Shown here: positions 1 to 52,110 of the stretch, in pieces
Layout of the letters: the number at the start of each line of letters is the position of its first letter
Numbering within the stretch: the stretch's first letter is position 1
Assembly (NCBI RefSeq): GCF_002723995.1
Contig: NZ_BEWP01000012.1
Location: forward strand, 1-52,110
From: Gluconobacter kondonii
GTDB lineage: Bacteria; Pseudomonadota; Alphaproteobacteria; Acetobacterales; Acetobacteraceae
Direction of reading: 5' to 3'
DNA length: 52,110 nt
Notes under the pieces: generated by a model
Databases searched by the model: none
Told to the model about the DNA's origin: nothing
Seen by the model: the letters and a program-made list of their open reading frames with translations, nothing else
Translations under genes and position numbers: made by a program

Positions 1-25
1 GGGTTCCAACCCGCTTTTATCGTGG

Positions 26-2626
26 TCAGCCCGCCGAAACGGGCTTTCCATCGATCGTGAGGGCCTTGTCAGTGGCCGAAACCTTCACGGCTTCGCCATC
101 ATGAATGCTTCCCTCAAGCAGCAGGCTGGCCAGCGGGTTTTGCAGGCTGCGCTGGATGACGCGTTTGAGTGGGCGGGCCCCATAGACAGGATCGTATCCT
201 TCTGCGGCCAGCCATTCGGTTCCCTTCTCGTCCAGTTCCAGGTCGATCTTGCGATCTTCCAGCAGCTTCTGGAGACGGCTGGTCTGAATTTTGACGATCC
301 GGTCCATGTCCTTCCGCTGCAGACGAGAGAACAGGATGATTTCGTCCAGACGGTTCAGGAATTCCGGCCGGAAGTGATTCCGTACGACCTGCATCACCTG
401 CGGACGAACTTCATCCACCGATTCACCATCCGGCAGATTGGCCAGAACTTCGGAGCCAAGGTTACTGGTCAGAACAATGATCGTGTTGCGGAAGTCCACC
501 ACACGTCCCTGCCCGTCCGTCAGGCGTCCATCATCGAGAACCTGAAGCAGAATGTTGAAGATGTCCTCATGGGCCTTCTCCACCTCATCGAACAGGATCA
601 CCTGATACGGACGACGGCGCACAGCCTCGGTCAGCACACCGCCCTCGTCATAACCGACATACCCCGGAGGGGCGCCGATCAGACGGGAGACTGCGTGCTT
701 CTCCATGAACTCACTCATGTCGATCCGCAGCAGGGCCTTCTCGTCATCGAACAGGAATTGCGCCAGAGCCTTCGTCAGTTCGGTTTTGCCAACACCCGTC
801 GGACCAAGGAACAGGAACGAACCAATCGGGCGGTTGGGATCCTGAAGACCGGCACGGGCCCGGCGGACGGCGTTCGACACGGCCACAAGAGCCTGCTCCT
901 GCCCAACGACACGATCACGCAGCGTGTCTTCCATGCGAATCAGCTTGGCGCGCTCGCCTTCGAGCATCCGGTCCACCGGCACCCCCGTCCAGCGGGACAC
1001 GACCGAGGCCACGCCCTGATCTGTCACGGTATCAGCGAACAGCCCGCTTTTCGACGAGGCGTCCTCTTCTTCCTGAGCCTTGGCGATCTGGGCCTCAAGG
1101 TTCGGAATCAGGCCGTACATCAACTCAGACGCCTTACCGAGATTGCCCTGACGCTGCGCGACCTCCACATCGGAGCGCGCGGTATCAAGCTGTTCCTTCA
1201 GCTTCTGGATCGCATTCACCCGATCTTTCTCGGCATGCCATTCAGCGCCCATCGCATCGGACTGCTCTTCCAGATCGGCAAGCTCTGCTTCCAGCGCGAC
1301 CAGACGATCCTTCGACGCGGTATCGTCTTCCTTGCGGATGGCCTCCCGCTCAATCTTAAGCTGGATGATGCGACGGTCGAGTTCGTCCAGAGCTTCCGGC
1401 TTGCTGTCGATCTGCATCCGCAGACGGCTGGCTGCCTCGTCAATCAGATCGATCGCCTTATCCGGCAAGAAACGATCCGTGATGTAGCGATTGGAGAGGG
1501 TTGCAGCCGCAACGATGGCGTTGTCCGTAATGCGGACGCCATGATGCAGTTCGTACTTCTCCTTGATGCCACGCAGGATCGAGATCGTGTCGGCAACGGA
1601 CGGCTCACCCACGAAAACCGGCTGGAAACGACGGGCCAGAGCCGCGTCTTTCTCAATATATTTGCGGTATTCGTCGAGCGTCGTCGCACCCACGCAATGC
1701 AGCGTTCCACGCGCCAGTTCTGGCTTGATGAGGTTGGACGCATCCATCGCCCCATCGGAGCGACCAGCGCCGACAAGGGTGTGCATTTCGTCAATGAAGA
1801 GAATAATCTCGCCTTCAGCCGTCTCGATTTCCTTGAGAACAGCCTTCAGACGCTCCTCGAACTCACCGCGATATTTCGCACCGGCAATCAGCGCGCCCAT
1901 GTCGAGCGACATCAGCTTCTTGTTGCGCAGGGCCTCGGGCACGTCACCATTGACGATCCGCTGCGCGAGACCTTCAACAATCGCCGTCTTACCCACACCC
2001 GGCTCACCGATAAGAACCGGATTATTCTTGCTGCGACGGGCCAGAACCTGAATGGTCCGGCGGATTTCCTCATCACGGCCAATAACCGGATCGAGCTTGC
2101 CGGCCTGAGCCACAGCCGTGACGTCACGGGCGTATTTCTTCAGGGCGTCGAACGTATTTTCCGCAGATGCGCTCGTGACGGTGCGTCCCTTGCGGATTTC
2201 TGCAACAGCACGCTCGAGAGCCCCGGCGCTGGCCTTGCCCTCTACAAGTGCCTTGCCCGCAGCCGTATTGCTGGCGGCAATCGCTACGAGCAGACGATCC
2301 TGCGCCACATGACTGTCGCCAGCGACTTTCGCAGCGGATTCCGCACCATCCAGCAGACGGGCAAGATCAGGCGTCATCTGGGGCTGACCGGCACCAGCAC
2401 CCTGCACTTTCGGCAGTTTCGCTAAAGCGGCATCGTTAGCGGTCTGAACCACCTTCGGATCGCCCCCCGCAGCGCGGATCAGGCCGGAGGCCGCGCCCTG
2501 TTCATCGTCCAGCAGGGCCTTGAGCAGATGCTCCGGCGTCAGCTGCTGGTTGTAATCCCGAAGCGCAATCGTCTGTGCGGCCTGAAGAAAGCCCTGGCTG
2601 CGTTCGGTAAAATTCTGAATGTCCAT
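26..2626 (-). CDS. clpB: ATP-dependent disaggregase ClpB
   Basis: Hsp100 AAA+ chaperone of 866 residues, the usual full ClpB length. It threads aggregated proteins through a hexameric pore together with DnaK in the cytoplasm. Visible in order: N-terminal Clp repeat domain (starts [10 protein letters not shown]), first AAA module with Walker A GEPGVGKT near residue 205 and Walker B ILFIDEMH, a coiled-coil middle domain rich in E, K and R, then the second AAA module with Walker A GPTGVGKT near residue 605 and the C-terminal D2-small domain. A GAGGA-type ribosome site precedes the ATG. It is transcribed alone, divergent from nothing close; the family is normally heat-shock regulated, but I could not support a specific heat-shock promoter in the 90 bases upstream. 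Identification is very secure. Confidence 0.98.
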
Positions 2627-2716
2627 AATCTTAAAGTCCTCGTATGCCCCGTTGCGGCGACATTGATGTTCTTGACCGCCCCCGGAGGCAGCGGCCTGTG
2701 ATGAATATTTAGGCAG

Positions 2717-3802
2717 TCATTTTTTCGTTTCAAGAGCCTCACGGAGACGTTTTGCCGGCCCCTGCAACACGAGATCCGCTTTCGAAAGACGATCGAACGC
2801 ATTGCGGTTCTGATGCCAGTACGGATAGATCAGATCCGGCGCACTCACGTCGTCCAGTCTGCGAACCTGCTCCTGCGTCAGACGGAGCGACGCGGCAGCG
2901 AGATTGTCCAGAAGCTGGCTTTCCTTACGCGCCCCCAGAACCAGCGACGTGATTCCCGGCTTGTGCAGCGTCCAGGCCAGCGCCACGCGGGCCGCGGAAA
3001 CGCTGTGCTCTTCCGCAATCTGCACCAGAACCTCGACCGTATCGTAGAGCTTTTTCAGATCCCGGACTTCCGGCTCCGGCCAGCCGGAAATCCGGCGGGA
3101 ATCTTCCGGCGCCGTCTTGCCGCGACGGTACTTCCCCGTCAGCAGACCACAGGCGAGCGGGCTCCAGACCTGAACGCCCAAGCCCTGATCCACGGCAAGG
3201 GGCAGAAGCTCATATTCGGCATCGCGCGCTTCAAGGGAATAATAGAGCTGCTGGCTAACGGGGGCGATCAGACGATCTCGCTCCGCGGCACCCAGCAGCT
3301 TCATCGCCTGCCAGCCTGCAAAATTGGAAATCCCCGCATACCTGATCTTGCCCTGATCGCGCAGAGTCTGGAGCGCCTCAAGCGTCTCCTCGACCGGCGT
3401 TAGGCCGTCCCATTCATGCAGATAATAGAGGTCGATATGATCGCGCCCCAGACGACGCAGACTGTCGTCACAGGCATTAAGAATGTGATGGCGCGACAGG
3501 CCCTGTTCGTTCGGCCCCTTCCCCGTCGGAAAACGCACCTTGGAGGTCACGAGCAGTTCGCGGCTACGTCCCTGAAGAACACGACCCAGAATTTCCTCCG
3601 CCTCACCGCCGGAATAGGCATCCGCCGTGTCGAACATGTTCACACCATGCTCGACGCAGATGTCCACCATCCGCGTGGCCTCGGCCACATCGACCTTACC
3701 GGTGGCGGCAAAATTGCCCTGCCCGCCGAATGTGACCGATCCGAAATTGAGTGCTGAAATCTTGAGGCCCGAGCGACCAAGCTGACGATACTGCATATCC
3801 AT
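2717..3802 (-). CDS. Aldo/keto reductase
   Basis: NAD(P)H-dependent oxidoreductase of the aldo/keto reductase superfamily, 361 residues. The start at MDMQYRQLGRSG is chosen because AAGGAG lies 6 bases upstream; the open frame continues further but that part has no ribosome site and is unlike the family. Seen: the N-terminal LGRSGLKIS strand, catalytic-tetrad segments (D and Y in NMFDTADAYSGG, K in LLVTSKV, H in DLYYLHEWDG) and the C-terminal cofactor region LVLGARKESQL. The layout matches the YajO/Tas-like branch that reduces small aldehydes or ketones. The substrate cannot be told from sequence. It is divergently arranged with the peptidase at 3995, sharing a 190-base control region. Confidence 0.93.
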   Translation of the reverse strand: MDMQYRQLGRSGLKISALNFGSVTFGGQGNFAATGKVDVAEATRMVDICVEHGVNMFDTADAYSGGEAEEILGRVLQGRSRELLVTSKVRFPTGKGPNEQGLSRHHILNACDDSLRRLGRDHIDLYYLHEWDGLTPVEETLEALQTLRDQGKIRYAGISNFAGWQAMKLLGAAERDRLIAPVSQQLYYSLEARDAEYELLPLAVDQGLGVQVWSPLACGLLTGKYRRGKTAPEDSRRISGWPEPEVRDLKKLYDTVEVLVQIAEEHSVSAARVALAWTLHKPGITSLVLGARKESQLLDNLAAASLRLTQEQVRRLDDVSAPDLIYPYWHQNRNAFDRLSKADLVLQGPAKRLREALETKK

Positions 3803-3994
3803 CAGGCTCCTTCTTGCTGAGACGTAGTGCAATGCAGAACACACGAACCCGGGATCGGTCCCGGTAAAATCGCCCCTGCTCTCGAAAACGTGAGAGGGTT
3901 GCGCAGATCCCTTCCGCAAACCCTGTTCACAAACGACGCCCCGGTCCATGATCGACGTCAAAATCCCGTCCGCCGTCATTCTTTTGGAGATGCA

Positions 3995-6202
3995 ATGCCC
4001 TCAAATCCCCTTCGTCGCGCCCTTATGGCCTGCGCCCTCATCTCTCCAGTGCTGTCCGCCGGGATTGCCAATGCCGCCGATCCCGCAGCCTGCATGCTCG
4101 ATCTCGCCAAGACCCGGAACGGAACGCTTGGCCTGCCGAACCACGCGGAAGTCACGCCGGACGGTCACTCCGTCCTGTTCCTGCGCTCGGGACCGTTCGA
4201 CACACATCTGCATCTCTATCGCTACGACCTGTCGGATCATGCGATTCATGAACTGGCCGCACCTGCATCGGGGCCGGAACATCTGTCGGTCGAGGAGAAA
4301 GCCCGGCGCGAACGGGCGCGCCAGAGCATGTCCGGCATTACCGATTACCAGATGAGCGAGGACGGCGGCACAGTTCTCGCCTCACAGGGTGGGCAGCTCG
4401 AACGCATCGCCACGGATGACGGCCGCGTCACGCCTGTCGAGGGTCAGTGGATCGCCCCCCGCCTGTCTCCGGACGGACTGAGCCTCGCCGCCGTGCGGGA
4501 TAATGACCTTTATAGTGTCGATCTGGTCAGCGGACGTGAAACGCGCCTGACAACCGGCGGCAGCGACACGCTAAGCCACGGCCTCGCCGAATTCGCCGCC
4601 GCCGAGGAACTGGAACGCGCGGACGGTGCCTGGTGGTCGCCGGACAGCAAAACCATCCTGTTCGAGGAAGCCGATAACAGCGACGTCGAAAAGCACTACA
4701 TCACCAACCCCGAAACCCCGCAGGCCGAACCCGTCATCTTCCGCTATCCCCGCGCGGGCACGAACAACGCCAAGACGCGCTTCGGCCTCGTGGACGCCAA
4801 AGGTGGCCCGATCCGCTGGATTTCATGGGACCATGCGGCATGGCCCTATCTCGGTCGCGTCGTCTGGCGGAAGAATGCCCCCCTCGCCATCGTCCTGCTC
4901 AACCGCGAACAGACGAAAGAACAGCTTCTCACGATCGACCCCGCAACCGGCGCCACTCATCTCCTTCTGGAGCAGTCCGACCCGGCATGGATCGAACTGG
5001 ACCCGCGCGCCGCGTCCGGCGGCCACAACCTTCCCGTCTTTCTTGATAATAATGCCGGATTTCTCTGGGCCGCAGACCGGGGCAAAGACTGGCAGCTTGA
5101 ACTCCATACCCCGGACGGAAAGCTCGAGCGCGTCCTGACGCCGCCCGGCCTGTCCTATATCGCCCTCAACGATTACGACGCCGAACACAACACCCTCACG
5201 GTCACCGTCCGCGCCAACCGGCTGGACAACGAGGTCGTGCATATCGATCTGAAAACCGGAGCCGTCACACCATTCGTGACGGAGCGTGGCATCCACAATA
5301 TCCATGTCACCAACGGCACGCATACGGCCATGGTGGACACGTTCGCCAGTGCCGCCGGTACGCGCCAGACTTTGGTGCGGGATACGGCGGGTCATGTCGT
5401 GGCGACACTCCCAAGTGTAGCGCAGACACCGAAACTTCCGGTTCATGTCGAGTTCACGACCGCAGGGACGCGGGATCTGGACGCCGCCATCATCCGGCCG
5501 GAGAATTTCAGCGCCTCAAAACGCTATCCGGTCGTACTGTCCGTCTATGCAGGGCCGGGCTCCAAGATGGTGCACGACACACCGACGTCCTATCTTGATG
5601 ACCAGTGCCTCGCCAATCAGGGCTATATTGTCGTCACGCTCGACGGACGTGGGACGCCGGGACGCGATCATGATTTCGAGCGGGCCATCAAGGGCAACCT
5701 GATCGACCTGCCGCTTCAGGATCAGATTGATGGTCTTAAGGCGCTCGGCAAGCGTCATCATGAAATGGATCTGTCCCGCGTCGGTGTGCATGGCTGGTCT
5801 TTTGGCGGCTATTTCACCGCCATGGCGACCATCCGCCGTCCCGATGTGTTCAAGGTCGGCGTGGCGGGCGCACCACCGGTCGATTTCGCGGATTACGACA
5901 CGGCCTATACCGAGCGTTATCTCGGCACCCCGCAAAATGATCCGGAAGGCTATCGCAAAAGCAACGTCCTGACCTACGCCAATACGCTTAAACAGCCGCT
6001 TCTGCTCATGCACGGCATCACGGACGACAACGTCTATTTCGAGAACACCATGAAGCTGACGCAGGCCCTGCTCCATGCAGGCAAGCCCTATGACCTGCTG
6101 CTGCTACCGGGCACGCATATGCTGCCCGATCCTGTCATTCGCGCCCGCGTAGCCCAGCGACGCGAGCAATTCCTGCACACGGTTCTTCAGCCCGGAAAAT
6201 AA
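3995..6202 (+). CDS. Dipeptidyl peptidase IV-type S9 serine peptidase (secreted)
   Basis: Prolyl oligopeptidase family S9B enzyme, 735 residues, predicted to remove dipeptides (usually Xaa-Pro) from peptides in the periplasm. The chosen ATG has GGAG 6 bases upstream and opens a clear signal peptide (MPSNPLRRALMACALISPVL, cleavage after ANA). The N-terminal beta-propeller spans roughly residues 60-480 (repeated SPDG/SPDS blades), and the alpha/beta hydrolase domain follows. Catalytic triad by motif: Ser602 in GWSFGGY, Asp677 in TDDNVYF, His708 in PGTHM. The E-E motif (AAEELERADG) that binds the substrate amino terminus in DPP IV is present. Followed by a strong bidirectional terminator. Confidence 0.95.
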   Translation: MPSNPLRRALMACALISPVLSAGIANAADPAACMLDLAKTRNGTLGLPNHAEVTPDGHSVLFLRSGPFDTHLHLYRYDLSDHAIHELAAPASGPEHLSVEEKARRERARQSMSGITDYQMSEDGGTVLASQGGQLERIATDDGRVTPVEGQWIAPRLSPDGLSLAAVRDNDLYSVDLVSGRETRLTTGGSDTLSHGLAEFAAAEELERADGAWWSPDSKTILFEEADNSDVEKHYITNPETPQAEPVIFRYPRAGTNNAKTRFGLVDAKGGPIRWISWDHAAWPYLGRVVWRKNAPLAIVLLNREQTKEQLLTIDPATGATHLLLEQSDPAWIELDPRAASGGHNLPVFLDNNAGFLWAADRGKDWQLELHTPDGKLERVLTPPGLSYIALNDYDAEHNTLTVTVRANRLDNEVVHIDLKTGAVTPFVTERGIHNIHVTNGTHTAMVDTFASAAGTRQTLVRDTAGHVVATLPSVAQTPKLPVHVEFTTAGTRDLDAAIIRPENFSASKRYPVVLSVYAGPGSKMVHDTPTSYLDDQCLANQGYIVVTLDGRGTPGRDHDFERAIKGNLIDLPLQDQIDGLKALGKRHHEMDLSRVGVHGWSFGGYFTAMATIRRPDVFKVGVAGAPPVDFADYDTAYTERYLGTPQNDPEGYRKSNVLTYANTLKQPLLLMHGITDDNVYFENTMKLTQALLHAGKPYDLLLLPGTHMLPDPVIRARVAQRREQFLHTVLQPGK

Positions 6203-6212
6203 TCACGACATG

Positions 6213-6247
6213 AAAAAGGGCCGGATCACGCGATCCGGCCCTTTTTT
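6213..6247. terminator. Bidirectional intrinsic terminator
   Basis: Perfect 10-bp stem (GGGCCGGATC / GATCCGGCCC) with a 4-base loop, an A-run before it and six T after it. It sits between the convergent S9 peptidase and grxB genes and can serve both. Confidence 0.92.
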
Positions 6248-6263
6248 GGAAATATCGCTGCGC

Positions 6264-6917
6264 TCAGACGGCAATGTCGTCGAACAATTCCACACCGCAC
6301 CGCACCGCCATGGCCTGTCGGTAGGCCTCGATCTCAGGGGGATAAACCATCCCACGGATCAGCGAGAGGCTGTGCAGATGCGCGAACAGATGGATATCGT
6401 CCGTGGAAAGCTCGCCATTTACGGCCTCGGGCGAACGGATCAGCGGCGCCAGATCTTTCAGCAGTGCATTGAGCTGCGTCAGCTCTTCGGTCTTCTCTTC
6501 CAGCAGTGCGCTGAAAGCCCCGACGGAGGGCTCCTTGCGGCGGATGAAGCCGGCGCGTGCTGAGGTGGTGCCGAACTCCGGCAGCGGGGCGGCGGCAGCG
6601 CGGGGAAGGAACAGGCGATAAAGAGGCGCGGCGGCCTTCTGGAGCCAGGCCGTAATCTCCGGACGCGTGTCTCCCGTCAGAACGGACGTTCCGATCCCAT
6701 CGATATGCGTAACAATATCCATGCTTTCAGGCATGAAATGTCCGTTTTCTTCAAGGATGGGAACGACCTTACGACCCACCATGCGGACCGGACCGTCCAC
6801 ATCATCATTCAACAGGATGCGCTTCTCATAAGGGATCTTTTTGAACCCGAAGATCATCCGCGCCTTCGTGCAAAACGGGCAGTGCTCATAAATATAGAGG
6901 ATATAGGGTGCGCTCAT
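6264..6917 (-). CDS. grxB: Glutaredoxin 2 (GrxB)
   Basis: GrxB-type glutaredoxin of 217 residues, the length of the E. coli protein (about 215), larger than ordinary 9-10 kDa glutaredoxins because a GST-like helical C-terminal domain is attached. The redox site CPFC lies near residue 14 (IYEHCPFCTKARM), where many homologues have CPYC. The cis-proline region KVVPIL and the GST-like ESMDIV segment follow. It is expected to use glutathione to reduce protein disulfides in the cytoplasm. It is transcribed toward the shared terminator and lies 30 bases downstream of the YqgE gene on the same strand, possibly co-transcribed. Confidence 0.93.
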   Translation of the reverse strand: MSAPYILYIYEHCPFCTKARMIFGFKKIPYEKRILLNDDVDGPVRMVGRKVVPILEENGHFMPESMDIVTHIDGIGTSVLTGDTRPEITAWLQKAAAPLYRLFLPRAAAAPLPEFGTTSARAGFIRRKEPSVGAFSALLEEKTEELTQLNALLKDLAPLIRSPEAVNGELSTDDIHLFAHLHSLSLIRGMVYPPEIEAYRQAMAVRCGVELFDDIAV

Positions 6918-6947
6918 GCTGCCTTCCTGTGCCTGACGGGTGCCTTC

Positions 6948-7586
6948 TCAGGCTTCTCCGACTGATGAAGAAAAAAGAAGCGGGTCGATCTCGATGGCGT
7001 CCAGCGCCTGTCGCCATTTCTTTGTATGGTCGGCGCCAAACACGATCTCATTGCTTGCCGGTGCCACAAACCACGAACTGTCCCGCAGGATTTCCTGTTC
7101 AAGCTGGCCCGGCGCCCAAGCCGCATGTCCGAGCGCCATCATCGCCTGTTTCGGTCCGCGTCCGGCGGCGATTTCACGCAGGATATCCAGACTGGCGGTC
7201 AGAGTCGTGTGCCCATCAACGGCCAGACTGCCCTCCCCTGCCCAGTCCGCCGAGTGCAGGACAAAACCGCGTGAATGCTCGACCGGACCGCCTATACACA
7301 CGCCGATCCGGCGTTCGGGGGGATTGGGGTCGATTCCAAGCTGCGCGAACAGATCGTCCAGCCCCGGCTGCGCGAGACGCTTGTTGACGATCAGCCCCAT
7401 CGCCCCGTCCTGCTCTGAATGAGCGCAGAGATAGATCACGGTCCGCTCAAAAAACGTCTCCGCCAGCGCAGGCGCCGCCACGAGCAGTTGTCCCGTAAGG
7501 CCTGCCTCTTTGCCCATCGCTGTCACAGCAGGGTCCGTCAGGTTGTCATTGCGTCCATCGAGTGTTTTTTTCATGCCTGCCAACAT
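6948..7586 (-). CDS. YqgE/AlgH family protein
   Basis: Member of the YqgE/AlgH (DUF179) family, about 212 residues with the start used here (MLAGMKK; GAAGGG 8 bases upstream). A second ATG four codons later is also possible. Family hallmarks: GQLLVAAPAL near the N terminus, FFERTVIYLCAHSEQDGAMGLIVNK, IGVCIGGPVEHSRGFVLHS, and the C-terminal ALGHAAWAPGQLEQEI. The family is near-universal in proteobacteria. Its molecular function is not settled, although AlgH in Pseudomonas was named for an effect on alginate regulation. It lies upstream of grxB on the same strand and is divergent from the SDR gene at 7717. Confidence 0.93.
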   Translation of the reverse strand: MLAGMKKTLDGRNDNLTDPAVTAMGKEAGLTGQLLVAAPALAETFFERTVIYLCAHSEQDGAMGLIVNKRLAQPGLDDLFAQLGIDPNPPERRIGVCIGGPVEHSRGFVLHSADWAGEGSLAVDGHTTLTASLDILREIAAGRGPKQAMMALGHAAWAPGQLEQEILRDSSWFVAPASNEIVFGADHTKKWRQALDAIEIDPLLFSSSVGEA

Positions 7587-7716
7587 GGGTGCATCCCTTC
7601 CTGTATTGCAAGCGTTTGCCTTCAGGAGTGTTAATGACATCCAATGTCACTGACCTGAGCCCCGTATGCCCACGAACCGCCCCTGCCGGGTGCGGACTGT
7701 CCGTCTGGAGATTGTC

Positions 7717-8472
7717 ATGCCTCTCACCGTCCTCGTCACCGGCGCCACCGCAGGTTTCGGCCATGCCATTGCAACACGGCTTGTCCGCGAAGGCCATCGC
7801 GTCATCGCCACCGGGCGCCGCAAGGAGCGGCTCGAAGCCCTCAAAGACGAGCTGGGCGAGAGCGTTCTACCCTTCACACTCGACATGACCAACCGTGACG
7901 CCCTGCGCGCCCTGCCCGCCGCACTGCCCGAGGACTGGCAGGATATCGACGTTCTGGTGAACAATGCCGGCCTCGCCCTTGGCATGGACCCTGCACAGGA
8001 CGCCGAACCCGACAACTGGGAATCGATGATCGCTACGAATGTTTCGGGCGTTGTCGAACTGACCCGTGCGCTTCTGCCGAGCATGGTCCAGCGCAATACG
8101 GGCTACATCATCGCCCTGGGCAGCACGGCCGGGACCTATCCTTATACTGGCGGGAACGTCTATGGCGCGACCAAGGCTTTCGTACACCAGTTCACCCAGA
8201 ACCTGCGGACAGATCTGCTCGGCACCCGCATTCGCGTGACCAATATCGAACCCGGCCTGTGTGGGGGCAGCGAATTCAGCAATGTACGTCTGGGTGACGA
8301 CGCCAAGGCAGCAGCCGTTTACAAGGACACAACACCGCTGACACCGGAAGACATTGCCGAAACAGTCTCCTGGCTCATTGGTCTGCCGTGGCATGTGAAT
8401 GTCAATTATCTGGAAATGATGCCGGTCTGTCAGGCCTCGGGCGGTCTTGCGGTGAACCGTCATGTCGGTTGA
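7717..8472 (+). CDS. Short-chain dehydrogenase (YdfG-like)
   Basis: Classical SDR oxidoreductase, 251 residues. The start at MPLTVLVTG has GGAG 7 bases upstream; upstream in-frame codons do not. Motifs: nucleotide-binding TGATAGFG (residues 8-15), arginine-rich ATGRRKERLE that favours NADP, NNAG, the catalytic serine strand ALGSTAG and YGATK. It resembles E. coli YdfG, which oxidises serine and 3-hydroxy acids, including the NIEPGLCGGSEFSNVR segment. The last 11 bases overlap the start of the polyphosphate kinase gene, so the two are likely translated in a coupled way. Confidence 0.93.
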   Translation: MPLTVLVTGATAGFGHAIATRLVREGHRVIATGRRKERLEALKDELGESVLPFTLDMTNRDALRALPAALPEDWQDIDVLVNNAGLALGMDPAQDAEPDNWESMIATNVSGVVELTRALLPSMVQRNTGYIIALGSTAGTYPYTGGNVYGATKAFVHQFTQNLRTDLLGTRIRVTNIEPGLCGGSEFSNVRLGDDAKAAAVYKDTTPLTPEDIAETVSWLIGLPWHVNVNYLEMMPVCQASGGLAVNRHVG

Positions 8473-9340
8473 GATTGGCCTCCCCCCACAACTTCGCATC
8501 ACGGACGGGAAAAAATTCCGTCTGTCCTCCATCGCCACGAACGACACGCTGGGTCGTCAAAAGAACGAGTCCCGCACCCGCATCCGCGACTGCGTAGATC
8601 AGATGTCCATTCTCCAGCAGAGACTTGCGGCCTATGCGACGCATGGAATCCTCGTCGTGCTGCAGGGCATGGACACTGCTGGCAAGGACGGCGCAATCCG
8701 GCACGCTTTTTCGGGCCTGAACCCGCAGGGCGTGCATGTTACGTCCTTCAAGGCCCCTGCCGGAATTTCGACACGCCATGACGATCTGTGGCGCATCCAT
8801 CTTGCCATTCCATCACGCGGCGAGATCGGCATTTTCAACCGCAGCCATTATGAAGACGTTCTGGTGGAGCGCGTTCATCCGGACATGGTCCGGGCCCGCG
8901 GGCTCAATCCGGACCTTCCGGATTTCTGGGACCACCGTCTGACGGATCTGAAAAACTTCGAAAGCTATCTGCGTCGGCAGAACATCATCGTCCTCAAGCT
9001 GTTTCTCCATATTTCGCCGGAAGAGCAGCGTCTGCGCCTGCTCAAACGGCTGGACCATCCGGAAAAACGGTGGAAATTCAGCCCGTCCGATATCAAAGAG
9101 CGTGAGTTCTGGCCGCATTATACCGCCGCTTACGAAGAGGCCATCCGCGCGACCTCAACGCCTGAAGCCCCGTGGATCGTCATTCCATCGGACCATAAAT
9201 GGCTTGCCCGCGTGCTCGTGGCCGAAGCGCTGCTGGACACACTCGAAAGCCTGCATCTGAAGGAACCGGAACAGAAACTCTCCGATTCCCTCCGCGATGC
9301 CCAACAGGCCTTGCTCAAAGGTGCAGCCAAAACCGTCTGA
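8462..9340 (+). CDS. ppk2: Polyphosphate kinase 2 family protein
   Basis: PPK2-type kinase, 292 residues, a typical one-domain (class I) size. The family moves phosphate between polyphosphate and nucleoside di- or monophosphates. Seen: Walker A-like GMDTAGKDGAI near residue 70, the lid and Walker B region with NRSHYEDVLVERVHP, and the C-terminal WKFSPSDIKEREFWPHY and IPSDHKWLARV blocks shared by PPK2 proteins. It starts inside the 3' end of the SDR gene (11-base overlap in another frame). Whether it makes ATP, GTP or polyphosphate cannot be read from sequence alone. Confidence 0.94.
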   Translation: MSVEIGLPPQLRITDGKKFRLSSIATNDTLGRQKNESRTRIRDCVDQMSILQQRLAAYATHGILVVLQGMDTAGKDGAIRHAFSGLNPQGVHVTSFKAPAGISTRHDDLWRIHLAIPSRGEIGIFNRSHYEDVLVERVHPDMVRARGLNPDLPDFWDHRLTDLKNFESYLRRQNIIVLKLFLHISPEEQRLRLLKRLDHPEKRWKFSPSDIKEREFWPHYTAAYEEAIRATSTPEAPWIVIPSDHKWLARVLVAEALLDTLESLHLKEPEQKLSDSLRDAQQALLKGAAKTV

Positions 9341-9348
9341 GCCAGACC

Positions 9349-10452
9349 ATGCCGATTTTCTCCCGTCTCAGGCGCTTCCTGTCTCCACCAGCCGGACCCT
9401 CCGATCTGGTGGAGATTGCCCGAAGCGTGACCATGCTCGAAACCTGCCCGGCGAAGTGCGTCTCTTCATCGGGCCTGTCCGACCTTCCCCATCCGGGGCG
9501 AAATCCGTTCCGGGACTGGGAGAGCATGCCGGTCACGGTCCAGCACTATGCCCTACGCAATATCGTGCTGGACCAACCCCTGATGACCCTGCTGCATGCA
9601 GGCCACCCCGTCTCCGCAACAGCCTATGTTCAGCCCCCGGATGCCGTTCGCGCCCTGACGCTGCGCCCGGCCGACATGATAAGCTGCGGGTCTTTCAAGG
9701 GTCTTACGGCAAGCTGCGTCGATCACTGGGCTTCGAACTACTATCACTGGGTCGCCCATACGATCCCGACCCTTCATGTCCTGTTCCTACAGAACAAATC
9801 TGTTCGCCTTGTCCTGCCCGAACACATGCATCCCTGGCAGTTCGAGACGCTGGAGCTCTTCGGCCTGACGTCCGACGCCCATATCCGCCTGCAACAAGGG
9901 CACCAGTACGCGTTCAAGACGCTGGATTACATCACCTTCGTCAATGGCAGCGCGGATTTTGCCATCTCGGATCTCTCACGTGCCGCCTATGCCCACCTCC
10001 GCCAACTAGCGGGAGCCTCAGCCAAACCTGCGAGACGGCGGCTGTATATCGAACGCGGAGCTTCGGCCAACCGGCATGTTCCCAACGAATCCGAAATGGC
10101 GGAAGGGCTGGAGCAACTCGGTTTTGAGCGCGTCCGCCCCGAAACCATGACTCTGATCGAACAGATCCGTCTGTTCAGCGAAGCCGAAATGGTTATGGGC
10201 ATGCTCGGCGCCGGGATGGCCAATATCGCCTGGTGTCAGCCGGGAACCCTCGTTTACGAACTCGTTCCGTCCCATCACGTCAATCCATGCTTCGCCGCGA
10301 TGGCGACACAGGGTGGCCTGCGCTACTGGGCCGATATTTTTCAGACGGGTGCCACACAGGAAAACCATACAGACAATGCTTCAATCCCGCTGCCCGTCGC
10401 AGACATCCTCGATCGAGTCCGGGATCTGACCGCCCGCCTGCCCCAGACCTAA
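9349..10452 (+). CDS. Glycosyltransferase family 61 protein
   Basis: Predicted glycosyltransferase of the DUF563/GT61 family, 367 residues, starting MPIFSRLRRF nine bases after the PPK2 gene. Family signs: the central segment DHWASNYYHWVAHTIPTL, followed by RRRLYIERG, a TLIEQIRLFSEAEMVMGMLGAG segment, GMANIAWCQPG and YELVPS. In GT61 enzymes this C-terminal half carries the sugar-nucleotide site. It has no membrane helix. The donor and acceptor are unknown; a surface polysaccharide is a reasonable guess. An intrinsic terminator directly follows, closing the SDR-PPK2-GT61 unit. Confidence 0.85.
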   Translation: MPIFSRLRRFLSPPAGPSDLVEIARSVTMLETCPAKCVSSSGLSDLPHPGRNPFRDWESMPVTVQHYALRNIVLDQPLMTLLHAGHPVSATAYVQPPDAVRALTLRPADMISCGSFKGLTASCVDHWASNYYHWVAHTIPTLHVLFLQNKSVRLVLPEHMHPWQFETLELFGLTSDAHIRLQQGHQYAFKTLDYITFVNGSADFAISDLSRAAYAHLRQLAGASAKPARRRLYIERGASANRHVPNESEMAEGLEQLGFERVRPETMTLIEQIRLFSEAEMVMGMLGAGMANIAWCQPGTLVYELVPSHHVNPCFAAMATQGGLRYWADIFQTGATQENHTDNASIPLPVADILDRVRDLTARLPQT

Positions 10453-10456
10453 AAAC

Positions 10457-10491
10457 AAAACCCCGCCGAAGACCTGCTTCGGCGGGGTTTT
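10457..10491. terminator. Bidirectional intrinsic terminator
   Basis: 11-bp perfect stem (CCCCGCCGAAG / CTTCGGCGGGG), 5-base loop, A-rich before and TTTT after. It lies between the convergent glycosyltransferase and RNA helicase genes. Confidence 0.92.
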
Positions 10492-10517
10492 ACGTCACTC
10501 AGATCCTGAAAGAAGGA

Positions 10518-12344
10518 TCAGGAACGGCGCTTACGGCTCGAACCATCGCCACGCGGGCCGTCGCCGCCTGCAGGCTTCTGACGGCTAAAACCGGAACCGC
10601 CGCGTCCCTTGTAGCCGCTTCCACCGCCAGCACCACCGCGCGGGCCGCCCTTGAAACCAGCGCCCGAACGGCCACCGCCGCCAAAACGCTTGCCTTCACC
10701 GGGGTTACGACCGCGGGGCCCCATGCCGCCAGCAGGCGCTTCAGACGGCTCGATCGTCACTTCATCAGCGTCCGCACCGGCGAGGCAGGACTTGAAGCGC
10801 GCAACGCTCTCATCGGCGATCTGGAAATAAGTCTGTTCCTGATCGATACGGATGCTGCCGATTTCGCGCTTCTGCACACCACCCAGACGGCAGATCAGCG
10901 GGATCAGCCATTTCGGATCGGCGCGCTCGGTCCGGCCGACGCTCATCTTGAACCACTCGCCCGCCATGACGTGCTCTTCACGCGGCGCGCGCTCACCACG
11001 CTCGCCGCGCTCTGTGTGACGCGGGGCTTCGACGGACATCGGGCGGATTTGCTCGACCTTCGGAAGACGCGCGCGGTACAGACCCACCAGCGCAGCCGCG
11101 AGCTTCGTGGCGTCGTATTTCTCGGCGAGCTGGTTGACCAGTTCATCGGACATATCGTCCACGGCATTCGTCAGGATCGGATCGTCCATCAGACGGGTCT
11201 TGTCCTGCTCGGCAATCGCCGCAGCGGTCGGCACAGCTTCCCATTCCGCCTGAATCTTGGCCATATGAAGCAGACGTTCGGCCTTGCGACGCTGACTCAC
11301 CGGAACCATCAGCACGCTGGTGCCCTTACGGCCCGCACGGCCCGTCCGGCCCGAACGGTGCAGCAGGGTCTCGGCAGCGGTCGGGATGCTGGCATGGATC
11401 ACGAGGTTCAGGGCCGGGACGTCAATACCACGGGCTGCAACGTCGGTTGCAACGCAGACACGCGCCTGACCGGAACGCAGGCTCTCGATCGCACGGCTGC
11501 GCTCGTTCTGTCCCATCTCGCCGGAAATGGCGACGGAAGCAAAACCACGCTCAAGCAGCGTTGCCTGAACCTGATTGACCATCATGCGAGTGTTGCAGAA
11601 CACCATCGCCGTCGGGCTTTCGTAGAAACGAAGCACATTGACGAGCGAGCGCTCGATTTCCTGCGGCGGCGTGACAACACAGCGATAGGTGATGTCGGAA
11701 TGCTGCTTCGCACCCGACACCGTATCGATGCGCTCGGCATTCTTCTGGTAGCGGCGTGCGAGCGACGCGATTTCGCGGGCGATCGTTGCGGAGAACAGCA
11801 GGGTGCGACGCTCGGCCGGAGCCGCATCGAGAAGCTGTTCCAGCTCTTCGCGGAAGCCCATGTCCAGCATCTCGTCGGCTTCGTCGAGAATGACGCAGCG
11901 CAGAGCGGACAGGTCGAGGGAGCCGCGCGACAGATGGTCGCACAGACGGCCCGGCGTACCGACAACGATATGAACGCCACGGCTCAGTTCGCGGGCTTCG
12001 CTACGGGCATCAGTGCCGCCAATGCAGCTCGCAATGCGGGCACCAGTTTCGGCATAAAGCCACTTGAGTTCGGACTGGACCTGAAGCGCCAACTCACGCG
12101 TCGGCGCGATCACGAGCGCCATGGGCTGAGGGGACGGCGGAAGGCGATCTGCGTCTCCGAGCAGGGTCGGAGCGATGGCCAGGCCGAAGGCGACGGTCTT
12201 GCCCGACCCCGTCTGCGCGGAAACCAGCAGGTCGCGCTCGTCCAGCCCCGGCTGCAGAACGGCTTCCTGAACAGGAGTCAGCTGTTCGTAGCCACGTGCC
12301 TCAAGGGCGCGCTTGAGGGCAGGATGGGTATCGGGAAAAGGCAT
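10518..12344 (-). CDS. deaD: DEAD-box ATP-dependent RNA helicase (DeaD/CsdA type)
   Basis: ATP-dependent RNA helicase of 608 residues. The RecA-like core shows motif I AQTGSGKT, Ia APTREL, motif II DEADEMLDMGF, motif III SAT, and motif VI HRSGRTGRAG with ARGIDVP. After the core come a linker rich in R and E, a DbpA-like RNA-binding segment (MSVGRTERADPKWLIPLIC ending ERADP-type fold) and a low-complexity Gly/Arg tail of about 70 residues (GGGGRSGAGFKG repeats). This is the DeaD/CsdA plan, used in ribosome assembly and cold adaptation. Single gene, closed by a terminator shared with the convergent glycosyltransferase. Confidence 0.94.
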   Translation of the reverse strand: MPFPDTHPALKRALEARGYEQLTPVQEAVLQPGLDERDLLVSAQTGSGKTVAFGLAIAPTLLGDADRLPPSPQPMALVIAPTRELALQVQSELKWLYAETGARIASCIGGTDARSEARELSRGVHIVVGTPGRLCDHLSRGSLDLSALRCVILDEADEMLDMGFREELEQLLDAAPAERRTLLFSATIAREIASLARRYQKNAERIDTVSGAKQHSDITYRCVVTPPQEIERSLVNVLRFYESPTAMVFCNTRMMVNQVQATLLERGFASVAISGEMGQNERSRAIESLRSGQARVCVATDVAARGIDVPALNLVIHASIPTAAETLLHRSGRTGRAGRKGTSVLMVPVSQRRKAERLLHMAKIQAEWEAVPTAAAIAEQDKTRLMDDPILTNAVDDMSDELVNQLAEKYDATKLAAALVGLYRARLPKVEQIRPMSVEAPRHTERGERGERAPREEHVMAGEWFKMSVGRTERADPKWLIPLICRLGGVQKREIGSIRIDQEQTYFQIADESVARFKSCLAGADADEVTIEPSEAPAGGMGPRGRNPGEGKRFGGGGRSGAGFKGGPRGGAGGGSGYKGRGGSGFSRQKPAGGDGPRGDGSSRKRRS

Positions 12345-12471
12345 ATTTTATGAACACTCGGCAAACGTCACGCCGACGACAGGATGCGGCGGCTGGAATG
12401 CCGCTGCATAAAGACTTCCGCTTCAAAATACCAGAAAGAACGTATGCCGAGGTTTTTCTTGTGTTTGCAGC

Positions 12472-13122
12472 TCAGGTTCTGGGCTTGCGGCCAATCACGG
12501 CATGAACCGTATCGCGCCATGCTGTCAGGTCTTCCGGGGGAACGACCTCGCCCGTATCCAGCTCCGCCAGACCGGTGCGAGACATGAGAACACTGACCAG
12601 CCGCACGCGGTCCGCAGGCTCCAGCGCCTGCCAGATCGCAACGGCCTTCGCCGCATGAAACTGGTCGGAAAATGTCAGGATCAGCGGCGCACCGGGCTTG
12701 AGCACACGCACGATTTCCATCAGCACAGCCAAAGGCTGCGTCAGATAAGCCAACCCGTCACACAGCGTCACGGCATCGAAGCTGTCATCTTCAAAAGGCA
12801 GGGTCGGCTCGTCGTTGAGATCCTGCACGACCCGTTCGCTCAGAACCGGATTGGCCTCCAGAGCCGCTTTCGCAACGCCAAGCCCGACCACGCGCTGAAA
12901 CTGCGCTTCCTTCGGATAGTGACTCAGCGCTCCAGCCATCAGATCCAGCACGGCGCCCCCAACCGGCAGAGCGGTCTGATACAGGGCCGTCACGGCTGTC
13001 TGCGCACCCATGTCCATCAGCGAATCCGGGATGCGCTGTGCATGGAAGATCGTGTCAGGCTCGTCGTTGGCACGCGTGAATGCCGCGACGTGCATTCCTT
13101 CAAGCTGTTCCGGGCCGCTCAT
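12472..13122 (-). CDS. SAM-dependent methyltransferase
   Basis: Class I methyltransferase-like protein, 216 residues. The start MSGPEQLEG has AGAAGGAG about 6 bases upstream. The SAM-binding strand appears as GGAVLDLMAGALSHYP; the usual GxGxG is degenerate. The acidic second strand is VVGLGV, and motif IV is DDSFDAVTLCDGLAYL followed by EIVRVLKPGAPLILTF. This is the Methyltransf_11 type. Nothing indicates the substrate. It is divergent from dapF, with only 84 bases between the two starts. Confidence 0.85.
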   Translation of the reverse strand: MSGPEQLEGMHVAAFTRANDEPDTIFHAQRIPDSLMDMGAQTAVTALYQTALPVGGAVLDLMAGALSHYPKEAQFQRVVGLGVAKAALEANPVLSERVVQDLNDEPTLPFEDDSFDAVTLCDGLAYLTQPLAVLMEIVRVLKPGAPLILTFSDQFHAAKAVAIWQALEPADRVRLVSVLMSRTGLAELDTGEVVPPEDLTAWRDTVHAVIGRKPRT

Positions 13123-13206
13123 ATCCACTCCTTCTGATCCAGCAGCGGACATGAGGGCATGTTCCCCGTGCGTCAACCCGCGTGATGCTTTATGAGAGGG
13201 GCCACC

Positions 13207-13980
13207 ATGAGCCTCTCCTTCACGAAAATGCACGGTCTGGGCAACGATTTCGTCGTCATCGATGCCCGCCAGAACGATCCCGCGCTCGACACCGCCACCA
13301 TCCGCCATCTGTGCGATCGGCGCTTCGGAATCGGCTGCGACCAGCTTGTTTTCCTAACTGTCCCAACGCTGGACGGTGCGGACGTGCATGTCCGATTCTT
13401 CAATCCCGACGGCTCTGAAGCCGGAGCCTGCGGCAATGCGTCCCGCTGCGTGGCAAAATTCGTCGGTGGCACGCCCACACTCCAGACTGCCGCCGGTCTT
13501 CTTCCCACAGCACGCGACGGCGATCTTTTCATGATCGATATGGGTGTACCCCGTCTGGACTGGCAGGACGTACCGCTTTCGCAGGCCTGCGACACGCTGC
13601 ATCTCCCCCTGCATGATGCCGCGGCCTGCTCGATGGGCAATCCGCATGCCACGATCTTTGGCGATGCCTCCCGCGCGGAAGCACTGGGAGCCGACCTCGA
13701 ACAGGACGCGCTGTTCCCCGAACGCGCCAATATCGGTTTCGCACAGATCCTCTCCCCGACCCATATGCGCCTGCGCGTCTGGGAACGCGGGGCCGGTCTG
13801 ACGCTCGCCTGCGGGTCCGGCGCCTGCGCGGCCGTCGTGAATGCCGTGCGTCGCGGTCGCACGGAGCGCACCTGCACCGTCACCATGGACGGCGGCGACC
13901 TGCAAATCACCTGGCGCGCGGACGGCCATGTCCTCATGACAGGCCCCGCCGTCACGGTTTTCCACGGAACAACGGCGTGA
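13207..13980 (+). CDS. dapF: Diaminopimelate epimerase
   Basis: Converts LL- to meso-diaminopimelate for lysine and peptidoglycan synthesis; 257 residues. The start [10 protein letters not shown] is preceded by GAGAGGGG, whereas an upstream in-frame ATG has no ribosome site. Both catalytic cysteines are visible in their motifs: GACGNASRC (about residue 75) and LACGSGAC (about residue 202), along with the N-terminal [10 protein letters not shown]. First gene of a dapF-mtaB pair with a 4-base GTGA overlap. Confidence 0.97.
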
Positions 13981-15179
13981 CAGCCTCCGTCCTGACCTTC
14001 GGCTGCCGCCTGAACGCGCATGAAAGCGACGGCATGGCCCATCATGCGCGCGACCAGACCGACACCATCATCGTCAACACCTGCGCCGTGACAACCACCG
14101 CCGAGCGGCAGGCGCGACAGGCCATTCGTCGGGCGCATCGCGAAAATCCGGATGCCAAAATCGTCGTGACCGGCTGCGCTTCCGACATCGCACCGGATCG
14201 CTGGGCCGAACTGCCGGGCGTGGTTCGCGTCGTCCCCAACGAAGACAAGCTCAAACCCGCCATCTGGGGGGATAACGGCCCCGACCTACCGCCGTCACGT
14301 CATGCCCGCGCCCTTCTTCAGGTCCAGCAGGGCTGCGATCATCGCTGCACCTTCTGCATCATCCCCTATGGTCGCGGCGATTCCCGCTCCACACCCATTG
14401 AGGATGCCATCGCGCGCGCCGAGGCCCTTGTCGAAGCCGGGCATCAGGAAATTGTCCTGACCGGGGTAGACATTGCCTCCTGGCAAGGCACTGAAGGCAA
14501 GGGGCTGGGTGCATTATGCCGCGAACTACTGCATCGTGTTGAAGGTGTCCGGCGTCTGCGCCTGTCGTCCATCGACCCTGTTCTTCTGGATGTAAAGACG
14601 GGCGATGCGGATCTGTGGTGGCTGCTGGAAAACGAACCCCGCCTGATGCCGCATCTACACCTATCCTTACAGGCCGGATCGGACCTCATTCTCAAGCGCA
14701 TGAAACGCCGCCACGATACCGCAGGGGTCGCAGCCACGCTGCGTCGCGTCCGCTCCATGCGTCCTGAAACAGGTGTGGGCGCTGATCTGATCGCGGGGTT
14801 TCCCACGGAAACGGAGGCTCTGTTCGAAGAGACCCGCGCCTTCATCGAAGAGCAGAAGATCCCTTTCCTGCATGTCTTTCCCTACAGCGAACGCCCCGGC
14901 ACCCCTGCAGCACGGATGCCCGCCGTTCCCAACGCCGAACGCCAGCAACGCGCAGCCCGACTCCGCAATGTCGGAGACAGAAACCGCGATCGTTTTCTCG
15001 AACGCCTCATCGGCACGGAATTCGATATTCTCGCCGAAACGCCCGATCGTGGCCATTCCCCGGAATTCGCCGCCATCCGCCTCGTCGGCGACGCACCCGC
15101 GCCAGTGCGGGGCAGTTTCGTTCCCGTCCGGGCTACCGGGCTGGAAAACGGAACACTTCTGGCAGAAATCCGCACCTGA
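13977..15179 (+). CDS. mtaB: tRNA t6A37 methylthiotransferase MtaB
   Basis: Radical-SAM enzyme that adds a methylthio group to t6A37 of tRNAs reading ANN codons; 400 residues. It starts with GTG overlapping the dapF stop (GTGA). The N-terminal UPF0004 domain carries three cluster cysteines (TFGCRLN, NTCAVT, VTGCASD). The radical-SAM motif is CDHRCTFC, followed by IPYGRG, and a C-terminal TRAM-like segment is present. MtaB is favoured over MiaB and RimO by the short N-terminal domain and the CDHRCTFC spacing. Translational coupling to dapF is likely. Confidence 0.93.
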
Positions 15180-15239
15180 AACGCGTTCAGACCTCCCTGC
15201 ACCCTTGACGTCCGGCCCGACCTGTCCGAACTCCCATGC

Positions 15240-16202
15240 ATGGCTGGATTTTTCTCACGACTCAAACAGGGTCTTTCACGCTCGAGTTCGCGTCTCGGTG
15301 CCGTCTTCACCCATCGCAAGCTGGACGAAACGGCTCTTGAGGAACTCGAGGACGAACTGATCGCGGCAGACCTCGGTCCCACTGTCGCCGAACGCGTGAT
15401 CGAAAGCTTCCGGAGCACGCGCTTCGGCAAGGACGTGACCAGCGACGAAATCCGCGAAACCCTTGCGACCGAAATCGCCCGTGTTCTGGAGCCGGTTGCA
15501 GTTCCTTTCGAGCCCGATCCGGCGAAAAAGCCCCATGTCGTTCTGGTGGTCGGGGTCAATGGCGTCGGCAAAACCACGACCATCGGCAAGATGGCCCGCC
15601 TGTACACCGAAGAAGGCAAGTCCGTGATGCTGGTGGCGGGAGATACCTTCCGCGCCGCCGCTGTCGAACAGCTCGAAGTCTGGGGTAAACGCGCCAATGT
15701 GCCGGTCATTGCCGGAAAGCACGGCGCCGATGCAGCGGGACTGGCCTATGACGGCCTCAAGCGCGCAACGGAAGTCGGAACCGACCTGCTTCTAATCGAC
15801 ACAGCCGGACGCCTGCACAACAAGGGCGCGCTGATGGAGGAGCTGGCCAAGGTCATCCGCGTCATGCGGAAATTTGACGAAACGGCGCCGCATTCCGTCC
15901 TGCTGGTGCTGGATGCCACGACGGGTCAGAATGCCGTCGAACAGGTTCGCGTGTTCCGGGAACTGGTCAACGTGACCGGGCTGATCGTGACCAAGCTGGA
16001 TGGCTCCGCCCGCGGTGGCATCGTCGTAGCCCTTGCCGAACAGTTCAAGCTGCCGGTTCATATGGTCGGCGTCGGGGAACAGGCTGAAGACCTCCGTCCC
16101 TTCTCGGCTCAGGACTATGCCAAAGGTCTGGTCGGCGGCTCGAATGATCTGGCCTCAAGACTGATGGAAACCCCGTTCGAAGATACGTCAGCCGTCGAAT
16201 AA
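15240..16202 (+). CDS. ftsY: Signal recognition particle receptor FtsY
   Basis: SRP receptor GTPase that docks ribosome-SRP complexes at the inner membrane; 320 residues. It has the NG domain only: helical N part (about residues 20-85), then G1 GVNGVGKTTT, the DTFRAAA box, G3 DTAGRLHN and G4 TKLDGSARGG. The long acidic A domain of the E. coli protein is absent, leaving a short basic amphipathic N terminus (FFSRLKQGLSRSSSRLG) that probably binds membrane. It lies 60 bases after mtaB on the same strand. Confidence 0.97.
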   Translation: MAGFFSRLKQGLSRSSSRLGAVFTHRKLDETALEELEDELIAADLGPTVAERVIESFRSTRFGKDVTSDEIRETLATEIARVLEPVAVPFEPDPAKKPHVVLVVGVNGVGKTTTIGKMARLYTEEGKSVMLVAGDTFRAAAVEQLEVWGKRANVPVIAGKHGADAAGLAYDGLKRATEVGTDLLLIDTAGRLHNKGALMEELAKVIRVMRKFDETAPHSVLLVLDATTGQNAVEQVRVFRELVNVTGLIVTKLDGSARGGIVVALAEQFKLPVHMVGVGEQAEDLRPFSAQDYAKGLVGGSNDLASRLMETPFEDTSAVE

Positions 16203-16232
16203 GACGTCAGGCTTTGCGATCTGCGAGAAATC

Positions 16233-16703
16233 TTAGCTCGCAGGGGCACCTTCGTCCGACGACATCCACTCGTCCTGAAGATAGGCAATCCGTTTTTCAA
16301 TGGATTTGCGCTCGCGCCGCGCGACCTCCGCATTCCAGAGCCGACCACCAATGGCTGAAGCCTCCGCCACAAGCCACGCCGCACCCGCTGCCAGCCAGTC
16401 CAGCGCCAGTGTTACGGGTTGGGTAATCTGCGCAATACAGGTCTCCCAATCGCCGTTGGCCGCCCAGGCTTCGTGCAGGGGATGCACCATGACCGCGCCA
16501 ACATAAAACAGAACGATCATGAGACGCTGACCATCAGCGTTCGGATCAAACAGCCTCAGAGCCACCATAGGAAGCAGCAATACACCAGCGACAAGCAGGC
16601 TTCCCGGAACATAGGACAGCATCAGGCCGAAAATGATTCCGTGCCACCATCGAAATCCCGGAGCACGGAGCGTTCCCGCTTCTGCCTGCCTAACGGACGC
16701 CAT
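16233..16703 (-). CDS. Predicted inner-membrane protein
   Basis: Unrecognised membrane protein of 156 residues. Two or three hydrophobic helices are visible: about residues 24-48 (IIFGLMLSYVPGSLLVAGVLLL), 61-74 (MIVLFYVGAVMV) and an alanine-rich segment near 92-118. The C terminus is charged and probably cytoplasmic (RRERKSIEKRIAYLQDEW). It starts 9 bases after the pseudokinase gene ends on the same strand, so the two are almost certainly one transcript and may form a unit at the membrane. Confidence 0.75.
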   Translation of the reverse strand: MASVRQAEAGTLRAPGFRWWHGIIFGLMLSYVPGSLLVAGVLLLPMVALRLFDPNADGQRLMIVLFYVGAVMVHPLHEAWAANGDWETCIAQITQPVTLALDWLAAGAAWLVAEASAIGGRLWNAEVARRERKSIEKRIAYLQDEWMSSDEGAPAS

Positions 16704-16712
16704 AGATCTTCC

Positions 16713-18683
16713 TCACTGGCAGAATTCCAGCCAGATACTTGCCATTGCAACTGCGATTCCCGTCAGAAGGGAAAAGAATTCGCCAGAATTTCGCGCCTCA
16801 CGATCATTCGCGGCTTTCCGCTCAGGCGCTTCATCGAGAACACGCATCAGATTGCTGATTTCGGCCTCGGCTTCCTGAGCCTGCCTCTGATCCAGCCGCA
16901 GACCCGTCGGATCGTTGACCGTTGCCAGAAAGACGCCCAGATTTCCGTTTTCCGCTGCCTTTCCCAGACGCACGCGGCGACGGGCGCGCGAGCTCTTGCT
17001 CCGCCACTGGCACAGTTCCGCCTCAAGCAGAGGCAGAGCACGCTGCGCCAGAAAACTGAGCGGTGCGGAATCAAATTTCCTCTGGACAGCGGCAAGCAGG
17101 CTCAGGTCCGCAAGCCAACCCGGCAACCCGGCTTTCTGTGATTGCGACAGAGGGATAATTCCTTGACGCGCACAATGCATCTCAAGAAACGAACGCATCT
17201 GCTCATCCAGAAAACCGCTTCGTGCCAGCATGTCATCCGGCAGGTCTTCAATGCCCACATGGCGGTTCAGCCATTGCAACAGGCCTTCCGGTACGGAAAT
17301 CCGCGCATCCAGACATTTTTTTGAAAGACAGGAAAGAAAGCTGTTCTCTTCATAGGGAAAACGCCTGACCAGTTCTGCCCCTTTTAGGGCCATGCGTCGC
17401 GCAGCCCCCGACAGCGCTGAGATCTGCTGCCTCTGCCTCTGCGGAAGATGGGCCGACAGGAAAGCATCCGAATTCCCCGCCATGAAGCTCAGAATATTAC
17501 GAACCGTCCGTTCATCGTCCGGGTTATCAGGCCGAACGGTTGCCTGCACCATCATCTGTGGCAATGTCTCGGGCCAGAACCAGATCCCTCCCCAGAACAT
17601 GGGCGCAGCAGGATCAAGGACTGAAATCGCATGCGTGATGACCATTGTCGCCGGATCGACTGCCTTACTCCCGCCCGCAGGAAGAAACGAAGCACTGGCC
17701 TGTTCGATCAGGCTCGCCATCACGGAGAGCTCAAGCTCCCCATGGAGCCAGTTACTGACGACTTTCCTTTGCAGCAGTGAGGAAAACTCAGCGGGATGGC
17801 GTCCGGCATACCACGCCAGAGCTTGAGGCGTATGCACGGCGTTTCCGCCGATCATGAGCGGAATGCGGGCGGGAATGACCGGGCGGACCGTGAAAACCTT
17901 ACTTGGCGCTATCGTTACCAGATCGCGTGGAGAAGGACGGTTATGCGGATCATCCGCCAGCATGGCGGTCAGGAGGGAGCGCAGCCCGACAGGAACTTTC
18001 TGGTCCTGCATATAAGCCGCAGGCGTACCGATCTCGAAACGCCGTTTGAGGATATCCGCGTCGGACAGTCCTTCAAGAGGTAATTTTCCGATCGCAAGCG
18101 CAAGGATAATCACACCCAGCGAGAAGATGTCGCAATCCGTCGTTCCCTCGCCCCGAGCAGACGGACGGCAGACCGCCGAAGACAGGGGTTCGAACAGAAC
18201 AGACTGTTTTTCAGCAGGCGCGGTAACGCCCAACGGCCCGAGCACGACTTTGTGCAGCCCTTGCCCGACGAACATGTTATCCGGACGGATGCTGCGGCAT
18301 GTCAGGTTAGCTGCCTCCAGCTTCTGGAGAAGCCCGGCAAAGGGACGGATGACGCCGTCAATCAACTGACTCTCAGTCCACAAGCCCAAACTTTCCGCAA
18401 GCGAAGGACCGGGAGGGTGCGGGCAGAGCAGCCACAAAGCACCCTGGCAGTATTCGTGGGTCTGGATCGGAATCACGCTCTCATGGCGAAAGAACATGAA
18501 TTCTGAAAGACGGGCCGACGGCGCGAAGGGAGCCAGCGCAAGATAGGACGCACCAGAAGCCGTCATATCCTGCGCGCCATATGTCGCACAGCCACCGAAA
18601 TCAGGCTGTTTGTGATCCAGGCTGATCAGATACCGCTCGGCAATGAGCAGTTCCTGGCTGTTATCTGCCTGCGTATCGGCCAT
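16713..18683 (-). CDS. Protein kinase-fold protein, likely pseudokinase
   Basis: Protein of 656 residues whose first 270 residues follow a Ser/Thr kinase fold, visible mainly as a kinase C-lobe: GALWLLCPHPPGPSL hinge, DIFSLGVIILALAIGKLPLEG (helix F region) and LLTAMLADDPHNRPSPRDLV (end of lobe). The catalytic loop that should read HRDxKPxN reads CRSIRPDN (residues 129-136), so the catalytic Asp is Ser131; the DFG position reads PLG (150-152). No glycine-rich loop is evident. The rest is helical, ending in one hydrophobic segment near 633-652. The genes around it suggest a membrane-tethered scaffold or sensor with the 156-residue protein downstream. Confidence 0.8.
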   Translation of the reverse strand: MADTQADNSQELLIAERYLISLDHKQPDFGGCATYGAQDMTASGASYLALAPFAPSARLSEFMFFRHESVIPIQTHEYCQGALWLLCPHPPGPSLAESLGLWTESQLIDGVIRPFAGLLQKLEAANLTCRSIRPDNMFVGQGLHKVVLGPLGVTAPAEKQSVLFEPLSSAVCRPSARGEGTTDCDIFSLGVIILALAIGKLPLEGLSDADILKRRFEIGTPAAYMQDQKVPVGLRSLLTAMLADDPHNRPSPRDLVTIAPSKVFTVRPVIPARIPLMIGGNAVHTPQALAWYAGRHPAEFSSLLQRKVVSNWLHGELELSVMASLIEQASASFLPAGGSKAVDPATMVITHAISVLDPAAPMFWGGIWFWPETLPQMMVQATVRPDNPDDERTVRNILSFMAGNSDAFLSAHLPQRQRQQISALSGAARRMALKGAELVRRFPYEENSFLSCLSKKCLDARISVPEGLLQWLNRHVGIEDLPDDMLARSGFLDEQMRSFLEMHCARQGIIPLSQSQKAGLPGWLADLSLLAAVQRKFDSAPLSFLAQRALPLLEAELCQWRSKSSRARRRVRLGKAAENGNLGVFLATVNDPTGLRLDQRQAQEAEAEISNLMRVLDEAPERKAANDREARNSGEFFSLLTGIAVAMASIWLEFCQ

Positions 18684-18699
18684 CGAAATCCCGTTGTTT

Positions 18700-18728
18700 C
18701 CCTGTCCGGTCTTTTGTGCCGGACAGGG
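18700..18728. terminator. Stem-loop between purA and the pseudokinase gene
   Basis: Perfect 10-bp inverted repeat (CCCTGTCCGG / CCGGACAGGG) with a 9-base loop in the gap after purA. There is no T-run on either side, so it may be a weak terminator, an attenuator or an mRNA-stabilising hairpin. Confidence 0.55.
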
Positions 18729-18772
18729 ATTGAGACTTCGTTAATGCCGGACGCGATTCCAGCAGTCAGAGA

Positions 18773-20062
18773 TCAGTCTTCGAACGGATCGCGCATCAGA
18801 ATGGTATCGTCGCGTTCCGGGCTGGTGGAGAGCAGCGTCACCGGAGCTTCGATCAGTTCCTCGATGCGGCGGACATATTTGATGGCCTGTGCGGGCAGTT
18901 CGGCCCAGGAGCGTGCGCCAGCGGTTGTTTCTTTCCAGCCCGGCATCGTTTCGTAAACCGGCTTCACGCGAGATTGTGCGCCCGGAGCGGACGGGAACGT
19001 TTCAGTTTTCTGTCCGTCCAGTTCGTAGCCCACGCAGATCGAAATCTCGTCCAGACCATCCAGAACGTCCAGCTTCGTCAGGGCGATGCCGCTGACGCCA
19101 CCAACGCGGACGGCGCGACGGATCAGGACTGCATCGAACCAACCACAGCGACGGGGACGACCTGTGACGGTGCCGAATTCATGGCCGCGCTCACCGAGAG
19201 TCCGGCCCGTCTGATCGTGCAGTTCGGTCGGGAACGGTCCCTCGCCCACGCGGGTCGTGTAAGCCTTGGCAATTCCGAGCACGAATCCGACGGAAGACGG
19301 GCTCACACCACTACCTGATGCTGCAACAGCCGCAACCGTATTGGAGCTCGTGACATACGGATAAGTGCCGTGATCGACATCCAGCATGACAGCCTGCGCA
19401 CCTTCGAACAGGATGCGGCGACCAGCGCGACGGGCTTCGTCCAGACGGTCCCAGACCTGGCAGGAGAACGGCAGAAGGCGCGGCGTGATCTCGGTCAGGA
19501 AGTCCTTGAGCTGCTCCTTCGTAAACGTCTCGGCACCCAGACCTGCGAGCAGCGTGTTGTGGTGCAGGAGCAGCTCGTCCAGCTTCCAGTCCAGCGTCTC
19601 GGGCTCGGCCAGATCACAGATACGGATGGCGCGACGGGCGACCTTGTCCTCATAGGCCGGGCCGATGCCACGGCCGGTCGTGCCGATCTTGTGCTCGCCC
19701 CGGGCAGCTTCACGCGCACGATCGAGCGCGCCATGAACCGGCAGGATCAGCGGAGCGTTCTCGGCAATCCACAGCGTCTCGGGCGTCACGACGAGGCCCT
19801 GTGCGGTTACGCGGTCGATCTCGGTCATCAGGGCCTTCGGGTCCACGACGACGCCATTGCCGATCACGCCGATCTTACCGCGCACCAGACCCGACGGCAG
19901 CAAGGACAGCTTGTAGACCTGATCGCCCACGACCAGCGTGTGACCGGCGTTGTGGCCACCTTGAAAGCGGACAACGATATCGGCGCGACTGGCGAGCCAG
20001 TCGACGATTTTGCCTTTACCCTCGTCTCCCCACTGGGTTCCGATCACGGTGACGTTGGACAT
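18773..20062 (-). CDS. purA: Adenylosuccinate synthetase
   Basis: First committed step from IMP to AMP (GTP and aspartate used); 429 residues as expected. The start [18 protein letters not shown] is chosen with AGGAAG 8 bases upstream; an in-frame codon eight residues earlier lacks one. Diagnostic motifs: [49 protein letters not shown] and the C-terminal [10 protein letters not shown]. Last gene of a serC-hisZ-purA run on the minus strand. Confidence 0.98.
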
Positions 20063-20119
20063 GAGCTGACTTCCTAGAACTGACAATACGAGACGGGGGA
20101 AACGAAAGGGACCGGCAGG

Positions 20120-21259
20120 TCAGAGCGGCTGGGCCGCCTCGTCCTTCCAGACATGGGTACAGCGCAGATGCTGCGCCTGAGCGAGCGTATCCTCGTCATG
20201 AGACAGGGCGGACACCGTGGCATAACCGGCCTTGTGCAAGCCCGAAAGACGGGATGCGTCCAGATCGACGGGTACATAACAGCGCGGGCGCGACGCAGAC
20301 ACCGGGGCTGCACGCAAAAGGGCCTGTGGGCGGAGCGTCAGGCCGCAGGCAGGCTCCTGCCCAGCCAGATAGCGTCCACCACGGCCCAGTTCCTCGCGCG
20401 AACCGGTCGAAAACACTGTCACGCAGAGGCCGGTATGATAGCGCCAGCCCCGGAAATCCACAGGATCAATCGTCAGGCGCAGATCGGGGCTGCGCTCGCG
20501 AATCGCTGCCACGGAGGCTGCGAGACGTTCGAAATGTCCGGCAATGTCCTCGGGATAATCCAGTTCTGCCAGCAGATCCAGCGCACGATCGGCGGGACCG
20601 GCGGCGCGCAGCATGACGGCCAGCATCTCCGCAATCGGGCCACCCAGTTCCGCCACCGCACTCGCATCCTTGCGGTCCAGCGCATGCAGCAGGGGCTCGC
20701 GATCAGCTTTTGGGATAACGCCTTCAATCAGGCCAAGCGCCAGAGCGGGCATGGATAGATCGAACGACACGCCCTCGATCCCCAGTTCCGCGAGCGCCTT
20801 TGCGCCGAGCGCAATAACTTCCGCATCCGCCTGCGCACTATCGGGGCCGATCAGTTCGATGCCAGCCTGCGAGACCTGACGGTCAGCCTCGCGACCGGGC
20901 GTGCCGACCACGATGCAGCTTCCCGAATAGGACAGGCGCAGGGGGCGCGGCGCGTCCTGAAGACGGATGCTCGCGATCCGGGCAATCTGCGTCGTCATGT
21001 CCGGACGCAGCGCCATCATGCGGTGCGAATTCGGGTCCATCAGACGAAAGGTCTGGGGAGCGAGAGATTCCCCCGAACCACCCAGCAGAGAGCTTTCAAA
21101 CTCCAGCAAGGGCGGGCGAACGCGCTGATAGCCGTGACGGGAAAACGCTTCCATCACGCTGGCAATGCCACGGGCTTCGGCTTCGGCCTCACCGGGCAGC
21201 AGGTCGGCAAAACCGGACGGCAGCAGGGCGGCGCTTGGGCTTTCGGAATACAGACTCAT
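20120..21259 (-). CDS. hisZ: ATP phosphoribosyltransferase regulatory subunit HisZ
   Basis: Histidyl-tRNA synthetase paralogue that activates a short HisG in histidine synthesis; 379 residues. It has class II synthetase motifs 1 and 2 (GYQRVRPPLLEF; LRPDMTTQIARIA) but no full motif 3 or anticodon-binding domain, which separates it from HisS. Its start overlaps the serC stop by 4 bases. Placement next to purA is a common alphaproteobacterial arrangement. HisG itself is not in the window. Confidence 0.93.
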   Translation of the reverse strand: MSLYSESPSAALLPSGFADLLPGEAEAEARGIASVMEAFSRHGYQRVRPPLLEFESSLLGGSGESLAPQTFRLMDPNSHRMMALRPDMTTQIARIASIRLQDAPRPLRLSYSGSCIVVGTPGREADRQVSQAGIELIGPDSAQADAEVIALGAKALAELGIEGVSFDLSMPALALGLIEGVIPKADREPLLHALDRKDASAVAELGGPIAEMLAVMLRAAGPADRALDLLAELDYPEDIAGHFERLAASVAAIRERSPDLRLTIDPVDFRGWRYHTGLCVTVFSTGSREELGRGGRYLAGQEPACGLTLRPQALLRAAPVSASRPRCYVPVDLDASRLSGLHKAGYATVSALSHDEDTLAQAQHLRCTHVWKDEAAQPL

Positions 21260-22413
21260 GCCGAAAACTCCAGACGCGTCTGTTCATGGGCCCAGTCAAG
21301 CCAAGGCAACAGCGCTTCAATATCAGCCGTCTCGACCGTAGCCCCACCCCAAATCCGCAGACCAGCGGGTGCATCACGATAGGCTGCCAGATCGTAACCG
21401 GCATCTTCCTTTGCAACGAGTCCGGTCAGATGCTTGACCGCCTTGCCCTTCGCCTCGTCAGACAGGCTTTCAAACCACGGCGCCGTGATTTTCAGACAGA
21501 TGGACGTGCTGGACCGGGTCTCTTCCCGGACAGAGAGGAACGACACCCAGTCCGCCGTTTCGATCCATTGGGCAACAGCCGCCAGATTTTGCTGCGAGCG
21601 GGCTTTCAGGGCGGAAAGACCGCCGATCTGTTCGGCCCAGCGCAGACCGTCCAGCGCGTCCTCGACGCAGAGCATGGACGGCGTGTTGATCGTATCGCCT
21701 TCGAAAATGGCTTCGATCAGGCCCTTTTTATTGGCCAGACGGAAAATCTTGGGCAGCGGACGCGGGGAGGGTTGCGACAGGCGGGCAGCGGCACGCGGAC
21801 TGAGCGCCACCATGCCATGCGCGGCTTCGCCCCCCAATGCTTTCTGCCAGGACCATGTCACGATATCGAGCCGATCCCAGGGTAGATCCATCGCAAACGC
21901 GGCGGAGGTCGCGTCACAGATGACCAGACCTTCGTGCTCGGCCGGAATGGCGCTCGCATCGGGAATGCAGACACCCGACGTTGTGCCGTTCCATGTCAGA
22001 ACGACATCGCGGTTCCAGTCCACGGCCGCCAGATTCGGCAGTTCGCCATAAGGCGCGTCCAGAACGCGCAGATCTTCGATTTTCAGAACGTCGCGCAGAT
22101 CCTGCGCCCAGGTCCCGGAGAAGCTCTCGAAGGACAGGACGTCGATCCCGCGCTCACCAGCGAGGGCCCACAGGATCATTTCCACGGCACCCGTATCGGA
22201 GGCCGGAACGATCCCCACGCGCCAGTCCGACGGAATACCGAGCAGGTCTTTGGAGCGGGTGATGACCTCTTTAAGGCGCACACGACCTTCGGGCGCGCGA
22301 TGCGAGCGACCCAGCAGGGCTTGATCCAGACCGGTCAGAGTCCATCCGGGACGCTTGGCGCAGGGACCTGAAGAGAAGAACGGGCGAGAGGGTTTGACAG
22401 TCGGCTTGGACAT
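21256..22413 (-). CDS. serC: Phosphoserine aminotransferase
   Basis: PLP-dependent transaminase that makes 3-phosphoserine in serine synthesis (and acts in B6 synthesis); 385 residues. Signs: N-terminal FFSSGPCAKRPGW, LTWNGTTSGV, the aspartate strand CDATSAAFAMDLPW and the PLP lysine in WSWQKALGGEAAHG. It belongs to the alphaproteobacterial/archaeal SerC branch. In many relatives serA follows serC; here hisZ and purA follow directly. Confidence 0.95.
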   Translation of the reverse strand: MSKPTVKPSRPFFSSGPCAKRPGWTLTGLDQALLGRSHRAPEGRVRLKEVITRSKDLLGIPSDWRVGIVPASDTGAVEMILWALAGERGIDVLSFESFSGTWAQDLRDVLKIEDLRVLDAPYGELPNLAAVDWNRDVVLTWNGTTSGVCIPDASAIPAEHEGLVICDATSAAFAMDLPWDRLDIVTWSWQKALGGEAAHGMVALSPRAAARLSQPSPRPLPKIFRLANKKGLIEAIFEGDTINTPSMLCVEDALDGLRWAEQIGGLSALKARSQQNLAAVAQWIETADWVSFLSVREETRSSTSICLKITAPWFESLSDEAKGKAVKHLTGLVAKEDAGYDLAAYRDAPAGLRIWGGATVETADIEALLPWLDWAHEQTRLEFSA

Positions 22414-22467
22414 GCACGTTCCGGGCTGATCGGTCCTGAGGTCATTCCGGCAGAAAATGACCGTTCA

Positions 22468-22551
22468 TGGTGCGAGAGAGGGGACTCGAACCCCTATGCC
22501 TTTCGGCGGTCGATTTTGAGCCGACTGCGTCTACCGTTCCGCCACTCTCGC
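22468..22551 (-). tRNA. tRNA-Leu (CAA anticodon)
   Basis: Read on the minus strand: 7-bp acceptor stem GCGAGAG / CTCTCGC, anticodon loop CTCAAAA (anticodon CAA, codon UUG), a long variable arm typical of class II tRNA, T-arm with GTTCGAGT, and an encoded 3' CCA at 22468-22470. About 84 nt with CCA. Confidence 0.95.
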
Positions 22552-22628
22552 GCGGGCAGCTCGGACCCTAATGCATTCCCCGCAAAAGGGCCAGAGTGCA
22601 AAATCCGGGCCGTGTGAAATAACGTGCC

Positions 22629-23528
22629 TTACAGGCCCAGCATCAACAGCAGGTTCTGGATGGCCGCGCCCGAAGCCCCCTTGCCCAGATTGTCTAGCCG
22701 CGCGGTCAGAACGACCTGTTCGCCGTTATGATGCACCCGCAGTTCCATATCGTCGGTATGAGCCAGAGTGTCCGCCACAAGCTGCGTCTCAGCAGACACA
22801 ACACGCACATGGGCGCATCCGGCATAAGCCTCCTGAAGCACGGCTTCGATCTCGGCCGCCGATGGCTGACCCGGCAGATCCTTCAGATGCAGCGGGATAG
22901 AGACGATCATGCCCTGCGGGAAATGCCCGACCGACGGCACGAAAATCGGCTGGCGCGTCAGGCCGGAGTAATGCCGGATTTCCGGCAGATGCTTGTGCTT
23001 TAGGTTCAGCCCATACAGGAAAAACGCCGGACCGCCGTTCTTTTCATGCTCCTCGATCGCCACGCGCCCCGCGCCGCTATAGCCCGAGACAGCGTTGATC
23101 GAGACGGAATGATCGGCCGGGAGCAATCCTGCCCGGACCAGAGGGCGCATCAGGGCAATGGCGCCCGTCGGATAGCAGCCGGGATTGGCAACAAATCGCG
23201 CGCCCTTGACCGCCGTCGCCTGTTCCGCATCCATTTCAGGAAAGCCGTAAATCCAGCCATCCGCGATCCGGTGTGCGGTGCTGGCATCCAGAATCCGGAC
23301 ATCCAGCCCCTCGGCCAGCGCCACGGTTTCGCAGGCGGCTTCATCCGGCAGACACAGGATGGCGACATCGGCCTTCTCGAGCATGGAACGACGGGCGGCC
23401 TTGTCTTTACGCAGTTCCGGCGCAATCGACAGGATTTCCAGACCATAGGACGCCGGAAGTGCCTCGATCCGCTGGCGGATTCCCAGACCCGTCGTGCCTG
23501 CTTCTCCATCAATGAAAATGCGTGCCAT
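22629..23528 (-). CDS. argC: N-acetyl-gamma-glutamyl-phosphate reductase (type 2)
   Basis: Third step of arginine synthesis, reducing the acyl phosphate with NADPH; 299 residues, which fits the shorter type-2 AGPR class. Seen: N-terminal IDGEAGTTGLGI nucleotide-binding loop, FVANPGCYPTG with the catalytic cysteine near residue 117, NAVSGYSGAG, a His/Lys-rich NLKHKHLPEI and the C-terminal DNLGKGASGAAIQNLL. Monocistronic in appearance, between tRNA-Leu and the divergent mazG. Confidence 0.97.
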   Translation of the reverse strand: MARIFIDGEAGTTGLGIRQRIEALPASYGLEILSIAPELRKDKAARRSMLEKADVAILCLPDEAACETVALAEGLDVRILDASTAHRIADGWIYGFPEMDAEQATAVKGARFVANPGCYPTGAIALMRPLVRAGLLPADHSVSINAVSGYSGAGRVAIEEHEKNGGPAFFLYGLNLKHKHLPEIRHYSGLTRQPIFVPSVGHFPQGMIVSIPLHLKDLPGQPSAAEIEAVLQEAYAGCAHVRVVSAETQLVADTLAHTDDMELRVHHNGEQVVLTARLDNLGKGASGAAIQNLLLMLGL

Positions 23529-23675
23529 GCGCCAGAGACCCCGTCTGCAAATCCGTTCCGGCAGACGTTTTACGTCGGGAATGTCAGGCTGTCACGCACA
23601 GGCCACATCCGGCGCTTTCATCCACCGGGCGGCACGGCTATGAACCTCTGAGCAAGATAACAGCAGGATCTTCCC

Positions 23676-24479
23676 ATGCCCCAGTCCTACCGGCCGTCCT
23701 CCCAGCCGTCCCCACGGCAGATCGACCGCCTGCTGGACATCATGAAGCGCCTGCGCGACCCGCAAGGCGGCTGCCCCTGGGACGTAGAACAGACCCCAGC
23801 CACGATCGCTCCCTTCGCGATCGAGGAAGCCTATGAAGTCATGGACGCCATCGCCCGTGACGACCGCGAGGCCATCCCCGACGAACTCGGGGACCTTCTG
23901 CTTCAGGTCGTTTTTCAGGCCCAGATGGCACAGGAGGCGGGTCATTTCGATTTCGAGACCGTGGCAGGACTGATCGCCGATAAACTCGTGCGCCGTCACC
24001 CGCATGTTTTCGGCGATGCGGTTCTGGATGACGATTCCTGGGAGCGGGAAAAAGACGCCGAACGCCAGCGCAAGGCCGAATATGGCGCACTGGCCGGTGT
24101 TGCCCTCCCCCTCCCCGCCCTGATGCGCGCCGCGAAACTGAGCCGCCGCGCCGCCCGCGTGGGTTTCGACTGGGACGACCCCACCGGCATTCTCGACAAG
24201 GTTCACGAAGAGATCGACGAACTGAAAGCAGAACTCGGCGGGGACCGGGACCGCATCGAAGACGAACTGGGCGACGTTCTGTTCACCGTCGCAAGCCTGG
24301 CCCGCAAGCTCGATATCGACCCCGAAGCCGCCCTGCGCCGAAGCAATGCCAAATTCACCCGTCGCTTTGAGGCAATGGAAACCATGCTCGCGCGGAGGGG
24401 GCAGACCATGGCCGAGCAGGACCTGCCGACCATGGAAGCACTCTGGCAGGAAGCGAAGACACTTCCCGGCATGAAATGA
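23676..24479 (+). CDS. mazG: Nucleoside triphosphate pyrophosphohydrolase MazG
   Basis: Hydrolyses NTPs/dNTPs, clearing aberrant nucleotides; 267 residues, the full two-domain MazG length. Two tandem helical domains each show the metal-binding EExxE...ELGD pattern: EEAYEVMDAIARD with DELGDLLLQVVF (about residues 50-85), and EEIDELKAEL with EDELGDVLFTVASL (about 185-210). The N-terminal signature LRDPQGGCPWDVEQT is intact. Confidence 0.96.
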   Translation: MPQSYRPSSQPSPRQIDRLLDIMKRLRDPQGGCPWDVEQTPATIAPFAIEEAYEVMDAIARDDREAIPDELGDLLLQVVFQAQMAQEAGHFDFETVAGLIADKLVRRHPHVFGDAVLDDDSWEREKDAERQRKAEYGALAGVALPLPALMRAAKLSRRAARVGFDWDDPTGILDKVHEEIDELKAELGGDRDRIEDELGDVLFTVASLARKLDIDPEAALRRSNAKFTRRFEAMETMLARRGQTMAEQDLPTMEALWQEAKTLPGMK

Positions 24480-24555
24480 TGTTTTGTTAAAACACACCGC
24501 TCTACTTTAAAATAAAAGGCGAATCCTCAAACGAAAATTTCGCCGACACAACCCC

Positions 24556-24604
24556 AAAAAAAACACTCGGGAAAGCGGATTGATGCTCTCAAAGCACCAA
24601 TCCG
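24556..24604 (-). terminator. Intrinsic terminator for the secreted fibre-like gene
   Basis: On the minus strand: CGGATTG-TGCT stem with CAATCCG partner and one internal mismatch, 5-base loop, then an eight-T run 12 bases after the stem. It lies just downstream of the gene ending at 24629. Confidence 0.7.
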
Positions 24605-24628
24605 TAGCCGCAGAAAAAATATTCGATT

Positions 24629-26770
24629 TTATTCTGAAATAGAATTATTTTGGCCATCCGTCCATTTATTTGCAGATGAATGCCAATAGGCTTCTACACC
24701 TTTAATGCCATTCAGGACACAACTGTTACACCAGACATGCGAACCATCTGCCATACCCGTTGGCAGACTGCTCAGGGCATAAGATCCGGTCGTGATCTGC
24801 CCTGAAACGGTCAGAGAATTTCCTACAGATGTCTGTGCATTTATTGTGAACTGTCCGCCACTCTGCAGGGGGTTGAAAACCAGATTTCCATTTGCTGCCG
24901 GGCTGGCGGAAAACTGATTGGTCCCATCAGAAGTCTGAAAATACTGCGTTCCGCGCATGACAAAATTGGCATTTGCAGAGAGTTGGCCCGCCGCATTAAG
25001 TGCTCCAAGCGCATTTGTGGATCCATCTCCCTTCAGACTCAGGATATCTGTGCCATTATTGGCGATTAGATCCATCCCACCGAGATTGGTTCCATAATCC
25101 CAGCTGATACGCGCGAGAGGCGATCCCCCCAACGCGGTGCCGGCCTTGGTATTTTCGATTGTACCGTCAATCCAGCCACCGAGATTCAGGGAGGTGTTGG
25201 TCCAACCGTTTGCCCCAGCATTTTCGCGATTCAACCAGGAAACCATACGAATGTGATTACCATCAGCCTGCCCGATAAATTCTGCAATTTCAGCATTATT
25301 CCCAGCATCAGAACCCACTGAATAAGGCGCAAATAGCTTGAGCCCGTTAGCGTTAATTTCAGCTTCACCGCCATCGCCGGTCAAACGCAACAGTGACCCT
25401 CCACTTCCTCCAAATCCACCCGCAACAAACACACCGTAACTATCTGAAGTTGGCTTTTTACTATTGGGCGCCGAATAAGCCATGGTCAGTCCGTGAACCG
25501 ACACCATGTAATCCTGCAAGGCGTAGTTCACCATATTGACTTCGTTATATTCGAGCTTGTGCGCCAACGAACTCGTTGGAACACCACTGGCGTCCAAAGC
25601 CGGATTGTATTCTATCTGCTCGACCTGCCCGAAGTCTTTATTTTCAGCACCCAGCAGGACTGTGGGGGTGCTGTAAGCCGTCCAGTAAGTGTCAAGCTTT
25701 GTCGTGTCGGGAATCTGCTGTGCGGCCGAACTCGCACCACCATAAGCAATCCAGCCTGGGCCAATAATGATATACTTTGAACTCCCATCAGCCTGTGTTT
25801 TGTCCCAGTCGGAAACAAAGGCATGGTAAAGCCCGTTGACGGGCAGCGTTTTGGACGAACCTGGAGCTACTCGCGTAATTGTCGGATCGTAGCTGTTCGT
25901 AGTGATGGTCATACCATCACGAAGCTGGGCAACCTGTGCTTTCGTCAGAGGCACGCATGACTTACCACTCGTATCTGTAGGACCACATCCCGGCATCCAG
26001 ACATGTGTTGCGTCGTACGAAACCCCCGACAAAACCAGACGAGCGGCGGCAGAGGCCATGTTCACCCCGATACCGACGTTTTCAAAATCCTCATAATTGG
26101 CCAGAAGTGACGTCGATTGCTCCAGTGCCGCTCCAATTCCCATCCGGGCATTTTCACGCCCCTGAGCGGTATCCGCGATAACCAAACAGGCTCCCGCATC
26201 GTAATTGCCATAAGGATGACAGTTGATTCGTTCTGAACCCAGAGAACCACGTGCACCGTTTGGAGCACCCTGACCCTTGACGTCTGCTACAAAGTCTCCC
26301 CCGACCTGAATGCCATCCGGATCAATAGCCCATCGTCCACTGTTAACCACGGTGGGCTGAATACGAACGATGGAGTCAACGGAAGCTGGATTATTCCACA
26401 GCCCGGAAGTCGTGCTGATGGGAGATGTGAGCTGTCCCACAGAATCCAGACCTGCAACTCCGTTTACAGATCCTATTTCCGTTATTGGGATGTAATTCGC
26501 CAGAAGCGAACTCGTCACACTATCTGAACAAATTGTAGGATGACCGTCTGCATCCAGACCACAAGCCTGAACCTGTACAGTGGTCGGGTGCCACTGTCCG
26601 TCATTCCCCTTGTAAGCGTTGACCACAGGATTTCCGGAAGCATTCAGACCGGACGTAATTTTTACTGCATGATACTGATTGTCCGAAGAACGATATGTTT
26701 GAGGGACGGTAGTTGATGCCAGAGCAGATCCGGACAGCAAAACACCAAATAAAATATGTTTTTTCAACAT
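24629..26770 (-). CDS. Secreted tail-fibre-like protein of unknown function
   Basis: Unrecognised secreted protein of 713 residues. The ATG at 26770 is used (GAGA upstream; a TTG four codons earlier has no ribosome site). Signal peptide MLKKHILFGVLLSGSALAS, cleavage about residue 19. The body is rich in G, N, S, T and D, nearly lysine-free in places, with strand-forming repeats reminiscent of phage tail fibres or passenger beta-helices (LSLKGDGSTNALGALNAAG, SPAANGNLVFNPL, GNSLTVSGQITTG). Six or more cysteines occur, including WCNSC near the end. There is no autotransporter barrel, anchor motif or chaperone domain. Base composition is clearly more AT-rich than its neighbours and it stands alone with its own terminator, so acquisition by transfer is likely. 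Confidence 0.75.
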   Translation of the reverse strand: MLKKHILFGVLLSGSALASTTVPQTYRSSDNQYHAVKITSGLNASGNPVVNAYKGNDGQWHPTTVQVQACGLDADGHPTICSDSVTSSLLANYIPITEIGSVNGVAGLDSVGQLTSPISTTSGLWNNPASVDSIVRIQPTVVNSGRWAIDPDGIQVGGDFVADVKGQGAPNGARGSLGSERINCHPYGNYDAGACLVIADTAQGRENARMGIGAALEQSTSLLANYEDFENVGIGVNMASAAARLVLSGVSYDATHVWMPGCGPTDTSGKSCVPLTKAQVAQLRDGMTITTNSYDPTITRVAPGSSKTLPVNGLYHAFVSDWDKTQADGSSKYIIIGPGWIAYGGASSAAQQIPDTTKLDTYWTAYSTPTVLLGAENKDFGQVEQIEYNPALDASGVPTSSLAHKLEYNEVNMVNYALQDYMVSVHGLTMAYSAPNSKKPTSDSYGVFVAGGFGGSGGSLLRLTGDGGEAEINANGLKLFAPYSVGSDAGNNAEIAEFIGQADGNHIRMVSWLNRENAGANGWTNTSLNLGGWIDGTIENTKAGTALGGSPLARISWDYGTNLGGMDLIANNGTDILSLKGDGSTNALGALNAAGQLSANANFVMRGTQYFQTSDGTNQFSASPAANGNLVFNPLQSGGQFTINAQTSVGNSLTVSGQITTGSYALSSLPTGMADGSHVWCNSCVLNGIKGVEAYWHSSANKWTDGQNNSISE

Positions 26771-27163
26771 TGAATTTCTCAATTTTTATGGAAAATAAAT
26801 CGATTTACTTGAATAAATATATTCAGAGATAATCTTGCGATTTATTGAACGAGATATTTCAATAAGCAATTATGACATACTATACTAAAATCTGCATTCA
26901 TATGCAAGTAAAAGAATAAAATTCGCCTTCGCACTCGTTGCTCTTTTAACGTTGGATCATCTGTTTGCTCCTTTGAGTCTCATAGAGATTTCAAAGAAAC
27001 CATCAGATTTTGATAATTTTTCATGAGGCTATTTCTTATCTTGTCGTCGTGAAGGAGCTGGGATCTTTTCAGCCCCCTTCGTGTCGCCTTTCACTCAAAA
27101 AGATACGTCAGACTTGCAGGTCTGACGTTTTCATGTGGGCCGAACCTGCTAGAGAACACTCCC
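26771..27163. other. AT-rich intergenic region upstream of queA
   Basis: About 390 bases separating the divergent secreted-protein gene and queA. The first 200 bases are strongly AT-rich and should hold the promoter of the leftward gene. I see no convincing open frame, tRNA or known riboswitch. The only clear element is the hairpin at 27105-27131. Confidence 0.6.
27105..27131 (+). terminator. Hairpin with T-tract upstream of queA
   Basis: Perfect 9-bp stem (ACGTCAGAC / GTCTGACGT), 6-base loop, then TTTTC, ending 32 bases before the queA ATG. No rightward gene precedes it, so it may attenuate queA-tgt transcription or end an unseen small RNA. Confidence 0.55.
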
Positions 27164-28207
27164 ATGACGGACGATCTCGCCCCATTCGATTTCGAACTCC
27201 CCCGCGATCACATCGCGACGGAACCTGCACGCCCGCGTGACAGCGCAACATTGCTGCATGTCCGGTCCGGCTTGGCACCCGATCCGCGCGTGATCCGCGA
27301 CCTGCCGGACCTCCTGCAAGAAGGCGATCTTCTGATTGCCAACAACACGGCCGTTATCCGCGCCCAGCTTGCCGCTACGCGCGGAGAGGCCAAGATCGGC
27401 CTGACGCTCGACCGTATTCTGTCGGACGGAAGCTGGCATGCCTTGGCGCGCAATTCGCGCAAACTGAAGCCACAGGATATCCTGCATTTCGGAGACGATC
27501 CCGTCACGGCCACCGTTGTCGAAAATGAAGGCGATGGCGCGGCCAGCATCTGCTTCTCTGTCGAGGGAGACGATTTCGACGCATTTCTGGAACGTGTCGG
27601 CGCACTGGCCCTTCCCCCTTATATCGAACGCCCCTTCGGCCCGACAAAGCAGGACGATTCGGATTACCGCACCATTTTCTCGCAGTATCGCGGTGCGGTC
27701 GCAGCGCCAACGGCGGGTCTGCATTTCACGCCTGAAGTGCTCGCAGCACTGGACGCAAAAGGCATCCAGCGCCGGACCCTGACGCTGCATGTCGGCGCGG
27801 GCACGTTCCTGCCCGTCCGCTCCACCATTGCCGAGCATAAGATGCATGCGGAATGGGGTGAGATCGACGCCGAAACCGCTGCCGCCATCAACGAGACCCG
27901 AGCCCGTGGTGGCCGGATCGTGGCCGTCGGCACAACCTCGCTTCGCCTGCTGGAAAGCGCGGCCCGCGAGGACGGGACCGTCGCTCCGTGGCGTGGCGAG
28001 ACCTCCATTTTCATCAAGCCCGGATACCGCTTCAAAGCGGTGGACGTCCTGATGACCAATTTCCATCTGCCGCGTTCGACGCTGTTCATGCTCGTCTGCG
28101 CGTTCAGCGGCACCGAGACCATGCGTGAGGCCTATGCCTACGCCATCGCCAACGGATTGCGGTTCTATTCGTATGGCGATGCCTGCCTGCTGGAGCGCGC
28201 ACCATGA
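27164..28207 (+). CDS. queA: S-adenosylmethionine:tRNA ribosyltransferase-isomerase
   Basis: Transfers the ribose of SAM onto preQ1 in tRNA to give epoxyqueuosine; 347 residues as expected. Family signs: N-terminal [19 protein letters not shown], the [12 protein letters not shown] strand, [44 protein letters not shown] and [17 protein letters not shown]. First gene of a queA-tgt pair with a 4-base ATGA overlap. Confidence 0.98.
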
Positions 28208-29382
28208 GCGACCACAAAACCGATCACGCCACCAAAATGACCTGGGTGCCTGAAGCGAGCTGCGGCATGGCGCGCGCGGGCCATCTGCACACCCGCCACG
28301 GCACAGTCCCGACCCCAACCTTCATGCCGGTCGGCACCGTGGGCACGGTCAAGGGCATGACGATGGACGCCGTGCGCTCCACGGGTGCGGGCATTGTTCT
28401 GGGCAACACCTATCATCTGATGCTGCGCCCTACGGCGGACCGCGTGCAGAAGCTGGGCGGCCTGCATAGAATGATGGACTGGCCCGGCCCGATCCTGACC
28501 GATTCAGGCGGATTTCAGGTCATGTCCCTTGGTGCGCTGCGTAAACTCGACGAAGACGGCGTGACGTTCCGCTCACATATCGACGGCAGCAAGCACCGCC
28601 TGACGCCAGAAATCTCGACCGACATCCAGTTCAAGCTCGATGCGACCATCACCATGGCGTTCGATGAATGTCCGGCCCTGCCTGCCACGCCCGAAGCCCT
28701 GCGCAAATCCATGGAAATGTCCATGCGCTGGGCCGCCCGCTCCCGCGAGGCGTTTGTCGCGCGTGAGGGATATGGCCAGTTCGGTATCGTACAGGGCGGC
28801 ACCGAGCGGGATCTGCGGGAATATTCCATCAAGGCCCTAACCGAGATCGGCTTTGAAGGCTATGCGATCGGCGGTCTGGCCGTGGGGGAAGGCCAGGAAC
28901 TGATGTTCTCGACGCTGGACTTCACCACGCCGATGCTGCCGCAGGACAAGGCGCGGTATCTGATGGGCGTCGGCACGCCGGACGATCTGCTGGGTGCGGT
29001 CATGCGCGGCGTGGATATGTTCGACTGCGTGATGCCCTCGCGCGCGGGTCGCACGGCCCGCGCCTATACCGAGCGCGGCGCCATCAATCTGCGCAATGCC
29101 CGTTTCGCCGAAGACACCCGCACGCTGACGCCCCATGACGACACACCCGTCGCTGGACGTTACAGCCGTGCCTATCTGCATCATCTGTTCCGTGCCAATG
29201 AAATGCTCGGCCCGATGCTGCTGACATGGCACAATCTGGCGTATTACCAGCGCCTGATGCGCCAGATCCGCGCCGCCATCGTGGACGGCACGCTTGATGC
29301 TCTGGCTGTGAAGCTGCGCGAAGACTGGGCCAAGGGCGACTGGACCGAGGACGAATGGCCGATGCCTGATCTGGCCCTGTAA
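28204..29382 (+). CDS. tgt: tRNA-guanine transglycosylase lacking the zinc cysteines
   Basis: Exchanges G34 for preQ1 in tRNAs with GUN anticodons; 392 residues. The active site is intact: [11 protein letters not shown] and the nucleophile Asp in [12 protein letters not shown], plus GGLAVGEG. The structural zinc site is not. Where bacterial enzymes have CxCxxC (Cys302, 304, 307 in E. coli) just before [10 protein letters not shown], this protein reads D312, T314 and A317 ([20 protein letters not shown]). The fourth ligand, His343 in TWHNLAYY, remains. The frame is open and neighbouring residues are conserved, so a sequencing error is unlikely. Coupled to queA by overlap. Confidence 0.97.
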
Positions 29383-29393
29383 TGGCCCTGTAC

Positions 29394-29412
29394 TCCGGGG
29401 CGTTGCCCCGGA
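29394..29412. terminator. Stem-loop between convergent tgt and the permease-like gene
   Basis: Perfect 8-bp stem TCCGGGGC / GCCCCGGA with a 3-base loop, located between the two stop codons. There is no T-run, so it is a plausible but weak terminator for both sides. Confidence 0.5.
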
Positions 29413-29416
29413 CCCA

Positions 29417-30505
29417 TTACGGCGCTGACGACTGCGCCGACGGCAGGGCCTTGCCGTACCGGTCCCAGTGCGTCGCCAGTTCCTTCACGACCACACTCCC
29501 GACCGTATAGGCCGCATCCACCGACGCCTGAAAACCTGAAAAACCCGTCTCATGCGCTTCATCTGACAGAAGCTGCGCCGCACTCTGGCCCGGCGGGGGC
29601 ATGTCGAAATTGCTGGCCGTCCGCAGGATCAGCGCACGCTTCGGGTCAACGCGCCCGGCCTTGCCCTGAAGCGCCAGAGCCTGACAGAACGCCACATCTT
29701 CTTCCGCCGTCGTGGCCATCACGCCCTGTCCATCCGTCCAGTATTTCACCCAGCGCTCGGCCCACTGGTTCATTTTCGCGCCGACCCAGAAGGTCTCGCC
29801 CGAAATCGTGTCGCCAAGCTGCACGGAAGGCGGTTTCTGAGCTGCGGCAAAGCCGGTGTAACGCAGGCGCGATGCTTTCAAACCGTCATTGTCGGGCAGC
29901 GCGATGTCCTTCGTCAGCCCATAAGCCCACTGCACGAGGGCCGGGTCGAGCGTGTATTCCATGTCTCCCATGCCGGAATGCAGCGCAGGACGCGGCTTTT
30001 CATCCGGAGTGCTGCCCTGCACGGGCGTAAACCCGTCCGGCCAGGAGGCGGGGATTTCACGCGGGTCCACCAGATGGGACAGACCGCCATTGATAACACG
30101 CGGTGCCCAGACGGCCGAGCCGATGGTCCCGAAATTGGGATCAATCCCACCAATTCCTGCCAGCACGAAATAGGCATGTCGCAGATCGAACCGCGGATCG
30201 AGCACGAGGGCCGTGATGGCCGAGGCCATGTGCTCCGGCCCCTCGCCGCTTGCGATGCCCAGAACATGCAGATCCGGATTGTAGTGCATCACGTCATGAT
30301 CGGTGCCGGGGGCCGGGATCGTCTGCTGCAGGGGCAGTTTTTCAATCCAGTTCTGGTATTCACCCGCTGTATCACCCGTATCTTTGCCGATCTCGAACGT
30401 CGTGACGACGACGACGCGAACGGGAATTGGGGCATGAGCCAACGCCAGACCAGACGCACAGAGGGACAGGAGCGCGGCCCCGAAAACGGTTGAGACAGAT
30501 TTCAC
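29417..30505 (-). CDS. Purine nucleoside permease (NUP) family, secreted
   Basis: NUP-family protein, 362 residues, related to the Candida nucleoside permease, with a nucleoside phosphorylase-like fold rather than a channel. Signal peptide MKSVSTVFGAALLSLCASG, cleavage after ALA, so it acts in the periplasm. Seen: VRVVVVTTFEIGKDTGDTAG, the core LAGIGGIDPNFGTIGSAVWA, and a C-terminal ILRTASNFDMPPPGQSAAQ block. Its start overlaps the stop of the upstream adenosine deaminase by 4 bases. Together they suggest extracellular adenosine handling: deamination to inosine, then binding, cleavage or uptake. The transport role is known only for eukaryotic relatives. Confidence 0.88.
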   Translation of the reverse strand: MKSVSTVFGAALLSLCASGLALAHAPIPVRVVVVTTFEIGKDTGDTAGEYQNWIEKLPLQQTIPAPGTDHDVMHYNPDLHVLGIASGEGPEHMASAITALVLDPRFDLRHAYFVLAGIGGIDPNFGTIGSAVWAPRVINGGLSHLVDPREIPASWPDGFTPVQGSTPDEKPRPALHSGMGDMEYTLDPALVQWAYGLTKDIALPDNDGLKASRLRYTGFAAAQKPPSVQLGDTISGETFWVGAKMNQWAERWVKYWTDGQGVMATTAEEDVAFCQALALQGKAGRVDPKRALILRTASNFDMPPPGQSAAQLLSDEAHETGFSGFQASVDAAYTVGSVVVKELATHWDRYGKALPSAQSSAP

Positions 30506-32040
30506 TGATAGAGACCCTCATGTGTGACAGCGGCTTCGAACGTGACGAACCGCTCTTCAAGCGCCCATTGCAGACGGGCTTTCTCGCTGGATTTCAAAAA
30601 CGCCGTGCAGGATGCGGAAGTGACTGGCCATGTCCGACAGGCCGGAACAAACTGCCCCGGCTGATGATCGCCCCAGAGACTTGCACCCGGCACGAATGCA
30701 TAGTCCAGCCCAGCGCGGGACAGTGTTTTCAGATCGGCATAGGACAGATCATAGGTCTGGGCCGCGCGGACATATTCCTGCGTCAGATCCCCGCGTGAGA
30801 CGCCTTCATCATCCGTGGACAACGCCATCGGCACCCCAGCCCGGCGATAGAGCGAAAACGGATGTGCCGCGCCTTTGACGCCGAGGATCTCGTCATTGCT
30901 GGTCAGGTTGATTTCCACCATCACAGGACGCTTTGCCATCTCAGCCAGAAGCGTTTCAGGGTCGTCCTCCAGCGCCACATCCACGCCATGCCCGATCCGG
31001 CTGGCTCCTGCCACTTCAACGGCTGCGCGGATATGGTGTCGCAGACCCTCGGTCGAGACGAGGCCCGTCGTAAGTTCCCCGGCATGCAGGCTCAGCTTCA
31101 CGCCCGGATACACGCCGTTCAGGAAATGGAACATCCGCATATGCAGGTCATAGTCGCGCATGGCGGTCGCGTCGTCCTCGGGCGCGACGATATTCAGCCC
31201 GACGAAGCGCGGATCGGCTTTCACAGTCGCATAGCCGGCATCAAGCTGCGCATAAACAGCCTGAGGCGGCAGCGTTCGCAAGGTCTGGAACAGATAGCGC
31301 ACCGTGACCGCGCAGCCCGGATGGGCCTGTGGCGTTCCGCATTTCAGCACCTCCCGCGCCTGAGCCTCCATCCGGTCCGTCTCGGCTCGGGCCTTCTGCA
31401 CCAGTGCCGGAATTTCCGGAACGAGCGCCTGATGTGCAGCAGCGAGGTCGTCGCCCTGCAACGGATGATGGAAACCGGCCCCGATCATCGGGCCAATGCC
31501 GGGCGAGATCATCAGTTCAAGATACGTCACATGATCGCGTGCCGCACGGTCGCGGGCTTCGGCCAGCATCTCGCCCTCGTGCGCGTCGGCGATGGCGGTA
31601 AATCGGGCGAAAGTCGCGAAGAAATGGTCGTGGCCGGAAGCATCCCCCGGCGACGGCACGAAATCGCGCATGGACAGCGCATCAATCAGCGCATTTTCCG
31701 ATCCTGCGTGATGCGACAGGTCGGCAGCAGGAAATTCGCCGCCTCCCGGATGGGTGCACGCATGATCGAGAATGCGCTTTTCCGTCAGGGACACGCACAG
31801 CCCATCGCGCGCAGCCCAGTCCAGCATGCTTTCGGCATAAACCGCGCCAGCCAGATGATTGTGCAGATCCGCCCCTTTGGGAAAATCCCGCAGGAACATG
31901 TTCAGCCGGACCGGATCGTTCCGGACATGATCGTAAACCTGCGCGGCGGACGGAGCAGCCTGTGCGACCGAATTCAGTGCCAGAACGGATGTCATGCCCA
32001 GAACAGCAGCGGGCAGAATGAAGCGGAAAGGATGTCGCAT
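30502..32040 (-). CDS. Secreted adenosine deaminase-family enzyme
   Basis: Metal-dependent deaminase of the adenosine deaminase/ADGF type, 512 residues, considerably longer than cytoplasmic Add (about 330). The start MRHPFRFILPAAVLGMTSVL gives a signal peptide ending AQA; an upstream GTG would bury it. Zinc and catalytic motifs: DLHNHLAGA (His-x-His), LSLHAGELTT, RIGHGVDVAL and MALSTDDEGVS. The long N-terminal and mid insertions (residues about 80-200) resemble secreted ADGF/CECR1-like proteins. First gene of the two-gene purine unit with the NUP protein. Confidence 0.9.
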   Translation of the reverse strand: MRHPFRFILPAAVLGMTSVLALNSVAQAAPSAAQVYDHVRNDPVRLNMFLRDFPKGADLHNHLAGAVYAESMLDWAARDGLCVSLTEKRILDHACTHPGGGEFPAADLSHHAGSENALIDALSMRDFVPSPGDASGHDHFFATFARFTAIADAHEGEMLAEARDRAARDHVTYLELMISPGIGPMIGAGFHHPLQGDDLAAAHQALVPEIPALVQKARAETDRMEAQAREVLKCGTPQAHPGCAVTVRYLFQTLRTLPPQAVYAQLDAGYATVKADPRFVGLNIVAPEDDATAMRDYDLHMRMFHFLNGVYPGVKLSLHAGELTTGLVSTEGLRHHIRAAVEVAGASRIGHGVDVALEDDPETLLAEMAKRPVMVEINLTSNDEILGVKGAAHPFSLYRRAGVPMALSTDDEGVSRGDLTQEYVRAAQTYDLSYADLKTLSRAGLDYAFVPGASLWGDHQPGQFVPACRTWPVTSASCTAFLKSSEKARLQWALEERFVTFEAAVTHEGLYQ

Positions 32041-32198
32041 GGCCCAACGATGCCGCTCCGCCACCGACGTGGCAAGCCATTTTCAAATCGTGACAAACCC
32101 TGTCTGAAACGGGCCTTCCGAACACTGGAAAAGCTGGTCCATTTGTATACCCGATGACATAATGAATGTCCGTTCACCGGTGAGACCAATCCCTTTTC

Positions 32199-33257
32199 AT
32201 GCCTGATTTTCCGACACCCGCCACAGGGCTTGAAACCCGGATTGCGGACCATGCGCGCCATCTGGGTTTTGATGCGGTCGGGTTCTGCAAAGCCGAACTT
32301 GGGCCGGAGGTCGCGCAGGGTCTGCGGGAATTCGTCGCTCAGGGTCATCATGGAACAATGGAGTGGATGGAGACGCGCATCGAAGAGCGCGCCCATCCTC
32401 AGGCGCTCTGGCCCGAAGTGCGGAGTGTGATTTCGCTGGGCCTCTCCTACGCCCCGGCGGAAGGCCCAACGACCGATCCCGAATGCGGCAATATTTCCGT
32501 CTATGCCCGGAACCGCGACTATCACGATGTCATCAAGGGCATGCTCAAGCATCTGGCACAGTATGTCGTCAAACTGGGTGGACCGGAGACGCAGGTGAAG
32601 GTGTTCGTCGATACCGCGCCGGTTTCGGAGCGCGCACTGGCGGAGAAGGCGCAGCTCGGCTGGACAGGAAAACACACCTGTCTCGTCTCGCGGGAGCATG
32701 GCTCCTGGCTGCTTCTGGGCGAGATCTACACCACGCTGGAACTCGCGCCTTCTGCGCCAAAAGGTGGAAGCTGCGGCTCCTGCACGCGCTGCCTGACCGC
32801 CTGCCCGACCGATGCCTTCACGGCGCCCTACCGCATGGATGCGCGCCGCTGCATTTCGTATCTGACGATCGAGCACAAAGGCCCAATCCCGCACGAACTG
32901 CGCGCGAAAATCGGCAACCACATCTATGGCTGCGACGACTGCCTGTCCGTCTGCCCGTGGAACCGCTTTGCAGAGAGCGCACGGCATATCAAACTTCAGG
33001 CCCGCCCTGAACTGGTGGCGCCGAAACTTGATGAACTGGTCCGGTTGGATGATGCGACCTTCCGGACATTCTTTTCCGGCTCGCCCATCAAGCGGATCGG
33101 ACGCAACAGATTTGTACGCAACGTACTGATCGCCATTGGCAACTCCGCCGATCCGTCGCTCCTCCCCTCCGCGCGCGGCCTGCTGACAGATCCAGACCCG
33201 GATATTGCCGAGACGGCAGACTGGGCCATCAAACAGCTTGAGGACCACCCCGCATGA
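32199..33257 (+). CDS. queG: Epoxyqueuosine reductase QueG
   Basis: Last step of queuosine synthesis: cobalamin-dependent reduction of epoxyqueuosine in tRNA; 352 residues. N-terminal cobalamin-binding part includes VFVDTAPVSERALAEKAQLG and WTGKHTCLV. Two [4Fe-4S] clusters: CGSCTRCLTACPTDA and CDDCLSVCPWNRFA. The C-terminal HEAT-like repeat (RNVLIAIGNSADPSLLP) matches the full-length family. It is the third queuosine gene within 6 kb, on the same strand as queA-tgt but separated from them by the divergent purine operon. A small DNA-binding-type gene overlaps its stop by 4 bases. Confidence 0.97.
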   Translation: MPDFPTPATGLETRIADHARHLGFDAVGFCKAELGPEVAQGLREFVAQGHHGTMEWMETRIEERAHPQALWPEVRSVISLGLSYAPAEGPTTDPECGNISVYARNRDYHDVIKGMLKHLAQYVVKLGGPETQVKVFVDTAPVSERALAEKAQLGWTGKHTCLVSREHGSWLLLGEIYTTLELAPSAPKGGSCGSCTRCLTACPTDAFTAPYRMDARRCISYLTIEHKGPIPHELRAKIGNHIYGCDDCLSVCPWNRFAESARHIKLQARPELVAPKLDELVRLDDATFRTFFSGSPIKRIGRNRFVRNVLIAIGNSADPSLLPSARGLLTDPDPDIAETADWAIKQLEDHPA

Positions 33258-33484
33258 GCGATCTCGTTAAACGCAGTCTGTCCCTGTCCGGACATCGGAC
33301 GTCCGTGGCACTCGAACCCGAATTCTGGACGGTTCTGGACATGATCGCCATGACGCGCCAGCAGAGCTTTGCCTCACTCGTCGCTTCGCTGGATGCAACA
33401 CGGCCGCCCGAACGTCCACTGGCGTCAGCGCTTCGGGTTGCCGCACTTCTGCATCTGCAAAAACGGCTTGAAACCTCAGGCTAA
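33254..33484 (+). CDS. Ribbon-helix-helix domain protein
   Basis: 76-residue protein of the RHH_4 type. The pattern is a short N-terminal strand (VKRSLSLSGHRTSVALE), helix 1 EPEFWTVLDMIAMTRQ, a SFASLVASLDATRP turn and helix 2 ASALRVAALLHLQKRL. Such domains bind DNA as dimers, but many Acetobacteraceae and rhizobial members have no known target. Overlaps the queG stop by 4 bases (ATGA) and is therefore probably made from the same mRNA. Confidence 0.8.
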   Translation: MSDLVKRSLSLSGHRTSVALEPEFWTVLDMIAMTRQQSFASLVASLDATRPPERPLASALRVAALLHLQKRLETSG

Positions 33485-33798
33485 GCTTTTTCGGCTGTCA
33501 GCCCCAGCCAGTCCGGATGTCTGCGCTCGATCCAGCGCAGGACACAGCCCTGCAAACGGCGGAACAAAGCAATATCCTGTGACAGGAGCATGATGCCAAC
33601 CGGCAGCATCCACAATCCGAGAACCGGCAGGATCGACAGGACTCCCCCCAGCATGAACAGCACTCCCGCCGGAATCCGTACCCATTTATGCGACGGCTCC
33701 CGCAGCCAGTTCAGCACCGTCTGCAACTTCTCGGGCAACCGGCGGATCAAAAGCTCCATCAGTTCGTCGTCAGTACGAGGGGGCAGCGAAGAAGTCAT
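33481..33798 (-). CDS. Small membrane protein (PGPGW-type)
   Basis: 105-residue predicted inner-membrane protein with one hydrophobic hairpin: helices near residues 43-60 (IPAGVLFMLGGVLSILPVLG) and 62-73 (LWMLPVGIMLLSQDI). The spacing and the charged HPDW end resemble the putative PGPGW transmembrane family; function unknown. The ATG at 33798 is preferred over an upstream TTG. Its 3' end overlaps the 3' end of the RHH gene by 4 bases on the opposite strand. Confidence 0.75.
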   Translation of the reverse strand: MTSSLPPRTDDELMELLIRRLPEKLQTVLNWLREPSHKWVRIPAGVLFMLGGVLSILPVLGLWMLPVGIMLLSQDIALFRRLQGCVLRWIERRHPDWLGLTAEKA

Positions 33799-33968
33799 GC
33801 AAATATCCGTCAAACAGTCTGAAACTCTGACAGCACAAAGCCTGAAGAGGGGCCGGGTTCGTCATTCCGCTTTCATAGCACGCCTCACACAAAAGCTTTC
33901 AGACCGCGTGATGTGCGGCTGTACGATCTGTCATTTGCCGCCGAGGATGGGCGTGCTAGGCTGAACTC

Positions 33969-34799
33969 ATGGCTATCTGGGGCAAGATGTTCGGTGGTGT
34001 CGCGGGTTTCGCGGTTGGTGGTCCTTTCGGAGCGCTGATGGGCGCTGCTCTGGGGCATGCCGCCGATAGCGGCTCCCTGCTCAAACCCTCGACAGGAGGA
34101 TGGAGCGAGCGTTTTCCTGCAAATGGTCGGCCTGATCCCAACAGCGCAGCCTTTTTCGGAGCGGCCAAGATCGCGGCGGCGCTGGGCAAGCGGGATCAGC
34201 TTTATGCCATCGGGCTTGTTGCGCTGTGTGCGAAGCTCGCCAAGATCGACGGCCCGGTCAACCGGCACGAAATCAACGCTTTCAAAACCTGCTTCCAGTT
34301 CCCGTCTGATAACGTCAAGGAAGTTGGCATGCTGTTCGACCGCGCTCGGGACCGAACGGACGACTTCGAGATGTATGCCCGTGAGATGGGCGCGGCCTAT
34401 GCCGACAACACGGCACCGCTTGAAAACCTCATGACGGCCCTGTTCCGCATCGCCCGCGCCGATGCCGGACCGGACCGCAAGCTGCACCCCAAGGAAGTCG
34501 ACTTTCTCCAGCGCGTCCACCGGGCTTTCGGCCTTCCCGCGGGGGCGTGGGATCGGGCAGAAAGCGGCAACAACCGCGCCGCCAGTTCGAACGAACCGGA
34601 TGCCTATCGCATTCTCGGCATCACGCGCACCGCCACCGATACCGAAGTGCGTATCCGCTGGCGGACCCTGATCCGCGAACACCATCCGGACGTTCTGGCG
34701 CAAAAACCCATGTCCGAAGCCGAGCGCCGCCGGGCGCAGGACAAAGTCGCCCGCATCAACGCCGCCTGGGACCGCATCAAGCGCGATCGGCAGCTTTGA
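33969..34799 (+). CDS. djlA: DjlA-like co-chaperone (TerB plus J domain)
   Basis: 276-residue protein with a glycine-rich membrane-inserting N terminus (MFGGVAGFAVGGPFGALMG), a TerB-like helical domain (about 60-180) and a C-terminal J domain with the essential HPD (REHHPDVLAQ near residue 240). J-domain proteins stimulate DnaK ATPase; DjlA does so at the inner membrane. The single N-terminal hydrophobic segment followed by TerB then J order is diagnostic of the DjlA plan. Confidence 0.92.
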   Translation: MAIWGKMFGGVAGFAVGGPFGALMGAALGHAADSGSLLKPSTGGWSERFPANGRPDPNSAAFFGAAKIAAALGKRDQLYAIGLVALCAKLAKIDGPVNRHEINAFKTCFQFPSDNVKEVGMLFDRARDRTDDFEMYAREMGAAYADNTAPLENLMTALFRIARADAGPDRKLHPKEVDFLQRVHRAFGLPAGAWDRAESGNNRAASSNEPDAYRILGITRTATDTEVRIRWRTLIREHHPDVLAQKPMSEAERRRAQDKVARINAAWDRIKRDRQL

Positions 34800-34873
34800 T
34801 CTTTCGCAATATTGCGGAAACTTTCTTTCACCAACGCGCGTAAAGCAGTCTCAACCGGCAAGAGAGATGTGCC

Positions 34874-35026
34874 ATGGGACTGATCCTTCTTGTAATCCTG
34901 ATTCTCCTGCTGATCGGTGCGCTGCCGTCATGGCCGTACAGTTCAAAATGGGGCTACTACCCGTCCAGCGGACTGGGCCTGATCGTGGTCATCGTCGTGA
35001 TTCTTGTTCTGCTGGGACAGATCTGA
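34874..35026 (+). CDS. DUF3309 small membrane protein
   Basis: 50-residue protein, almost entirely hydrophobic: MGLILLVILILLLIGALPSW, a polar turn SSKWGYYPSSG, then a second helix LGLIVVIVVILVLLGQ. This is the DUF3309 pattern, common in proteobacteria and of unknown function. GAGAG lies 9 bases upstream of the ATG, and a strong terminator follows directly. Confidence 0.85.
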   Translation: MGLILLVILILLLIGALPSWPYSSKWGYYPSSGLGLIVVIVVILVLLGQI

Positions 35027-35030
35027 GCAT

Positions 35031-35065
35031 AAAAAAACCGCGCTCCTTACAGAGCGCGGTTTTTT
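35031..35065. terminator. Bidirectional intrinsic terminator
   Basis: 8-bp GC stem (CCGCGCTC / GAGCGCGG) flanked by seven A and six T, between the DUF3309 gene and the convergent mannitol dehydrogenase gene. Confidence 0.93.
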
Positions 35066-35083
35066 ATTCCCGAAAAGTCGAAC

Positions 35084-36541
35084 TTAGGCCGGAATGGCGG
35101 CCTTCACACCCTTTTCGCGAATGATCTTCCGCAGCGCGATGACCTTCTGATCCAGTTCGGACGTGTCCAGATCGCGCCACCCGTCGAACGCCGGGAGCTT
35201 CAGAGAACTCTCAAAATCGTCCGCCTTGGCCAGCTTCCATTCGGCATCGCCATAAGTCGGCTCGGACGATTCATACGTCCCGCCCTTCTCGTCCCGTCCA
35301 CGCAGCATTTCGAGATAGGACGCAACTCCGAACGCAATGCGTGACAGATCACGCTTACCTTCGATCGCCCGGCGCACGGTTTCCGTCCAGAACACCTGAA
35401 CCTTGGAACAGCCATCGCTGGCAATCCGGAGCGTCTGGTCCGACATCGCCTTGTTGGAGAAACGGCTGATGACGCTGTCCCGGTAGCCTTCGAGCGTCAT
35501 GCCTGACGGCGCCTTCAGGGTCGGGATGACATCCTTGTTGAGGTAGTTCTTCAAATTGCCAAGGAGTTCGCCGTCTTCAATGGCGTCATCCACATTCTCA
35601 TAGCCAACCAGAATGCCCGGGAAACAGAGCGTGACGTGCCCGGCATTGAGCATCCGGATCTTGACGTGCTCCCAGTCCGTCACGTCTCCGACCATCTGCA
35701 CACCGGCTTTTTCAAGCGGCGGGCGACCATCGGCGAACTGGTCTTCCAGAACCCACTGGTGGAAATCCTCAGCCACCAACGGCAGGTCGTCATCCAGCCC
35801 GCTGGCCGTGTTCAGTTTCTTCGCAATGGCCGTTGAAACGGTCGGGGTGATGCGATCAACCATTCCGTTCGGGAAGGTCGCGTTCTCCTCGATCCATTTT
35901 GCCAGCTCCGGATCGCGCGCTTTCGCATAGCCGAGGAAAGCCTTGCGGGCGACATTGCCGTTATGGCGCAGGTTGTCGCAGGACATAACCGTAAACGCCT
36001 TGTGTCCGGCATCCCGGCGACGGCGCAGGGCCTCGACGACATAACCGAAGACCGTAGACGGCTTTTCCGGGTTCTGCAGATCGGCTTTCACCGCCGCATT
36101 TTCCAGATCAAACGCACCGGTCGTCTCGTTGATGTTATAGCCGCCTTCCGTGATCGTCATGGACACGATGCGGATCGCCGGATCGGCCAGATGCTTCAGC
36201 ACGGCTTCAGGATCTGCCGGGGCGAGAAGATAATCGCGCAGCGCCCCCATGACGCGCACCGTGCTTTTGCCGGAAGGGGCCGTCTCGGTCAGGGAATACA
36301 GGCAATCCTGTTTTTTGAATTCCTCGGCCTTCTTCTTCGAGCGGTCACTGCCCGTCAGACCAACGCCAATGATCGCCCAGTCGGGCGCGTGTTCAAGGAT
36401 CTGCTCCACATAGAACGCTTCATGCGCCCGGAAAAAGTTGCCGACACCGAAATGCACGATCCCCGGTTTCACGCCGTCAATGTCGTAAGGGGGCGCCTGG
36501 ACATTGGCAGGAAGAGACTTGAGAGTTTCGCGCGTAATCAT
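35084..36541 (-). CDS. Mannitol 2-dehydrogenase family protein (long-chain polyol dehydrogenase)
   Basis: NAD(P)-dependent polyol dehydrogenase, 485 residues, the normal size for the mannitol/fructuronate family. It would interconvert D-mannitol and D-fructose, or a related pair, in the cytoplasm. The start MITRETLKSLP has GGAGAAG 5 bases upstream. Motifs: Rossmann entry VHFGVGNFFRAHEA, TITEGGYNI, SCDNLRHNG and the catalytic KxxxxNxxH as KIRMLNAGH near residue 290. Acetic acid bacteria use such enzymes for polyol oxidation and osmotic balance. Related arabinitol or fructuronate activity cannot be excluded. Confidence 0.92.
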   Translation of the reverse strand: MITRETLKSLPANVQAPPYDIDGVKPGIVHFGVGNFFRAHEAFYVEQILEHAPDWAIIGVGLTGSDRSKKKAEEFKKQDCLYSLTETAPSGKSTVRVMGALRDYLLAPADPEAVLKHLADPAIRIVSMTITEGGYNINETTGAFDLENAAVKADLQNPEKPSTVFGYVVEALRRRRDAGHKAFTVMSCDNLRHNGNVARKAFLGYAKARDPELAKWIEENATFPNGMVDRITPTVSTAIAKKLNTASGLDDDLPLVAEDFHQWVLEDQFADGRPPLEKAGVQMVGDVTDWEHVKIRMLNAGHVTLCFPGILVGYENVDDAIEDGELLGNLKNYLNKDVIPTLKAPSGMTLEGYRDSVISRFSNKAMSDQTLRIASDGCSKVQVFWTETVRRAIEGKRDLSRIAFGVASYLEMLRGRDEKGGTYESSEPTYGDAEWKLAKADDFESSLKLPAFDGWRDLDTSELDQKVIALRKIIREKGVKAAIPA

Positions 36542-36687
36542 GGACTTCTCCGTGGTTTCGGGCCGGTCGCTGACGGGGACCGACAAGGCCGGGCATGTGC
36601 CATCATAGCCTCCGAACAACGCAAAAGCCGAATAACGGTTTCAACAGCCCCCGGAACCGTCCGCCGCAAAGACCTCGGAAAAAGGCA

Positions 36688-37755
36688 TCAGAGCCCTTTC
36701 ATGCCACTCACATCTTCGCGCATGACCACGCCGACAGCTCTTTCCAGATCTTCCCGGAAAAGGGACATCACAAAGCGCATCTCCGGCCGGGTCTGTTCTT
36801 CCAGACGTGGCAGGAGATGCAGAATTTCTTCATCCTGCGCCTGTCGCGGATGCCGGCTGTTCTTCGCGGTCAGTTGTTCTTCACAACTATGTGCCAGCGC
36901 CCGGAGCGCATGGCTCAGCCCCTTGTACAACGGCATCAGGCCGGTATTTCCCGCCGCGCGCCCCGTCGCAATGGCCCGCGCGACCAGCATCGTGTCATTC
37001 AGCAGGCGCCGCATGAGCCGGGGCAGAGCGGCCAGAACCGGATCACGTTGTTCCAGTTCCTTCAGCCGTTCGCGCCGCGCTTCGGTGACGGCATCCTCAA
37101 GCTCCATCAGCAGAGCCACACAGTCATCGTTCTGCTGCTCGATGGCCGTCCATCCCGTATTCTGGTCGAGCGCGCTTTTGAGAAGCTGGTCCATGCGCCG
37201 TAACAGACGCCCTGCCGTATGGAATGCCTGCTTGCGCGCACTGCTGTGCAGAATGAGAAACGATACGACGATCGACACCGCAACGCCCATGACAATGGCC
37301 AGAAGCCGCGTGACCAGCGGCAAAAACGGGCTGCCCTGACTGGGAAACAGATACACGATCATCAGGGTGATGCAGGCGAAACGCAGCGTCGGCTGAATGG
37401 CCGTCAGGAACACCAACGGCGTCAGCATGATCCAGAACGGAATCCAGCGCAGACCCGTCGTAATTTCCAGCACGACCGCACACCCGCCCGCCAGCGCCCC
37501 GATCACCGTTCCGCTGATCTGGTCGCGGGCCGTGGCCATGGTCTGGCTGATGCTGGACTGCGTCACGATCAGGGCCGTGACCAGCGCCCAGATCGTTTCC
37601 TGCAGATGCATGAGCGACCCGATGATCCACGCCACGACCACCGACACCAGAACCCGGATGGTCTGGCGTATTGCGGGACGCATGACTTCGCGCCAGCTGC
37701 TGTTCCGAGGCGGCGCAGGCAGCCAAGCCCGGCCCAGACGTATCAGAACATTCAT
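36688..37755 (-). CDS. FUSC/aromatic-acid-exporter-like membrane protein
   Basis: 355-residue membrane protein. Six hydrophobic segments lie in the first 190 residues (TIRVLVSVVVAWIIGSLM, IWALVTALIVTQSS, SGTVIGALAGGCAVVL, IPFWIMLTPLVFLTA, FACITLMIVYLFP, LAIVMGVAVSIVVSFLIL), followed by a long soluble helical tail. This half-FUSC plan resembles AaeB/YccS-type efflux proteins. The substrate is unknown. Its 5' end lies 25 bases downstream of the DegP-type protease gene, on the same strand. Confidence 0.85.
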   Translation of the reverse strand: MNVLIRLGRAWLPAPPRNSSWREVMRPAIRQTIRVLVSVVVAWIIGSLMHLQETIWALVTALIVTQSSISQTMATARDQISGTVIGALAGGCAVVLEITTGLRWIPFWIMLTPLVFLTAIQPTLRFACITLMIVYLFPSQGSPFLPLVTRLLAIVMGVAVSIVVSFLILHSSARKQAFHTAGRLLRRMDQLLKSALDQNTGWTAIEQQNDDCVALLMELEDAVTEARRERLKELEQRDPVLAALPRLMRRLLNDTMLVARAIATGRAAGNTGLMPLYKGLSHALRALAHSCEEQLTAKNSRHPRQAQDEEILHLLPRLEEQTRPEMRFVMSLFREDLERAVGVVMREDVSGMKGL

Positions 37756-37780
37756 GCTCACATTTCAGTTCAGGTGAAAA

Positions 37781-39343
37781 TCAGTTCCCCAGAAAGGGCA
37801 CCGGAACCCAGCGCAGCCCATCGTCATCCTGCACCAGCAGCAGGGCTTCCGTCTTCTTGCGCTCGTGCAGACCTTGCACGGCCTTGGCGAAATCGTCCGG
37901 CGTGTTGATCTGGTCCTGTCCGACCTGTGTGATCACATTTCCCTCAACAATTCCCCGCGATGCAGCAGGGCTTCCGGCTTCGACACGTGAAACCAGAACA
38001 CCGCGCTGATCGTCAGACAGCGCATATTGCGTGCGTGCGTCTGCGTCGATCGCACTGACTGTCACCCCGAGTTCACCCAAAGCCGCATGACGGTGCTCCG
38101 GCTGATGTGTGTCGGACGGCGGCATATCCGGCGGCGTGGGAGACTGCGCAAGCGTGATCGGCAGCGTTTTGAGGGCCCCCTTGTGCCAGACTGTCAGCTG
38201 CGCCTGCGTTCCCGGTAGAATGGAGGCAATGATGCGCGGCATGGTCTGGCCGGTCACGTCCTGATCATTGACGCGGGTGATGATGTCGCCAACCTCAAGA
38301 CCCGCTTTTGCAGCCGGGCCTTTCGGATCGATTTCAGAAATCAGCGTTCCCTTGCCGTTAGAGCCGTCCGGCTTGCGGAAATCGAGCGTCTCGGCAATGT
38401 CGTTCGTCACATCCTGGAATTTCAGCCCCATCCAGCCGCGCGAGACATGCCCGGTGCGGCGAAGCTGGTCGATGATCCCTCGCGCATCATCCGCCGGAAT
38501 GGCAAAACCGATCCCGATGGAATCGCCGCCCGAGCCGCCATAGATCAGCGTGTTGATACCAATGACTTCGCCGGAAAGATTGAACAGCGGACCGCCGGAA
38601 TTGCCGCGATTGATGGCGGCATCCGTCTGGATATAGTCGTCATACAGACCGTGTTCGACGTTTCGTCCGCGCGAGGAGATGATGCCTGCCGTCACTGTTC
38701 CGTTCAGCCCGAACGGGTTGCCGATCGCCAGAACCCAATCCCCGATCCGCGCTTTGTCGCTCCGGCCCAGCGGGACTGTCGGAAGCGGACGCTTGGGCTT
38801 GACCTCCAGCACGGCCAGATCGACCTGACTGTCCCGTCCCACGATCCGCGCCGGCATCTCGGTCCCGTCCTGAAGCGTGACGCTGACCTGATCTGCCCCT
38901 TCGATCACATGATTGTTCGTCACGATGATACCGGACGCATCAATGATGAAGCCCGAACCCAGCGCCTGCTGACGGCGGGGCGGATGGTTCGGGGCCGGTT
39001 TGTGCTTCAGATAATCATGGAAGAATTTTTCCAACGGTGAGCCCTGCTGGAACGGGGGCACCTGCGGGCCGTCCGGATCGCTGGAATCCGGCCCCTTGTC
39101 ATCCGTCTTCGCAGGCTTGAGCACAGCGGAGGTCGAGACGTTCACGACCGACGGCAGGAGCCTGTTTGCCAGATCCGCAAAGCTCGACGGCACCGAACGC
39201 GGCGCAGGAGTCGGTACGGAAGACGGCTGACCTGCCACCGGCGCAGCATCCTGAGCCAGCGCCGGAGCCGCGCTCAGCGCCCAGCCTGCGGAAAGGGACA
39301 GCGCCAGAACGGAAACAGAAAGACGGACAGATGGGTTTTTCAT
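37781..39343 (-). CDS. degP: Periplasmic serine protease DegP/HtrA family
   Basis: Do-like protease/chaperone for misfolded envelope proteins, 520 residues. Signal peptide MKNPSVRLSVSVLALSLSAG, cleavage after ALA. Trypsin-like domain with catalytic His in TNNHVIEGA, Asp in QVDLAVLEV and Ser in INRGNSGGPLF. Two PDZ domains follow (about residues 300-390 and 415-510, each with a carboxylate-binding GLEVGDII or GSPAASRGI loop). The linker after the signal is rich in Pro, Ala and Gln, as in the alphaproteobacterial DegP group. Confidence 0.96.
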   Translation of the reverse strand: MKNPSVRLSVSVLALSLSAGWALSAAPALAQDAAPVAGQPSSVPTPAPRSVPSSFADLANRLLPSVVNVSTSAVLKPAKTDDKGPDSSDPDGPQVPPFQQGSPLEKFFHDYLKHKPAPNHPPRRQQALGSGFIIDASGIIVTNNHVIEGADQVSVTLQDGTEMPARIVGRDSQVDLAVLEVKPKRPLPTVPLGRSDKARIGDWVLAIGNPFGLNGTVTAGIISSRGRNVEHGLYDDYIQTDAAINRGNSGGPLFNLSGEVIGINTLIYGGSGGDSIGIGFAIPADDARGIIDQLRRTGHVSRGWMGLKFQDVTNDIAETLDFRKPDGSNGKGTLISEIDPKGPAAKAGLEVGDIITRVNDQDVTGQTMPRIIASILPGTQAQLTVWHKGALKTLPITLAQSPTPPDMPPSDTHQPEHRHAALGELGVTVSAIDADARTQYALSDDQRGVLVSRVEAGSPAASRGIVEGNVITQVGQDQINTPDDFAKAVQGLHERKKTEALLLVQDDDGLRWVPVPFLGN

Positions 39344-39468
39344 GCCCCCACGCTAACGCAGAACATGGCCGTTCGTCACCATCCCGCCATTCAGGATGCG
39401 TTTTCAGACCGTTGATGCTAGGCTCATGCCCCTTTTCGATACAATAATTTCCTTGATGAGAGCCCGGC

Positions 39469-40668
39469 ATGACTGACACCACGCCCCCCAACGACATGCC
39501 GCCCGCCTCCCCCGGGACGGACGCCTCCAGCGCCGAAACCCGCATTACCGATATCCTGAAATCCGAGCAGGACAGTCAGGGCTCAAACGTCCTGTCCTTC
39601 GCAGCGCTTGAGAGCGTCTCGGTTCAAAACGGACATGCGCATGTCTCTCTGGCGACGTCACGGGACAACGCCTCGCGCGTGGAGCCCCTGCGGCCGCGTG
39701 TCGAAGCAGCGATAGCGAGCCTGCCGGGCATCACGGGCGCCACCCTGTCCTTCACGTCCCATCGCCCCGCAACGCCGGCCGCCGCCAACGCGCCCGCACA
39801 GGGCGGAGGGCACCGCCCCTTCAATCTGGGCGACAAACGCCGCAACGCCGCGAGCCGACATGCTCCCGAAACGCTGCTGCCGGGTGTGAAGGCCGTTATT
39901 GCGGTCGCGTCGGGCAAGGGCGGTGTCGGCAAATCCACCACAGCCGTCAATCTTGCGGTCGGACTTGCACGGGAGGGCCTGAAGACCGGGCTTCTGGATG
40001 CGGATATCTACGGCCCCTCTCTTCCCCGCATGCTGGGACGCAACGCGCGGCCGGACGTCGTGGACGGAACGATTCTGCCGATCGAAGCCTGGGGCCTGAA
40101 GAGCATGTCCATCGGCTATCTGGTGGACGAAAATCAGGCCATGATCTGGCGTGGCCCGATGGTCATGGGTGCGCTGACGCAGTTTCTGGGCGAAGTCGAA
40201 TGGGGGGAACTCGACGTTCTCGTGATCGACATGCCCCCCGGCACCGGCGACGCGCAGTTGACGCTGGCCCAGAAACTCGGTCCCAAGCTTGCCACTGGCG
40301 GCGCGATCATCGTCTCCACGCCGCAGGATATCGCGCTGCTGGACGCAAGACGCGGCGTGGCCATGTTCGAGCGGATGGAAACCCCGATCCTCGGTGTCGT
40401 CGAGAACATGTCCTATTTCTGCTGCCCGAACTGCAACCACCGAACGGAACTGTTCGGCCACGGCGGCGCAAAGGCCGAAGCCGAAAAGATGGGCGTTCCG
40501 TTCCTCGCGGAGATCCCGCTGCTCGCCGATATCCGCGCAAGTGGCGATGACGGGACTCCGATCATCCTTTCCGCACCCGACAGCGAAGCAGCTCAGGCCT
40601 ATACACGGCTTGCGCAGGGTGTGGCCCGTTCCCTGTCTTCCGAACACAGCACGAAAGAGCCGTCATGA
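39469..40668 (+). CDS. mrp: Fe-S cluster carrier ATPase Mrp/ApbC
   Basis: P-loop ATPase that carries and delivers Fe-S clusters; 399 residues. It has an N-terminal MIP18/DUF59-like domain (about residues 20-90), a low-complexity linker, then the deviant Walker A GKGGVGKST, DADIYGPSLP, VLVIDMPPGTGDAQL and the cluster-binding CPNC motif (FCCPNCNHRTELFG). A small lipoprotein gene overlaps its stop codon. Confidence 0.96.
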   Translation: MTDTTPPNDMPPASPGTDASSAETRITDILKSEQDSQGSNVLSFAALESVSVQNGHAHVSLATSRDNASRVEPLRPRVEAAIASLPGITGATLSFTSHRPATPAAANAPAQGGGHRPFNLGDKRRNAASRHAPETLLPGVKAVIAVASGKGGVGKSTTAVNLAVGLAREGLKTGLLDADIYGPSLPRMLGRNARPDVVDGTILPIEAWGLKSMSIGYLVDENQAMIWRGPMVMGALTQFLGEVEWGELDVLVIDMPPGTGDAQLTLAQKLGPKLATGGAIIVSTPQDIALLDARRGVAMFERMETPILGVVENMSYFCCPNCNHRTELFGHGGAKAEAEKMGVPFLAEIPLLADIRASGDDGTPIILSAPDSEAAQAYTRLAQGVARSLSSEHSTKEPS

Positions 40669-40835
40669 TCCGTATTCTTCTTATCGGCGCCTGCCTGACA
40701 GGAGCAGGCCTTACACTGGCTGGCTGCTCCCATGCGGTGACGCATCAGGGTCTTTCTTCCGACGGCTATGGCTTTACGAAAGACTCGCAGCATCTTCCGC
40801 CGCCCGCAGACCTGATCACGCCCATCCCGCACTAA
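40665..40835 (+). CDS. Small lipoprotein
   Basis: 56-residue predicted lipoprotein: signal MIRILLIGACLTGAGLTL and lipobox LAGC, leaving a short 36-residue mature peptide rich in Ser, His and Pro (GYGFTKDSQHLPPPADL). It starts in a 4-base overlap (ATGA) with the mrp stop, so it is translationally coupled. I do not recognise the family. Confidence 0.75.
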   Translation: MIRILLIGACLTGAGLTLAGCSHAVTHQGLSSDGYGFTKDSQHLPPPADLITPIPH

Positions 40836-40914
40836 ATTACGGGGCGAAACCAGAGAATCGTTCTCCAGCGCTTGACCTGACAGCCCCGGACATGGAAAAA
40901 GCCGCACTGCCGAT

Positions 40915-40951
40915 GCCGGGTTAGCACAGTGGTAGTGCAGCGGTTTTGTAA
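40915..40951 (+). pseudogene. 5' half of host tRNA-Thr (UGU), split by the prophage
   Basis: The sequence gives a perfect first half of a tRNA: acceptor GCCGGGT, TA, D-stem GCAC/GTGC with loop AGTGGTA, anticodon 5' strand GCGGT and full loop TTTGTAA (anticodon TGT). The matching 3' strand ACCGC, T-arm and acceptor ACCCGGC do not follow. Prophage sequence with the integrase begins at 40952. The missing half is expected at the far prophage end, outside the window. Confidence 0.88.
40945..40951 (+). other. Probable attL core (TTTGTAA anticodon loop)
   Basis: These seven bases are the anticodon loop shared by the broken host tRNA and by the phage-borne tRNA-Thr at 42390. Host-like sequence ends and phage-like sequence starts here. 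Just across it, GTAAG/CTTAC forms a 5-bp inverted repeat (40948-40964) that may be an integrase core site. The exact crossover point needs the right end. Confidence 0.65.
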
Positions 40952-40980
40952 GTTTAGCACTTACGAGCGCAAAATCCCCT

Positions 40981-41032
40981 TAAAACCGCACAAAATAGCG
41001 GTTTTATTAGCTCTTGCTCTACGATAAACCGC
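40981..41032. repeat. GCGGTTT motif copies in the phage attachment region
   Basis: Copies of the tRNA anticodon-stem motif in alternating orientation: AAAACCGC (40982-40989), GCGGTTTT (40998-41005), TAAACCGC (41025-41032), in addition to the tRNA copy at 40940. The first two form a 9-bp hairpin with an 8-base loop. They could be integrase arm-type sites. Confidence 0.5.
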
Positions 41033-41077
41033 GACATTAAGCTAGCACGAGTTAAGCACATACGGGACACCTAAAAT

Positions 41078-42385
41078 ATGCCGGTGCATTACGATAGCAA
41101 AGCGCCCTACACGCTGTTTAAGCGAGGCAGTAGTTGGCACATGCGCTTCTCGATTGAAGGGCAAGGACAAGTCCGTCATTCACTGAAAACGAAAGACGAA
41201 CACGAAGCCAAACGACTCGCATTCGAGTTCTATGCAGAAGCCAAGCACAACACCAAACTCGGCCTCAAAGCGAAAACGAAGAGCTTTGACGAGTACATGA
41301 ATATGTTTCTGCGGCAGCTTGAACGCAGAACAGAACAAGGCGTGATCAAAGCTGAACAGTTCAAACGCTTCTATGCGATTCTCGACCGATATGCTCGGGA
41401 GTTCTTCCGGCAGGAAAGCGTTGCACACCTGACCTCAAACAAGGTCACTAGGTACTGGGACTGGCGGAACGCCTACTGGACAGATGGGCCAGGCAAGTCC
41501 GTCACTCACTTAGAATATGAGCGCGATGGCAAACAGGTTCGAATGCCTATCAGCCCTCGATCACGCAAAGCGCCTAGCAGTTCAACGAGAGCTACAGAGG
41601 CACAGGCTCTTCGGGCGTTCTTCACATGGCTCCGAAAAGAAGGTCATACGAAGGAGGTCATCGAAGTCGAGTCGCAGAAGGTGAAACCTAATCCCCGTCC
41701 CGGTTTTACGATGGAAGAGTTTGGCAAGCTGAACGTCATATCGACACGGCGTGCATTAGGTGACCCCGACATTCATCCGAGGATCATGCGGGATCGGTTG
41801 AGGCTTCGGGCTTATATCGAACTGATGGCGTTCTCGGGAATGAGACCACCAGAAGCAGCCAATCTAAAATGGCAGGACATCCATCACTTCAAGCCCGATA
41901 TCGACGGCTACGACGACGAAGCCAGACTGGCTTGCGGCAAGGCAATCCGACTTCATGTGCATGGAAAAGGGAAGAAGCGGCCTATCGTCGCAATGCCCGA
42001 GATATATTGGTCGATCAATCAGCTATGGGGTCTTTGTCGTGAGGAACTGGGAAGAGACCCGGAACCCAGCGAAAGCCCGTTCATCAACAGCCGCGGGAAT
42101 GTGCAGACATCGTTTAGGAATGGCCTGAATGCTTTGTTGGAAGAAGCTGACCTTCTTTACGATTACACCGGAGCGAAAAGGTCGGCTTATTCGTTTCGGC
42201 ACTTTTTCGCCACGCAGATGATTATCGCAGGTGTGCCGTTCTATTCACTGGCTGCGAACATGGGAACAAGTCCCGAAATGCTCCAGAGTTTTTATGTGGA
42301 TGCGACAAGCGAACATCTTGCCCATCAGCTTCAACCCCAGTGGAAGGTTCTTGCTGAACGCCTTGGTGCTGAACTGGAAGATTGA
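41078..42385 (+). CDS. int: Phage tyrosine integrase
   Basis: Tyrosine recombinase of 435 residues that catalyses prophage integration and excision. It has an N-terminal arm-binding domain (YTLFKRGSSWHMRF, KTKDEHEAKRLAFE), a core-binding SAM-like domain (about 70-200) and a catalytic domain with Arg256 (SGMRPPEA), Lys near 298 (HGKGKKR), Arg374-His375 (YSFRHFFAT; the first box II position is Tyr instead of His) and nucleophile Tyr406 (MLQSFYVD). It lies 126 bases inside the attachment site. Its stop is one base from the 3' CCA of the opposing tRNA gene. No excisionase was recognised next to it. Confidence 0.95.
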   Translation: MPVHYDSKAPYTLFKRGSSWHMRFSIEGQGQVRHSLKTKDEHEAKRLAFEFYAEAKHNTKLGLKAKTKSFDEYMNMFLRQLERRTEQGVIKAEQFKRFYAILDRYAREFFRQESVAHLTSNKVTRYWDWRNAYWTDGPGKSVTHLEYERDGKQVRMPISPRSRKAPSSSTRATEAQALRAFFTWLRKEGHTKEVIEVESQKVKPNPRPGFTMEEFGKLNVISTRRALGDPDIHPRIMRDRLRLRAYIELMAFSGMRPPEAANLKWQDIHHFKPDIDGYDDEARLACGKAIRLHVHGKGKKRPIVAMPEIYWSINQLWGLCREELGRDPEPSESPFINSRGNVQTSFRNGLNALLEEADLLYDYTGAKRSAYSFRHFFATQMIIAGVPFYSLAANMGTSPEMLQSFYVDATSEHLAHQLQPQWKVLAERLGAELED

Positions 42386-42386
42386 A

Positions 42387-42462
42387 TGGTGCCGGCGGAG
42401 GGATTCAAACCCCCGACCTTTCGATTACAAATCGACTGCACTATCAGCTGTGCTACGCCGGC
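42387..42462 (-). tRNA. Phage-borne tRNA-Thr (UGU anticodon)
   Basis: Complete class I tRNA on the minus strand: 7-bp acceptor GCCGGCG / CGCCGGC, D-stem GCAC/GTGC, anticodon loop TTTGTAA (TGT), T-stem with loop TTTGAAT, discriminator A and encoded CCA (42387-42389). Base 27-43 is a G-A mismatch; the remaining four anticodon-stem pairs are good. It is about 80% identical to the broken host 5' half. The 19-56 tertiary pair is A-U instead of the usual G-C. It probably replaces the disrupted host gene. Confidence 0.93.
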
Positions 42463-42624
42463 CCAAGCCCGCATCTACTTAGCGTGAGAGCCCCTGTCAA
42501 GCCCGTACAGGGCTCTCCGGCCTCCCCTTTATACTTTGCAGCACAAGAAAGAATAGATCCTGTAGTCCCCTTCAACGATGCACACGGCAATACCTTGCGG
42601 GGCTTTTTAAGCAAACTTAAAACA
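42463..42624. other. Intergenic region upstream of the phage tRNA
   Basis: About 160 bases between the tRNA and the terminator of the leftward operon. It must hold the tRNA promoter reading left. I see no open frame. A small GCAA/TTGC stem followed by GGGGCTTTTT near 42590-42607 may be a rightward terminator for integrase transcripts. Confidence 0.4.
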
Positions 42625-42655
42625 AAAAAAGGGGAGCAGGAATGCTCCCCCTTTT
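42625..42655. terminator. Bidirectional intrinsic terminator
   Basis: 8-bp stem GGGGAGCA / TGCTCCCC, 4-base loop, seven A before and CTTTT after. It ends the leftward AAA+ operon and blocks read-through into the tRNA. Confidence 0.9.
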
Positions 42656-42656
42656 C

Positions 42657-43259
42657 TCATAACATAGCCAAGTTCTGGACCACCTTACGATAATCCGTCC
42701 CATCAGCGAGTATGGTTGCAAGATCAGTGTCTTTCAGGCTGTAACCAGCCTTCGCACACTGACCTTTAATCCAAGAAGTCATCTGGTCCACACTGAGGCG
42801 ATTCCAGTGAACTGCTTTGAAACGGCTCACTAGAGCAGGGTCCAACCTTGAGATGTGGTTCGTTGTCAGGATCACAGGAACATTAGTCTCGAGACCGTCC
42901 AACTTGCCTTTCAAGGTCGAAGCTGCAACGGACGCGAAGCAGTCTACCTCATCAATAATCAGAAACCTCTGACCTGTTGAGTTCTGCCCATACATCCGCA
43001 TACCTTCTATTGTGCGCAAAACATCACTTTCCGTGCGACAGTCTGCCGCATTGAGATAAGAGATGTCGTTCTGCGTCTTATGTAGATCGGGGATACGGCT
43101 AAACAACATGGCATAAGCCGCTGAAGTCTTTCCGCTTCCCGGGGGACCTTCAAGCAGGAGCCGGTCAAGGCTCCCGCTTACAAAGGCATCCCCTGCTCTT
43201 CTTGCGGTTGAATGTGGGGGAATGATATCCCCCCACCCGCTCGGCGACCTTATGACCAT
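42657..43259 (-). CDS. Clamp-loader-like AAA+ ATPase
   Basis: AAA+ protein of about 200 residues. Walker A GPPGSGKT near residue 38, Walker B FLIIDEVD near 100, sensor 1 TTNHISRLDP, arginine-finger-type ALVSRFKAVHW, and a small lid domain ending DYRKVVQNLAML. The motif order and the short lid resemble the RFC/T4 gp44 clamp-loader ATPase rather than helicase loaders or DnaA; the C-terminal collar domain of true clamp loaders is missing. The ATG overlaps the upstream stop (TGATG); a GTG one codon earlier is possible. It may remodel or load the phage replication machinery, an inference only. Confidence 0.75.
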   Translation of the reverse strand: MVIRSPSGWGDIIPPHSTARRAGDAFVSGSLDRLLLEGPPGSGKTSAAYAMLFSRIPDLHKTQNDISYLNAADCRTESDVLRTIEGMRMYGQNSTGQRFLIIDEVDCFASVAASTLKGKLDGLETNVPVILTTNHISRLDPALVSRFKAVHWNRLSVDQMTSWIKGQCAKAGYSLKDTDLATILADGTDYRKVVQNLAML

Positions 43260-44092
43260 CACGCCGCTGCCTCTTTTGAAACAGTAGCTTGAGCAGCCAG
43301 TTCATCACGCAACAGGCGATCCTGCTCCTGAGCCTCCGAGATCATCGGTTCGATGAGGTTCTTCTGCCGAGACAGACGAACAACCTCGAACCCCGATCCC
43401 GAAGACCGACAAAGAGCAACCCACAGTCCGTCAATCGGACTGCTCCCATTAACATCTTCCACTTCGAACCTTGCCTTTGCAGGCGCAGTAGCCTTGTAGA
43501 AACGCTCCGCAAACTTACGCTCTCCATTAAGGAGATTGTCGGCCTGCGCTGGGACAGCGACGGGTTTTGTGACGCGACCAGCCTCGTCTTCTCGAACCTT
43601 CTTGATCAACGCATTGAATGACTCGAACTCGCCGAGTTCATTGATCCGCTCTTCCAGCGTGTCGCCCAGTTTGCAGAGATACTCCACACCCTGCTTGAGA
43701 CGTGTCTTCGCAGCACCGCTGATTGCAGCCCCCCCAATGGCTGCCGCATGACCGTTGAGAGCAACGATCACGTGAGCAACATCTAGTTGACGGTTAGGGA
43801 CATCGGTGAGGCTTTTATCGAACGCTTCGCTCTGGTGAGCGAGGAGTCCTTTTCGAACCTCAGGTTCGTCCTGTCGGGAATACAAGGTCAGACAGACAGC
43901 AACCGTCTTGAGCCAACCACTACGAGTTGTATCGAAGCCCTTGTACATCTCGGAAATACCCGAGACGCCGTAAGCAACAAGCTCATCGTAGGGCTGACCT
44001 TTAACAGCCGCCATGTCTGAACGATCGATGATGCTCGACATTGGATTGCTGAGATCCATTGTCGTATTTTTTAGTGAAGATGACTGAGCCAT
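43259..44092 (-). CDS. Phage protein of unknown function, partner of the AAA+ gene
   Basis: 277 residues, not recognised. Mostly helical, soluble, no signal or membrane segment. Visible pieces: an Ala/Gly-rich helix pair (VIVALNGHAAAIGGAAISGAAKTRL), a charged coiled segment (LGDTLEERINELGEFESFNALIKKVRE) and an Ala/Gln/Glu-rich tail (AQEQDRLLRDELAAQATVSKEAAA). AGG precedes the ATG. First gene of a two-gene leftward operon that overlaps the clamp-loader-like ATPase, suggesting they act together. Confidence 0.7.
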   Translation of the reverse strand: MAQSSSLKNTTMDLSNPMSSIIDRSDMAAVKGQPYDELVAYGVSGISEMYKGFDTTRSGWLKTVAVCLTLYSRQDEPEVRKGLLAHQSEAFDKSLTDVPNRQLDVAHVIVALNGHAAAIGGAAISGAAKTRLKQGVEYLCKLGDTLEERINELGEFESFNALIKKVREDEAGRVTKPVAVPAQADNLLNGERKFAERFYKATAPAKARFEVEDVNGSSPIDGLWVALCRSSGSGFEVVRLSRQKNLIEPMISEAQEQDRLLRDELAAQATVSKEAAA

Positions 44093-44518
44093 CGTAACCT
44101 ACTCGAAGTTCATTTCGGGAAAACCCACGAAACGCAAGACTTGATCGGTCTCAGATGCGCGTGTGAGACTCGAACTCACTTCTCGAAAGACGGCCATTCC
44201 GCGCAAGATCGCATCATCGATCTAATGACTTATTGGATTTTCAAAGAACGACGAGCTTCTTTCGTTGCTCGCTTAGGTTGTACAATACATCAGTTTTCGA
44301 TTTCGGGTTGTGGGGTTTTGTTACATTTTGTTCATGTTGATATTTCCAATGTTGGAAGCTCAATGAAGCCCGTAGAGCGCGTTCGGTCCTCCGGGGCAAC
44401 TGCATAGCAGCAAGTCACTAGACCACCCTCAGCGGGCTTCTTAGGGGTATCATCACCCTAAGAACCTGTTAAGAATATTAGAGTAAAACAAGACATCATT
44501 AAACAAAGGTCAAATATC
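44093..44518. other. Divergent phage control region
   Basis: About 425 bases between leftward and rightward phage genes. It should hold promoters for both. One clear hairpin, CTTAGGG / CCCTAAG (7 bp), lies at about 44440-44462. No convincing open frame or repressor gene was found. Confidence 0.5.
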
Positions 44519-44923
44519 ATGGGAAGAGCACCAGCTAAGTTTTCATTCCTCAAAGACGTGAAGTTCGTCACGAAGAAAACGACTGTTCAGAAGTCTCCGC
44601 GAGATGCCTTCATCAACGCCTTGGATAAGCAGATCAGCGCAGTAGAAGCTCTTCGTGATAACGAAGAACTACCCAAGGGTCGCAAGGCCACCCGCCTTTG
44701 GTTCAAAGTGGACTTCGCTGGAAATATCACAACCGACTTGCGTTATGGTAGCAAGACCATTGCTCTTCCCGGTATGACGGCCTCTCAGACGATCAACATT
44801 GGAACGGGGTATGACAATCTCTTGGCCTTCTATGAAAAGGTCCGCGAGAGTGCTCATTCTGGTGAGTTCGATGATATCTTGATCAAGATGTCGCAGGAAA
44901 TATCGAAGCGTCTGGGTCGCTAA
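44519..44923 (+). CDS. Phage protein of unknown function (134 aa)
   Basis: 134 residues, basic N terminus (MGRAPAKFSFLKDVKFVTKKT), then two helices (DAFINALDKQISAVEALRDNEE) and a beta-rich middle (RLWFKVDFAGNITTDLRYGSKTIAL), ending in a helix DDILIKMSQEISKRLGR. AAAGG lies 9 bases upstream. Monocistronic with its own terminator, which suggests strong or independent expression. I do not recognise the family. Confidence 0.7.
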   Translation: MGRAPAKFSFLKDVKFVTKKTTVQKSPRDAFINALDKQISAVEALRDNEELPKGRKATRLWFKVDFAGNITTDLRYGSKTIALPGMTASQTINIGTGYDNLLAFYEKVRESAHSGEFDDILIKMSQEISKRLGR

Positions 44924-44935
44924 CTCGGATACCAT

Positions 44936-44969
44936 GAGAGCCCTGTAGCATCAGCTAGGGGGCTCTTTT
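44936..44969 (+). terminator. Intrinsic terminator
   Basis: Stem AGAGCCCT...AGGGGGCTCT with one bulged G and an inner TAGC/GCTA pairing, followed by TTTT. It directly follows the 134-residue gene. Confidence 0.85.
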
Positions 44970-45011
44970 GTGTAGTTCCAGCTCTCTACAACGCAGTTGG
45001 AGAACATTTTT

Positions 45012-45779
45012 TTATTTCTCCGGCACATGCAGGTAAGGTCGCATAGTATCAACTATATTGGTCTTAAACTCGATTGCAAGTTTTGATTTCTTACTCTCGA
45101 TATCAGCCATATTGGGATTAGCAAGTGCCGGAATACCGAGAAAGGAATCAACTTCTCTGTTCAAGCACACGATCAGAGTCCGGTGCTGATGCCCTAGAAG
45201 TTCATGACACTCTTTTGAAAAATCAAAGAGTACATGATAAACGTCATCGCTATATAGGAACCTAACCCTCTCAAGATCAAGTTCTCTCTTCTTTTTGCTT
45301 TCAACATTATAAACGGAAATACTATCTATTTTCTCGAGAGCCCGTTCCCTGATTGGTCTTATAAATCTAATCTTATCGTCTCCGCTTCTGCTAAATGTAC
45401 GAAGCCTATGATATTCTATATTCTCTTCTTCTGTTAAACGGTAATAGGCCATGATCCCCATAGGAAGGTCATAACAATAGACAAAATGCTCAATGATATT
45501 TTGATAAGCCTCGTATCTTTTATCAAATAGATCCAGCTTTAGCTTAGTGTGAGCGGTGCTCGCTTGTCGCTCGCTCAGCTCTTTCTGGGCTCGAGATATC
45601 TTTAACTGACACCATGCAAAATATCCCGTTACTGCTACGACTATAAGGGGAGATACTGTCTTGATAAGATCAGGCACTTCCTCAGTTCCCATCGAAAGCC
45701 ATATATAAATCCCAACAAATGATGCTGTGCAGATAGCAGCTATAATAACGATATTTTTTTCCATTTGGTCTCGGTTCAT
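45012..45779 (-). CDS. Phage membrane protein with cytoplasmic helical domain
   Basis: About 255 residues from ATG 45779 (GGAG upstream; other in-frame starts at 45830 TTG and 45764 ATG are possible). Two membrane helices near the N terminus (NIVIIAAICTASFVGIYIWL and VSPLIVVAVTGYFAWCQL), then a cytoplasmic helical domain beginning HTKLKLDLFDKRYEAYQNI, a signature common to many uncharacterised membrane proteins with a short hairpin. AT-rich codon use. It stands alone in reverse orientation, so a lysogenic-conversion or superinfection-exclusion role is possible but unproven. Confidence 0.75.
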   Translation of the reverse strand: MNRDQMEKNIVIIAAICTASFVGIYIWLSMGTEEVPDLIKTVSPLIVVAVTGYFAWCQLKISRAQKELSERQASTAHTKLKLDLFDKRYEAYQNIIEHFVYCYDLPMGIMAYYRLTEEENIEYHRLRTFSRSGDDKIRFIRPIRERALEKIDSISVYNVESKKKRELDLERVRFLYSDDVYHVLFDFSKECHELLGHQHRTLIVCLNREVDSFLGIPALANPNMADIESKKSKLAIEFKTNIVDTMRPYLHVPEK

Positions 45780-46100
45780 AGCAGATGGTTTCTCCGTAAC
45801 ATCAGTGGGCAATGTAAAAATACAATCCAAAAGGTCAATGGCACATCTACCGTCGAGCTAGGCATCAGGTAATCATGCTATGGGTACCTGTCTCATCTAA
45901 TATGAAATGTCATCGGATGATTAGGTGTCCTGATCGCTCGATTATTCGTGAGAACTTCCGTGTGGTGTCGTGTCAGTCAGTCGATCAGGGCAATCGCCAT
46001 ATGAGGGTTCAGTTGAGCCTTGATGTCTCTGCTGGTTGATGTTCGGCCATTATATAAGGAGAGCCGTCGGTACTCACCTAGAGATATTTAATAGACACTA

Positions 46101-46119
46101 TTACTACTGTAAGTAGTAA
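46101..46119. promoter_or_regulatory. Palindrome TTACTAC-N5-GTAGTAA
   Basis: Perfect 7-bp inverted repeat with a 5-base centre, in AT-rich non-coding DNA. Its size and symmetry suit a repressor or activator binding site. No protein is assigned. Confidence 0.4.
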
Positions 46120-46127
46120 CAGAGCCC

Positions 46128-46372
46128 GGTAAACACCCCTAGATGAATAACGACAAATCTAAACCGGGCTTGACGCCCACGTCTTTTCGCTTTGCTCAAA
46201 GACGCGTCGCGTCATCCGGGTTATTCGCTTTCGCTCTTTAAAAGACGGACGCCTTCGGCGTGTAGTCGCTCTACGGGCGCTCGCTTACGCTCTGCGCTCC
46301 GTAAGGCTTGCGGCGCAGCCGCATTAATCGCTCGCGCTGAGCGCAGGTAAACCGGGCCAGATGAATAATGAC
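46128..46372. repeat. Direct-repeat-flanked, hairpin-rich GC block
   Basis: Direct repeats GGTAAAC-N6-AGATGAATAAYGAC at 46128-46154 and 46346-46372 (218 bases apart) bracket a GC-rich block. The block has stems ACGCC/GGCGT (46249-46261) and TGCGGC/GCCGCA (46309-46323), a longer AGCCCGGT/ACCGGGCT closing stem (46123-46170), and recurring CGCTTnnGCTC-type words. No protein frame explains it. Confidence 0.65.
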
Positions 46373-46415
46373 GTCCAAAGATGCATCAAAGTATAAATAC
46401 ACATAAGAACAAAAG

Positions 46416-46554
46416 CTGATGGGACCAACCAATGCCATCGCGCATTGGTTCTCATCAGACCTAGTTCACTAAACCTTCTTTCTAAAAGAACCCCTGATGA
46501 GTCCGTGGTTGGTCCCCTCATCAGGGGTTCTGCGCATTTAGAAAGGACTAACCA
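46416..46554 (+). promoter_or_regulatory. Structured leader able to mask the downstream ribosome site
   Basis: Hairpin 1 (46416-46458) carries GGGACCAACCAATG, a near copy of the true start region AAGGACTAACCAATG. Hairpin 2 (46488-46530) has a perfect 14-bp stem and a loop with TGGTTGGTCCC (46506-46516). That loop is fully complementary to the copy in hairpin 1 and, with one G-U pair, to the real ribosome site at 46545-46554. Confidence 0.7.
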
Positions 46555-47010
46555 ATGATTTTACATGAAAACACAGTTGAACTTCTGAAGAAGAAGTTCC
46601 AATCCGCACAAGCATACCAACGCAAAATGAACATCCAGTTCGATCTTACCTTTGAAGATTACAAGAAGCTCTGGATCAAGAACGTTGATGCCCTGACCCA
46701 TTTGAATAATGCGGTCATTTATGCTGTCGAACATCGAATCAACAAAACAATCAAACTCCCATACTGCCTCACATGGAAGCCTGAGTTCGTAAGAACGGGA
46801 TCACCTATGAACATCAAGACAGCATGGATCAGATCAGCAGAGGAATCCAAGAGGGATTGCCGCTTGAAGCAAGGTGAGAAGAAGACCGAAAAAGCTAAGG
46901 CGAAACTTCGCAGACCTAAGGCCCCTTGGAGTGAAGAACGCAAGGCTAATCGTGTAGCAGCGATGAAGGGACGTAAAAGGGGTTCCTACCAAATCAAACA
47001 AGAAACATGA
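46555..47010 (+). CDS. NUMOD3-like/HNH-associated phage protein
   Basis: 151 residues, very basic C-terminal half. N-terminal helical part with FDLTFEDYKKLW, a pattern seen in phage HNH-type proteins. The C terminus PWSEERKANRVAAMKGRKRG resembles the NUMOD3 DNA-binding motif of homing endonucleases, but no HNH or GIY-YIG catalytic motif is visible, so it may be a nuclease remnant or a DNA-binding protein. AAAGGA sits 8 bases upstream. Its leader is unusually structured and can pair with this ribosome site. Confidence 0.65.
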   Translation: MILHENTVELLKKKFQSAQAYQRKMNIQFDLTFEDYKKLWIKNVDALTHLNNAVIYAVEHRINKTIKLPYCLTWKPEFVRTGSPMNIKTAWIRSAEESKRDCRLKQGEKKTEKAKAKLRRPKAPWSEERKANRVAAMKGRKRGSYQIKQET

Positions 47011-47071
47011 AATAGGATACCCCACAAACCATAGTATTACTTGGTTTTTATTCTACATGATATTTTATATA

Positions 47072-47509
47072 TCATATCATACCATTTCCATTAGGCATAT
47101 TTACTATGTAGAACCCATCATCTCTTTTGCTTATAGGATTATTTTCTTTAGTTATCCTCCACAATCTGGTATTTAGATTTTTTCTTTTGTCAGCCCCACC
47201 AGCATCATAGCCATGAATCCTTAGTAAATGCAGTATGCTATCAACATCCATAGGGCCATTCATTTGAATAAAATGTATAACAAAAGCTTCTAGTTCTTTT
47301 TCGCTAATCCTTTGCAACCCATCAGACGGCGTTTCATCGATTTCGTTATTATATATATCATCAAGATATTTGAAAATAGTTTCTATGGAAACTTCACTAT
47401 ACTTAGATAAATCGTATAGCATCTTATCCAACTCAGCCATTTCAGCTTGAAGCTTTCTTCTTCGATTTGCAATATTCTCCATCGCTATCACAAGCGGATT
47501 TTCAGCCAT
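47072..47509 (-). CDS. Winged-helix-like phage protein
   Basis: 145 residues from ATG 47509 (GGGGG upstream). N-terminal coiled coil (IANRRRKLQAEMAELDKML), then a C-terminal domain (about residues 70-140) with helix-helix-strand order, MNGPMDVDSILHLLRIHGYDA, RLWRITKEN and DDGFYIVN, resembling HARE-type winged-helix domains. These often accompany DNA-modifying or restriction proteins. It is AT-rich and transcribed leftward. Possible regulator; function not shown. Confidence 0.6.
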   Translation of the reverse strand: MAENPLVIAMENIANRRRKLQAEMAELDKMLYDLSKYSEVSIETIFKYLDDIYNNEIDETPSDGLQRISEKELEAFVIHFIQMNGPMDVDSILHLLRIHGYDAGGADKRKNLNTRLWRITKENNPISKRDDGFYIVNMPNGNGMI

Positions 47510-47659
47510 ACTTACCCCCTTTGAAGCGCCAAACGCACTCCACAAAAAGCAATAGCACCTACAAATACGGGAACAAATAAAAATCTTAATCCGCGAATAT
47601 GAAGGCTTGCAATCAATCAGGGAGTATGAGACATCTGATCTCGGCCTTAAAAATGAAAA

Positions 47660-47694
47660 AGGCCTGCCCTCGAGTACCAGTCGAAAGCAGGCCT
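47660..47694. terminator. Hairpin, possible terminator
   Basis: 8-bp perfect stem AGGCCTGC / GCAGGCCT with a 19-base loop containing a TCGA/TCGA inner pairing. A-rich before and CGTTTT a few bases after. Lies in a non-coding stretch upstream of the 46-residue gene. Confidence 0.45.
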
Positions 47695-47838
47695 ATCTCG
47701 TTTTGCGGGGCAGCCACTATGTTAGGCATGGCTGTCAAATGCACCGGGTAGTCCAGCGCAGTGTGTTTCAACGCCGCTACGTTACGACATCCCCATGTAT
47801 TGTTCAATGCCTCACACCACCCTAGTGGGAGTAAGAGG

Positions 47839-47979
47839 ATGTCCAAGAAATCCTTTCCGCCCGCACCAGCCGGTTATCGGTATGTGTTTCGCCCTTGGCG
47901 CACATGTCCCATCACCGGCGATAAGCTCTATGCGAAAGCGTATGGCTTGCGTGCGTGGCCCATCTTAGTCGCAGAGTAA
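47839..47979 (+). CDS. Small phage protein (46 aa)
   Basis: 46 residues, MSKKSFPPAPAGYRYVFRPW followed by RTCPITGDKLYAKAYGLRAW and PILVAE. Good ribosome site (GGAGTAAGAGG). Aromatic and proline-rich, one cysteine, no membrane segment. A terminator follows. Not recognised; short proteins of this look are common in acetic acid bacterial prophages. Confidence 0.6.
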   Translation: MSKKSFPPAPAGYRYVFRPWRTCPITGDKLYAKAYGLRAWPILVAE

Positions 47980-47986
47980 GATGGAC

Positions 47987-48020
47987 ATAGAAAACCCGGC
48001 CAACAAGCCGGGTTTTCTAT
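47987..48020. terminator. Bidirectional intrinsic terminator
   Basis: Perfect 14-bp stem ATAGAAAACCCGGC / GCCGGGTTTTCTAT with a 6-base loop; A-run and T-run are within the stem ends. Closes the 46-residue gene and the convergent gene ending at 48105. Confidence 0.9.
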
Positions 48021-48104
48021 TATTTAATAGCCCCGTACAGTGCGGTATAATGTCTCTGTGGTGCATTGTGTGCTGCCCCAGAGAGACGGCGCTATATGGT
48101 GTAC

Positions 48105-48464
48105 TCAGGGTTCAAGAGTACTCTTCTTTTGGGGGCTCGCTGTGGGCGTATAACTTGCAAGATCGGCCTGACGGCTCGCACGCATCACGCATTCTCTCTC
48201 GGTATTTTCCTGCTCCAGAAAAGCCTTGAAGGCAGCAAGATCAATCTCTTTTCTGATAAGTTTCTGATATTCCACCTCGATCCGCTTTGCACATTTTTGC
48301 GCCTCTTCAATGGAAGAAAAGGGACCTACAAGTCTAAATACCGGGGCAACGGAGGTGTCTATGACCCAGAACTGGTCTAGACTAAACCAATATACATTCT
48401 GATCCGTCTCTGTCATGTAAGACGGCTCATCATATCCATATACCTTGAGAATATCGAGTATCAT
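48105..48464 (-). CDS. Phage protein of unknown function (119 aa)
   Basis: 119 residues from ATG 48464 (AGAGG upstream; the longer frame has no ribosome site). Beta-strand N terminus (MILDILKVYGYDEPSYMTET, NVYWFSLDQFWVIDTSVAP), then a helical part (SSIEEAQKCAKRIEVEYQKLIRKEID) and a disordered polar tail. Divergent from the structural operon. Not recognised. Confidence 0.65.
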   Translation of the reverse strand: MILDILKVYGYDEPSYMTETDQNVYWFSLDQFWVIDTSVAPVFRLVGPFSSIEEAQKCAKRIEVEYQKLIRKEIDLAAFKAFLEQENTERECVMRASRQADLASYTPTASPQKKSTLEP

Positions 48465-48601
48465 TGTAACCTCTAATGATGATAAAAAAGTACGATGGGA
48501 TAAGGGATAGAGGCAGTCAATAGGTCTCGATACTTTTATCAATCGCGCCAACTAATCCCTAGCACATAATCCCAATAATCATTGAGATTAAACTTCAATA
48601 A

Positions 48602-48627
48602 ATACCTCAAACAACCATTTGAGGTAT
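48602..48627 (+). promoter_or_regulatory. Hairpin burying the ribosome site of the structural operon's first gene
   Basis: Perfect 10-bp stem ATACCTCAAA / TTTGAGGTAT with a 6-base loop. Its 3' strand contains GAGG, the ribosome site of the ATG at 48631, so the start is masked when folded. It could instead be a DNA operator. Confidence 0.6.
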
Positions 48628-48630
48628 CTA

Positions 48631-48783
48631 ATGAAGATCAAAATCATCAAAACCTATAATCCAAAGTTCGTCGAAGGCATGACATGCGTGGTTCGCCCTC
48701 ATGTCGGATTGCTTCTCGTTGAACAAGGATATGCAGAACTCATCGACGCTTGCGGGCCAGTACCCGACAAGATCACGAAATGA
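48631..48783 (+). CDS. Small phage protein (50 aa), first gene of structural operon
   Basis: 50 residues, MKIKIIKTYNPKFVEGMTCV with VVRPHVGLLLVEQGYAELID and a short tail. Strand-helix pattern, no cysteine pair or membrane segment. Such short proteins often precede head-tail connector genes in myovirus operons. Its stop is 8 bases before the connector start, and GAGGTGAC between them serves the next gene. Confidence 0.65.
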   Translation: MKIKIIKTYNPKFVEGMTCVVRPHVGLLLVEQGYAELIDACGPVPDKITK

Positions 48784-48791
48784 GGTGACGC

Positions 48792-49442
48792 ATGATATCA
48801 AACCTCAGAGGCAACAAGCCTGACCTCGTAGTCGATGTTGATGACCTTATGGACTATTGCATGGTCCTCGACCCCTCACAGACAAGCCTCATTCAAGCCC
48901 TCGCCCAGACGGCTCAAGATTATATCCAAGACATTATCGGTGACTACCTCGTCGCAACACCGATCACATGGGTCATGGCAAAAGATGAAATGTCCCAGAA
49001 TGATTTCTACTTCCGCTCTTTCCTGTCGAACGGCTCAGGTAGCTTTGGCTATGGCTCTGGCGGCGGTCAGTGGATCAATCTGCCAACAGGCGCACAGAGT
49101 ATCGAGAGCGTAACAGCAGCCTTCTGGGGCCAGGGCGAAGTGGCTCTTGTTGAGAACCAAGACTACTTCCCCGATCTCACGACTGATCCTGCTCGTATTC
49201 AGCTTTCATTCTCTTACAACCTCAACGATCTCTACCGAAACCATTCCCATATGGTCGTTCAGTACACAGGCGGCATCGCAGCGGACGCAGCAAGCGTTCC
49301 GACTAGCTTGGTCCTTGCGATTAAGGAAATGACGAAGCGCATGTACAAGAACAGAGGTGCTGATGAGATAAAGCTAACGAATAGCTTTATCGACAGCCTC
49401 ATTTCCCCGCATCAGAGATTCAACTTCGGTGGCCGCCCATGA
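48792..49442 (+). CDS. Head-tail connector protein (gp6/phiE125 gp8-like)
   Basis: 216 residues. The pattern of a helical first half (LVVDVDDLMDYCMVLDPSQT, ALAQTAQDYIQDIIG), a strand-rich middle with a glycine/serine loop (NGSGSFGYGSGGG) and a C-terminal helix (LVLAIKEMTKRMYKNRG) matches the phage connector family typified by phiE125 gp8, which forms the ring below the portal. GAGG precedes the ATG; the next gene overlaps it by 4 bases. Its presence implies that a capsid exists elsewhere in the prophage. Confidence 0.8.
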   Translation: MISNLRGNKPDLVVDVDDLMDYCMVLDPSQTSLIQALAQTAQDYIQDIIGDYLVATPITWVMAKDEMSQNDFYFRSFLSNGSGSFGYGSGGGQWINLPTGAQSIESVTAAFWGQGEVALVENQDYFPDLTTDPARIQLSFSYNLNDLYRNHSHMVVQYTGGIAADAASVPTSLVLAIKEMTKRMYKNRGADEIKLTNSFIDSLISPHQRFNFGGRP

Positions 49443-49813
49443 GCAGTAGCCGCATAGATGAGACGCAGTTCATCCAGAAGATCACCTTCTGGGACTGGGA
49501 GCAGACGGAAACGGAAGACGGTCGGGGCAACTCGTACCAGATGACCAACGCTCGCTACGAATATGGTCAGTTATTCGATGTGAACCCATTCATGGTTGTG
49601 AACGGCGTTCAGGAGAATATGACGGATTACACGAGCATCTTGAGAACTCGTTATAGACCGGACCTCAACTCATTCCAGTACGTCACGCAGGAAGTTCGCC
49701 AGCCAGATCGTTCGGTGATCACTGTTCGATATCAGGTGGTGAGGCTGATGATGGTGGAACAGGAAAACCGATATTTAGAATGTTTCCTAAGTAAACAAGA
49801 TACGGTGAGATAA
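49439..49813 (+). CDS. Head closure / head-tail adaptor protein
   Basis: 124 residues, beta-rich small protein in the position of head-closure proteins (SPP1 gp16 type), directly after the connector and overlapping it by 4 bases. Seen: ITFWDWEQTETEDGRGNSY, YTSILRTRYRPDLNSFQYV and VITVRYQVVRLMMVEQENRY, a barrel-like pattern of alternating strands. Call rests mainly on gene order, size and strand pattern. Confidence 0.7.
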   Translation: MSSSRIDETQFIQKITFWDWEQTETEDGRGNSYQMTNARYEYGQLFDVNPFMVVNGVQENMTDYTSILRTRYRPDLNSFQYVTQEVRQPDRSVITVRYQVVRLMMVEQENRYLECFLSKQDTVR

Positions 49814-50217
49814 TGCCCACGATATCCTTCCAGATAAGCAATCCTGGACAACTGCAAGTCGATCAGAAAGCTCTCAAGAAAGAGCTTCGTGCCATCGGAA
49901 ACGATATCAAGAAGAAGACACAAGCCCTCATTTTAGCCAATGCGAGCACGAGCCCACACGTCGCCAGCAAGCCTGGTCAGGCACCTGCAAGCTGGACTGG
50001 AAGCCTCGCTTTGTTGCTCAAGGTCAGGATTAAAGGGAACAGGGTCACACTCATCGACACGGCACGACAAGCGAAAGCACTGGAAGCCGGAGCAGCCCTG
50101 AACAACGGGTCAAAACTTGAGGCCCGCCCTTACCTATCGACCGTCTTTGAACAAATGAAACCCGAAATCGAGAAGCGCCTAGAAAATGCCCTGAAACTTA
50201 CAAAGGTGGATAAATGA
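49813..50217 (+). CDS. HK97 gp10-like tail-joining protein
   Basis: 134 residues. Helical N-terminal half (QLQVDQKALKKELRAIGNDI, KKKTQALILANASTSPHVAS) followed by the APASWTGSLALLLKVRIKGN strand region and a C-terminal RPYLSTVFEQMKPEIEKRLE helix; this fits the HK97 gp10 family. Its ATG shares one base with the preceding stop (TAATG). Likely part of the neck between head closure and tail tube. Confidence 0.78.
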   Translation: MPTISFQISNPGQLQVDQKALKKELRAIGNDIKKKTQALILANASTSPHVASKPGQAPASWTGSLALLLKVRIKGNRVTLIDTARQAKALEAGAALNNGSKLEARPYLSTVFEQMKPEIEKRLENALKLTKVDK

Positions 50218-50780
50218 ACCCAATCCTAAGATGCGTTGACGTTATCAAGCAGATCAGAACAGACACGCGATATTTCACGAAGGTATCTGGTATCGGCGAC
50301 ATCAGCCGAATGATGAACCAACAGAACATTAAACAGAGTGACATGCCATTTTGCGGCGTGTGGATACCGAACGTCACGGCTACTGAAAATCAGAACATGC
50401 CGGGATACCTAGCACTTGAGACAACCACGTTTCAGTGTGTTGTCGTCCTCAATATGGAAAGCGACGATACGGGTTATCAGTCTGCCAGTGACGCATATGA
50501 CCTAGCTAGAACAGACCTTCGCAAATGCCTGATGGGTTGGGACCCGACACCCGATCGAAGCAATGGCTATCCCATGCAGTTTGAAAGCGGCTCGATCGTT
50601 GGTTCTCTCGATAGCTCAAACTCGCGCGCTGTCTACTCATTCGATTTTACTCTCACATACACGATTACAGAAGAAGACGGATATCAAGAAGGCAGCACTG
50701 ACCTTATCGAAATAGATACAACCATGCCCAATAACGGATCTACTACCATTTTCCCCAACATCATTAATCCAACTAAATAA
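50214..50780 (+). CDS. Tail terminator/completion-like protein
   Basis: 188 residues overlapping the previous gene by 4 bases. N-terminal helix (ILRCVDVIKQIRTDTRYFTK), a strand pair (FCGVWIPNVTATENQNMPGY; TTTFQCVVVLNMESDDTGYQ), a helix (ASDAYDLARTDLRKCLMGWD) and YSFDFTLTYTITEEDGY strands. This fits the tail terminator/gp37-type slot directly before the sheath. Assigned by position and fold pattern rather than by motif. Confidence 0.65.
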   Translation: MNPILRCVDVIKQIRTDTRYFTKVSGIGDISRMMNQQNIKQSDMPFCGVWIPNVTATENQNMPGYLALETTTFQCVVVLNMESDDTGYQSASDAYDLARTDLRKCLMGWDPTPDRSNGYPMQFESGSIVGSLDSSNSRAVYSFDFTLTYTITEEDGYQEGSTDLIEIDTTMPNNGSTTIFPNIINPTK

Positions 50781-50830
50781 AAGAGGTTAAACCCATTCAT
50801 CTTTTATGATCATTTAAGGAGATATTCCAT

Positions 50831-51946
50831 ATGAGTATATCAAATATTCCAGAGTCCTTTCCGCTACCGGGGACATGGATTACGATTTCATCAACAGGTG
50901 GTGTAGCGTCAACGACCTATCAGGTCGTTCTCGTTGCAACATCTTCGACAGGCAACACGAACACGCCTGTTCTCGCTGGATCGCTTGCGGACGTAGCATC
51001 AGCGTTCGGTTCAACTTCGGACATCTATAAGGGTTATGCCCGCTATCGTTCCGTTGACACCGTGACGCCTGTTTATCTCGTAAACGCAGCATCCGACTCA
51101 GCAACCGACATCACTGCCGCTCTAACAAGTCTCGGTGACATTCCTGCAAACCTCTTCATCACTCCGTTTGCGACAAGCGACGCCGTAAAAGCCTTTGATA
51201 CTTTCTTGGCTTCACGTTGGGCTTACAACAACGGCCTAGACGGTATCCATGTGACAGCCATTGCAGACAGTATGGCTAACCTCGTTGCCCTTGGCTCCAC
51301 GGTAAACAGCCCATATTCGAGCGTTGAAGGTTTTGCTCCAGGCGGAACAGATTCTGACATTGAACTTGCCGCAGCAGTCGGTGCAGCCGTTGCCGTGAAG
51401 GCGAGTGCAGACCCTGCAAATCCTATTCAGGGCATCGCCCTAGCCGTAGCAGCCGCTCCACTAGGAAACGCATTCAGCCAGAGCGCAAGAGAAGCAATCT
51501 TTAACGCTGGTATCGGTATTACCAAGCAGGATACTGCCGGTAATGTTTACCTAGAACGTCCTCGTATGACCTATCAGACGAACGCAGAAGGCACGGCTGA
51601 CGACAGTTATCAGGACATCGAAGCGCTCAACATTCTTGCGTATGTTCGTACGAAGCTACAGGCACGCTTGAACTCACGCTTCTTCGGTGAAAACTCCAAG
51701 AAGCTCGTTGACAATGACACGATGATTTATCCGGGAAGCAACGCTGTTAACCCGAATATCATCTTGTCCGAGATCATCGCTGACTACAGCGAGAACGTGG
51801 ACAATCTGTTGTGTCAGGACCTTGCGACATTCCTCAAAACAGCTTCGGCAAGAATCGTTCGTACGGGCGTTGTTGAAGTCTACTACCCAGCAAAGATCGC
51901 AGGCGTTCTACGTCAGATCACTGTTGGCATTCAGTTTTCTAAGTAA
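50831..51946 (+). CDS. Mu-type contractile tail sheath protein
   Basis: 371 residues, shorter than Mu gpL (about 495), so it lacks part of the surface domain. Sheath signs: the N-terminal IPESFPLPGTWITISSTGG arm and the C-terminal conserved core with NAGIGITKQDTAGNVYLERP, RMTYQTNAEGTADDSYQDIE, YVRTKLQARLNSRFFGEN and a final strand GVLRQITVGIQFSK. Contraction of this tube drives DNA injection. AAGGAG precedes the ATG. The tail tube gene follows directly, so the phage is a myovirus type. Confidence 0.88.
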   Translation: MSISNIPESFPLPGTWITISSTGGVASTTYQVVLVATSSTGNTNTPVLAGSLADVASAFGSTSDIYKGYARYRSVDTVTPVYLVNAASDSATDITAALTSLGDIPANLFITPFATSDAVKAFDTFLASRWAYNNGLDGIHVTAIADSMANLVALGSTVNSPYSSVEGFAPGGTDSDIELAAAVGAAVAVKASADPANPIQGIALAVAAAPLGNAFSQSAREAIFNAGIGITKQDTAGNVYLERPRMTYQTNAEGTADDSYQDIEALNILAYVRTKLQARLNSRFFGENSKKLVDNDTMIYPGSNAVNPNIILSEIIADYSENVDNLLCQDLATFLKTASARIVRTGVVEVYYPAKIAGVLRQITVGIQFSK

Positions 51947-51968
51947 AACATTTTAAGGAGAAATATAA

Positions 51969-52110
51969 ATGGCTTCACCTACATCAGTTGGCATTTCCAA
52001 CTTTGCTATCAACGGGATTGCTCTAGCGATCCCTCAGGATGCAGAGCTTACCTACAGCATTCCCGTTAATAAGCGCGAATATCTTAACTCTATGCAGGGC
52101 GTTGAAAATA
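51969..52110 (+). CDS. Tail tube protein, cut by the window edge
   Basis: Partial: the first 47 codons, MASPTSVGISNFAINGIALA with IPQDAELTYSIPVNKREYLN and SMQGVEN. Gene position right after the sheath and this strand pattern fit the Mu gpM-type tail tube family. AAGGAGAAATATAA precedes the ATG. The rest lies beyond the right edge. Confidence 0.75.
   Translation, partial: MASPTSVGISNFAINGIALAIPQDAELTYSIPVNKREYLNSMQGVEN

Follow-up and report, generated by a model that had tools for sequence, protein, structure and literature searches.

We analysed a window of 52,110 bp from a Gluconobacter kondonii draft genome of 3.27 Mb; the window is contig C12 in full. Host DNA runs up to position 40951, where a tRNA-Thr(UGU) gene is interrupted 3′ of its anticodon loop. 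The 5′ half that remains (40915..40951, + strand) matches bases 1-37 of the joined 75-nt gene at 100% and ends in TTTGTAA (40945..40951, + strand), the 7-nt anticodon loop. Phage DNA follows, with an ORF for a tyrosine integrase of 435 aa (41078..42385, + strand; PF00589, E 6.9e-9; phrog_1 integrase, E 3.5e-29). One base beyond the integrase stop, and convergent with the integrase gene, lies a complete phage tRNA-Thr(UGU) with an encoded CCA (42387..42462, - strand; ARAGORN; Rfam tRNA 64.7 bits), which agrees with the broken host gene in isotype and anticodon. This arrangement of half gene, integrase and adjoining complete tRNA had been described in a first-pass annotation of the sequence, and each element was confirmed.

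A promoter-like site, TTGACA-17-TAGATG (42472..42500, - strand; 9/12 matches), is located 9 nt before the replacement tRNA. TTGACA-N17 is also found 11-12 nt before the phage tRNA in a second Gluconobacter element (G399) and in the Acetobacter prophages described below; the DNA upstream of these tRNAs differs, yet each has TTGACA, a 17-nt spacer and a hexamer starting with TA, again with 9/12 matches. In a control, 78 of 2000 mononucleotide shuffles reached at least 9/12. The tRNA-Lys of G300 (see below) scored only 7, like the shuffles, and a stricter promoter scan did not list the 42472..42500 site and returned no more sites than chance. The recurring arrangement fits expression independent of the lytic genes, but it is a pattern only. 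Just 3′ of the broken half, the phage side carries a hairpin, TTAAAACCGC-acaaaata-GCGGTTTTAT (40980..41007, + strand), and a 69-nt stretch including it folds at -16.7 kcal/mol, a value obtained with no shuffle control. A terminator scan did not list this hairpin, which may serve to halt transcription that starts at the host tRNA promoter.

The window stops inside the prophage. The same prophage is present on one contig in Gluconobacter cerevisiae LMG 27748 (G302; locus L082), where it measures 37,130 bp from core to core, and the prophage of the window is given as ~37 kb. C12 aligns to the first part of the G302 prophage and contig C17 to the remainder, at 99%, and the two meet at contig ends. 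The left arm (42657..52110), colinear with G302, carries PHROGs matches for a clamp-loader-like gene, a head-tail adaptor, a neck protein and a tail sheath, among others, and the prophage continues on C17 with matches for baseplate, portal, terminase and major head genes. Over the 20 proteins scanned, terminase, portal, major head, tail sheath and baseplate were matched, and tail fibre weakly; from these matches we classify the prophage as myovirus-like. The gene that adjoins the integrase-tRNA cassette (42657-43262) has clamp-loader similarity (phrog_168, E 2.5e-15). A weak match to the Pseudomonas rnk leader family at 47937-48024 (30.6 bits; gathering 55) is probably due to chance.

At the other prophage end, the 3′ half of the host tRNA-Thr(UGU) was located at C17:16705-16749 (- strand), joined to phage DNA. 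The first-pass annotation had predicted TTTGTAA joined to ACCGC at this end; the predicted half was found, but it reads TTTGTAA-ACCGA, and the first anticodon-stem pair is G.A in the host and phage tRNAs alike. Comparison of attL and attR in the window's genome, G302 and G399 showed that TTTGTAA is the sole sequence common to both junctions and that the tRNA is rebuilt at neither, including the integrase-distal one, as had been supposed. In all, both junctions were read in five genomes, three of Gluconobacter and two of Acetobacter, each with a 7-bp core and an unrebuilt host tRNA.

An Rfam tRNA search of the whole draft assembly returned 42 tRNA genes. The one intact Thr(UGU) among the typed genes was the phage copy, and the other Thr tRNAs were GGU and CGU. 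No second intact tRNA-Thr(UGU) was present among the 42 genes found in the draft assembly, in agreement with the expectation that the host holds no complete copy elsewhere. Since tRNA-Ala(UGC) and tRNA-Ile(GAU), whose genes are usually located in rRNA operons, are likewise missing from this set, an overlooked Thr(UGU) copy is unlikely but not impossible. By the decoding rules, ACA is read by neither Thr(GGU) nor Thr(CGU). In a set of 17 mechanical ORFs of 300 aa or longer that do not overlap (8630 codons), 66 codons are ACA, and a thyX-like ORF next to the right junction has three. The broken host tRNA thus appears to be single-copy and irreplaceable, which in a draft assembly is not absolute, and the decoding rules would make it essential. 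Elsewhere in the same genome, a group I intron match of 47 bits was recorded at C7:181173-181384; the group I intron loci read in relatives lay in tRNA-Arg(CCU) in 23 of 30 cases.

Comparison with other Gluconobacter genomes

tRNA-Thr(UGU) was found in all 26 Gluconobacter genomes, as a full 75-nt gene (93-100%) in 23 and split in three. The phage tRNA was present in exactly the three split genomes (the window's genome, G302 and G399), and neither feature occurred alone. The first-pass annotation had reasoned that prophage-free strains should lack the phage tRNA at this spot and had suggested a comparison of attB; the phage tRNA was missing from all 23 genomes with an intact host gene, and the window's host flanks lay beside the intact gene in these genomes, the left flank in 22/23 and both flanks in 14/23. 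Two of the 23 gave a second match of lower strength: G403 has a decayed 3′ half, and G250 an untyped match of 75%. The decayed half (L196:1870-1915, contig C4 of G403) is present in addition to the intact copy and is possibly a relic junction.

The integrase of G399 is 51% identical to that of the window and is inserted in the same core. The tRNA gene of G399 is identical to the window's phage tRNA (78-bp 100% match), and the two elements differ in their phage-side flanks at both junctions; about 0.7 kb of the G399 element aligns with the G302 prophage within the ~20 kb compared. An identical tRNA in otherwise diverged elements points to selection on the tRNA, or to its exchange. Scans of viral contigs with the G399 integrase and with the phage tRNA pattern yielded no relatives. 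The window integrase gave no tblastn match among 50,697 phage records, and a search at E 1e-50 of 385 genomes sampled from the whole class retrieved the window's own integrase alone.

Acetobacter prophages

Integrases 68% identical to that of the window were found in Acetobacter lambici (L083), Acetobacter lovaniensis (L084) and an IMG/VR contig (L087). In A. lambici and A. lovaniensis, the break in the host tRNA-Thr(UGU) falls at CTTGTAA, exactly the loop, and the 3′ half is on another contig. Among 49 Acetobacter genomes, 29 had a close copy over the full length (in one case from base 3) and two a split gene; the rest comprised five untyped 80% matches, one copy cut by a contig end and 12 genomes with no match at the threshold used. 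The two split genomes were the same two that carry the 68%-type integrase with a tRNA-Thr(UGU) behind it. Here, co-occurrence compares the split with the 68% integrase across the 49 genomes, the phage tRNA having been read at the integrase loci.

The Acetobacter-type phage tRNA-Thr(UGU), located 3′ of the integrase gene, has an insert of 215-221 nt in its anticodon loop. Because this insert interrupts the loop, a scan run without an intron option misses the gene. Rfam Intron_gpI (gathering 50) scored 50.7 for the IMG/VR contig, 48.5 for A. lambici and 45.6 for A. lovaniensis, the latter two just below threshold. The joined exons fold as tRNA-Thr(UGU) in ARAGORN. The insert was present in 3/3 Acetobacter-type phage copies, and the 29 host tRNA-Thr(UGU) genes match over their full length without gaps. 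As the exons equal the host gene over an unbroken 32-base run across the anticodon arm, the Acetobacter replacement minus its intron would be a host-like attB itself. Viral-contig scans with an intron junction pattern and with profile A1 returned the known IMG/VR contig only. Two Acetobacter genomes have a second, divergent intact tRNA-Thr(UGU) (L193:1715-1789 in G423; L194:2363-2437 in G435), one of which adjoins tRNA-Pro; these copies are possibly borne by mobile elements.

The alternatives to tRNA replacement can be weighed against these data. Phage tRNAs have been proposed to serve lytic growth, either by supplying codons or by allowing escape from tRNA-cutting defence (PMC10865867), in which case the anticodon match would be coincidental. 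We regard this as very improbable here: the anticodon matches the broken gene wherever both were read, namely Thr(UGU) in five genomes (three Gluconobacter, two Acetobacter) and Lys(UUU) in G300, and the phage copy is the sole intact Thr(UGU) found in the window's genome. A lytic role would also leave the co-occurrence to coincidence, split gene and phage tRNA being together in 3/26 Gluconobacter genomes and never alone, and split gene and 68% integrase in 2/49 Acetobacter genomes. Still more remote is the idea that transcripts of the two host halves are joined in trans, or that a junction still yields a tRNA; ARAGORN detects none at the left junction, and the phage-side flanks of both junctions differ between the window and G399.

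Other integrase loci and phages

Besides the window type, 35 integrase loci were fetched, and 22 relative loci were drawn from them. An intact tRNA upstream of the integrase gene, the canonical integration outcome, was found at 11, a split tRNA at three and neither at eight. The three split loci were the Acetobacter pair and L062 in G300, a genome of a third acetic-acid genus whose integrase is 36% identical to that of the window. L062 has the 5′ half of a tRNA-Lys(UUU) only; the 3′ half, where the core is 9 bp long (ACTTTTAAT), lies at a distance of 39 kb. A second tRNA-Lys(UUU) ends 122 bp before the core at the 3′ half. It differs from the host gene by one base across the whole tRNA and carries a 208-nt insert in its anticodon loop, which matches Rfam Intron_gpI at 29.5 bits (below gathering; E 1.3e-4).

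A blastn search of phage records with the Acetobacter intron-bearing tRNA matched Gordonia phage Daredevil (79.6% over 108 bp, E 5e-18). Beside the Daredevil integrase, ARAGORN detected a tRNA-Lys(UUU) that is missing from the annotation and contains a 238-nt intron-like insert (L233:5840-6151; NC_048021.1). The Rfam model gave a partial match of 15.4 bits (E 0.12) in a narrow search and nothing at E 1 in a wider one, and the intron call is based on blastn, ARAGORN and an intron alignment that shows shared core blocks. Once joined, the anticodon arm of this tRNA would have 16 bases in common with the attP of Daredevil itself. Against a working gene stand the clear plaques of Daredevil, a T-loop (ATCGAAA) that we take to be unusual, and the low Rfam score. 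The replacement tRNA of Daredevil apparently has a group I-type intron in its anticodon loop, as those of the Acetobacter prophages and G300 are predicted to have; for the sister prophages in Acetobacter, the intron is predicted to be self-splicing. Daredevil was reported without a phage tRNA, and a figure legend gives tRNA-Ile2-CAT as missing (PMC10865867).

The blastn search matched 309 phage records, a minority of which were inspected. In Agrobacterium phage Atu_ph07 (MF403008.1; 490 kb), ARAGORN places a 278-nt intron-like insert in a tRNA-Leu(UAA) that is missing from the annotation (L234:1452-1813); Rfam gave no intron match for it at E 1. Achromobacter phage Mano, a phage of a betaproteobacterium, has an intact tRNA-Lys(UUU) about 125 bp from its integrase start (L235:5999-6073) and is a candidate for tRNA replacement. 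The intron-like matches in Pelagibacter and marine-plankton phages lie between pieces annotated as capsid protein and were rejected as tRNA introns; those in Pseudoalteromonas and Alteromonas lie between hypothetical genes.

Self-targeting of the replacement tRNA

A replacement tRNA is a potential second attB for the phage's own integrase. A related possibility has been raised by the authors of PMC10865867, who speculate that a second plasmid may integrate into a plasmid's own tRNA. The phage tRNA of Gluconobacter is intron-free, and its anticodon stem differs from that of the host at 6/10 bases, compared with 8/59 in the rest of the tRNA, loop excluded (Fisher p 0.003, by base). These stem changes are three double, pairing-preserving changes; counted by pair, the excess is 3/5 vs 2/16 (Fisher p 0.06). 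The loop, and with it the core, is unchanged in the window's phage tRNA, which has 8 bp in common with attP, one more than the host attB. Since core loop and 8 bp are kept, stem recoding may not abolish recognition of this tRNA by the integrase. In the intron-bearing tRNAs, where the intron lies in the loop, the anticodon arm is unchanged relative to the host gene in Acetobacter and G300, and nearly so relative to its own attP in Daredevil.

Eight intron-free actinophage tRNAs were compared in the same way, with attP located by the loop sequence and Boilgate serving as a canonical control without a tRNA. Those of Cain, Mollymur, OneUp, SpeedDemon, DatBoi and Bantam keep 9-11 bp in common with attP, and those of BrutonGaster and Cheetobro the 7-bp loop only. 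Universal shielding was dropped as an explanation on the basis of the six that keep 9-11 bp.

We consider it about an even chance that replacing phages must keep their integrase off the replacement tRNA and that some of them achieve this either by recoding the anticodon stem, as in the window, or by a group I intron inside the core, the intron occurring with at least three integrase lineages (Acetobacter tRNA-Thr, G300 tRNA-Lys and Daredevil tRNA-Lys) and the Daredevil tRNA having been overlooked. Only somewhat less probable is a neutral reading in which neither feature acts against self-integration, the introns being selfish group I introns of the ordinary kind and the stem differences a mark of foreign origin. 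Neutrality would accommodate the six of eight intron-free actinophage tRNAs that keep 9-11 bp in common with their own attP, as well as the weak excess of Gluconobacter stem changes by pair. It would less readily account for the insert being in 3/3 Acetobacter-type phage copies vs 29 ungapped host genes, or for the retention of the target anticodon arm in the intron lineages (a 32-base run in Acetobacter, one difference in G300, 16 bases vs attP in Daredevil), while the intron-free Gluconobacter copy changed 6/10 stem bases vs 8/59 elsewhere. Shielding of the replacement by an intron or by stem recoding is thus suggested by tRNA anatomy, most strongly for the intron lineages. If it is real, a group I intron would give a concrete benefit to its carrier.

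Discussion

Our preferred reading, to which we assign a probability of roughly 0.93, is that a temperate prophage breaks the only host tRNA-Thr(UGU) found and supplies its own, in the manner of tRNA-dependent lysogeny. The tyrosine integrase would insert the prophage in the anticodon loop of tRNA-Thr(UGU), the 7-bp core being the loop itself, and integration splits the gene, which neither junction sequence restores. ACA codons would then be unreadable by established decoding rules, and because of this, survival of the cell would depend on the complete tRNA-Thr(UGU) of the prophage, presumably expressed from its own promoter-like site while the prophage is silent. The replacement would also have to escape its own integrase, and may do so here through the recoding of much of the anticodon stem, of which the attB arms consist, and in the sister prophages through a group I-type intron. 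Those features of tRNA-dependent lysogeny that sequence can test are seen in the window element; that the phage tRNA is needed for lysogeny is suggested by analogy. The first-pass annotation had proposed a tRNA-replacement system of this kind, and the proposal is supported, with no second host gene found, no junction rebuilt and no phage tRNA in the strains with an intact site.

With the window element, industrial Gram-negative bacteria offer a clear-cut natural example of tRNA replacement: the empty site is available, and so is a second element at that site which is largely different yet has an identical replacement tRNA gene. Comparison among these elements exposes a self-targeting problem that would face every such phage, to which an intron inside the attachment core is a likely answer. 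Scans run without an intron option miss replacement genes of this type, which bears on published negative calls such as that for Daredevil.

The mycobacteriophage precedent to which the first-pass annotation had pointed is in print: tRNA-dependent lysogeny was named in 2024 for mycobacteriophages (PMC10865867). The Mycobacterium and Gordonia phages described there (Fionnbharth, Gaia and others) resemble the window element in their tyrosine integrase, unrebuilt tRNA and phage tRNA of the same anticodon. In Cain and Mollymur the tRNA is near the integrase gene, as it is here, and in Gaia it is downstream of it (PMC10865867). The core within the tRNA gene is 8-17 bp in those phages, compared with 7 bp in the window element, which, unlike the phages as PMC10865867 presents them, belongs to another phylum, uses Thr-UGU, has a stem recoded relative to its own host gene and has sisters with an intron.

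The window element is not the first case outside actinobacteria, since prophages of Sinorhizobium meliloti have been published that inactivate tRNA-Leu(UAG) and supply a substitute for it (PMC11476347). That system is likewise alphaproteobacterial, with a supplied Leu(UAG) of foreign type; it differs in the tRNA concerned, and the word "intron" is missing from the main text of PMC11476347. Lactobacillus johnsonii prophage Lj965 (cited in PMC10865867) also leaves its tRNA unrebuilt and carries a cognate tRNA, in this case in a Firmicute host. For acetic acid bacteria themselves, a temperate phage has been described with an undisrupted tRNA-Ser site.

With tRNA replacement already known, the novelty lies in the intron-bearing replacement tRNA of the sister prophages. 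A 2014 review stated that all phage introns observed by then were in protein genes, despite the many phage tRNAs, and among the open-licence matches listed we recognised no paper that ties a group I intron in a phage tRNA to lysogeny or to att sites. The closest idea is that of Randau and Soll (cited in PMC4390854), in which tRNA introns protect genes from integrating elements by breaking up the target, as the intron may do here. Their proposal, as given in that review on archaea, concerns the host's disrupted tRNA genes, whereas here a group I-type intron lies in the element's own tRNA.
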